IMG/VR virus record: IMGVR_UViG_3300042339_000574
Location: 1-34,365 of that record
Reading direction: 5' to 3' (one strand)
Source: a virus
Length of the DNA stretch: 34,365 nucleotides
Position 1 is the stretch's first letter; each line of letters begins with the position of its first letter. Made by a program: the position numbers and the translations under genes. Below, in pieces: positions 1 to 34,365 of the stretch. Below the pieces are notes generated by a model. It did no database searches. It was not told the DNA's origin and saw only the letters and a program-made list of their open reading frames with translations.

Positions 1-1033
1 CCCCAAACTGATGTTGTTCTAACAAATAACCTAATGCATTTGTGGCATTACCTTTTGCATCTTGATACTTAGTAGCATCTGTAAGACCATAGTATAACAT
101 GGTTTGAACTTTGTTATTCAAAGGAATACCATTTAAGTTGTTACTATTTAAAGTATTGTAAACAACATCATGGTATCTTTTTTCCATATCATTTTTGCGA
201 GCTTGAGCAGACTGTTGATCTTTCAATCTTTTTTCAATTACCTCAGCTTGTCTTGCATCCAATTTTGGTTTATACCTTTCAGCATATTTTTGCAAATCAC
301 CGCGATCTTTAAGAACATTGATTTCATCTTCAACTTCTTCAGTAGAACCAAAGCCAGAAAGATTTAAGTATTGTCTAGCAATGCTTTCTTGGTCTTGCTC
401 ATTAGTAACATCCAAGTCAAATGTTTCTTGTGCTTTAGCTAATTGGCTGAATACTGATTTGATGTCTTGTCCGCCATTCAACGCATAATGAATAACTGCT
501 TGAACTTCTTCTGGTAATTGTTGAAACAATTGAACGGGTGCATTTTGTGCAACTTCGCTTGTTTGTGAATCAATGTTTGCCTGAATAAGTTCTTCAAAGT
601 CATCTACTGTATAATCAGCAAGGGCTTTTCCATCATCAAATGGTTGAAGTACTCCTTTGTCAATTAACCTAGTTGCTGCTTCAATCATTGCATCTTTTGT
701 CAATCTTGGTCTTCCACCTTTATCCTTTTCTTCAACTTCATCAGCTGCATCACTAGGGCCTCCAGTAAATTCATCATCAACAAGTGCGGATACAGCAGCT
801 TTAGCAACTACTGGATCTTTTAATGATTCTGTATCATCATCTCCAATTTTATCTAGGAACGATATGTCAACTTTATCTGACTTTAAAACCGTAGGTTTGG
901 ATTCTGTAGGAGCAATAACTGAGCTCGCTGATGGGATTCCAAGTAAATCATCTAGGTTATCAAAATCAACCTCTTCTACCGCTGTAGCAGAGTTTGTTGC
1001 AGCTGCTTGAGCTGCTTTTTCTTCTTCTGTCAT
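1..1033 (-). CDS. Scaffold-like or capsid-assembly protein, partial (C-terminus beyond window)
   Basis: The frame is open for 344 codons from the ATG at 1033 to the window edge. The first ~100 residues are acidic and low-complexity (A/E/D/S), followed by a short basic patch (KGGRPRLTKDA) and then an alpha-helical, Gln- and Lys-rich region including QLFQQLPEEVQAVIHYAL. I recognise no enzyme motif. The gene lies just downstream of the portal gene, where tailed phages usually place scaffold or prohead-protease genes before the major capsid gene. Its acidic, helical composition suits a scaffold. That role is inferred from position and composition only. It has its own candidate promoter at 1071-1078. 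Confidence 0.6.
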   Translation of the reverse strand, partial: MTEEEKAAQAAATNSATAVEEVDFDNLDDLLGIPSASSVIAPTESKPTVLKSDKVDISFLDKIGDDDTESLKDPVVAKAAVSALVDDEFTGGPSDAADEVEEKDKGGRPRLTKDAMIEAATRLIDKGVLQPFDDGKALADYTVDDFEELIQANIDSQTSEVAQNAPVQLFQQLPEEVQAVIHYALNGGQDIKSVFSQLAKAQETFDLDVTNEQDQESIARQYLNLSGFGSTEEVEDEINVLKDRGDLQKYAERYKPKLDARQAEVIEKRLKDQQSAQARKNDMEKRYHDVVYNTLNSNNLNGIPLNNKVQTMLYYGLTDATKYQDAKGNATNALGYLLEQHQFG

Positions 1034-1070
1034 TTTTGTTGGTTTTAGTTCTGACTATAATTAATATAAG

Positions 1071-1078
1071 CAAATTTA
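1071..1078 (-). promoter_or_regulatory. Candidate Bacteroidota-type -7 box upstream of the scaffold-like gene
   Basis: The minus strand reads TAAATTTG, matching TAnnTTTG, about 38 nt before the ATG at 1033, inside a 128-bp gap (1034-1161) that holds nothing else I recognise. The upstream sequence is very AT-rich and includes TTGTTTACAATTG. A separate promoter here would let the scaffold/capsid genes be transcribed more strongly than the portal. Matches to such a short box are expected by chance in AT-rich DNA. Confidence 0.35.
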
Positions 1079-1161
1079 TTCAATTGTAAACAATATATGT
1101 TTAACTATTTTTGATTAGCTGAAAAGTTTTTTCCATACTATAGTTAAAACATGCATTTATT

Positions 1162-3897
1162 TTACTTATTAGGTTTTTTCTCATCAAATCTGTTTTTATT
1201 TTCCTTAGCAATTGCTAATTCCATTTGTTTGTTTCTAGATTCATTCATCATTTTTTCTCTTTCAATGTCTAGTTTTTGTTGATGCAAATCTGTTTTGCTT
1301 GATTCTTTTTCCCTGTTAAAGTTCATAGTATCAGCATATTGTTCAGATTGTTTAACATCTTTTAATACATCTTGGAAATCTGATTGTTGATTCTTATTAA
1401 CATCTTGCATAGCTCCATAACCAGCCGCTTTAATTTCAGCTTCAAGTAATCTAGATCTGCGATCTTTTTCTTTTTCTCTAGAAACATGATCCATTTCCAT
1501 TTGTTTCTCAGCTTTCTTAGCAGCAATTTCAGCTTCTTGTGCTTGTTGTTGAGCTTGCATTTCTTCTTTTCTTCTTTCTTCAGATTTGGTTTCAATTCCT
1601 TTAAGAATGACATTCAATGAACCAATAGAATCTGATTGCATCAATTCACCTAAATCATAAACAGAAGCTCCAGTAGTATTGTTACTCATGAACACTTGTT
1701 TGAGTTGTTCAAGTGTATTTCTATTATTAGCATTGGTCAAGCAGAATACATTTAAGTCAACCAATAATAAATCAGTGCCATTAATTTCAAAGTTTGTTCT
1801 TTCATCTGGAGAAATCATTCCTTGTAATCTAACAGATGGTTTTGTTGAATGATAAAACTGAGCTAAGTCAGTACGCATTGCATGGACACGCGGCATTAAG
1901 TGATCACTGTGTTGAATAAAATAAGTTTCAGTTTGAGCATAAGAACCAGACATTGCCTGTTCTATTCCTGTTGCTGTATTTATTTGTCCAAGTTGTTGTC
2001 CCATTCTTTGAGGATTTAAACCAACAACTTCCATGGCCTGACTCTTAAAGTAATTAGCCAATTGGATTCTTGACATCAATCTGTTTGATTGTTCAAGATT
2101 CAAAACTTGATAATGCTGAAAGTTTGTAGCACTTTCTGTATTAGCAATACTTGGATCTAATGGAAGCATTGAAAAGTCTTTCATTGCCACATAAGCTTTA
2201 GCAAGATTATTCTTACCCCAGTCTTCACCCATTGAATGTTTTGGGATTGCATTCTGATCAAGTACAATTACTGAACCTAGTTCATCTACAAGAATATCTG
2301 CTATTTGATTGTTGCAGATATTATATCCAATTTGCGAGGGCTTTAACAAATCAACAAATGATGTTGACTTGGTATTTCTATCAGAAAACACTCTTCCTTC
2401 AATTGGAAGTTTGGCTCCATACATAGTTTTATCTCCACGGAATTGGAATTTAAGTGGACCTGGTTTTTCTCTGTCAATTCCTAAATAGATTGGATCAAAA
2501 TCTGTATCTGTTTCTGTATTAAAGATAGTTCTGTTGTTTCCAATTTTTACACCACCCCACACTTGATTAATCCAAAACCAATCAATGTGATCACCAAAAA
2601 TTAAATTATCTCCAGTTTCTTTTTTCTCAAATGTTTTATTGTAAACAGGCTTTGTAGTTACTACATAGTTTTCATCTATGATTTCTGTAACAACAGCACC
2701 ATCTTCATCAATCTTAGTTAACTGACCAACTCTTCTTTGAGTTTTCCAGTAAGATGTAGATACACGCAATAATTCAACGGTGTGTAAGTTTCCTGCATGT
2801 TCACTTTGTCCAACAATGTAAGATACAACATCATGAGGATCATGTGCGTTTTCTACAAAAGAAAGATGTCTGCGCATATCTACACCTGATCTTCTGTTAG
2901 ATTCATAACTGTCATCAGTATTGTATAATGAACCATCATTTGGAATACCATCAATCATGTATCTTGCTGAACGTGCTGGATGCAATAACTCAAGAGATTC
3001 TAACTGTTCAGCTGTCATTAAGTATCCATACTTATCTACAACATCAGCAATGGTAAGCATGTCAATCCAACCAGCCCAGTTACCTTGAGAAATGTAATGC
3101 ACATTTGGTGACTTATGATAAAATGAAAGTGCTGGATTTAATAACTCAATGTTGTAATCATCTTCTAGCATTTTAAAATGCCAAAATTCACTGTCTGTAA
3201 TTAATGAATCTCTGAAAGCTGTTTCTTCCATCTCGTCCATTTTAAAACGGTTCACATCAATTGCATGTTGTTTTACCGCCCATTTTTCAGCAAGTGTTTG
3301 ATATTTTTTAGAATAAAAATCTTCAATTTCTGGAAGTTTTTTTAATGCTTCTGGATTTAATTGTTGTTGCGCTTCTTCTGAGTTTGGATCTAATCCCATT
3401 TCAACCATCTTAGCAATAAGCTTTTGTTGAGCATACTCAACTAAAACTTTACTGATAGCTTCAGTTTTTTTATCCATTACCTCATTGTATGAATACTCAT
3501 CAATAGCACGGTAATCAACTTTGGTATTTCTTTTTGCAAATTCAGAAACCAGTGTATTAACCAAATTGGGAATAATTGGATAGAACTTTAACTCCAATGC
3601 TTCATTTTGCCCTTGAGTAAGAACATCAAGCATTTCAGTCATTTCATTTTCTACATCTGGTAGATAATCGGTTTTATCAATTACACCTTTAGCAAGTTTG
3701 TAATTTTTCATTATGCGTCTGGCTTTAGAACCTATCTGCTTAATTCCTTGCCACTCTAACCAATCAATGTTCCATTTTGACCACTCATCATCTTTTTCAT
3801 CTGCTGGTACAAATTGAATTGGTTGGGTAAATACACCAAATCTATTTTTTTTGGTCTTCTTCCCTTTTTTTAAGTCTATTGCGTTTAATATTTCCAT
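1162..3897 (-). CDS. Portal protein
   Basis: A 911-residue protein encoded immediately after TerL; its ATG overlaps the TerL stop by one base. Portal proteins form the dodecameric ring at one capsid vertex through which DNA is packaged and ejected. The N-terminal ~130 residues contain the segment FYPIIPNLVNTLVSEFAKRN, which resembles the helical start of crAss-type portals. The middle is a mixed alpha/beta clip/wing-like region. The last ~150 residues are a Gln/Lys/Glu-rich predicted coiled coil, which may be the barrel or a tail-contact extension. The length is at the long end for crAss-like portals (around 800 residues). The call rests on position, size and partial similarity recalled from the family; I see no catalytic motif, as expected for a portal. 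Confidence 0.82.
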   Translation of the reverse strand: MEILNAIDLKKGKKTKKNRFGVFTQPIQFVPADEKDDEWSKWNIDWLEWQGIKQIGSKARRIMKNYKLAKGVIDKTDYLPDVENEMTEMLDVLTQGQNEALELKFYPIIPNLVNTLVSEFAKRNTKVDYRAIDEYSYNEVMDKKTEAISKVLVEYAQQKLIAKMVEMGLDPNSEEAQQQLNPEALKKLPEIEDFYSKKYQTLAEKWAVKQHAIDVNRFKMDEMEETAFRDSLITDSEFWHFKMLEDDYNIELLNPALSFYHKSPNVHYISQGNWAGWIDMLTIADVVDKYGYLMTAEQLESLELLHPARSARYMIDGIPNDGSLYNTDDSYESNRRSGVDMRRHLSFVENAHDPHDVVSYIVGQSEHAGNLHTVELLRVSTSYWKTQRRVGQLTKIDEDGAVVTEIIDENYVVTTKPVYNKTFEKKETGDNLIFGDHIDWFWINQVWGGVKIGNNRTIFNTETDTDFDPIYLGIDREKPGPLKFQFRGDKTMYGAKLPIEGRVFSDRNTKSTSFVDLLKPSQIGYNICNNQIADILVDELGSVIVLDQNAIPKHSMGEDWGKNNLAKAYVAMKDFSMLPLDPSIANTESATNFQHYQVLNLEQSNRLMSRIQLANYFKSQAMEVVGLNPQRMGQQLGQINTATGIEQAMSGSYAQTETYFIQHSDHLMPRVHAMRTDLAQFYHSTKPSVRLQGMISPDERTNFEINGTDLLLVDLNVFCLTNANNRNTLEQLKQVFMSNNTTGASVYDLGELMQSDSIGSLNVILKGIETKSEERRKEEMQAQQQAQEAEIAAKKAEKQMEMDHVSREKEKDRRSRLLEAEIKAAGYGAMQDVNKNQQSDFQDVLKDVKQSEQYADTMNFNREKESSKTDLHQQKLDIEREKMMNESRNKQMELAIAKENKNRFDEKKPNK

Positions 3898-6122
3898 TAT
3901 CTAAAATTTTTAAATGGGTTGCGGGGTTTCTTCATACTTAAAGATTCACTGCTTGATCCAATATGTCTATAAGGACTCCTATTTAATTTATACAAATTTT
4001 CTGACTTTTCCAAATGTTCTTCATTATCATATTCAACTCTTTTCTTTAAACCTCTACTTGCTTCCTGTATTTTTACAAATGTAATCAAAGCTCCCAAAGA
4101 AATTAGCCTATCCACATTGACTCCTGGTTGATAATGTTCCATTTCAATCATTGCCATGTAATCAGGGATTCGGGATATACCATAATGCTTCTTATAGATC
4201 TTACCGTCTTCATCAGTTTCTACATCAAGCTCCTCTCTAAGGTACTCAATTAAGTAACTCAACATTACAGTTTTAAATATGGTAGAAACATTTCGCCATC
4301 CGTATTGTTGAAACTGAGTTTTAGATTGCTGTACTTCTTTTGAGAATACTATTTGAGAAGATGGAACTAAATACTTTTGCTTGCGTTTAAACTGCATGTA
4401 TTGGATAAACAAGGGTACGTTGTTCTCAACAACTGTCCAAGCTTGATACCACTCAATAATTAATTCTAATCTTTCATGTGTTTTGTTAATGTCATCATAC
4501 CTTCCCGTCCAGGCTGCTACAATTTTATCTCCTTCAATAAATGTTTCCACTTCACCGTTAGCCAGTACTCTTTGTACTTGTATTGGGTTCTTGTAAACAT
4601 GAATAGAACAAAGTGAATCAGAGGTTACTGTTTTACCCTCTGACACAGGATCGACTGATGCAAAGTATGTAGTGCAAAAATCTTTTTCTTCATCCGGTTC
4701 TTCCCATACTTGTATTGCACCAGATTTATCTTCTGAGCTTTTTTCTATAGGAAAGATTAATATTGGTTTCTTGGTTGTTGGTGATGCGATAATCTCACCT
4801 TTGTTATCATACGCCAAGTTATAACAGGTGTAAGGATAATCTCCTTCTTCAATATCGCGTTTGTGTGATTTTACTAACTCTAGTGGAAATATACTTTCAC
4901 CTCTAAAGGCAAAGGCTTCTTCCATGTTAGTTGGTCGCTGAGAACATCTAATTTGATATGTTTCAGGATCTAAATCTTTTTTCCACTGTTTCTTTAACTC
5001 AATCAGTGCTTCTAATGCTTCTTCTACTTTTGAATTACCAAACTCATCAATGTATGGTGGCATTGACCATTGTTCAGGAATAAATAATCCTGTAATAAGA
5101 ACTGTTCCTTTTGGATTAGCCCATTTATTTGGTACTTCATAGAATCCATTTCCTTTGGCTTTATACATGTACTTTCGCAAAGGTTCGCACTGTTTCAAAT
5201 CCCCTACGGTTCCAGAACCAATAAAGTATCCTGTAGTAATTTCACCAGCTTGTAATGCCGGAAGCATGAACTCGTATGTTTTGTCCATAGTCTTGGCAAT
5301 TCCTGCCTCTTCATAAAAAAACAAAGTACAAAGTCCCCCTACACCGGCTGTATCTGATTGCTCAAATGACAACGCTTGAAGAACACCTTTTCTACCTCTT
5401 TCAGTTTTTCTACCATTTTCAACATACTCAATTTTCTGTTGCCACTCACCAACTCCTCCTGGATTCATTGGTCTATACCACGCTGTATGTTGATTCAAAA
5501 AGTTTTTGTATTCATTAATCATTTTCCACGTACCATTTACACCAGTAACATACGCACTTAATGAAGAACCAATTTTAAGAACTGGTCCGTATTCAAACCA
5601 TAGAATATTTACTAGTTTAGCTCCATGATAAAATGAAGATCCAAACTGTCTTTTCTTTAATATGATTCCATGCAAATAAAACAACTCTCCAATTGCTTCA
5701 TACAATGACATGTGATATTGTGCGTCATGAATGTCTGGAAAATCTGTTTTTCTTTTTACTTTGTCAATGATTGGCAAAAAATTAATCCAAAAATAGTAAT
5801 CACGCGGCAGGTAATACTTTTTATCACCTTTCCAAAACAAAACACCTTTTCTAGATTTTAGTTTTTGATCATTCCAATAATCAATAAAGTCTTTAGTGCC
5901 ATCTGCCGCATCACAGAAATAACCATCTTTCTTAAACTTCAGTCCTTGTTTTTGAAACTCTTTAACAACTTCATCAAAATCATACTGACCGGGTTCTTTA
6001 AAATAGTCTGCTTCTAAAGTTGTAGCCATATCAAGCCTGTTTGGAAAACTATAAGTTGTCCAAATGCCGTCATGCCATAAAGGTATGTCTTCATGAAACT
6101 GACCTAAATCATCATTAATCAT
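3897..6122 (-). CDS. terL: Terminase large subunit (TerL)
   Basis: The 741-residue packaging motor ATPase and headful nuclease. A Walker A-like segment KKRQFGSS lies near residues 156-163, and the Walker B strand CTLFFYEEAG with its catalytic Glu near 265-274. A coupling motif FIGSGT follows near 300. The C-terminal RNase H-like nuclease begins with FASVDPVSEG near 487, where the Asp is the first metal ligand. Length and motif spacing fit TerL of large Bacteroidota podoviruses. The start overlaps the stop of the upstream 170-residue gene by 8 nt, and the end abuts the portal start, so packaging and portal genes are translationally linked. Confidence 0.92.
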   Translation of the reverse strand: MINDDLGQFHEDIPLWHDGIWTTYSFPNRLDMATTLEADYFKEPGQYDFDEVVKEFQKQGLKFKKDGYFCDAADGTKDFIDYWNDQKLKSRKGVLFWKGDKKYYLPRDYYFWINFLPIIDKVKRKTDFPDIHDAQYHMSLYEAIGELFYLHGIILKKRQFGSSFYHGAKLVNILWFEYGPVLKIGSSLSAYVTGVNGTWKMINEYKNFLNQHTAWYRPMNPGGVGEWQQKIEYVENGRKTERGRKGVLQALSFEQSDTAGVGGLCTLFFYEEAGIAKTMDKTYEFMLPALQAGEITTGYFIGSGTVGDLKQCEPLRKYMYKAKGNGFYEVPNKWANPKGTVLITGLFIPEQWSMPPYIDEFGNSKVEEALEALIELKKQWKKDLDPETYQIRCSQRPTNMEEAFAFRGESIFPLELVKSHKRDIEEGDYPYTCYNLAYDNKGEIIASPTTKKPILIFPIEKSSEDKSGAIQVWEEPDEEKDFCTTYFASVDPVSEGKTVTSDSLCSIHVYKNPIQVQRVLANGEVETFIEGDKIVAAWTGRYDDINKTHERLELIIEWYQAWTVVENNVPLFIQYMQFKRKQKYLVPSSQIVFSKEVQQSKTQFQQYGWRNVSTIFKTVMLSYLIEYLREELDVETDEDGKIYKKHYGISRIPDYMAMIEMEHYQPGVNVDRLISLGALITFVKIQEASRGLKKRVEYDNEEHLEKSENLYKLNRSPYRHIGSSSESLSMKKPRNPFKNFR

Positions 6123-6627
6123 CGTAACTTAGTTTTTGTCCACCTCTGGCTCTTGATGATTGTTCTTCTTCCAAATCTTTTGCAACTCCTTTAAATGATT
6201 TTCTAATTGCATCAAAGTTTTTTGCAGCACTCACAATGGCTGTAATGTTTCCATCTCGGCCATCTGTAATAGTTTGATTTTCCATATAAAATGCAAGTTT
6301 TTCTAACATGTTAGAAATACCATTGTATGCACGAATAGTTGGAGTTTCATACATGTCTTTGCATCTATCTAGTGCTATGCGAATAAGTCTGTCTTCTGGA
6401 TCAAAGTTAGGATTTAAATCAGAAAGAATTTCATCTTGAACTTCATCTTGCGGTCTATTAAAGTATGGATTCTCTGAACTTCGGCAACTCATATAAAACA
6501 AGTATGCATAGATTTGCAAATGATTGTCCGGATACTCTTCCATTATTCTTCTCAAAAAAGGAATAGTCTGGCAGTGTTCTGTTGGAACTACTTTACCATT
6601 TATTGCATCAAATAGTTTAATGGCCAT
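6115..6627 (-). CDS. Hypothetical protein between nuclease and TerL; possible small terminase
   Basis: A 170-residue, mainly helical protein with no motif I can name. It overlaps TerL by 8 nt and the upstream nuclease gene by 11 nt, so the three are probably co-translated. The C-terminal third contains ATIRAYNGISNMLEKLAFYM-like helices and ends in a charged tail (RARGGQKLSYDD). The position directly before TerL is where small terminase subunits usually sit, and the helical make-up does not contradict that. I see no clear N-terminal helix-turn-helix, so this stays a positional suggestion. Confidence 0.6.
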   Translation of the reverse strand: MAIKLFDAINGKVVPTEHCQTIPFLRRIMEEYPDNHLQIYAYLFYMSCRSSENPYFNRPQDEVQDEILSDLNPNFDPEDRLIRIALDRCKDMYETPTIRAYNGISNMLEKLAFYMENQTITDGRDGNITAIVSAAKNFDAIRKSFKGVAKDLEEEQSSRARGGQKLSYDD

Positions 6628-7456
6628 GGTTTAATATTTTTTCTCTGTGTTCTTGTACATATTTAAACATTGCAATCACCTCTTTCTTCATGTATGGTAA
6701 TTCATACGGTGTTACATTTTTTACTAGCGGATCACCCATAGCATCTGTAGCAACAACAGGATAACCATTCTTGTCTAGGTGATCAATTTCAAATTCAATG
6801 TGATCTAGTTGAATCTTACCTGGTTTCAAATTAAAGTTATGCTTTAACATAATGTACATGTAAGTACTTAATTGTAAAGCATATTCATTGTAATTACACT
6901 CATCTAAATGAGAAAGAGGACCAAGCATTTTTTTACTTTTACCTAGTCTATCTGTAAATCCCTGAAGTTTGATTTCTTTATTTGTTTTGTAATCATACAC
7001 ATCAATCAATTCATCTACAACTTCAATTCTATCAGCCTGTCCGCAAATACCAGTAGACTTTAAATATACCAAATGTTCAGGATAAATGCCATCAGTTAAT
7101 TGTTGATCTGGCGCAAGTTTAACCATTCCGTCCATCAAAGGGTTTATAATGGTTAACTCTTTACCTTTCCTTGTAATTGTATTACATGCAAGAACATCTT
7201 TTTCTCTTTGGTCATGATACCATGAACCTAAATTAACAGCTCTTTTGTTTTCAGATTCCCACAGCTTAATGATGTCTTCAGGAGTCATTTTATTGTACTT
7301 AGGATTTTTTCCTTTAGAACAGGCTTCAGCCATTTTGATTGTATCAAATGGTTCTTTAAAGTAATGAATCAATCTTGTTACACTTATCCAATCAATGGGA
7401 TCTCTTTCATCAACGCTGATATATCTGTGTTCATCGGCATAAAATTTTACACTCAT
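6617..7456 (-). CDS. PD-(D/E)XK nuclease, RecB/Cas4-like
   Basis: A 279-residue probable metal-dependent DNA nuclease. Visible motifs, in order, are an N-terminal GSWYH near 77-81 (the GxxxH of RecB/Cas4-type nucleases), GQAD with the metal-binding Asp near 142, the core VYDYKTNK near 153-160 (Asp-X-Lys), and a later QLSTYMYIM near 195-203 matching the Q-x3-Y helix. This motif set is characteristic of the PDDEXK_1/RecB clade. In phages such proteins process DNA ends for recombination or packaging. Its place directly upstream of the terminase genes suggests a packaging or DNA-maturation role, which is inference. No iron-sulphur cysteine cluster is visible, so it is not a full Cas4. Confidence 0.85.
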   Translation of the reverse strand: MSVKFYADEHRYISVDERDPIDWISVTRLIHYFKEPFDTIKMAEACSKGKNPKYNKMTPEDIIKLWESENKRAVNLGSWYHDQREKDVLACNTITRKGKELTIINPLMDGMVKLAPDQQLTDGIYPEHLVYLKSTGICGQADRIEVVDELIDVYDYKTNKEIKLQGFTDRLGKSKKMLGPLSHLDECNYNEYALQLSTYMYIMLKHNFNLKPGKIQLDHIEFEIDHLDKNGYPVVATDAMGDPLVKNVTPYELPYMKKEVIAMFKYVQEHREKILNHGH

Positions 7457-7791
7457 AGTTTTGCCTTTTGGTTTAAAAATATGATACCTGCATTTCTTAT
7501 TTCTTCATCTTTACTTTTAAGCAAAAGTTTAAGTTTAAAAAAGTCTTGAGTTGTAATTACATGACTAGCTAACAAATCTGCAGCCAACGCAATTGTTTCC
7601 AAATATTCTTTTTCTTCTGCAGAAATTGATAAAGTTTTCCATGGATCATAAATGTTTGCGTTGTTTTGAGTTATTTGACCCCATAATCCTTGTGCATCAC
7701 TAGAATCAATTGGCATTATACCTAAACCATTATCAATAGGTGAAACAATAGGCGCACTGTTATATAAGTTACTTTTTTTCAGACTGTTCAT
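7453..7791 (-). CDS. Hypothetical protein with LLxSKDEExR motif
   Basis: A 112-residue protein of unknown function. The N-terminal half is Asn/Ser-rich and probably flexible. The C-terminal half is helical and contains KLLLKSKDEEIRNAG near residues 87-101. A similar segment (KLISSKDEQARKLG) ends the protein encoded at 20168-20473, which suggests a shared short helical module. The gene overlaps the next one downstream by an ATGA (4 nt), and its start lies 23 nt inside the upstream zinc-knuckle gene. An internal Met near residue 26 could be an alternative start. Confidence 0.65.
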   Translation of the reverse strand: MNSLKKSNLYNSAPIVSPIDNGLGIMPIDSSDAQGLWGQITQNNANIYDPWKTLSISAEEKEYLETIALAADLLASHVITTQDFFKLKLLLKSKDEEIRNAGIIFLNQKAKL

Positions 7792-8095
7792 CGCTCAATT
7801 TTTTTTGTAGTAAATAACTTTCTTCATGTGACAACACTGCATCCCATTTACCTTCTGGACAATCAGAACCAAGTGCTCTTAGTTTTAATCCCATACTGCA
7901 TCCGCATGAACCACAACAAGGTCCTGTTCCAGGAACCAAACACTTATCTCCTTTTTTATCTACTAACGGACAACCTTCACAAATCATCCATCTTTCTTTG
8001 GCAATTTCTTCAACATGTTCATTCTTGAATATGTTATTCTTGATCCCCTCCAGGATTTGCCCTTTTGCTTTCCAAATTTTTATTACGCTTTTCAT
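7769..8095 (-). CDS. Small Cys-rich zinc-binding phage protein
   Basis: About 108 residues. A basic amphipathic N-terminus is followed by a Cys cluster: CEGCP, then a Cys in DKCLVP, then CCGSCGCSMG, then CPEGKW. The pattern CxxCP...CGC...CPxGKW is a recurrent small phage protein type that probably binds zinc; its function is unknown to me. I chose the ATG at 8095 because this family typically begins with a short MKSVIKIWKAKG-like helix and because the upstream sequence is A-rich. An ATG at 8116 is also possible. With either start the gene begins well inside the 3' end of the IHF/HU-like gene (overlap 62 or 83 nt), which is unusually long. Confidence 0.7.
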   Translation of the reverse strand: MKSVIKIWKAKGQILEGIKNNIFKNEHVEEIAKERWMICEGCPLVDKKGDKCLVPGTGPCCGSCGCSMGLKLRALGSDCPEGKWDAVLSHEESYLLQKKLSDEQSEKK

Positions 8096-8429
8096 ACATT
8101 TCTTTGTAGTACTCATTACACATTTCTAATCCTTTAACTTTGCTATCCAACATTGTTTTAGAAAGATTGAATTTAATAACTTTTTTAAAATCCTCTTGAG
8201 AGTTGCTCTCTAATAGTTTTTGCATTTTTTCAATATTCTTTTCAAGCTTTCTTCTGCTTAATCTAAGAGTACCTAATCCATGCAAAAAAATTGTAGCATT
8301 TTCTAAGTTTTCAATCTTTCTAGTTACTATAGAATAATAAAACTCAACAACATCCCTTACCATTTCCTCTGGTAAATTTAGTTCTTGAGCTGTTTTTTTA
8401 ATTAGCTCCTTGCCCTTGGTTGGTTTCAA
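8034..8429 (-). CDS. IHF/HU-family DNA-bending protein
   Basis: A 131-residue protein with the HU/IHF fold pattern. Two N-terminal helices (GKELIKKTAQELNLPEEM, then a long helix around VVEFYYSIVTRKI) are followed by the beta region with the hallmark FLHGLGTLRLSRRK near 47-60, corresponding to the GFGTFxxRxR element. A further ~70-residue helical, Lys/Glu-rich C-terminal extension is absent from ordinary ~95-residue HU. crAss-like phages encode IHF-like subunits close to their structural genes, which fits this position. It probably bends or compacts phage DNA during packaging or transcription. It overlaps both neighbouring genes. Confidence 0.82.
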   Translation of the reverse strand: MKPTKGKELIKKTAQELNLPEEMVRDVVEFYYSIVTRKIENLENATIFLHGLGTLRLSRRKLEKNIEKMQKLLESNSQEDFKKVIKFNLSKTMLDSKVKGLEMCNEYYKEMYEKRNKNLESKRANPGGDQE

Positions 8430-8781
8430 GATGATATACTTTTAAATTCAGTAATATAGTTCCTTCTGTTAATAACTCCAAATCTTTGTTTAATGAAACA
8501 AGTTTGTTTCCTAATCCACTTCTAGTTACCAAATTTTCTTTTACACACTTTGTAATAAAGTTTCTTGTAGTTTGAACATTACCAAAAATTTCTTCAGAAA
8601 CAACTTCATTGCAGAAATCTGACATATTCATTTCACCGTATAATCCCAATAAAGACAAACAATCTAATTGTGCCGGACTTAACCTAATCTTATTTATGAA
8701 GCAGTACATGTTTATTTGAAACTTGATGACTTCAATCAAAGATAGCGGCACTTGCTTGTTAACAACTAACGCCTTTGCCAT
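8398..8781 (-). CDS. Hypothetical protein, possible winged-helix DNA binding
   Basis: A 127-residue protein. Residues ~33-95 read as a helix-turn-helix with a wing: LSPAQLDCLSLLGLYGEM, then a helix around VQTTRNFITKCVKENLV, then TRSGLGNKLVSLN as a beta turn. This resembles a MarR-like winged helix in layout, not in a motif I can name. It overlaps the IHF/HU-like gene by 32 nt, so the two may act on the same DNA. A small terminase or a second architectural protein is possible, but I cannot choose between them. Confidence 0.6.
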   Translation of the reverse strand: MAKALVVNKQVPLSLIEVIKFQINMYCFINKIRLSPAQLDCLSLLGLYGEMNMSDFCNEVVSEEIFGNVQTTRNFITKCVKENLVTRSGLGNKLVSLNKDLELLTEGTILLNLKVYHLETNQGQGAN

Positions 8782-8783
8782 GA

Positions 8784-9041
8784 CTATTCTTCTTTTGTTT
8801 CAGTTTCTTTTTTTTCTTCTTCAGCTGCATCTTGCATAGCTTGATTAATTTGCATCATTCTCATTGAATAATCAAATGCTTCAAACTGCGCTTTTTTAAT
8901 GCGGGCTTTGTACTCTTCAACAGTACATTGAGCAGCAAGAACTTTTTCTTGACTTTTGTAATATGCAATTGTTTTTTCTTGCATGGCGCGTATCTCTTGT
9001 GGAGTGTACTCGCGTTCTTCTTGGTTGGTTTGTTCTGACAT
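8784..9041 (-). CDS. Short coiled-coil protein
   Basis: An 85-residue, highly charged, Gln/Glu-rich helical protein with acidic ends (EEREYTPQEIR at the start, EEEKKETETKEE at the end). It is probably a coiled coil; no known family is recognised. It ends in TAG two bases before the next start and is the first gene after the candidate promoter at 9063-9086, so it leads the packaging operon. Confidence 0.65.
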   Translation of the reverse strand: MSEQTNQEEREYTPQEIRAMQEKTIAYYKSQEKVLAAQCTVEEYKARIKKAQFEAFDYSMRMMQINQAMQDAAEEEKKETETKEE

Positions 9042-9062
9042 AATATTTAATGTTTATTATGC

Positions 9063-9086
9063 CAAATATAATAATAAATGGTTAAC
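9063..9086 (-). promoter_or_regulatory. Candidate promoter for the packaging/head operon
   Basis: The minus strand carries GTTAACCA at the upstream end and TTATTATATTTG at the downstream end, 24 nt in total. The -7 box TATATTTG lies 22 nt before the ATG at 9041. The same 24-nt layout, GTTTACCA with TTATTATATTTG, recurs at 20477-20500, and the -7 half again at 19675-19686. It lies directly after a terminator for the preceding lysis genes, the expected place for a new promoter. Confidence 0.6.
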
Positions 9087-9101
9087 TATTTTATGTTTAA
9101 T

Positions 9102-9129
9102 AAAAAAAGCACCTCTTGAAAAGTGCTTT
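9102..9129 (-). terminator. Intrinsic terminator after the lysis-side genes
   Basis: AAAGCAC (9106-9112) pairs with GTGCTTT (9123-9129). On the minus strand the stem is followed by a run of seven T (9102-9108). It ends transcription of the gene at 9160-9453 just before the candidate promoter at 9063-9086. Confidence 0.7.
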
Positions 9130-9159
9130 AGCCAATGAAATGAAAGTCAAAGGGGGGAT

Positions 9160-9453
9160 TTATTTTTTTCTAGCATTGTTGCCTTTACCATTTCTAGCGC
9201 GGTTTGTAGATGCTTTCTCACTTACCAACTTTCCTTTTTTAGTATGTGATTTATCTTTGCCGTCTTTGTTACCATAAGTTCCAGCTTTTCTATTAGCAGC
9301 ATTTAATTCTTCTCTGTATTTGATACGCGAAGGACTTGAATGATACTCTTTGTTGTATTCATTCTTTTTCTTACGCGCTTCAGGATTAGAAGCAAAATAC
9401 TTTGCAGACTTACTGGTTCCAGTAGACTTACCTGCTAATGAATTTCTAGCCAT
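9160..9453 (-). CDS. Small, very basic phage protein
   Basis: A 97-residue protein dominated by Lys, Arg, Asn, Ser and Gly. It has an ARKKKNEYNKEYHSSP-like N-terminal half and a C-terminal half with GTYGNKDGKDKSHTKKGKL followed by NRARNGKG. The latter resembles a small basic family seen in environmental tailed phages whose conserved DGKxxxH and NRS/NRA pieces look like a remnant HNH-type or nucleic-acid-binding unit. The composition points to nucleic-acid binding, perhaps as a virion internal protein. Its start overlaps the upstream stop by one base. Confidence 0.65.
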   Translation of the reverse strand: MARNSLAGKSTGTSKSAKYFASNPEARKKKNEYNKEYHSSPSRIKYREELNAANRKAGTYGNKDGKDKSHTKKGKLVSEKASTNRARNGKGNNARKK

Positions 9454-9734
9454 TATTCTCTTTCTTTCATTTTTTTGTAACCAAGGCCACCAAGTGTTCC
9501 GGCAATAGCTGCACCAATAACACCTAACACACCTCCTTTACTTTCTTGAGACGAACCTTTTGATTTTGATTTAGATTTTTTCCGACAACCTCTTCCACCA
9601 TCTGATGTAGTTTCGCAAATTTCTCCACCGTCATCTCTACGAAGTAAACTTCCTTTTGCTCTATTTGATGGTGCATAATTTAAAGCATCTACATTTTTTG
9701 TATATGCTAGTCCTTTAAATTGATTTTTATTCAT
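9453..9734 (-). CDS. Small protein with C-terminal Gly/Ala membrane helix
   Basis: 93 residues. A basic Ser/Lys linker (KKSKSKSKGSS) precedes one hydrophobic Gly/Ala-rich segment (GGVLGVIGAAIAGTLGGLG) near 67-86, then a basic tail. The glycine-rich helix could self-associate in a membrane. It sits directly after the amidase gene (4-nt overlap) in the lysis cassette, so an accessory lysis or cell-surface role is plausible but not shown by sequence. Confidence 0.6.
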   Translation of the reverse strand: MNKNQFKGLAYTKNVDALNYAPSNRAKGSLLRRDDGGEICETTSDGGRGCRKKSKSKSKGSSQESKGGVLGVIGAAIAGTLGGLGYKKMKERE

Positions 9735-10414
9735 GCTTTCAAAGATTTTAACATTGCAATTAACTTTGGTTGTGGAGAAACATCAGATTTATCTTTACGG
9801 TATGAGTTATGAGTGAAAACCCCATTCTCTCCTTTTAAAGCCCTAACGGTTATATCCCAGATGTCTTCATTGTAAGTCAAGTCAATTCCATGTACTTGAT
9901 TCCAATAAACCAACAACTGACGCACAGATTCTATTTGAGCATCTGTATATAAGTGATAATATGAATGTCCTTTGTAAGCTTTTTCTAATGCGCATACTTG
10001 GTTGACTGGAACTTCTCTATCAACATAATTATAAAACTTGCCAGCTTTAAATGTAAGAGGTCCCCAATTGCATATCTCAATACCTATAGCTATAGGATCA
10101 ATAGACTTGTACGGAACACCTTTGGCTCTAAAAATATCTTGTTTAAGACCTAAGTGATAACCCCATTTTTTAGAACCAAATGCTTGACAAATCTCTCCAT
10201 CAAAAGTATCTTTAGACGCACCGTTTCCTGAGATTACAACACATGTTGCAATTCTTCCTCTGTCATCTTTATCCCACATTTTAATGGTTGCAGGTGCAGA
10301 AGAATTTCCAGCAGTATGGTGCAGAACAATTTGAACTTTTTTAATTTCTTCATTAAAGTATTGACCTGATGATAAAGGAACTTGTTTGATTTTTTTTAAG
10401 TCTAATTCTCCCAT
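9731..10414 (-). CDS. N-acetylmuramoyl-L-alanine amidase (endolysin)
   Basis: A 227-residue peptidoglycan amidase of the Amidase_2/PGRP type. The zinc-site HHT lies at 32-34 (VLHHTAG), with WGYHLG near 84-89 and IGIEICNWG near 110-118. The last ligands are in GVFTHNSYRKDKSDVSP near 198-214, where His202 and the Asp of KSD fit the canonical zinc ligand pattern. It has no signal peptide, so it needs the holin to reach the wall. I chose the ATG at 10414 because it leaves a 4-nt gap after the upstream gene; a start at 10441 would overlap that gene by 23 nt. It is part of the holin-membrane protein-amidase cluster. Confidence 0.92.
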   Translation of the reverse strand: MGELDLKKIKQVPLSSGQYFNEEIKKVQIVLHHTAGNSSAPATIKMWDKDDRGRIATCVVISGNGASKDTFDGEICQAFGSKKWGYHLGLKQDIFRAKGVPYKSIDPIAIGIEICNWGPLTFKAGKFYNYVDREVPVNQVCALEKAYKGHSYYHLYTDAQIESVRQLLVYWNQVHGIDLTYNEDIWDITVRALKGENGVFTHNSYRKDKSDVSPQPKLIAMLKSLKA

Positions 10415-10418
10415 GATT

Positions 10419-10712
10419 CTATTTATTGAATTTTTTAACAAAGATTTTTGAAATGAAGTTACCTATCTTTTTTAAGAATCCATTTGCAGCTTCAACTTCA
10501 ACAGTAGTTCCGTTTTCATCTTTTCTAACATGAATGTCAAGTTTTTTAGAATCCAAATCAAAGTCTGAACCATCTGTTCCTTTTTCAAACTTTACATCAA
10601 TCTTTTCAGTATTGACTTCAGCTTTAAATTTACCTTCTTTTTTTTCTACATGAACATCTACCTTTTTGGTATCAACATTCACTTTAAAATCTTCAATTTT
10701 TTTCTTTGCCAT
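10419..10712 (-). CDS. Small protein with three 20-residue repeats
   Basis: 97 residues. A unit recurs with an exact 20-residue period: VDTKKVDVHVEK (13-24), VNTEKIDVKFEK (33-44) and LDSKKLDIHVRK (53-64). Each unit alternates hydrophobic and charged residues, as in an edge-on beta solenoid or beta ladder. The C-terminus (GFLKKIGNFISKIFVKKF) is a strongly basic amphipathic helix that could bind membranes. It lies between a small membrane protein and the amidase. A spanin-like or lysis-accessory role is possible but inferred only from location. Confidence 0.65.
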   Translation of the reverse strand: MAKKKIEDFKVNVDTKKVDVHVEKKEGKFKAEVNTEKIDVKFEKGTDGSDFDLDSKKLDIHVRKDENGTTVEVEAANGFLKKIGNFISKIFVKKFNK

Positions 10713-10714
10713 GG

Positions 10715-10939
10715 TTATTTTATTTCAGGATTTTCAACTGTAAGTTGTGATAATGTTGCAGTTGCACTACCAAGTGCAATCAGATACCCAGCTCCAGTTA
10801 ACACTGCTGCTGGTAGTGCCACAGGCGAAGCTAAAAGAATAGCTCCTACTGCTCCAAACACTATACCAATTCTTTGCATTTTTTTCCAAAACTTTGGTGT
10901 TTTTGCTTTCCATCTTTCTTTAATTGTTTTCTCTTCCAT
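10715..10939 (-). CDS. Small two-helix membrane protein in the lysis cassette
   Basis: 74 residues. A basic N-terminus (KERWKAKTPKFWKKMQR) is followed by two close hydrophobic stretches, IGIVFGAVGAILLASPVALP and AVLTGAGYLIALGSATATL, forming a hairpin. It overlaps the holin gene by 20 nt. Size and topology fit a class II holin, an antiholin or a pinholin-type partner. The neighbouring 171-residue protein is the better holin candidate, so this may modulate it. Confidence 0.65.
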   Translation of the reverse strand: MEEKTIKERWKAKTPKFWKKMQRIGIVFGAVGAILLASPVALPAAVLTGAGYLIALGSATATLSQLTVENPEIK

Positions 10940-11435
10940 TTTCTTTATCTTTATCTTTATTAATTAGCTTTTGTAAACCAAATTTTGATTTTAATGCTCT
11001 TACTAATGTTCTAGGAAGGATTCCTATTTCTCCTAAATTTTCAAGTAAAGATATAAAATATACTGAATAAAAACCGCCTATAACTAATCCTGGAAGCAAA
11101 GTAAATAAGATATTACCTTTTGCCATTCCCCAAGATATATGAAGCAAATAAGATGTTGCAATAAAATAAAGAGGCATTCTCCAAATTTTAAAACTTACAA
11201 ATCTTTTATTTATTATGCTTTTAACTATGCCTGTTATCCAGTCTGCAATCATTAATGACCATAGAGTAAATACAGCTTTAGGATCATCCCAAATATAATT
11301 TGATACAAATGAACTTAAAGAAACACAAAAAGCAACTGTTAAATTTATAAACCAGGTTTTTGCTCCTACAAGAGAATATAAAAAATCAAGAGGATCTGTA
11401 AATCCTATAAAACCCGTTCTAGCTTCTTCTTTCAT
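10920..11435 (-). CDS. Holin, Holin_4_1 (Cph1/TcdE-like) family
   Basis: A 171-residue inner-membrane protein with about four hydrophobic segments (near 28-50, 56-72, 85-103 and 108-130). The family signature is visible as DWITGIVKSIINKRFVSFKI near 65-84, equivalent to the D-x2-GI-x-K-x8-SxK pattern. Holins of this type form the timed membrane lesions that release endolysin. It is the first gene of the lysis group and is followed by a charged C-terminal tail. The 45-bp gap upstream (11436-11480) is very AT-rich without a clear promoter box. Confidence 0.82.
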   Translation of the reverse strand: MKEEARTGFIGFTDPLDFLYSLVGAKTWFINLTVAFCVSLSSFVSNYIWDDPKAVFTLWSLMIADWITGIVKSIINKRFVSFKIWRMPLYFIATSYLLHISWGMAKGNILFTLLPGLVIGGFYSVYFISLLENLGEIGILPRTLVRALKSKFGLQKLINKDKDKENGRENN

Positions 11436-11480
11436 TTTATTAAAATAATTATATTATTACAAATCATTGTTTTCATGATT

Positions 11481-12107
11481 TTATTGGGTAATATAAACTT
11501 GTGCAGTAAAATAACAACCGGCTGGAGCAGTACCAGAAGTAGCAGTAATTAATCTAATTTGAAGTTCATCACCTTCATTTACAGCTAAGAATGTAGTCAA
11601 TGGATAATGGTCATTTCTACCAAAGTTAATATAAGCACCAGAAGCAAAATTATATCCAGTTATAATATCTACAAAAGTACCTGCTGTCACATTATGTATT
11701 CTAAAAGTACCAGTCCAACCTGTACCTCCAAAAGAAGTTTGTATAAATGTTGAAAGTTGTACTGATCTAACAAATCCACCAATTGGAGTTCTTACGCTAT
11801 GTCTAGGACTTACATTTAGCAAAAGTACAGGAGCATAATTTGCATTTCCTGGAATTACATAAGTAGAACTATTTGCAGGGTTAATAGTTCCAGTTTGAAA
11901 ATTAAGGGTTGCTGTTTTATATGTTGCTGTTTCAAATACCTTAATTATGTTACCAGATGCATCTTTGTAATAAGGCAACTTATCTGCCTTATCATAAAAG
12001 TAAGTATTGTTTGGTAAAGTTGGCAATAACCAATCAGCAGAACTATCTGTAACATAAGTATAGTTAATGGCTGCTGCCATTTTAGTTGTTATTGGTGTTG
12101 CTGCCAT
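11481..12107 (-). CDS. Virion appendage protein, possible receptor-binding domain
   Basis: A 208-residue, Thr/Ser/Gly-rich, predicted all-beta protein. The N-terminal ~60 residues include PNNTYFYDKADKLPYYKDAS, a tag-like strand pattern common in fibre-associated proteins. The C-terminal ~130 residues read as a jelly-roll or carbohydrate-binding-like beta sandwich. It lies between the fibre genes and the lysis genes, the usual place for host-range proteins. No enzyme residues are recognised. Confidence 0.6.
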   Translation of the reverse strand: MAATPITTKMAAAINYTYVTDSSADWLLPTLPNNTYFYDKADKLPYYKDASGNIIKVFETATYKTATLNFQTGTINPANSSTYVIPGNANYAPVLLLNVSPRHSVRTPIGGFVRSVQLSTFIQTSFGGTGWTGTFRIHNVTAGTFVDIITGYNFASGAYINFGRNDHYPLTTFLAVNEGDELQIRLITATSGTAPAGCYFTAQVYITQ

Positions 12108-12412
12108 GATGTAAATGTATTATAAAAGTTATCAAATATTAATTTTTCTGAATCAGATAAATCATCATATAAAACTTCTTCTATTTCTTTTATAATCAAA
12201 TCTTCTTGCAATATTAAAGCATATCTTTTAACATAATAATCTGTTATAAAAGTTTGATTATATTCTATATGTTGTTTATTATTTACCATATCAGTAAAAT
12301 CTTGATATGCGCTTAAGTCCTTGCCTTCAAGATCACTGATTTTGCGGATCAGAGTGGTATCATCAATAACAGATATTATATCACTCAATAGTATATCAAT
12401 TTTTGTCATCAT
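12089..12412 (-). CDS. Hypothetical acidic helical protein in fibre operon
   Basis: A 107-residue, acidic, Ile/Asp-rich, mainly helical protein that overlaps its downstream neighbour by 19 nt and the upstream fibre gene by 4 nt. Its location inside a fibre operon suggests a fibre chaperone or assembly factor. No family is recognised. Confidence 0.6.
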   Translation of the reverse strand: MMTKIDILLSDIISVIDDTTLIRKISDLEGKDLSAYQDFTDMVNNKQHIEYNQTFITDYYVKRYALILQEDLIIKEIEEVLYDDLSDSEKLIFDNFYNTFTSWQQHQ

Positions 12413-15183
12413 AATAAAATATTTCCTTGGTTATCAATTGTATTTACTACAAGCTGTAGTACATTGGTATTTATAGGAGTAGTTGCTCCTTTAAATTTAT
12501 TATTAATAAGTCTTGCATTACCTGGTGAAGCTGATGCAGTTATACAATTTGCTGCACTACTTTGTGGCAGTATAATGGTACAATTTATAACGTCTTGAGG
12601 AGGATGAGTTACTACAGATCCATATAGTCTAACTCCAGGACCAGTTCCATTTTGAACTATAGTGCAGTCTACAATTTCAAAATCACCACCTGTACCATTA
12701 ATTACAGCGGGAACTGCAGAATTACAAACAAAGTAATTTCTACGAAATTTAGCTGTACCATCACTATAGTTAAACCAAAGGTCAAGTACAGTATTAGCTC
12801 CTGTTGTTCCAGTACAATTTGTAGTAATAACTCTTCTGTAACAAATTCCTGATGTTGAACTTGCATTACATCTGTTTGCAAATCCTTGAGCTATAACAAA
12901 TCCAGATTCCATACAGATTCCTGTATTTGTAGTAATAGTTGTATCAGTAGCACTACCCTCTCTAACTCCTATTCCTGATGTTGTACATCTAATTATACAA
13001 GAAATAGCTGTAGAAACGTCTACTGCATTTCCTGAAGCAGTTGTTATTCTAGAATTACTTATTGTACCTCCAGAATAACCAATTGAACCTCCAGTGCAAG
13101 TAATTGTACAAAAGTTTGCAGAAGAACAGGCTATAGCTGTTCCTAATGCATTTGAAGTACAAGTTAATCCATTTACTGTTACTACATGAAAGGCTCCTGC
13201 CGTTGATTGTATTATTGGAGTATTTCCAGAAGTAGCTGTATAAGTAACTGTTGAATTAATAAAGTTTAATGTAGTACTAGCACTTCCAGATGGATTTGTA
13301 AATGAACCAAATACAGGAGCTGCAGTAGATGCAGTATTAGTTCTTACAATATTAAGATTCAGTATATTAATTGTTGTTACAATAACTCCACCGGTAAGAA
13401 TATATGAAAACATTGTTCCAGAGTTATTAGTATAGGTATAGGTATGACCGTTACCATTAATATCAACTCCTTGTTTTAAGGGAATTGCAACAGCTCCTGC
13501 TTCTGTAACATCAGCAAACATCTCAATAGTTTGACCTAATAATGCAGCAGTCATTGCTGAAGATAATGTTGCATAAAATGTATATGCACCATTTGAATTG
13601 GCAATACCAAATCTACCATTTTGAGGAGTATAAGTAGCATAATCAATACTGTTAGTTGATGGTACTGGTATACCTACTGTAACACCAATGTTTTTATTTA
13701 AAAGAGTTGGGTTCCATGTTGGTGTAAAATATGTTCCTGCAAAAGCAGATGTATTATGAGAACAAAATACAATTCTTAATGCTTTATTAAATCCAGCAGC
13801 CAGTTCATCTATTCTTTTTAATACCCATGCTGATGTTGCACTTCCTGGATTAATTACTTGATACGTGCCATTATGACGAGGTTCAGCTTGATTTTTTACA
13901 AGTAATGTTGTAAATTGTGTTAATGATGTTGTACTAGCACCAGCTGTCATTCCTGATACAATTAAAGTACCTGCAGCAGTTGCTTTTAATGTAGCACCTA
14001 CTCCTGGTTTAGTTAAATCTGTACCTAATGTATATACGCAAATAGGAAGTGCTACAGACGTAGCATTATCTACAAATGTTATTTGTAACGGTGCTGTAGT
14101 AAGTGTGGTAAGAGCAAAAGTGATGTCAGCAAATCCAACTATAGGTGGAGTAGTGTTACCCCATGCAGTATTTGTTTGAGTAAAGTATTTACTACCGTTT
14201 ACTAATCCCTGAAATGCATTTACTTGTAATGGATACAATTCTTCTGGAGCATCAATATCTACACTTCTAGTTAAGATATATGGTGTAGAAACACTTCCTG
14301 TATCTGCAATTTCATAAACTCCATTATGAAATTGATTTACTTGATTCTTAACAAGTATCAAATCACCAACTTCTGGAATATAACTAGTATCAATTCTACC
14401 TAAAGATGTATTATCGGAAACCACACCATTTAAAGTTGCTGTTAATTTTGCTCCAATGCCGTCATTTGCAACACCATTAAAATAAGTTGGAGTACCTGTT
14501 AGTACTCCTTCAGTTGCTGCAATAACAAATACAAGTGGTGAATCATTTTGATTTACAATAGGTTTTGCTTTCCATAACTGAGTGGCTGCTTCATACGTCA
14601 AAACATCTCCATCTAATGGAATATTACCAGTACCTTTTAACTGAACATCATGAAGTTCATCTAACTCAAAACCGTTTTGAACTTTAACAAATATTTCACC
14701 TACCGTAGCTGATTTTTTAGTAACTATCCCTATAAAAACAAGGTGATTTGGTGCATAAGGCTTTGCTGTTAATCCATATATCAAAGTTCCATTAGGACCT
14801 AACCAAACTGGATCACCTGCAACACCTGCTGCAGAAGTATCTATTCCAGATAATAAACCATCAGAAATTACTTGTCCTTGAAAGTTATTTGCTCCAGTTA
14901 CTACTACAAGACCTAATGTCTTAGATGAGGTTGCTTCAGTGGTATAATCTGCTTTACTAACAAGTATGTTAGTACCATTTGCTCCACTAACATAAACTGC
15001 TTGACCTTTTACAAGTCCTCCGGTTTGATTATACTTCACATCAAATACTAATCTATCTGCTTCACCAGTTACTATAGGTAAATCTGCAATAGTTGCAAAT
15101 ACATTTGTAACAGATGCATTATTAGATAAGACTGCTGCTTGATATTCATCATTAGGCAGATCTCTTTTTATAAAAGTTCCCAT
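12409..15183 (-). CDS. Large tail fibre/spike with right-handed beta-helix
   Basis: A 924-residue, Thr/Ser/Asn/Gly-rich protein. Residues ~30-180 form a beta-rich tip module of the type seen in many phage fibres (phrases such as GLVKGQAVYVSGANG and GDPVWLGPNGTLIYG). A linker with HDVQLKGTGNIPLDGDVL follows, then two similar regions ending in HNGVYEIAD and HNGTYQVIN, an internal duplication. From ~560 onwards there are short repeating strands and N/T/C ladders (INILNLNIVRTNT, GGDFEIVDCTIVQNG) typical of pectin-lyase-like right-handed beta-helices. It probably recognises or degrades host surface glycan. I see no confident catalytic residues, so depolymerase activity is open. Confidence 0.75.
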   Translation of the reverse strand: MGTFIKRDLPNDEYQAAVLSNNASVTNVFATIADLPIVTGEADRLVFDVKYNQTGGLVKGQAVYVSGANGTNILVSKADYTTEATSSKTLGLVVVTGANNFQGQVISDGLLSGIDTSAAGVAGDPVWLGPNGTLIYGLTAKPYAPNHLVFIGIVTKKSATVGEIFVKVQNGFELDELHDVQLKGTGNIPLDGDVLTYEAATQLWKAKPIVNQNDSPLVFVIAATEGVLTGTPTYFNGVANDGIGAKLTATLNGVVSDNTSLGRIDTSYIPEVGDLILVKNQVNQFHNGVYEIADTGSVSTPYILTRSVDIDAPEELYPLQVNAFQGLVNGSKYFTQTNTAWGNTTPPIVGFADITFALTTLTTAPLQITFVDNATSVALPICVYTLGTDLTKPGVGATLKATAAGTLIVSGMTAGASTTSLTQFTTLLVKNQAEPRHNGTYQVINPGSATSAWVLKRIDELAAGFNKALRIVFCSHNTSAFAGTYFTPTWNPTLLNKNIGVTVGIPVPSTNSIDYATYTPQNGRFGIANSNGAYTFYATLSSAMTAALLGQTIEMFADVTEAGAVAIPLKQGVDINGNGHTYTYTNNSGTMFSYILTGGVIVTTINILNLNIVRTNTASTAAPVFGSFTNPSGSASTTLNFINSTVTYTATSGNTPIIQSTAGAFHVVTVNGLTCTSNALGTAIACSSANFCTITCTGGSIGYSGGTISNSRITTASGNAVDVSTAISCIIRCTTSGIGVREGSATDTTITTNTGICMESGFVIAQGFANRCNASSTSGICYRRVITTNCTGTTGANTVLDLWFNYSDGTAKFRRNYFVCNSAVPAVINGTGGDFEIVDCTIVQNGTGPGVRLYGSVVTHPPQDVINCTIILPQSSAANCITASASPGNARLINNKFKGATTPINTNVLQLVVNTIDNQGNILL

Positions 15184-15185
15184 AA

Positions 15186-16328
15186 TTAAGAGTTATAAGT
15201 TATAATAAGTGGTCCACTTCCAAGAATGTCATATCCAAATTCACTTGCTGGATAAGTATTGTTACCTCCAGCATCCATTGATATAGAAACACCTGCAGGA
15301 ATATTTTCATAACTTGTACCACCATCAAAAGTAATTAGCTCATTATCAGAACCACTATTAAAGAATGTAATTGAATATACAGGTACTGCAATAAAACCTG
15401 TTCCTGTTATATATACTTTTAGATTAGGTGTTCTCACAAAAGGAACTTGATTAACATCTAAAGCTGTTGTAGTACTTACAGTAGTACTTGTAATTGCAGT
15501 TCCTGCACCATCTAAAGTACTAGATTGTGTGAGAAGTTGTCCTGCTGGAGAAACACTGATTGCAACATTATTAGTAACACCATCTGTACCACAGATTGCA
15601 ACAGAACTAGTAGCTGCATCTGTAATTACAGTACCATCTACTGTAATAGAGTTACCTCCATCTTGAATAGCAACTTGACCTGTTGCATTTACATTTAAAG
15701 GAAAAGGAGTAGTAGATACCCCGTTTATATAACCATATACTCCTACTTGATCATCAGCTGCATCTAAGTTTACATTTATAACAGGTACAGGAGCAGTAAT
15801 GATTACAGGTATTGGACTTCCTACAGCATTGATAATTTCTACTTCGCCAGTTACACCTACTGTTCCTGAAACAACCCATGGAGATGTACCTTGATTTGCA
15901 ATTATAGTTCCGTCTACTGTCCAAGGATCTGAACTTGGATCTTGTGTTACTGGCAATGAGCTTGGAAATATTATAGAGGTGTTTGTATTTACAAAACCAT
16001 TTGAATCTACAGAAACTGGAGTAGGTGTAGTGCCATCATAACCGTAAATACCTACTTGGTCATTTGCTGCATCTAAGTTTATCTCTAAAGGCAATGCATT
16101 AATGATGTTAACATCCAGTCCTTTATCTGCACCAACAATTGTACTTGTTATTGGAATGCCAGTGCCATCGTGAACATTAACATTTAAACCAGTTATTGGA
16201 GAACATATTGTAATTCCGTCTTCAGCGCAGGTAAGAGGTTTTGCTACCTCATCTGCAATAGCTTGCAGACCTCTTAAAACATTTAGTTGCCAGTTAGTAT
16301 TTAAACCGTCTGAATTTATAATTGACAT
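15186..16328 (-). CDS. Repetitive beta-rich tail/appendage protein
   Basis: A 380-residue, Val/Thr/Ile/Gly-rich, low-Lys protein. An element recurs as INLDAANDQVGIYGYDG (83-99) and VNLDAADDQVGVYGYING (186-203), each followed by a V/T/N strand. SPWTVDG- and SPWVVSG-like pieces also repeat. The start is SIINSDGLNTNWQLNVLRGL, a helix that may dock to the tail. The C-terminus is a compact beta domain. It is probably a fibre hinge or decoration protein, judged from composition and its position next to the big fibre gene. It is transcribed after the 16401-16430 terminator, perhaps from the box at 16388-16395. Confidence 0.65.
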   Translation of the reverse strand: MSIINSDGLNTNWQLNVLRGLQAIADEVAKPLTCAEDGITICSPITGLNVNVHDGTGIPITSTIVGADKGLDVNIINALPLEINLDAANDQVGIYGYDGTTPTPVSVDSNGFVNTNTSIIFPSSLPVTQDPSSDPWTVDGTIIANQGTSPWVVSGTVGVTGEVEIINAVGSPIPVIITAPVPVINVNLDAADDQVGVYGYINGVSTTPFPLNVNATGQVAIQDGGNSITVDGTVITDAATSSVAICGTDGVTNNVAISVSPAGQLLTQSSTLDGAGTAITSTTVSTTTALDVNQVPFVRTPNLKVYITGTGFIAVPVYSITFFNSGSDNELITFDGGTSYENIPAGVSISMDAGGNNTYPASEFGYDILGSGPLIITYNS

Positions 16329-16387
16329 AACTTATGATTTTAATAAACAATATCTAATAATATACAAAAAACTTTTTGTTTATGCAA

Positions 16388-16395
16388 CAAATATA
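16388..16395 (-). promoter_or_regulatory. Candidate -7 box for the fibre operon
   Basis: The minus strand reads TATATTTG, matching TAnnTTTG, about 60 nt before the ATG at 16328 and immediately after a terminator. The rest of the 121-bp gap (16329-16449) is AT-rich with no other recognised element. Confidence 0.4.
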
Positions 16396-16400
16396 AACAA

Positions 16401-16430
16401 AAAAAAGGCCTTAACTGATTAAGACCTTTT
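16401..16430 (-). terminator. Intrinsic terminator after the GroES-like gene
   Basis: AAAAGGCCTTAA pairs with TTAAGACCTTTT with a single G-T wobble and a CTGA loop. On the minus strand it is followed by a T-rich run. It separates the small-gene cassette (16450-19262) from the fibre operon. Confidence 0.75.
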
Positions 16431-16449
16431 ATTCATTGTTTACTACTGA

Positions 16450-16731
16450 TTAATATTTAGCAATACAATCTCCTTCTTTAGCAACAAACTTTGTTTTCCC
16501 CTCAATATCTAATACATCACAGTAAGATAATTGACGAGGTGTGATCATAACTTCATCACCTGCTTTGCAAAAAGTTACATCTTCTCCAACTGCATGCACA
16601 ACTAGACGCGTGTAGTGTTTTACAAGATCAGCTTCCATAGATGCTTGCGCTTCTGGGCTAAGTTCTAATCCTTTAATTTTTGGCTCATAAGCCGGCTTGT
16701 CTAAAATGACAACTTTACCTTGATATATCAT
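16450..16731 (-). CDS. GroES-like co-chaperonin
   Basis: A 93-residue protein with the GroES beta-barrel pattern. An N-terminal strand (GKVVILDKPA) is followed by a mobile-loop-length insertion. Then come LVVHAVGEDV (like the VVAVG strand), CKAGDEVMI (like VKVGDxVLF), and a final KTKFVAKEGDCIAKY strand equivalent to the conserved GEEYLIxxESDILA end. Phage GroES-like proteins such as T4 gp31 adapt host GroEL for capsid-protein folding. The assignment rests on this strand order; the mobile-loop sequence is not obviously conserved. It is the last gene of its cassette, just before a terminator. Confidence 0.65.
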   Translation of the reverse strand: MIYQGKVVILDKPAYEPKIKGLELSPEAQASMEADLVKHYTRLVVHAVGEDVTFCKAGDEVMITPRQLSYCDVLDIEGKTKFVAKEGDCIAKY

Positions 16732-16744
16732 AACTATTTTTTAT

Positions 16745-17059
16745 TTAAAACAATTTATACTGAATATGTCTTGCGACAACTATTTCATTTTCAATTACAT
16801 CTACAATTTCTGCATTTGGAACTGTTGTTAAAGCTTCGGCAACGGCATAAGATCCATTAGGATTTCTTTGTTGTGTTGTAACTTGAACAACTACATTTCT
16901 ACCTGCTTGCATTGCTTTTGTACTTTTCATCCAACCTTCTGCGTTAGAAGATGCTTTAGAAATAAGTTTGAATGTGTCGCCATCTCCCCAAAAAACAATG
17001 TCCTTGACATTTTTCTTAGCACCGTTGGCATCAGTGTTCTGTAATGATTTTTCTTCCAT
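16745..17059 (-). CDS. Conserved phage protein, function unknown
   Basis: A 104-residue protein with a recognisable conserved core, GDGDTFKLISKASSNAEGWM followed by KSTKAMQAG and VVVQVTTQQRN. I recall this pattern from many phage and prophage proteins of unknown function. It is predicted to be beta-rich and cytoplasmic. It overlaps the upstream candidate Acb2-like gene by one base, so the two are likely co-translated. Confidence 0.7.
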   Translation of the reverse strand: MEEKSLQNTDANGAKKNVKDIVFWGDGDTFKLISKASSNAEGWMKSTKAMQAGRNVVVQVTTQQRNPNGSYAVAEALTTVPNAEIVDVIENEIVVARHIQYKLF

Positions 17060-17304
17060 TACTTTAAACCTTTAGCAATTCCTTTTACACCATACATTTG
17101 AGCTGTTTCTAATTCAGTCATAGCAATTGAAAAACAGCGTTTTGCTTCACCGTCTTCTGTTGTAAGTAACTCATTGTTACAATAATCAATAGCATCAGCC
17201 ATCATTCTTTTAAATCTTCCAATCTTATCATCTGACGAAGGATTGAAGTTAATATGACATCTTTTTTCTCCAAGTGTCATTTGTCTGTTTGGTGTGTTAT
17301 CCAT
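17059..17304 (-). CDS. Candidate Acb2/Tad1-hairpin-like small protein (cyclic nucleotide sponge)
   Basis: 81 residues. The layout GEKRCHINFNPS, then a helix DKIGRFKRMMADAIDY, then a second helix EAKRCFSIAMTELETAQMYG ending VKGIAKGL, matches small phage proteins with an RxxxxFNPS motif and an ExAAMWAVKA-like second helix. As I recall, databases group these with the Acb2/Tad1 helical-hairpin domain. Acb2 proteins form hexamers that sequester CBASS and Thoeris signalling nucleotides. The domain match is from memory, the ligand-binding residues cannot be verified here, and the anti-defence role is therefore inferred. Confidence 0.6.
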   Translation of the reverse strand: MDNTPNRQMTLGEKRCHINFNPSSDDKIGRFKRMMADAIDYCNNELLTTEDGEAKRCFSIAMTELETAQMYGVKGIAKGLK

Positions 17305-17318
17305 TTTTATTTATTTAA

Positions 17319-17585
17319 TTAATTTACTTTGTCATAAGTGAGTTCAAAAATATCTGGCTTACATGCATAGAACTCACCTTTAATTCCTTTTATGATGTAG
17401 TCACCTAATGATGCAAACATTGGTCCTTCTAATGTTTCAATCTTAATCTTAGGTTCTGCAACTGAATCATTAAAAACAATTTCTTGTTCTTGATTCATAA
17501 ACTCGGAAATCTCATCAAGAGTTCCTAATGTAGCATCTGCAAAATGCACTGCTTCAATTTCTACTGGTTTTTTTCTGTACTTCAT
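17319..17585 (-). CDS. PGDYG-like conserved phage protein
   Basis: An 88-residue protein that begins KYRKKPVEIEAVHF and ends with LGDYIIKGIKGEFYACKPDI followed by FELTY. This is the widespread phage family with a GDWIIKGxKGEFYPCKPDIF signature, often annotated as a PGDYG protein; its function is unknown. The gene overlaps its upstream neighbour's stop by 4 nt (ATGA type). Confidence 0.78.
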   Translation of the reverse strand: MKYRKKPVEIEAVHFADATLGTLDEISEFMNQEQEIVFNDSVAEPKIKIETLEGPMFASLGDYIIKGIKGEFYACKPDIFELTYDKVN

Positions 17586-18160
17586 TTGTCTTTGAGATTA
17601 ATATAAGCTTTCATAATTGCCAAGTAGTTGATGGCATCTTCAATTGTATCAGTAATCTTTTCATCTTTTACCATTGCTTCTTTGTCCAATAGTGTAGATA
17701 TGCGGGACATTTTATCCATCAGTCTTACCAAGATTCCTTTTTCCACAGACACACCTGCAATGGTGCTGTTTCTAAAATTAGCAAATGGATCATTGTTAGA
17801 TCCACCGTAGTCATTGTTCTTTGCTACAGCTGTAGAAAAACATCTATTAAATGTTTCAACCATATTCACAAGTAACGGATTATTTGCAAGTGGATTTTCT
17901 ACATTTTTTGGTTCATCTACTTTTTCTTCGGTTGGTTGTGGTGGGTTTGTTCTGTATTTATCACCAGACACCCATGACTCATCTTCTGAATGCCTTACAT
18001 CAACAAAGTGCTTATCAAGCCAAAGCCCTTCATCAATATTTAATTTAACCTCGGTTTCTGTTTCCCCAAGAGTTTCATAAAACTCTCTACCAATGTGGGT
18101 GTTGTGCCAACTTCCTTCAGGTCCCTTTCTGGAAATTTTAATCATTGTTTCTCTCTCCAT
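17582..18160 (-). CDS. DUF1599/Nmad1-like protein with extra N-terminal domain
   Basis: 192 residues. The C-terminal ~90 residues carry AKNNDYGGSNNDPFANFRNS, then VEKGILVRLMDKMSRI and DTIEDAINYLAIMKAY. This is the helical pattern of DUF1599 (nucleotide-modification-associated domain 1), related to all-alpha NTP pyrophosphohydrolases. The Asp and Glu residues in the second and third helices are the expected metal ligands. The N-terminal ~75 residues (SWHNTHIGREFYETLGETE and so on) are a separate small beta domain, and a Pro/Glu linker joins the two. It probably acts on nucleotides. An internal Met at residue 6 is an alternative start. Confidence 0.72.
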   Translation of the reverse strand: MERETMIKISRKGPEGSWHNTHIGREFYETLGETETEVKLNIDEGLWLDKHFVDVRHSEDESWVSGDKYRTNPPQPTEEKVDEPKNVENPLANNPLLVNMVETFNRCFSTAVAKNNDYGGSNNDPFANFRNSTIAGVSVEKGILVRLMDKMSRISTLLDKEAMVKDEKITDTIEDAINYLAIMKAYINLKDK

Positions 18161-18577
18161 TTATTTTAGTTTAAAAAATTTACCAAGTATGTTCCCATTC
18201 AGGAACTCTTCACTTTCCAATACGCCCAAGGCAAATTGGAATTTGCATTCATAATAAGACAACTCCTGTTTACCAAAACAGATGTGTAATATTTCTCTTC
18301 TGATAGTTACTCCGTCCGCATGTGCTTTTTTTAATACTTCATTGCTACTGAAATAGTTTTTGTAGGTTGTTTTTCTCACACGCTTGTAAGTCTTCAACCT
18401 TTTATCTGTAGGTAATTCTTTTTTACCTAGTTTAGTTTTGACATCAGCATAAAAATTCTTCTTGCCAATGTATCTAACCGGTCTACCATCAATGATTGAA
18501 ACCATTTCATATACAAAACCAACAGTTCCTTCTGGAATCATTTCTTCAGTGAACTCTTTTCCTTCTAATATCCACAT
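18161..18577 (-). CDS. GIY-YIG-like nuclease (Seg-type phage family)
   Basis: 138 residues. GFVYEMV (20-26) and RYIGKKNF (35-42) correspond to the two strands of a GIY-YIG domain. These are followed by a basic helix, YKNYFSS near 72-78 (like the W-x2-YYGSS element), EILHICFGKQELSYYECKFQ near 95-114 with a candidate metal-binding Glu, and a terminal GNILGKF. This is the free-standing phage GIY-YIG type; some are homing endonucleases, others are of unknown role. It stands between normal genes and shows no sign of interrupting one. Confidence 0.75.
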   Translation of the reverse strand: MWILEGKEFTEEMIPEGTVGFVYEMVSIIDGRPVRYIGKKNFYADVKTKLGKKELPTDKRLKTYKRVRKTTYKNYFSSNEVLKKAHADGVTIRREILHICFGKQELSYYECKFQFALGVLESEEFLNGNILGKFFKLK

Positions 18578-18582
18578 TTGTT

Positions 18583-18768
18583 TTACACTTTAAATATTTT
18601 TTCCACAGTAAGACATGGTTTCTTTTTATTTTTAGCAAGTCCCAATGATTTTCCAGTAGTATGTCTATAATACACTGGAGTAAACTGATCCATTCCGATC
18701 CCAATGCAGAAATAAGCCCTGCAAAATTTAACTTTAAATCCATTTATAACTTTATAAAATACTTTCAT
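18583..18768 (-). CDS. Small hypothetical protein
   Basis: A 61-residue basic protein (FYKVINGFKVKFCRAYFCIG...). No family is recognised. I chose this frame over an overlapping ORF because it starts exactly at the stop of the upstream regulator (1-nt overlap) and ends 5 nt before the next start, as expected in a tight operon. Confidence 0.6.
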   Translation of the reverse strand: MKVFYKVINGFKVKFCRAYFCIGIGMDQFTPVYYRHTTGKSLGLAKNKKKPCLTVEKIFKV

Positions 18769-19262
18769 TAGATTCCTGATTTAGTTCCTAGTTCATCAAA
18801 GTAGGTCAAGCAATTCTTGTCAATTGTTTTTCTTTTTCTAGCCAAATTAGGATTGAGCATAATGTACTTCATTTCTTTTCCATCTTTAACAGTATGAATG
18901 TAGCTGATTACACTTTTGCGGTACAACCTCTTCATAAAATCAGCGTACTTGTTGCGTGTGTACTGCAATTGCTCCATAAGAGTTGCATCAGTATGCGGGA
19001 GTTCGCGGTTGTGGTACAAGATATTGTACACACCGTTAGTCATGTCCGCCATTTTTAAGATTCGTCCGTAGTCTACAGGACTAAAATTTTGAAGAATGTA
19101 CTGAAGAGCCGAACTATCTATAATCACATACTCATCACTGTGAACAATTACTAAGTCTTTGTCAACTACATTGATGGTTGTGGATTTTGGAAGTATCTCT
19201 CCAGTAGAAACATCAGCAACGCCTTGTTCTAACTTTACTTTCCTAATAATTGGCTTTATCAT
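18768..19262 (-). CDS. RepL-like winged-helix protein
   Basis: 164 residues. The central part (about 62-125) is a winged helix: GRILKMADMTNGVYNILYHN, then HTDATLMEQLQYTRNKYADF as the helix-turn-helix, then MKRLYRKSVISYI leading into a wing. It is followed by YIMLNPNLARKRK near 133-145, which resembles the NP-containing strand after the wing in the plasmid replication initiator RepL. Such RepL-like proteins are common in Bacteroidota phages and act as replication or transcription factors. It is the first gene of its operon and has two palindromes directly upstream (19293-19310, 19335-19352), so it may control itself. The function is inferred. Confidence 0.72.
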   Translation of the reverse strand: MIKPIIRKVKLEQGVADVSTGEILPKSTTINVVDKDLVIVHSDEYVIIDSSALQYILQNFSPVDYGRILKMADMTNGVYNILYHNRELPHTDATLMEQLQYTRNKYADFMKRLYRKSVISYIHTVKDGKEMKYIMLNPNLARKRKTIDKNCLTYFDELGTKSGI

Positions 19263-19266
19263 GACA

Positions 19267-19274
19267 CAAATCTA
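19267..19274 (-). promoter_or_regulatory. Candidate -7 box for the RepL-like operon
   Basis: The minus strand reads TAGATTTG (TAnnTTTG), ending 4 nt before the ATG at 19262, which would give a leaderless or near-leaderless transcript. The -33 region would fall on the palindrome at 19293-19310, so a protein bound there would block RNA polymerase. Confidence 0.4.
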
Positions 19275-19292
19275 ACAAACATATTTGAATAA

Positions 19293-19310
19293 TGCACCCT
19301 TTTAGGTGCA
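19293..19310. promoter_or_regulatory. Palindromic operator candidate O1 (TGCACC-N6-GGTGCA)
   Basis: TGCACCCTTTTAGGTGCA is a perfect 6-bp inverted repeat with a 6-bp spacer. A second copy with identical arms lies 42 bp away at 19335-19352, both upstream of the RepL-like gene. Identical arms with differing spacers are typical of a dimeric regulator's operators. It could also form an RNA hairpin followed by ATTTTT on the plus strand. Confidence 0.6.
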
Positions 19311-19334
19311 ATTTTTCTTTGTTTTGCGTTTTTT

Positions 19335-19352
19335 TGCACCTATTTGGGTGCA
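19335..19352. promoter_or_regulatory. Palindromic operator candidate O2 (TGCACC-N6-GGTGCA)
   Basis: TGCACCTATTTGGGTGCA has the same arms as O1, and its start lies 42 bp from the start of O1, which is four helical turns, so both sites face the same side of the DNA. The remaining non-coding DNA between 19263 and 19421 shows only AT-rich sequence and a TTTTTTT run before this site. Confidence 0.6.
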
Positions 19353-19421
19353 CCCTATCTTCTGTATCCCCCGTCTTTGCTAGGTTTTTAATGATCCCCC
19401 TATATTATATATTTAGGAGCA

Positions 19422-19459
19422 TAAAAAAACCCTTACGAAGGCAGAGATTCGTAAGGGTT
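19422..19459 (-). terminator. Strong intrinsic terminator after the 46-residue basic protein gene
   Basis: AACCCTTACGAA (19428-19439) pairs perfectly with TTCGTAAGGGTT (19448-19459), 12 bp with an 8-nt loop. On the minus strand a T run follows (19423-19429). It isolates the RepL-like operon from upstream transcription. Confidence 0.88.
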
Positions 19460-19512
19460 CCGTGTAACTGAACAGTCACACATTAACCCGCTAGGAGAGA
19501 GGCGCGGATAAA

Positions 19513-19653
19513 TTATTTTCCTTGGCCTTTGTAAGCCTTTTTGTATTTTTTACTGCGTTTAGACTTTGAAGTTTTAGTCTTTGCGTGAACACCTGGTCTA
19601 GTAACTTTAACAGAAACTCTAGTGTTCGTACCTTGTACACCCATTTTTGCCAT
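19513..19653 (-). CDS. 46-residue highly basic conserved phage protein
   Basis: The minus frame from the ATG at 19653 gives a short protein that ends RPGVHAKTKTSKSKRSKKYK followed by KAYKGQGK. The GVHxKxKxSKxKxSKxYKKxYxGQG pattern is one I recall from many Bacteroidota and environmental tailed phages; its function is unknown and RNA or DNA binding is likely from the charge. It is preceded by a strong TTATTATATTTG box 22 nt before the start and followed by a strong terminator, so it appears to be a single-gene transcription unit. Confidence 0.75.
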   Translation of the reverse strand: MAKMGVQGTNTRVSVKVTRPGVHAKTKTSKSKRSKKYKKAYKGQGK

Positions 19654-19674
19654 GATCTTATTATTTTATGGAAA

Positions 19675-19686
19675 CAAATATAATAA
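19675..19686 (-). promoter_or_regulatory. Candidate promoter box TTATTATATTTG for the small basic protein
   Basis: The minus strand reads TTATTATATTTG, identical over 12 nt to the boxes at 9063-9074 and 20477-20488. It lies in the gap between the zincin-like gene and the 46-residue gene. Confidence 0.55.
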
Positions 19687-19694
19687 ACTTTCTC

Positions 19695-20171
19695 TTACAG
19701 AAATAACTTATAGCAACTGTACATTAAATACGAATGAAAGTATGCTTCTGCTTCCATCTCCTCATCTCTATTAAGAAATTGAGGTAGAAATTCTTGGCAT
19801 ACATGTAGCATCTCATGTGCGAGGGTTCTCATGTTCTCTGGATTAGACGGAGAGAATCCATACTTTAGGATCACAATGCGTAATTTACAATCCTTGTCTG
19901 GTGACTTACGGTAGATGTAAACACCGTGTCCAATTCCACCCCCGTCTTTATCAAGTCCGTCAAATTCCTCCCGGTTATCCTCAATAAACTTAATCCATTC
20001 GGTTTTAGTTTTGTAGAAATCTTTAATGTCAGACAGCTTTTTACTTTGTGGAAGCCCATACGCATCATCGTACCAATCCAATACTTCATCACAGTTGTAT
20101 CCAGAAACAACCATCATGCGTTCAGAACTATACGGCTCCAGTAGTATAGTGTCAATAACACATATATTCAT
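19695..20171 (-). CDS. Zincin-like protein with HEMLH motif
   Basis: A 158-residue cytoplasmic protein. Near the C-terminus it has LAHEMLHVCQEFLPQFLNRD (117-136), with HExxH at 119-123, followed by EEMEAEAYFHSYL, where a Glu in an AxAYFxSYL helix could be the third zinc ligand as in gluzincins. The N-terminal ~100 residues are of unknown fold. It may be a metallopeptidase or a catalytically active remnant. Its substrate is unknown; cleavage of a host regulator is one possibility. It follows the gene at 20168-20473 with a 4-nt overlap. Confidence 0.68.
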   Translation of the reverse strand: MNICVIDTILLEPYSSERMMVVSGYNCDEVLDWYDDAYGLPQSKKLSDIKDFYKTKTEWIKFIEDNREEFDGLDKDGGGIGHGVYIYRKSPDKDCKLRIVILKYGFSPSNPENMRTLAHEMLHVCQEFLPQFLNRDEEMEAEAYFHSYLMYSCYKLFL

Positions 20172-20473
20172 AATACCTTTTTAGATTTTTTTCTAGCAAG
20201 GACTCTACCATCAATGATTCCCATACCAAGTTTTCTTGCTTGCTCATCTTTACTGCTAATTAATTTATACAACTCTCTGATCTGCTCTAAAGAAAAAACC
20301 TTTTTATTCATTAACCCTTGTAGCTTACCCACATAAGAACATCTAGTAGCAAGACGATCCATATCAAATAAACTAATAGCCGTATTCTTGTTACACAAAT
20401 CCCATTTAGTTTCAAACTTTGATATTTTATCTTTCATCTTCTTTAAAAACACTATGTAATCATAATCTTCCAT
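20168..20473 (-). CDS. Small hypothetical protein with LISSKDEQARKLG motif
   Basis: A 101-residue protein when started at the ATG at 20473. It is helical and Lys-rich. Near its end, ELYKLISSKDEQARKLGMGI resembles part of the protein at 7453-7791. The candidate -7 box TATATTTG ends only 3 nt before this ATG, so the mRNA would be leaderless. The alternative is that translation starts at the internal Met at residue 14 (MKDKISKF), giving a normal leader. The open frame extends upstream to 20536 but that would run through the promoter. Confidence 0.65.
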   Translation of the reverse strand: MEDYDYIVFLKKMKDKISKFETKWDLCNKNTAISLFDMDRLATRCSYVGKLQGLMNKKVFSLEQIRELYKLISSKDEQARKLGMGIIDGRVLARKKSKKVL

Positions 20474-20476
20474 AGG

Positions 20477-20500
20477 CAAATATAATAATTCTTGGTAAAC
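20477..20500 (-). promoter_or_regulatory. Candidate promoter of the leftward block
   Basis: The minus strand carries GTTTACCA and, at the same spacing as in the 9063-9086 element, TTATTATATTTG; it is 24 nt overall. It is the first promoter candidate of the minus-strand block at the divergence point. Confidence 0.55.
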
Positions 20501-20640
20501 TAGAACCAGAGAGTATGAGGATGTGGGTGGAGTCACTATATATTCAACCCCCGGTCCAACAGAAGAAGTGGTGTACCCCCCATGTCAAGCACACCTCAAA
20601 GAAAAATCCAAGATCAAAACCCAAAAAAGTTCCACCAGGG

Positions 20641-20755
20641 AAGAGTTCTTCACACACCTGGACACACACACCACACACGCACCACCACCGAGGGAGCCAC
20701 CACCACACACACCACACACGCAGGCCCACACACGGCAGCCACCACACATGTTTAT
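20641..20755. repeat. C/A-rich low-complexity tract
   Basis: The plus strand is almost only C and A with short G interruptions, made of degenerate ACACAC and CCACCAC units. RNA from the plus strand would be unstructured. It may be a leader, a protein-binding tract or part of a replication or transcription control region. A similar but weaker C/A-rich stretch lies at 21571-21656, again before a TATCCTAAACTTAAA element. Confidence 0.6.
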
Positions 20756-20785
20756 TAATAGTGGTTATTACTACACACCACTCTT

Positions 20786-20815
20786 TATCCTAAACTTAAA
20801 ATCTCAAGAGATTTT
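20786..20815 (+). promoter_or_regulatory. TATCCTAAACTTAAA element with CAAG-loop hairpin, copy 1
   Basis: TATCCTAAACTTAAA is followed by the stem AAAATCT-CAAG-AGATTTT (20798-20815). Copy 2 at 21661-21690 keeps the leader and the CAAG loop but has a different stem with compensating changes. It lies 24 nt upstream of the first rightward gene. A role as an RNA control element or terminator is inferred. Confidence 0.6.
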
Positions 20816-20838
20816 TCTAAACCCTTAAAAAAATTATT

Positions 20839-20985
20839 ATGAAAAAATTTATTGCCTTGTTGGTTACAGCACTGTTAGTGCTAACACCAATCTTATTAAT
20901 GTACATAACACCTTATGCTATTTCTTTAATTGCAGTACCTGCATTAATAATGCCATTAGTATTATGTGAAGTATTTAGTAATTAA
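20839..20985 (+). CDS. 48-residue membrane peptide
   Basis: Starts KKFIALLVTALLVLTP and is hydrophobic throughout (two adjacent segments, about 4-22 and 26-45), ending CEVFSN. It is probably an inner-membrane peptide. The leader AACCCTTAAAAAAATTATT immediately precedes the ATG. It is the first gene of the rightward block, followed after 17 nt by another membrane peptide. Such peptides are often early superinfection-exclusion or membrane-perturbing factors, but nothing in the sequence fixes the role. Confidence 0.65.
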   Translation: MKKFIALLVTALLVLTPILLMYITPYAISLIAVPALIMPLVLCEVFSN

Positions 20986-21002
20986 CCCTTAAAAATTTTA
21001 TT

Positions 21003-21173
21003 ATGAACCATTTACTTAATTTGCTGCTCATTATCATGAGTGGCGTATGTGCTATCCAGATCGTAGCTGTTGACTCTAAGGAAGAGTTAACCTTTGCTGT
21101 TGCCGGTCTTGCACTTTCATTGATGATTATGATTGTCAATATAATCTCACCATTGTTTAACACTAAGTCTTAA
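21003..21173 (+). CDS. 56-residue two-helix membrane peptide
   Basis: Residues 3-22 (HLLNLLLIIMSGVCAIQIVA) and 30-51 are hydrophobic, separated by a short acidic loop (DSKEE). The leader before the ATG is AACCCTTAAAAATTTTATT, nearly identical to that of the preceding gene. It ends 17 nt before a strong terminator, so the two membrane peptides form one operon. No family is recognised. Confidence 0.65.
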   Translation: MNHLLNLLLIIMSGVCAIQIVAVDSKEELTFAVAGLALSLMIMIVNIISPLFNTKS

Positions 21174-21190
21174 TGTTTGTGTTGCAATAC

Positions 21191-21226
21191 TTGAATGGCT
21201 CCACGGTTGTGGAGTCATTCAATTTT
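21191..21226 (+). terminator. Strong intrinsic terminator
   Basis: TTGAATGGCTCCAC (21191-21204) pairs with GTGGAGTCATTCAA (21209-21222), 14 bp with one G-T wobble and a GGTT loop, followed by TTTT. It ends the two-gene membrane-peptide operon. Confidence 0.88.
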
Positions 21227-21254
21227 CCAACAAAGGCATTGTGCCATTGGAAAA
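21223..21254 (+). promoter_or_regulatory. Second hairpin fused to the terminator tail
   Basis: TTTTCCAA (21223-21230) pairs with TTGGAAAA (21247-21254), enclosing GGCA/TGCC (21235-21238/21242-21245). Its 5' arm is the terminator's own T tract, so formation of this hairpin sequesters the U run. It lies 58 nt upstream of the lipoprotein gene. Confidence 0.6.
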
Positions 21255-21312
21255 AGAATTTATTAATTAACCAAGGCACACACAAAAGCGGTGTCTTTAA
21301 AATCAAATCATT

Positions 21313-21483
21313 ATGAAACGTCAAGCCTCAGTTGGTATGTTCTACTTATGGACTATCCTAATCATTACAGCAATATTGTTTTTAACCTCTTGTGGATCTG
21401 CAAAGTCTTGCCATACTAAGAAATACCATGTAGATAAAAGTATAAAGAAAGCACAAGGTAGATCAAGTGCATACAGAAATTAA
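21313..21483 (+). CDS. Small basic lipoprotein
   Basis: 56 residues. After MKRQASVGMFYLW, a hydrophobic stretch (ILIITAILFLTSC) ends in the lipobox LTSCG, Cys at residue 27, so signal peptidase II cleavage and lipid modification are expected. The mature part is only ~30 residues, Lys/Ser/Tyr-rich (KKYHVDKSIKKAQG). It forms a single-gene unit between two terminators. Phage lipoproteins of this size often block receptors or DNA entry of competing phages; that is inference. Confidence 0.72.
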   Translation: MKRQASVGMFYLWTILIITAILFLTSCGSAKSCHTKKYHVDKSIKKAQGRSSAYRN

Positions 21484-21490
21484 TATTAAG

Positions 21491-21519
21491 GGAAGGGCTG
21501 CGGCTCTTCCTTTTTTTTT
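21491..21519 (+). terminator. Intrinsic terminator after the lipoprotein gene
   Basis: GGAAGGGC pairs with GCTCTTCC (one G-T wobble) around a TGCG loop, followed by nine T (21511-21519). Confidence 0.88.
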
Positions 21520-21660
21520 GGGGACATAGATGCAACACCCATTGTGTAGTGGTAGTGGTGTTTACTATCACTCAAACAAACACCCAACACACGCGGCAAG
21601 CAGCCTCGTTCCTCGGCACTATGCCGCTTCTCCCACACTTCAACCACACCTCACATTCTC

Positions 21661-21690
21661 TATCCTAAACTTAAAGTCACAAGTGACTTT
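21661..21690 (+). promoter_or_regulatory. TATCCTAAACTTAAA element with CAAG-loop hairpin, copy 2
   Basis: The same leader as copy 1, followed by the stem AAAGTCA-CAAG-TGACTTT (21673-21690). The stem bases differ from copy 1 in both arms so that pairing is preserved. Confidence 0.62.
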
Positions 21691-21729
21691 GGGCTTCGCC
21701 ACCCTTCGGGGGTTTGTCACTCGCTATAT

Positions 21730-21758
21730 GCCTTGCGTGAAAGGCTACAATTTTTTTT
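21730..21758 (+). terminator. Terminator-like stem in the leader (possible attenuator)
   Basis: GCCTT (21730-21734) pairs with AAGGC (21741-21745) around GCGTGA, followed by TACAA and eight T (21751-21758). It is a short stem upstream of, not downstream of, a gene, so it may be an attenuator. Confidence 0.5.
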
Positions 21759-21792
21759 ATTAAAACCGGCGGGTATAAAACGCAACACTACC

Positions 21793-22404
21793 ATGACAAC
21801 TATGTCAGAAAAAATTGCTTTGATTAAGGCAAACAAAAATTTAATCACTTCAACAAAATTAACTAATGCTAAAATTGCAGGTCTTACCGAAGACGTTGCT
21901 GATGCATTGGTTGCTGAAATTCAAGCTCACGCTGATTATTCTGTTGAAGAAACTATTGTTTCAACTACTACATCTGTTCCTGTATTGGAATTGGAGGGTG
22001 TTGAAACAAGTGATAAATTTGGTGCTCTTTTACACTTACCGTTCATTGGTAAGACAAAGAAAGGCGGTGCTAAATTTCAATATGGTAATTCCTTTGTTGT
22101 TGTTGGTCAAGACATGCGTCTTAAAGCAATGACAATTGAGTTGGGACAAGTATTCGCTTTAAAAGCAGATACTATTGAACTAACTGATAAGGGTTATTAT
22201 GTTGGTCGTGTCAATTGGGGTGCTGATGAAAAGATTACAAATCTTAATGCACAAATTGCTGCGTTTCAGGAAACACTTACCACAGCCTCAGCGCGACATG
22301 CGTTGAAATATGGTATGACGTTGGTTGATGCCACAGCTGAAATCACAGCTAAAAGCAAAGCCAAAGACATTGACGCTGTTAAGCTACCTGAAATCAATTT
22401 CTAA
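21793..22404 (+). CDS. Hypothetical 203-residue cytoplasmic protein, probably abundant
   Basis: I chose the ATG at 21793 (MTTMSEKIALIKANKNL) because the longer frame to 21733 runs through the leader terminator. A Met four residues in is also possible. The N-terminal ~55 residues are helical; residues ~60-145 are beta-rich with FGALLHLPFIGKTKKGGAKF and SFVVVGQDM; the C-terminus is an Ala/Lys-rich helix. I do not recognise a family. An elaborate leader, its own strong terminator and fewer rare-looking codons than its neighbours suggest high expression. A nucleic-acid-binding or host-takeover role is only a guess. Confidence 0.75.
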   Translation: MTTMSEKIALIKANKNLITSTKLTNAKIAGLTEDVADALVAEIQAHADYSVEETIVSTTTSVPVLELEGVETSDKFGALLHLPFIGKTKKGGAKFQYGNSFVVVGQDMRLKAMTIELGQVFALKADTIELTDKGYYVGRVNWGADEKITNLNAQIAAFQETLTTASARHALKYGMTLVDATAEITAKSKAKDIDAVKLPEINF

Positions 22405-22419
22405 TTTCAGATTGGATAT

Positions 22420-22449
22420 ACCCACGTTGCACTACGGTGTGACGTGGGT
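22420..22449 (+). terminator. Terminator hairpin after the 203-residue gene
   Basis: ACCCACGTTGCAC (22420-22432) pairs with GTGTGACGTGGGT (22437-22449) over 13 bp with two G-T wobbles. The loop is C(TACG)G, a stable UNCG-type tetraloop. A moderately T-rich stretch follows. Confidence 0.72.
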
Positions 22450-22760
22450 TATTCATATTAAACAAAAGCTCGTAGAAACCTTGACGGTTTCTGGCCGCAT
22501 GGCCAACGACACATCCCTCTCTCTCCGAGGGCTGAACCAAGGTTCAGACTCCTTAGATTAGTAGCCCATGGTATGCACTACCTGAATCCCATTCAATTAG
22601 TTAGTAGCCCATAGTGTTGCATAACCTGAATACCACACTGTCGCTCAATAGGAACTTGCAGTTCCTATGCCGCTGGGCTTACCTCTGCTCGCCTGCCGCG
22701 GGCAATGCTCCGCAGGCTGAACCTACGGTTCAAACTCCCTTGGCCTTCTAGTTACTATCA
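22450..22760 (+). ncRNA. Candidate structured non-coding RNA
   Basis: About 310 nt, noticeably more GC-rich than neighbouring genes and without a credible frame. Hairpins in order are AGAAACC/GGTTTCT (22474-22492), GGCC-GCAT-GGCC (22493-22504), CTGAAC-CAAG-GTTCAG (22532-22547), ATAGGAACT-TGC-AGTTCCTAT (22648-22668), GCCTGC/GCAGGC (22691-22717) and TGAACC-TAC-GGTTCA (22718-22732). A 43-nt-period tandem repeat starts TTAGTAGCCCAT at 22558 and 22601. A module CTCCG...GGCTGAACC...GGTTCA...ACTCC occurs twice (about 22524-22552 and 22708-22738). No known RNA family is recognised. It could also be a cis-acting replication or packaging site. Confidence 0.55.
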
Positions 22761-22807
22761 TCAAGGGGAGAACAAGTAAATTTTTATAAACTAAATACTA
22801 TCATAAA

Positions 22808-23008
22808 ATGTCACAAAACAAAACAGATTACTCACAAAACTTCACAGTGGAATGCAAGATGTCTTCCAGAGAATACTATGACTTCAGATTGCTAGCACTA
22901 ACACACAAAGTTCATTTCCTTGTTAAATGGGAAAAAACCTACTGTATAGTAGTAACCGAAGCACCGTTCTTAGCTAAGTGCGGATACAGTGAAGGTGTAG
23001 ACTTTTAA
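22808..23008 (+). CDS. Small hypothetical protein
   Basis: 66 residues with an alternating hydrophobic/charged pattern (NFTVECKMSSREYYDFRLLA, HKVHFLVKWEKTYCIVV) that suggests a small alpha/beta domain. No family is recognised. It is the only gene between two structured non-coding stretches, preceded by a short AT-rich leader. Confidence 0.6.
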   Translation: MSQNKTDYSQNFTVECKMSSREYYDFRLLALTHKVHFLVKWEKTYCIVVTEAPFLAKCGYSEGVDF

Positions 23009-23237
23009 GTCCCTATAAGGCCTCTTAACGGCTTGATAAGGAGCTTATTAAGGCTATTCTTGTTTACACGAGAAGAATACCATGTACTTATTATACCCTA
23101 ATCTCATCACACAAAGAAGATTAGGGTATTTTTTATGTATAATGTGTTCTTTTATGCATGGGAAAGCTCACCTCCTGCCATATCTTTAAAAGAGCAGTAG
23201 CTCAATTTTTATTTACTAGTCTAAATTATATAGTTAT
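23009..23237 (+). other. Gene-free stretch with hairpins and a terminator
   Basis: 229 nt. The first part contains ATAAG/CTTAT and ATTCTT/AAGAAT arms (23028-23080), then the strong terminator at 23093-23134. The remaining ~100 nt have a GAGC-AGTA-GCTC hairpin followed by AATTTTT (near 23192-23208) and an AT-rich approach to the next gene. No clear promoter box. Confidence 0.5.
23093..23134 (+). terminator. Strong intrinsic terminator
   Basis: ATACCCTAATCT (23093-23104) pairs perfectly with AGATTAGGGTAT (23118-23129), followed by a T run. Confidence 0.88.
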
Positions 23238-23510
23238 ATGAAAACAATCACAACACTTAGCAAAGTATGTATTAACCTCTCCATAGGGTTAGCACTACAA
23301 CAATTTTTTTATGGAATACAATACGGTAAATGGATAGACTTTACTACATGGTCTACTACTACATTAGGGTTTGAAGCATTGTTTATACTCTCTATTGTAT
23401 TCTCTACTATATCAGCAGTAACAAAGGTATCTGTAAGACCAATGAAATCAAGCAGAACAACCCTTCTTAAAGACATAGGAGAAAACATTTACTTTCAAAA
23501 AGAAGATTAA
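23238..23510 (+). CDS. Two-helix membrane protein
   Basis: 90 residues. Hydrophobic segments lie near 10-25 (CINLSIGLALQQFFYG) and 43-62 (GFEALFILSIVFSTISAVT), followed by a basic then acidic cytoplasmic tail. No family is recognised. The next gene starts two bases after its stop. Confidence 0.65.
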   Translation: MKTITTLSKVCINLSIGLALQQFFYGIQYGKWIDFTTWSTTTLGFEALFILSIVFSTISAVTKVSVRPMKSSRTTLLKDIGENIYFQKED

Positions 23511-23511
23511 C

Positions 23512-23694
23512 ATGTGGACAGTCATCTTAAATTTTAGTAAGGGCAATGTGCAAATTTTTAGAGATTTAACAGCTCACCAAGCAGAACAAATGGTACATGT
23601 AGTAGTATTCCACAATAAAGATTGCATTGATGTATCAATACTAAAACAAACTCAGGAAGATCCAAGAGATCAACCTGATTACCCAACTGAGTAG
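23512..23694 (+). CDS. Small hypothetical protein
   Basis: 60 residues with a beta-alpha-beta pattern (WTVILNFSKGNVQIFRDL, HQAEQMVHVVVFHN) and an acidic Pro-rich tail (QEDPRDQPDYPTE). It is co-transcribed with the membrane protein upstream and ends about 25 nt before a terminator. Confidence 0.6.
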   Translation: MWTVILNFSKGNVQIFRDLTAHQAEQMVHVVVFHNKDCIDVSILKQTQEDPRDQPDYPTE

Positions 23695-23718
23695 CCTACG
23701 CATCTAGGCTCAGTATAC

Positions 23719-23755
23719 TGGAGGAGATGGTGCATAGTATGCTCCTCCATTTTAT
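23719..23755 (+). terminator. Intrinsic terminator
   Basis: TGGAGGAG (23719-23726) pairs with CTCCTCCA (23742-23749), with GCATA/TATGC inside as an alternative, followed by TTTTATT. The tail TTTATTCTAA is also found after the hairpin at 28001-28048. Confidence 0.75.
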
Positions 23756-23821
23756 TCTAACCCAGGCGCGAGTATGACTCTAAGTGCCGACCAACCTAGG
23801 GAGTGGAGTTACCCGGTTATT

Positions 23822-23893
23822 ATGAAAACAGAAAAATTGAATGTGTGCCGTTTCCTTATTGCTTTGGAATGTGAGAGCCGCCCTAACGCCTAG
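23822..23893 (+). CDS. Possible 23-residue peptide
   Basis: ATG to TAG encodes MKTEKLNVCRFLIALECESR plus three residues. It sits inside the terminator-bounded RNA. It could be a leader peptide controlling the following terminator or a chance frame; an A-rich stretch directly follows the ATG. I cannot tell which. Confidence 0.25.
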   Translation: MKTEKLNVCRFLIALECESRPNA

Positions 23894-23907
23894 CAAGCAG
23901 GTCCAAT

Positions 23908-23942
23908 GGGAGAGTACCGAAAGAAACCTCTCCCTTTTTTTT
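23908..23942 (+). terminator. Strong intrinsic terminator
   Basis: GGGAGAG (23908-23914) pairs with CTCTCCC (23928-23934), followed by eight T (23935-23942). It lies 20 nt before the next gene. Confidence 0.88.
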
Positions 23943-23961
23943 AACCTTCAAAAATTACACA

Positions 23962-24183
23962 ATGTTATTTGCTAAACTTTTATTCATTATAAAACTACAC
24001 ACAGGTTTTATAATACCGTCATCAGATGTTGATGGACGAATCATTTACTCTATACCAACTGAATGTATTGAGTATGCTTATCAAGCAGAGATAATTCAGT
24101 ATTTAAAAACAGGAGTGTTTAAGTATGATGACACACTAGACGATCCAGTTACACCATTAGAAACAATAACCCTAAACCATTAA
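23962..24183 (+). CDS. Small hypothetical protein
   Basis: 73 residues. A hydrophobic N-terminus (LLFIIKLHTGFIIP) is followed by an acidic helical part ending TITLNH. No family is recognised. The leader AACCTTCAAAAATTACACA before the ATG is one of the conserved AACCCTTAAAAA-type leaders. It precedes the HExxH protein gene by 2 nt. Confidence 0.6.
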   Translation: MLFAKLLFIIKLHTGFIIPSSDVDGRIIYSIPTECIEYAYQAEIIQYLKTGVFKYDDTLDDPVTPLETITLNH

Positions 24184-24185
24184 GT

Positions 24186-24674
24186 ATGAAAACAATAACC
24201 TTACTTTTAATATCTCTAATAGTTATTCTTGTTTGTGTAATGATAATTACTAAGAAAAGAATGCCAGTGAGTATTGAGTCAATTGACCGTGGACAATATG
24301 AATTACTATTAGGCTGTGATGCTAGGCAAGTGTTCTTACATTATCGCGTGACAAGTATGCATGGACTATCTCTTTCAGGAGCAGAAGATAGAATCGCTGA
24401 AGGTGGATCGTATATTGACGGTCTATGCAACTACCATCCAAGAGATAAAAATCTTGACAAAAGTCCTTTACCTTTTTTATTCCTAAACATTAATAGTTTA
24501 CAAAATAACTATAGTAATCATGAAGTCTATACCTGCATAATGCATGAGTGTATGCACATGGCCGGTAAGTTATATGATGGCTGTTGGGATTCACATGAAG
24601 AAGAAATGGTAACATGGGCGGAAGAAGAAGCTAATGAAATCATATTGCTCTTACAGAAAAAGAAATACATTTAA
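24186..24674 (+). CDS. Membrane-anchored HExxH (zincin-like) protein
   Basis: 162 residues. A single N-terminal membrane helix (LLLISLIVILVCVMIIT, about 6-22) anchors a domain with several Cys and Tyr. Near the C-terminus IMHECMHMAGKLYDGCWDSH (118-137) contains HExxH at 120-124, followed by EEEMVTWAEEEANEI, where one Glu may be the third zinc ligand. The N-terminus-in topology would place the domain outside the cytoplasm. It may be a protease acting at the cell envelope. It shares only the motif arrangement, not obvious sequence, with the HEMLH protein at 19695-20171. Confidence 0.7.
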   Translation: MKTITLLLISLIVILVCVMIITKKRMPVSIESIDRGQYELLLGCDARQVFLHYRVTSMHGLSLSGAEDRIAEGGSYIDGLCNYHPRDKNLDKSPLPFLFLNINSLQNNYSNHEVYTCIMHECMHMAGKLYDGCWDSHEEEMVTWAEEEANEIILLLQKKKYI

Positions 24675-24680
24675 ATCATA

Positions 24681-24752
24681 AGTATAGTAAGCTCAACTGG
24701 TAGAGCTGTAGCAACACTGCTATGTGTGTGGGTTCGATTCCCTCCTATACTT
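24681..24752 (+). tRNA. tRNA-like element with abnormal anticodon arm
   Basis: Acceptor AGTATAG (24681-24687) pairs perfectly with CTATACT (24745-24751). The D arm has AGCTC/GAGCT around AACTGGTA. The T arm has GTGGG/CCCTC with the loop TTCGATT and one T-T mismatch, and the variable loop is 5 nt. The anticodon stem TAGCA/TGCTA encloses only ACAC (4 nt) instead of seven, so no anticodon can be assigned. CCA is not encoded. It is probably a decayed or non-decoding tRNA, possibly a processing signal in the mRNA. Confidence 0.55.
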
Positions 24753-24774
24753 CTAACCCCTAAAAATAATTCCA

Positions 24775-24849
24775 ATGAAGGAAATAGTAATCACCGTATT
24801 GTTAATGGCATTGTTCTATTCACAGTACATATTAAATCAGAAGAGATGA
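24775..24849 (+). CDS. 24-residue membrane peptide
   Basis: Encodes MKEIVITVLLMALFYSQYIL plus NQKR, one transmembrane segment with a basic end. It is preceded by the conserved leader TAACCCCTAAAAATAATTCC, and its TGA overlaps the ATG of the next gene (ATGA). Both facts favour a real gene despite its size. Confidence 0.6.
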   Translation: MKEIVITVLLMALFYSQYILNQKR

Positions 24850-25145
24850 GTGAAGGAAAACGTAAAATCAATCAAGCCTTTAGAGCTTTAAGAAGCAAAG
24901 GTTATTTTGCACGCCAGAACTTTTGGTGTTGTAATACATGCGGTTGGCATGCTGTACCAGATGATAAAGCCGACAAGGCTGTATTCTACCATGAACAAGC
25001 AGCAGCTAATCTTAAAGAAGATGGCGAGTGCTGGCTTTCTTGGTCAGGTGACGGTAATGAAATTGTAAAAGTATTTCAAGATGCAGGAGTAACTGCTAAT
25101 TGGAATGGAGAGTCTAATCAAAAAATTCAAATCATACAGCCATGA
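24846..25145 (+). CDS. DUF6891-like protein
   Basis: 99 residues. The order GYFARQNFWCCNTCGWHAVP, then KAVFYHEQ, then LSWSGDGNEIVKVFQDAG, then a VTANWNG and QKIQI end, matches what I recall of the DUF6891 family, including the CCxxCG motif. Function is unknown; zinc binding is possible. I chose the ATG at 24846 because the longer frame back to 24726 begins inside the tRNA-like element. Its stop overlaps the next start by 4 nt. Confidence 0.75.
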   Translation: MSEGKRKINQAFRALRSKGYFARQNFWCCNTCGWHAVPDDKADKAVFYHEQAAANLKEDGECWLSWSGDGNEIVKVFQDAGVTANWNGESNQKIQIIQP

Positions 25146-25945
25146 AAGCATTTCAACCAGTAAAAACCCTTAGCAAAAATAAGGCAGGCATCGGTGATGT
25201 ATTCATCATTGAAGATATAAAAAGAACTGTTACCAATATCACTACGCAATATGTGTATATAGATAATGGTAAATATTACATGAAGAAAATGTTTAACCAA
25301 TGGATTCGTGTAGCTAATACTATAGCAGCAAGAGATACTCAATCTGAAATGAAGAACCTTGCATCTAGGCATAGAGAAATTGAAACAAGTATCATGCGCA
25401 AAGAAGCTAAGGCTGAGTACGATGAGAAGTATCGTGAGCCTGCAATCAATCGCATGGGTGCTGATACAACATTGAAACTATACATTGTTCTTACAGGTGT
25501 AGGTAGTACCATCAAGTTCTATTTCTCACCAACATTTAAGGCAGACATATATGATTTAGAAAAATCTTATAAGTCTTTGCATGGTACAGCGTATTCAGCA
25601 TTCGCATGGGGACATTACATTCAACATGGTCAACACATTGCATTGATAGGTATGAATCAGTACTTAGAAAGAAACCTTTCAGACGCACGCAAAGCTTTTG
25701 CTATGACGTGTTTAAGAAAAGAAACCATCAATGATTGCAAAGTCAATGTAAATTTATACAATGACATGTTTGAGCTATTCGGTGCTAAGGCTCCGGAATC
25801 TAAGTTACTATCATCACCAACAGAATCACCAAAGCCAACAGAAAAAAAACATTGGTCAGGACTCAATGGAGATATAGCAACAAGTCAAATTAATCAAGCA
25901 ATTGATAACATGTATCAAGATGACGAAACAGATTACCCATTTTAA
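25142..25945 (+). CDS. Hypothetical protein with SSB-like acidic C-terminal tip
   Basis: 267 residues. The N-terminal ~60 residues are beta-rich (GIGDVFIIEDIKRTVTNITT). A charged helical section follows to ~110, then a mixed domain around KLYIVLTGVGSTIKFYFSPT. From ~215 a Ser/Pro/Thr linker leads to an acidic end DNMYQDDETDYPF. The final DDETDYPF resembles the DDDIPF tip by which SSB recruits partners. It could be a phage ssDNA-binding protein or a mimic that draws SSB-interacting proteins. I cannot confirm an OB fold. Confidence 0.62.
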   Translation: MKAFQPVKTLSKNKAGIGDVFIIEDIKRTVTNITTQYVYIDNGKYYMKKMFNQWIRVANTIAARDTQSEMKNLASRHREIETSIMRKEAKAEYDEKYREPAINRMGADTTLKLYIVLTGVGSTIKFYFSPTFKADIYDLEKSYKSLHGTAYSAFAWGHYIQHGQHIALIGMNQYLERNLSDARKAFAMTCLRKETINDCKVNVNLYNDMFELFGAKAPESKLLSSPTESPKPTEKKHWSGLNGDIATSQINQAIDNMYQDDETDYPF

Positions 25946-26003
25946 AAAATAGGGTTAGTGCCGGAGATTACATCAAAGGTGCTATCCCATAATTTAAATC
26001 ACT

Positions 26004-26366
26004 ATGACAAAAAAAATTAGATATTGCGGTAGACGCGATGATGGACACATGGGTTTCCTTAGCCTACCTTTTGAAGATGCATTAACAAAAGGAACAGCTT
26101 TTGAGCATAACGGTTATCAAATGGAAATTTCAGAATCAGATGTGTTGGCATTTCGTATGCACAGACATTGTCCGCATTTAGATGTAAGAATGAATGGTCA
26201 TCATGAATTTACAATCAAAGAATTGTACAACACGTGTCCTGAAATTCTATTAGACCTCCTAGCATTGAATGGAGGAGTAGAATACATAGCCCAAATACTA
26301 ATTGGGTATGAAGAATTGTATAACCAAGAACAATCAATAGCAGTATGGCGAGAAAATCAAGAGTAG
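26004..26366 (+). CDS. Hypothetical protein
   Basis: 120 residues, His-rich in the middle (FRMHRHCPHLDVRMNGHHEF), followed by a helical acidic C-terminus. The His/Cys cluster might bind metal. No family is recognised. It overlaps the next gene by 22 nt and is preceded by a 58-nt gap with a GGG/CCC-closed hairpin. Confidence 0.6.
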   Translation: MTKKIRYCGRRDDGHMGFLSLPFEDALTKGTAFEHNGYQMEISESDVLAFRMHRHCPHLDVRMNGHHEFTIKELYNTCPEILLDLLALNGGVEYIAQILIGYEELYNQEQSIAVWRENQE

Positions 26367-26533
26367 TGGAACCACATCCACTGGTATGTTGCTTACCTGG
26401 ACATGAAAATGTATGGCCTGAACAAGGTATATTAAAAAAGTTAACCCGTAAGTTCTACCACAAAAGTGGTACGGAGTTAAGATTAGAACAAGAACAACAA
26501 ATCAAATTATTACCCACCCTCAAAAATTATTAA
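26345..26533 (+). CDS. Small basic hypothetical protein
   Basis: 62 residues, including VCCLPGHENVWPEQGILKKL, a possible short zinc or turn motif, and a Gln/Glu-rich end. It overlaps the upstream gene by 22 nt and ends 1 nt before the next start. No family is recognised. Confidence 0.55.
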   Translation: MARKSRVVEPHPLVCCLPGHENVWPEQGILKKLTRKFYHKSGTELRLEQEQQIKLLPTLKNY

Positions 26534-26534
26534 G

Positions 26535-26852
26535 ATGACTGATCAACAAATTGATCGCATGACAAGCGGTGCTTGCATCATGTGGAATGAAAAAACTTGC
26601 AAGTCTGGTGAATTTACCAGCAGAATGAAGTACAAAGACTCTAAGTATAAACCTACTCAACAAGAGTTAGAAAGAATCCAACAGCTTTCTTTTACAGATA
26701 TTGCCCGTGTAGATGAGATTGAAAATCCTGATGTACATGAGTGGTATGAAATTGGAGAAGAAAAGTATGGTCGCATGATGTATTGTCCAAAGACAGACAT
26801 TAAACGCGGTACTACAATGGGAGAGTTCTATCAAAATGCAACTGTTGACTAA
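26535..26852 (+). CDS. Hypothetical protein
   Basis: A 105-residue hydrophilic protein with a Met/Glu/Lys bias and IGEEKYGRMMYCPKTDIKRG near the end. No family is recognised. The stop overlaps the start of the next gene by one base (TAATG). Confidence 0.6.
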   Translation: MTDQQIDRMTSGACIMWNEKTCKSGEFTSRMKYKDSKYKPTQQELERIQQLSFTDIARVDEIENPDVHEWYEIGEEKYGRMMYCPKTDIKRGTTMGEFYQNATVD

Positions 26853-27457
26853 TGGGAACAAGTAACTTTCACAATGTCAATGCGCGCAATGTATATGCGG
26901 TAATGATGAACTATGAACAGCCTGTGTTGGATGATGATGGAGAAGAAACTGATGAGATGGAAGATTGTGCTCCAGAATTATGGGAATGTAATGACTTCAT
27001 GGATATGCTTAAAGAAGATGCTAAAGAGTTAGCTCCATTAAAAGGATTTAGTTATCATGATACATGTGACACAGATCCACATGAACTTAGAAGCTATAAT
27101 TCTATTCCTTTGTTTCAGTTCTATAAGAACAAGAAGTTTGGTGATGTTGATGTTACAGTAAGCATTAATTGTGTAGTCAGAGTTGCATACTATGAAGGAG
27201 CTAATCTTGATTGGTTTATAACCTATGATGCATGTGGTATCAACATGAATGAAATAGATTTCTTAGCAGATATGGAATGGCAATCAGAAATGCCAGCAGG
27301 TATGATAAAGATTCAATGTAAGAACGCTGAAAACTTTGCTTCCAATACAGCAGATGAATTGATAGAAGTTGTAGAAGATTTCTTTAAAAAGAGCTCTATG
27401 CCGTTAGGAGTTACTGCTAGATTTAGTAACGGTGAAACACATTACGCAAAAATTTAA
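26852..27457 (+). CDS. Conserved phage protein (MGTSNFHNVNA family)
   Basis: 201 residues. It starts MGTSNFHNVNARNVYAVMMN, a start I recall from many unrelated-host phages (MGxSNFxxxNAxxVYAV), function unknown. An acidic segment follows (DDDGEETDEMEDCAPELWE), then a beta-rich domain of ~110 residues. It is transcribed with its neighbours without gaps, 3 nt before the MGQYYKA gene. Confidence 0.7.
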   Translation: MGTSNFHNVNARNVYAVMMNYEQPVLDDDGEETDEMEDCAPELWECNDFMDMLKEDAKELAPLKGFSYHDTCDTDPHELRSYNSIPLFQFYKNKKFGDVDVTVSINCVVRVAYYEGANLDWFITYDACGINMNEIDFLADMEWQSEMPAGMIKIQCKNAENFASNTADELIEVVEDFFKKSSMPLGVTARFSNGETHYAKI

Positions 27458-27460
27458 AAC

Positions 27461-27988
27461 ATGGGACAGTATTATAAAGCAATCTTGCTAGACAAAGAAA
27501 AGAAAAATGTAATTGGTTGGGTATCTCCATATCAATATGATTCAGGATCCAAATTAATGGAACATTCATGGATGAAAAATGATTTTGTAAAGTCATTTGA
27601 AAACATGATATACAAAAATCCAATGCCTGTTACTTGGTGCGGTGATTATGCTGATGCAGTAGATGGTTCTGAAGAAGGAGATAATTTTTATAGTCTTTGT
27701 GAAGACAAAACTAATATAACTCCAACAACTGAATTAGGTCAACACAAAAGTAGGTATATAATCAACCATGATACTAAAGAATATGTTGACAAAAAATCTG
27801 TTCCTATAGACAAAGAAGGTTGGCAAGTACACCCACTTCCATTGTTAACCTGCGAAGGTAATGGTAGAGGAGGCGGTGATTACCGTGGTGATTCAGAACT
27901 TATAGGTTCATGGTCAAGATGTTTAATCTCAGTGTCTGAAAAATTACCTGAAGGATTTACTGAATTGGAATTTGATATTGTAGATTAA
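27461..27988 (+). CDS. Conserved MGQYYKA-family protein
   Basis: 175 residues. It starts MGQYYKAILLDKEKK and contains GSKLMEHSWMKNDFVKSFEN and TWCGDYADAVDG, the signature of a widespread family found in phages and bacteria; function unknown to me. The middle has SRYIINHDTKEYVDK, and the C-terminus ends in an acidic strand. It ends just before a hairpin pair (28001-28129). Confidence 0.75.
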   Translation: MGQYYKAILLDKEKKNVIGWVSPYQYDSGSKLMEHSWMKNDFVKSFENMIYKNPMPVTWCGDYADAVDGSEEGDNFYSLCEDKTNITPTTELGQHKSRYIINHDTKEYVDKKSVPIDKEGWQVHPLPLLTCEGNGRGGGDYRGDSELIGSWSRCLISVSEKLPEGFTELEFDIVD

Positions 27989-28000
27989 GATATGTAGGGT

Positions 28001-28048
28001 GAATAATTGAACCACCGTTGCAGTCTAACTCGCGGTGGTTCTTTATTC
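28001..28048 (+). terminator. Long hairpin after the MGQYYKA gene
   Basis: GAATAA (28001-28006) and GAACCACCG (28009-28017) pair with CGGTGGTTC (28033-28041) and TTATTC (28043-28048). The pairing segment is T-rich but no long T run follows. It probably terminates or processes the transcript. Confidence 0.65.
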
Positions 28049-28094
28049 TAATGACGCTAAGACAGCAGGGATAGACCTGCACTGGTTGTACAAG

Positions 28095-28129
28095 GGAGCA
28101 GGTTTGTGACATTACCTGCTCCTTTTTTT
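28095..28129 (+). terminator. Strong intrinsic terminator
   Basis: GGAGCAGGT (28095-28103) pairs perfectly with ACCTGCTCC (28114-28122), followed by seven T. Upstream, GCAGG/CCTGC arms (near 28063-28080) could compete with it. Confidence 0.88.
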
Positions 28130-28149
28130 ATTTACTTAATACAAAACAA

Positions 28150-28350
28150 ATGGAAAACATTTATCTATTTTTATATAGCATGGGACTAACATTAATAATT
28201 AGCTCATACATATTTTTAATTTATTACTACATCAAAGAAGAAATATACAAAGACCTGCAAGTTTTTGATATATTTATTTTGTTTAGTGGCCCTATTGGAT
28301 TGCTTGTAGTAATGATACTTGGTTGGATACATTATGATGACCAAGACTAA
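28150..28350 (+). CDS. Two-helix membrane protein
   Basis: 66 residues. Hydrophobic segments at about 5-26 (YLFLYSMGLTLIISSYIFLI) and 39-60, with a short charged loop (KEEIYKD) between and an acidic end. No family is recognised. It is the first gene after the terminator at 28095-28129. Confidence 0.65.
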   Translation: MENIYLFLYSMGLTLIISSYIFLIYYYIKEEIYKDLQVFDIFILFSGPIGLLVVMILGWIHYDDQD

Positions 28351-28379
28351 ATCAATTTAATAAACTTTAAAAAACCCCT

Positions 28380-28529
28380 ATGAAAAAATTTCACATCTGT
28401 TATTTAATAGCAAGAGAACTCTGTTCTGGTGTTAACATTGATGCAAAAGATTACATTGATGCCGTTAAGTTATTTACTAAAGCTCATGGCGACAAAGAGA
28501 TAATTTATGTATCAGCAATGGCTGCATAA
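28380..28529 (+). CDS. Small hypothetical protein
   Basis: 49 residues (KKFHICYLIARELCSGVNID, then a helix with KLFTKAHGDKEIIYVSAMAA). It is preceded by the leader AACTTTAAAAAACCCCT, related to the common AACCCTTAAAAA leader, and starts 29 nt after the previous stop. No family is recognised. Confidence 0.6.
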   Translation: MKKFHICYLIARELCSGVNIDAKDYIDAVKLFTKAHGDKEIIYVSAMAA

Positions 28530-28541
28530 AAACAAACACTA

Positions 28542-28949
28542 ATGAATAAAGAAAACCTTGCTGATTTGTTAGCTACAAAATTTTATAGTGCTCAAAAGAA
28601 AACACAACACAGGCTGCTAAAATTCTTTTTAGATATGGCTCCTGATAAAGATTTGATTGTAGATTTCCTTAATGAAAAGAAACTCAAGAATAATGATAAA
28701 TATTTTCAAGAAGGTGACTACATATATGTTCCGCTTACAGTGACATCTTATCCTGGACCACACAAAAAATATTATGAAGATAATGAATTAATAATAAATG
28801 GTTTGTATATTCGTGTCCAAGTTGCTCACATCAACCCGATTACAGGTTACACTGGTTTACTTTTGATTACTGATAGTTCTGCTACAGAACAAGTTATTGA
28901 GGTGTATTCCAGCTACATACCAAATCAAAAAGAAATAGTACTTATGTAA
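28542..28949 (+). CDS. Hypothetical protein
   Basis: 135 residues. A helical N-terminus is followed by a beta-rich C-terminal half (YIYVPLTVTSYPGPH, LYIRVQVAHINPITGYTGLL). It looks like a small beta barrel but no family is recognised. It ends 7 nt before the next start. Confidence 0.6.
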   Translation: MNKENLADLLATKFYSAQKKTQHRLLKFFLDMAPDKDLIVDFLNEKKLKNNDKYFQEGDYIYVPLTVTSYPGPHKKYYEDNELIINGLYIRVQVAHINPITGYTGLLLITDSSATEQVIEVYSSYIPNQKEIVLM

Positions 28950-28956
28950 ATAAAGC

Positions 28957-29193
28957 ATGATATATCAACTTCCAAATGGTAAGATTATTAACATTAGCAT
29001 TGAGCAATATCTGAGAATGTCAGATGAAGAATTGCACTATCTTAATGAATCAAACTTTGGAAGTAGTATAGGTGACGCAAGTCCCTTTGATGTAAATGAA
29101 GACACCGCAGAAACAGTACAATTTGTAGAAGATTACATAGAAGATTTACCAGAGGACATGGAGTTCCCCGATGACGTAGATCTTGACGAATAA
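28957..29193 (+). CDS. Small acidic protein
   Basis: 78 residues, strongly acidic at the C-terminus (DYIEDLPEDMEFPDDVDLDE). The charge pattern might mimic DNA, but this is only compositional. No family is recognised. Confidence 0.58.
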   Translation: MIYQLPNGKIINISIEQYLRMSDEELHYLNESNFGSSIGDASPFDVNEDTAETVQFVEDYIEDLPEDMEFPDDVDLDE

Positions 29194-29216
29194 ATTCACC
29201 CACAAAAACTTTTAAA

Positions 29217-29675
29217 ATGAAAACACTTAACAGCTTTAATGGCTTACAAGAATTAATGTATTCAGGCCAAATGGAATCTAAGCAATTCCCAACAACATCT
29301 GTTGTAGATTACACAACACTTACTCAAGGTCAGTACCGCATGTTCAAACATGTAATGGTTGGTCTTGATATGTACACTCCTCAAGAACTTTATGCTATGA
29401 ACAGTAGTAAGAAAGCTAAAATCTTTAAGAAGCACAAGCAAGCACAAGCAATGCTTAACCTTTGGAAACAAGAATTGACTAATGCATTTACTACAAAGTT
29501 ACTATCATCTTTGTTTCCTAAATCTGCGTTGATTGCTGAACTTACTGCCGACAACAGCACAAGCACTAAGTACACAAACACATTAGCATTTAAAGACTTA
29601 GGTATAAGTAAAACTGAACTAATCAACAAATTGATTCAAGAAAGCTTTTTACCTACAAACTTTGCAACTGCATGA
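29217..29675 (+). CDS. Hypothetical helical protein
   Basis: A 152-residue Lys/Thr/Leu-rich helical protein with AMNSSKKAKIFKKHKQAQAM as a basic helix near the middle. It might bind nucleic acid. The leader is CACCCACAAAAACTTTTAAA. Its stop overlaps the HNH-like gene start by 4 nt. Confidence 0.6.
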   Translation: MKTLNSFNGLQELMYSGQMESKQFPTTSVVDYTTLTQGQYRMFKHVMVGLDMYTPQELYAMNSSKKAKIFKKHKQAQAMLNLWKQELTNAFTTKLLSSLFPKSALIAELTADNSTSTKYTNTLAFKDLGISKTELINKLIQESFLPTNFATA

Positions 29676-30073
29676 TTGCTAAGATGAAAGAATGTAACGG
29701 GTGTCATCAACAGAAATACATTTACAAGAATGTAACTATTGATGGCACTCGCTATAAACTTTGTAAAGATTGTGCATTCAAACAAGATGTAAAAGTTCAG
29801 CCAACACGAACACAAATCAAAAAAGTTAGTGACAAGAAAAAAAAACTTGACGCGTTATACACAAAGCTTAGAAAAATTGAATTGGAGAAGTTTCCAATAT
29901 GTCAAATCAATACAGCTGAATGTACTAAACAATCAACTGAAATTCATCATGCTGCATACAGAACAGGTGATAACTATTTAGGAGTTGACACTTGGTTTGC
30001 ATCATGCCGTGCGTGTCACCAATGGGTGCATGCTAATCCAATAGAAGCAAGAGAACTGGGATTTTTAAAATAA
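29672..30073 (+). CDS. HNH-type zinc endonuclease-like protein
   Basis: 133 residues. An N-terminal zinc knuckle (CNGC at 8-11, CKDC at 31-34) is followed by a basic linker. A second zinc/HNH part follows: C77 and C84, EIHHAAYRTGD with His92/His93, then CRACHQWVHANP at 112-123. The HH, the central Asn and the CxxCH-x3-H order are those of an HNH beta-beta-alpha metal fold. The arrangement recalls phage recombination nucleases such as NinG, though that link is weak. It may act in homing, recombination or host DNA cleavage. Confidence 0.75.
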   Translation: MIAKMKECNGCHQQKYIYKNVTIDGTRYKLCKDCAFKQDVKVQPTRTQIKKVSDKKKKLDALYTKLRKIELEKFPICQINTAECTKQSTEIHHAAYRTGDNYLGVDTWFASCRACHQWVHANPIEARELGFLK

Positions 30074-30079
30074 ACTACT

Positions 30080-30382
30080 ATGAAACACAAATTTGTTTAC
30101 ATGAATGATGGTGAAACATTGTTTGAAAAAGAAATAACAACAATCCTTCCTTTAGGTACAAGAACCTATTTTAATTTAAAATACAAAGAAGAATTAGACT
30201 GTGATATATTTTGTTGTGCTTATGAATATTTTTATGACATGATTAATAATGTTTTAGATATAAGATTTACTGATGACAATGAACATTTTGAATTAAGTGA
30301 TAAAAACATTGCAATATTATATGATATAATAACTTCAGATGATTTTGATCCTACTCAGTTTAAACTTAAACACTTAGAATAA
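30080..30382 (+). CDS. Small acidic hypothetical protein
   Basis: 100 residues, Asp/Glu/Tyr/Phe-rich (DCDIFCCAYEYFYDMINNVL). No family is recognised. It is part of the continuous small-gene array. Confidence 0.58.
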   Translation: MKHKFVYMNDGETLFEKEITTILPLGTRTYFNLKYKEELDCDIFCCAYEYFYDMINNVLDIRFTDDNEHFELSDKNIAILYDIITSDDFDPTQFKLKHLE

Positions 30383-30392
30383 AATAAAACAA

Positions 30393-30608
30393 ATGGAAGA
30401 TACTAAAATATTTATTGAAGGAAGAGAAGTAAAGTTTGAAGATTTAGGTGCACCAGTATTGTATGTACCAGATCATGTTCATGATCAAGACCACCCTGAT
30501 TGCGAAGTAGGATTCATTTCTACAGTTCGTGATGGTGGTATATGGGCGCGTTTCCATGATGGAGATACGGGAGCCAAATGTTCACCAAAAAATCTTAGAT
30601 GGCTATGA
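30393..30608 (+). CDS. Conserved small phage protein
   Basis: 71 residues with VLYVPDHVHDQDHPDCEVGF and WARFHDGDTGAKCSPKNLRW. The layout PxxH...CExGxV...F...C...NL is a common phage family of unknown function, probably a small beta domain with metal-binding His/Cys. The TGA overlaps the next start (ATGA). Confidence 0.68.
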   Translation: MEDTKIFIEGREVKFEDLGAPVLYVPDHVHDQDHPDCEVGFISTVRDGGIWARFHDGDTGAKCSPKNLRWL

Positions 30609-30847
30609 AAACAGAATTAGAAGAAGCTGCTGAGAAGTATTTGCAAGAATGGAGGTTAGTAAATAATATTCATTTATCTAATCCAATTCATGCTGAAAGA
30701 TGTAAAAATGATTTTAAAGCAGGTGGTAATTACCTAGCTGAAAGAATGTATAGTGAGCAAGAAGTATTACAATTATTATTAAGATTACAACAAACAGAGT
30801 CTTATGATAATTTATATGATTGGTTTGAACAATTTAAAAAGAAATAA
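30605..30847 (+). CDS. Small helical hypothetical protein
   Basis: 80 residues from the ATG at 30605, which overlaps the previous stop as ATGA; a start at 30599 would add two residues. Sequence pieces are EEAAEKYLQEWRLV and YSEQEVLQLLLRLQQ. It is helical and resembles small early proteins of Bacteroidota phages; function unknown. Confidence 0.6.
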   Translation: MKTELEEAAEKYLQEWRLVNNIHLSNPIHAERCKNDFKAGGNYLAERMYSEQEVLQLLLRLQQTESYDNLYDWFEQFKKK

Positions 30848-30848
30848 T

Positions 30849-31052
30849 ATGAAACAGACAGCAGTAGAATGGTTAGCTGAAGCATTAGCAATAGCTTATA
30901 AAATTGAAGAAATAAGTCTTAGAAATTTTACAATTAAAAAACTAATTAAACAAGCCAAAAAAATAGAAAAAGAGCAGATAATGAATGCACATTATGAAGG
31001 TAGTGAAAATTATAGAAGACAATACTACAACGAAACTTTTAAATCAGAATAG
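30849..31052 (+). CDS. Conserved small phage protein (MKQTAVEWL family)
   Basis: 67 residues from the ATG at 30849. It starts MKQTAVEWLAEALAIA, continues IKQAKKIEKEQIMNAH and ends QYYNETFKSE. This layout recurs in Bacteroidota phage early genes; function unknown. I chose this start for its family-like N-terminus over the longer in-frame start at 30804. Confidence 0.7.
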   Translation: MKQTAVEWLAEALAIAYKIEEISLRNFTIKKLIKQAKKIEKEQIMNAHYEGSENYRRQYYNETFKSE

Positions 31053-31053
31053 A

Positions 31054-31302
31054 ATGAAAAAAATAACATCAGTAATTTTACTTAGCTTATGTTTTGTAAG
31101 TTGTAAAAAAGAAACAAAAGAAACAACACCTGCACCAACAGGTTCTTGTTATTGTGGTGAGATACTACAAATGGAACCAACTAACACAAGTATAGCTGTA
31201 AAAAATAATTGCAGTGGGAACATTTTGTATTTTGATATAGCCACAAGTCAATGGATTACATTAGCTCCAGGTGATCAGTATTGTAGACCTCAAGCTTGGT
31301 AA
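31054..31302 (+). CDS. Lipoprotein with Cys pair
   Basis: 82 residues. MKKITSVILLSLCFVSC is a short signal peptide ending in a lipobox-like FVSC, Cys17. A Lys/Glu/Thr linker follows, then a small beta domain with Cys in CYCGEI, NNCSGN and YCRPQ that may form disulphides. Lipid anchoring in the host envelope is expected. A superinfection-exclusion role is plausible. Its stop overlaps the helicase start region by 1-2 nt. Confidence 0.72.
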   Translation: MKKITSVILLSLCFVSCKKETKETTPAPTGSCYCGEILQMEPTNTSIAVKNNCSGNILYFDIATSQWITLAPGDQYCRPQAW

Positions 31303-31303
31303 G

Positions 31304-32395
31304 ATGAATAAGAAATCAGAAATTCAAGCAGCTTGTCTTACAGCTATAGGAACAAGGAAATATTCTGGTGTTATTCTAGGTACAGGTGCAGGTAAAACTT
31401 TGTTAGGGCTTAAACACATGGCAAAAAGATATACAGATACATCTTTGTTCTTGGTAGTTGCACCTAAAATATCTATTCATCAAGAATGGATTAGCCAGGC
31501 GCAAGAACATGGGCTTGAATATCTGATACCACACATGCAATTCATAACATACATCAGCTTACATAAAGCTAATTACAATTATGATTTTGTTTATCTTGAT
31601 GAGTGTCACAACGCTAAGAAAAAGCATGGTGATTGGTTAAGATTATATGACGGCCCAATACTAGGGTTAACCGGGAGTTATCCTAAGTACAAAACATCTG
31701 AATCATTTATAGTTTGTGATGAGTTCTGTCCAGTAATATACAAGTATGAAATCAGTGATGGTATTGCTGACCACATGCTTAATGATTACCGAATTTATGT
31801 TCACTTGCTTGAGTTAAACAGTAAACCATCAGTGCGTACTAAAAGCGGAGGACTCATGTCCGAAGTAGCAAACTACAACATGTGGAGCAAGTTCATTGAT
31901 CAAGCTAAAGATGAAAAGAAAAAGATGTTGCAACGGATCATGCGTTTAAAAGCAATGCAGTCATACAAAACAAAGGTTGACTATGCACAAACATTACTTA
32001 ATGAACAAACAGAAAAGACATTAGTGTTCACAGACTATACTGAACAAGCTGATCTTATCTGCAAACATGTGTATCATTCTAAAGAACCACGCTCAAAAGA
32101 GTATTTAGATTTGTTTAAGTCAGGAAAAATTAGTAAATTAAGTTCAGTACTTCAGATAGCTGAAGGTGCAAACATTCCTAACTTAAAGGTAGGTATCATA
32201 ATGCATGCGTATGCCAATGAAAAGAAACTCAAACAAAAAATTGGTAGGTTTCTAAGACTTAATCCAAATGAAAAAAGTGTTGTACATTTACTGTGCTATG
32301 CGAATACGGTGGATTATCATTGGTGCAAGAGTGCATTAAAAGATTTTGATAAAACTAAAATATTTAAATACAATGGCAAAGCTAGTATTACATAA
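31304..32395 (+). CDS. Compact SF2 DNA/RNA helicase
   Basis: 363 residues. Walker A GTGAGKT is at 26-32, the DEAD-type box DECH at 99-102 and motif III TGS at 123-125. The second RecA lobe has TLVFTDYTEQA near 239-249, SVLQIAEGANIPN at 281-293 (motif V) and QKIGRFLRLN at 311-320 (motif VI, with arginine finger). All core motifs are present but there are almost no accessory domains, so this is near the minimum for the superfamily; it is closest in style to UvsW/RAD25-like helicases. It could drive branch migration, replication restart or R-loop removal. I chose the ATG at 31304 (MNKKSEIQAAC) because the longer frame overlaps the lipoprotein. Confidence 0.85.
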   Translation: MNKKSEIQAACLTAIGTRKYSGVILGTGAGKTLLGLKHMAKRYTDTSLFLVVAPKISIHQEWISQAQEHGLEYLIPHMQFITYISLHKANYNYDFVYLDECHNAKKKHGDWLRLYDGPILGLTGSYPKYKTSESFIVCDEFCPVIYKYEISDGIADHMLNDYRIYVHLLELNSKPSVRTKSGGLMSEVANYNMWSKFIDQAKDEKKKMLQRIMRLKAMQSYKTKVDYAQTLLNEQTEKTLVFTDYTEQADLICKHVYHSKEPRSKEYLDLFKSGKISKLSSVLQIAEGANIPNLKVGIIMHAYANEKKLKQKIGRFLRLNPNEKSVVHLLCYANTVDYHWCKSALKDFDKTKIFKYNGKASIT

Positions 32396-32594
32396 TGACA
32401 ACAAGAATAGTTTTATGTTTGTTAAAGCATGCTTGATTAGATACTGTGAACACATACCTATTCAAGCAGATCAATGCGTGTTGATTGCTCACAACAATAA
32501 AAAAGTAACTATTAAAGATGGAGATTTTATGGAACTGCTGGACATGAAAAACAGTTTAGAAAAACATGACCTGCGGGTTGAATTAATACAGTAG
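32373..32594 (+). CDS. ClpS-like protease adaptor
   Basis: 73 residues from the ATG at 32373. The ClpS layout is visible: strand LVLHNDNKNSFMFV (4-17), matching the VILVNDDYTPMEFV region with Asn and Asp of the N-degron pocket kept (N8, D9), then a helix with QADQCVLIAH where H40 matches the conserved pocket His. The final helix and strand are DMKNSLEKHDLRVEL. The D36 equivalent is Asn10 and the M40 equivalent Phe14. It lacks the N-terminal extension of host ClpS (~106 residues in E. coli). It overlaps the helicase end by 23 nt. Confidence 0.75.
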   Translation: MAKLVLHNDNKNSFMFVKACLIRYCEHIPIQADQCVLIAHNNKKVTIKDGDFMELLDMKNSLEKHDLRVELIQ

Positions 32595-32596
32595 AT

Positions 32597-32893
32597 ATGG
32601 AAGAACCATTAATGAATCTAAGACCAAAGACTCCTGAAGAAAAAGTACTATGGTTAGAGTTTGAGAAAAAACAATTAGAAGAATCTAATCGTAATCTTAA
32701 TATAGAAATTGGAATGCTTCAATCAGAGATAGATGAACTTAAAGATCTAATGAAGACTGAAGAAAAAGGTGCGCTCATTCTTAAAAACAAAAGACTCAAA
32801 GCAGAACTTGTAGATAAAGAAAACCGCATTAAAGATTTAAAGAAAGAGAATGAATTGTTCTTACAGAAAGTAATCAAACTACAAACACCATGA
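32597..32893 (+). CDS. Coiled-coil protein
   Basis: 98 residues. From about residue 15 to the end it is a continuous heptad-like Leu/Glu/Lys helix (LEFEKKQLEESNRNLNIEIG and so on). No family is recognised. The end overlaps the next start by 4 nt. It may be a scaffold for the neighbouring adaptor or helicase. Confidence 0.65.
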   Translation: MEEPLMNLRPKTPEEKVLWLEFEKKQLEESNRNLNIEIGMLQSEIDELKDLMKTEEKGALILKNKRLKAELVDKENRIKDLKKENELFLQKVIKLQTP

Positions 32894-33102
32894 CAATTAA
32901 AATTGACATACCTGAAAACATTGTAACCAGGCTAAGAGAAGGTTGTGGATACAATAAAGAAGAAACTGAAAACATATTCAAAACATATTTGACAGAAATT
33001 ATGTCAGACATGTACGGACAGTTTGAAGAAAGCTTTGATGTGTGGTTAGAAGGTCAAGAAGACGAAGAGTTAAATCAAATTAAAAACGGGAAACAACTAT
33101 GA
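32890..33102 (+). CDS. Small hypothetical protein
   Basis: 70 residues, a helical acidic protein (DIPENIVTRLREGCGYNKEE). No family is recognised. It overlaps both neighbours by 4 nt, so it is translationally coupled. Confidence 0.6.
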   Translation: MTIKIDIPENIVTRLREGCGYNKEETENIFKTYLTEIMSDMYGQFEESFDVWLEGQEDEELNQIKNGKQL

Positions 33103-33380
33103 GTTTACCAATGAAAATCATGTGTATCAATGACAAGAATAGACCTCAAGAAATACCTGCAAACAAATGGGTTGTCAACGGAAAGATTTATACACTGATA
33201 GACGCACAGCCTTTACTATCATCAAACTCACTCGGCTTCGTGCTAGATGAAATCAAGTTAGATGAAACATGCTTTCCATATCACTATTTCAATCCAGACA
33301 GATTTATTCCAATTGATGAAAAAGAATTAGATGAATTAGAAGCAGAACTAGATGAAATACTTTATCCAAAGTTAGCTTAA
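33099..33380 (+). CDS. Conserved small phage protein (MKIMCINDKNRPQEIP family)
   Basis: 93 residues. MKIMCINDKNRPQEIPANKW and GFVLDEIKLDETCFPYHYFN mark a beta-barrel-like family I recall from Bacteroidota phages and prophages; function unknown. The C-terminus is very acidic (DEKELDELEAELDEIL). The first Met may be either residue 1 or residue 5. An inverted repeat overlaps the stop codon. Confidence 0.7.
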   Translation: MSLPMKIMCINDKNRPQEIPANKWVVNGKIYTLIDAQPLLSSNSLGFVLDEIKLDETCFPYHYFNPDRFIPIDEKELDELEAELDEILYPKLA

Positions 33381-33395
33381 TGGTATAAACCATTA
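33378..33395 (+). other. Inverted repeat overlapping the stop codon
   Basis: TAATGGT-ATAA-ACCATTA is a perfect 7-bp stem that includes the TAA of the upstream gene. It lacks a T run, so it may be a processing or operator site in the 55-nt gap before the DnaA-like gene. Confidence 0.45.
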
Positions 33396-33435
33396 GCATA
33401 TAAACACAAAGAAGTAAGTAACAAAAAAAACTTTT

Positions 33436-33921
33436 ATGAATCACGCGCTGGTATGTAAAAATTATTACAAGAATAAAAAAAATGCAGTTGATGCTTTTGG
33501 TCTAGAATTTATAAGATTTGAATTATACTTTAATGCAGTACAAGCAAGAGATTCATACTATAATGCTATGAAATATCATGCAATACATGTAATGAAAGAG
33601 TTAATTCCAAGTATTACCCTTAAAGAAATAGGTAACATAGTTGACTTAGATCACTCAACAGTAATTCATTATTTAAAAAGATATACACCTCTAGACGGGC
33701 ATAAAGAGTTTATCAGTAAAAACTTTGAAAGGTACATAGAAAATCAAATTTATCCATTAAAACCAAGAAATAACAAAGATTTAGTAGAATATGGAGCATT
33801 TAAACCAACAAGCCTTGAAGAAGCCAAGTATTTCAGTAAGTCAGTTACTGAAAAAGAAGAAAGACCGGAGAAAAAAAGAGCTTATACCTCCTCTAAGAAA
33901 AACCCGGCTGAAAAATACTGA
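33436..33921 (+). CDS. DnaA domain IV-like DNA-binding protein
   Basis: 161 residues. Residues ~43-82 match the DnaA C-terminal origin-binding domain: an AMKYHAIHVMKELIPSITLK helix, then EIGNIVDLDHSTVIHYLKRY, where DHSTV aligns with the DHTTV signature of DnaA domain IV that contacts DnaA boxes. No AAA+ domain is present. The C-terminal ~60 residues are a basic, disordered tail. It may bind origin-like sites or compete with host DnaA. DnaA-box positions were not evaluated. Confidence 0.75.
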   Translation: MNHALVCKNYYKNKKNAVDAFGLEFIRFELYFNAVQARDSYYNAMKYHAIHVMKELIPSITLKEIGNIVDLDHSTVIHYLKRYTPLDGHKEFISKNFERYIENQIYPLKPRNNKDLVEYGAFKPTSLEEAKYFSKSVTEKEERPEKKRAYTSSKKNPAEKY

Positions 33922-33963
33922 TAGATATATTAACACAGATGTTGAACCTTAAAAATAAAAACT

Positions 33964-34365
33964 ATGCCAAATTGGTGTTGGAATAATGTAGAGTTTACCG
34001 GAGAAGAAAAAAATCTAGAAAATCTTAGCAAATTGCTTGATAAAACAATTGAGATGCAAGAAAAAACAGGACAAGGTCAGTTATTATTTGGACTGGAAAG
34101 TTCAATTGATGGCTACATGTTTAATATAAGTAATATAGATTCAGGTGAAGGATGGCTTAAGCTTTCATTTGATTCTAGATGGGCTCCAATTCCTAATGAA
34201 ATAATAAGAATTGCAGAGTTATTTAATTTGCAATTTGTCTGTGACTATGAAGAAGGAGGCATGAGCCTTTATGGAAAATACACTTTTGAATATGAAGATG
34301 TTGAAAACGAAGGTGTTTTATATGAACAATCTGCTACAGAAGAAGATATAGATTCTTGTAGATAC
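33964..34365 (+). CDS. DUF1281/YubB-like protein, partial (C-terminus beyond window)
   Basis: 134 codons are visible and the frame is open to the window end. It begins MPNWCWNNVEFTGEEKNLEN, the MPNWCxNxVxxxG start of the DUF1281/YubB ferredoxin-like family common on plasmids and phages; function unknown. A later SFDSRWAPI strand and a Tyr/Glu-rich part fit the family. The leader AACCTTAAAAATAAAAACT before the ATG is of the conserved type. Confidence 0.75.
   Translation, partial: MPNWCWNNVEFTGEEKNLENLSKLLDKTIEMQEKTGQGQLLFGLESSIDGYMFNISNIDSGEGWLKLSFDSRWAPIPNEIIRIAELFNLQFVCDYEEGGMSLYGKYTFEYEDVENEGVLYEQSATEEDIDSCRY

Follow-up and report, generated by a model that had tools for sequence, protein, structure and literature searches.

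What purpose could a phage have for a gene that is shaped like a tRNA and cannot decode in the normal way? This question is raised by nucleotides 24681-24752 (+ strand) of the window, by which we mean the whole stretch of DNA analysed, a virus record of 34,365 bases. The terminase and portal proteins encoded there match PHROG families 6681 and 6547, and distant relatives of the terminase occur in Flavobacterium and crAss-like phages (22.9-24.6% identity among the best 30 of 123). Because of these matches and relatives, the window is treated here as a fragment of a crAss-like phage. Elsewhere in the window, a 161-aa protein (33436-33921) weakly resembles the C-terminal domain of DnaA, scoring under the curated cut-off.

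The initial annotation had placed a tRNA-like element at exactly these coordinates, and the tRNA profile bears this out: RF00005 matches the site on the + strand over its full length (model positions 1-71 of 71), the acceptor, D and T arms scoring 41.4 bits against a curated gathering score of 29 (E 1.3e-5 over the whole window). This is the best Rfam match at the element, overlapped by two weaker tRNA-clan matches that are unnamed in the output; outside the tRNA clan only RF00233 appears, at 14.5 bits and E 0.77 (cut-off 40). The minimum free energy fold of the window copy is unexceptional (z -1.41, with 20 of 200 shuffles equally good), so the evidence for the element is its tRNA profile together with its conservation. 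ARAGORN reports no tRNA in the window, and no second copy of the element was found in the window record.

The 72-nt gene, which encodes no CCA, has the acceptor, D and T arms that had been described. Its 5' acceptor strand, AGTATAG (24681-24687), pairs with CTATACT (24745-24751), which is followed by a discriminator T at 24752. The D arm (24690-24707) has a 5-bp stem, AGCTC/GAGCT, and the loop AACTGGTA; the reduced anticodon arm (24708-24723) consists of GTAGC, the loop AACACT (24713-24718) and GCTAT; the variable loop GTGT (24724-24727) counts 4 nt; and the T arm (24728-24744) reads GTGGG, TTCGATT, CCCTC, with a U-U mismatch at its second pair. These assignments follow from alignment, from fold and alignment for the D arm, and from fold, alignment and a check of registers for the anticodon arm. 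The three arms and the full-length profile match are what the element has in common with a canonical phage tRNA (RF00005), from which it differs in its D stem of 5 bp (one more than usual), its 4-nt variable loop and its 6-nt loop without U33.

A search with the 162-aa protein encoded upstream (24186-24674, + strand) led to eight related loci, five of which carry the element 316-422 nt downstream of the protein match, as two identical pairs and one single sequence; with the window, the number of distinct sequences is four. When viral_contigs was scanned with an exact pattern, the same five contigs came up, and the corresponding scan of genome_contigs gave none, so that elements of the window type are rare. 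Since these contigs come from five other data sets, the short loop is not an assembly error. Every copy shares one fold, made up of a 7-bp acceptor stem, a 2-nt linker, D and anticodon stems of 5 bp each, a 6-nt loop, a 4-nt variable loop, a 5-bp T stem and a single discriminator base. Within this fold the D loop is generally AACTGGTA and in L002/L003 AACTGGCA, the T loop is TTCGATT or TTCGACT, and the mismatched T-stem pair is U-U in the window and two other distinct sequences but A-U in that of L002/L003. The discriminator is T or G, a variation that argues against conserved charging, as far as sequence can tell.

The anticodon arm sets the element apart. In its conserved form it is a 5-bp stem, GTAGC/GCTAT, closed by the 6-nt loop AACA[C/A][T/C], which reads AACACT in the window, L004 and L005, AACAAC in L002 and L003, and AACAAT in L006. 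A tighter closure on the four nucleotides ACAC, as originally proposed, can form in the window; it is not the conserved form, however, as the additional A-U pair that it needs is available in the window, L005 and L006 and would be A-C in L003. In none of the three distinct loops does any register offer a 7-nt loop with U in second position (U33), which upholds the earlier view that normal decoding is excluded. The further suggestion that the loop might pair with the GTGTGTG that follows holds on paper, ACA and TGT both being invariant, but such pairing seems sterically unlikely because a single linker nucleotide would have to span the 5-bp stem.

Of the 72 positions, 3-7 differ between the window and the other distinct copies, and 1-6 among those other copies. 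At fourfold degenerate sites of the terminase large subunit gene (TerL), 61 of 239, 64 of 234 and 67 of 246 positions differ from the window (26-27%), and the element changes less in each of the three comparisons (Fisher p 2e-5, 1.4e-3 and 4e-4). The window has A-U at pair 1-71, where the remaining three distinct sequences have G-C; this is the only stem pair to have changed on both sides, and as the covariation over the whole element is equalled by 109 of 500 shuffles, support from covariation is thin. The five pairs of the lower stem never vary and show no compensatory change, stem and AACA being invariant in the four sequences. Intact loops were looked for at the orthologous loci in the five contigs; all of the loops are short, and the homologues keep every arm. 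Neither neutral drift nor loss of arms between relatives, the marks of a pseudogene, is thus seen here. Records as long as 117,346 and 114,200 bases contain no RF00005 match besides the element. Judged from these comparisons, it is a real tRNA-shaped RNA gene, preserved by selection and without normal decoding.

Its position between genes of one direction is as first reported: it starts 6 nt past the stop codon of the 162-aa gene and ends 22 nt before an ATG at 24775. No family match was found for the 162-aa protein. The ATG opens a 24-aa peptide ORF (24775-24849, +), read from the sequence and also present in L003, L005 and L006, in each case downstream of the element, and this is followed by a gene for a DUF6891 (PF21831) protein (24846-25145, +; E 4e-18), just 3' of the element, and by P0003 (25142-25945, +; 267 aa), which serves as a synteny marker. 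Searches of viral_contigs gave no relatives of the DUF6891 protein with the patterns used, and none of P0002. Neither a terminator-like site in 23801-25300 nor a promoter-like site within 500 nt upstream of the element was found; a Bacteroidetes-type promoter pattern occurs three times in the window (3.7 expected by chance) and not near the element. A gene that precedes the element in L003, L005 and L006 is missing from the window, where the element is kept nonetheless. Directly 5' of the element in L006 lies a structured RNA (L006:6741-6844) with a 15-bp closing stem and a fold z of -3.87, which the window, L003 and L005 lack.

The relatives of the window phage place the element in a wider setting. 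In G012 (TerL 89%, P0003 homologue 54%), a tRNA-like RNA is followed on the same strand by a CTCTCATCC RNA, three small ORFs with a 206-aa gene, and P0003; in L006 a single strand carries, in this order, the element, an RNA with the ends CTCTCATCC and CAAGGGTTGCAACCTTGTGAGAG, the 24-aa ORF and P0003. By this downstream order, on which the equivalence of the two slots rests, the slot matching the element is filled in G012 by a different tRNA-like RNA, of 85 nt, with a D arm that we label Gln-type and, when a stem of 5 bp is assumed, a loop of 20 nt. A relative of this RNA in L213 (record G069, TerL 54%) has D and lower arms that are nearly unchanged and a different acceptor and T stem. Between the two sequences, 7 of 24 pairs have changed on both sides and 97.9% of cells are paired, a result as good being reached by 5 of 500 shuffles, with at most two such pairs in slid controls; this one Gln-type family of two sequences therefore shows compensatory changes. 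Aberrant tRNA-like RNAs are not universal in the clade and are absent from most records of TerL relatives: tRNA matches occur in 7 of 49, and most of these matches have a normal anticodon according to ARAGORN. Many of the 49 are fragments, in which absence carries little weight.

The RNA that accompanies the tRNA-like RNAs in both records has conserved ends, CTCTCATCCAA(GC or TTGC)AGG and CAAGGGTTGCAACCTTGTGAGAG, and a variable middle, as at L006:7000-7086 (+) and L150:2438-2539 (-), and also in L153-L271. Its 3' motif is found in at least 120 stretches of viral_contigs and at least 130 times among the loci collected, with the exact 5' motif within 200 nt in 116 cases; among the matches listed, these 116 represent 80 distinct forms, with middles in 38 clusters. 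Conservation of the 3' motif is by construction, since it was the search pattern. Apart from tRNA (and the two unnamed, weaker tRNA-clan overlaps), Rfam finds nothing in the flanks of the element in L006, and in L158 a single match besides tRNA, at E 0.75. The cloverleaf-like CTCTCATCC...CAAGGGTTGCAACCTTGTGAGAG RNA may be a parallel scaffold with its own variable middle.

Records with this RNA also hold further tRNA-like RNAs of unusual layout. In 47 such records, chosen from the at least 120 stretches, there are 31 tRNA matches above cut-off (28 distinct sequences). A script looked, where the anticodon arm should lie, for a 7-nt loop containing U33 and closed by a stem with four or more of its five pairs formed: 22 matches show this in an ordinary tRNA layout, eight lack such a loop and L297 (106 nt) fits only loosely. 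The eight include L298, whose D arm is odd as well, and L303, a 67-nt RNA with the stem TCCT/AGGA and the loop AACA, which is followed, 75 nt further along the strand, by an ordinary tRNA-Arg. Model R1, run over 100 loci (L153-L252) and the 47 records, gave no further copy of the window type among the matches inspected, which comprised all except eight weak ones (E 0.05 or more) in one run and most weak ones in another; the top match with a shortened loop was L232/L303, and the others were ordinary tRNAs. A separate scan of the loci demanded an acceptor with all 7 bp formed, a T arm and a GG in the D arm, and several of its "odd" entries proved to be parsing artefacts of ordinary tRNAs.

The largest set of RNAs with an exchanged lower half is one that we call Leu-type, ARAGORN naming one such element tRNA-Leu. 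Its 24-nt 5' half, GTCAGGTGGCGRAATGGTAGACGC, occurs in at least 120 stretches of viral_contigs, and 137 times among the matches listed and other, partly overlapping loci. The matching T arm and acceptor 3' strand follow in 125 of these 137 occurrences, yielding 101 distinct elements among the matches listed; five of the other 12 lie at contig ends and seven depart from the pairing rule. Although the 3' half was outside the scan pattern, its pairing was demanded by the filter; the T-stem strand is ACAGG in 80 of the 101 elements and the acceptor strand CCTGACT in 85. In place of the anticodon and variable arms these elements carry hypervariable inserts of 23-130 nt, which form 84 clusters at E 1e-3, and only two of the 101, with an identical insert, have a canonical anticodon arm. 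LeuRS, an enzyme that does not depend on reading the anticodon, would be an obvious candidate for charging this scaffold. More than half of the element overlaps an ORF of 80 or more aa in 13 of 101 cases, versus 666 of 990 random positions. In 51 of the 101 cases the flanking ORFs are both co-directional; the elements therefore do not always lie within an operon. They are found in L365, L228, L299, L306-L424 and others, L365 having four scaffold starts in about 900 nt, and L388:2858-2982 is a variant in which the D loop, besides the lower arm, carries an insertion. A short hairpin motif resembling TGACRGCTCGGAAAGACGAGCAACAT often lies just 5' of a scaffold start or 3' of a tRNA-like element (e.g. 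L232:5699, L336:13733, L380, L425), and could be part of a processing RNA.

The inserts fold slightly more stably than shuffled sequences (mean z -0.65, with 28 of 84 below -1 and 5 of 84 above 1). In one family of three sequences the stem is 100% paired and two pairs occur in three types each, a covariation score reached by 11 of 500 shuffles and a count of such pairs reached by 53 of 500; the lower arm is conserved as a structure in this family. Weaker signs, of one or two such pairs in predicted folds, come from two other families. An extra hairpin resembling a T loop is present in 8 of 84 insert clusters (shuffles: mean 1.8, largest 5), and AACA loops are not enriched among the Leu-type inserts (1 of 101, shuffle mean 2.2). 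Matches of inserts to other sequence were found on the same strand for 10 of 101 and on the opposite strand for 15 of 101, versus 5-9 and 3-9 in three shuffles. An antisense role was considered and rejected: the long matches inspected were either to inserts of the same family in other versions of the scaffold or to reversed loci, hence no insert target was found.

At a cut-off of E 1e-3, 12 of 30 Leu-type records tested match the crAss TerL family phrog_6681, eight of them strongly, and so does one CTCTCATCC record tested alongside. The 5' half GTCAGGTGGCGRAATGGTAGACGC also occurs in four bacterial MAG contigs, two labelled Chitinophagaceae, one Neisseriaceae and one Helicobacteraceae; a search of annotated phages with one Leu-type element gave no record covering 80% of it. 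Taken at the level of sequence and predicted pairing, phages are shown to carry RNAs in which the upper half of a tRNA is kept and the lower half exchanged. An intact upper half with a non-anticodon element in place of the anticodon arm is what is found in the window, as in the others. The window element would belong to this class in design, and possibly in lineage as well; the tie to the long inserts comes from the shared design, the kinship of the phages and the slot in common with G012, and membership is by analogy because the arm in the window is reduced rather than enlarged.

We consider the chances about even that the element is a working gene whose product, a tRNA-shaped RNA, does not decode, the tRNA body being a scaffold for a non-decoding lower arm. 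As no promoter or terminator of its own was recognised, its transcription probably forms part of that of the surrounding operon. With acceptor and T arms intact, host RNase P and RNase Z would be able to excise it and CCA could be added, and the tRNA upper half would then give the mature RNA a stable, processable body. Where the anticodon would be, this RNA would present the reduced hairpin GUAGC-AACA[C/A][U/C]-GCUAU, which might bind a host or rival factor. The element would thereby be one case of a wider phage habit of swapping the anticodon arm on a tRNA upper half for other RNA, with arms ranging from short hairpins (window, L303) to the long variable inserts of the types that we label Leu, Gln and Arg.

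The main rival reading, which we regard as unlikely, takes the element for a processing signal that acts in cis: the operon mRNA would be cut at the tRNA-like fold by RNase P and RNase Z, which would separate the upstream and downstream genes and set their stability, and the anticodon arm, having no part in this, would be free to shrink. The tight fit between co-directional genes 6 nt past a stop codon agrees with it, as do the absence of terminator-like and promoter-like sites noted above, the intact acceptor and T arm, which are the parts that these enzymes read, and the retention of the element in the window despite the loss of the preceding gene. A processing signal leaves unexplained, however, why the lower stem and AACA are invariant in four sequences, why the lower arm is conserved in L118/L213 while acceptor and T stem are exchanged, and why Leu-type inserts vary as they do. 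Slightly more doubtful is a decoy or resistant mimic, an RNA that would occupy a tRNA-targeting nuclease or activator and offer it no anticodon loop to cut. Conservation of a non-decoding loop would suit such a role, and the available part of van den Berg 2023 (PMC10264068) proposes that phage tRNAs with mutated anticodon loops replace host tRNAs that have been cut and escape anticodon nucleases; the available parts of PMC11555353 and PMC13096335 report retron evasion by phage tRNAs and cleavage of the tRNA variable loop by Septu. Yet anticodon nucleases act on the anticodon loop, the very part that the element lacks, and a canonical loop is absent from every copy. The tRNAs of PMC10264068 resemble the element in being phage-encoded, with an altered anticodon loop and a possible link to defence; by that source, as far as its available text goes, a defence-resistant phage tRNA keeps its anticodon and has its cleavage site mutated, whereas the element has no readable anticodon.

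Two readings seem very improbable, and equally so. The initial annotation had raised a decaying tRNA, and the non-canonical loop, the T-stem mismatch and the single copy would fit a functionless relic; but changes in the element are rarer than at synonymous sites, which makes decay improbable, the loop has the same length in the window and all five contigs, and acceptor pair 1-71 has changed on both sides. A translating tRNA that decodes abnormally, by frameshifting or doublet reading, could be imagined from the tRNA-like upper half and a 6-nt loop one base short of the usual; against it, U33 is lacking, loop bases three to five differ between copies (CAC versus CAA) and the discriminator varies.

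Several known RNAs resemble parts of this picture. In tmRNA, the Y RNA YrlA and mascRNA, a tRNA-like upper half is joined to a non-standard lower half; at the element and in the L006 flanks, tRNA is the best Rfam match, accompanied in each case by two weaker, unnamed tRNA-clan matches. Ponchon and Dardel reportedly engineered a tRNA scaffold for recombinant RNA in which the upper half is kept and the anticodon arm replaced, a man-made design, whereas the phage RNAs described here are natural. PMC3753655 is a follow-up to the engineered scaffold. The Bacillus cereus pseudo-tRNA tRNAOther is, in the accessible portion of PMC3399842, a tRNA-like RNA acting outside translation; it is bacterial and has a Trp anticodon, while in the element the loop itself is lost. 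Theta ribozymes, self-cleaving HDV-like RNAs beside phage tRNA genes (PMC10879173, in its available part), are likewise structured RNAs adjoining phage tRNA genes; no ribozyme in Rfam matches the element or the L006 flanks, a result that applies to theta ribozymes only if Rfam covers them. No description of RNAs such as those reported here was found in titles and abstract openings of a literature sample with few subscription journals and preprints.

Returning to the scaffold reading, we suggest tentatively, and with less confidence than for the element itself, that crAss-like and other phages possess a natural tRNA-scaffold system whose fast-diversifying inserts bind host or competitor factors, with the window element as a short-arm member and the CTCTCATCC...CAAGGGTTGCAACCTTGTGAGAG RNA perhaps a parallel scaffold. 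Genes of this kind are missed or oddly labelled by ARAGORN, which for the elements discussed here gives nothing, tRNA-???, tRNA-Leu or tRNA-Pyl. The large natural set of inserts would supply RNA elements that have evolved within a tRNA body. If the scaffold reading is true, phages would have a further class of diversifying RNA, one founded on the tRNA fold, and non-decoding purposes of some phage 'tRNAs' would become testable.
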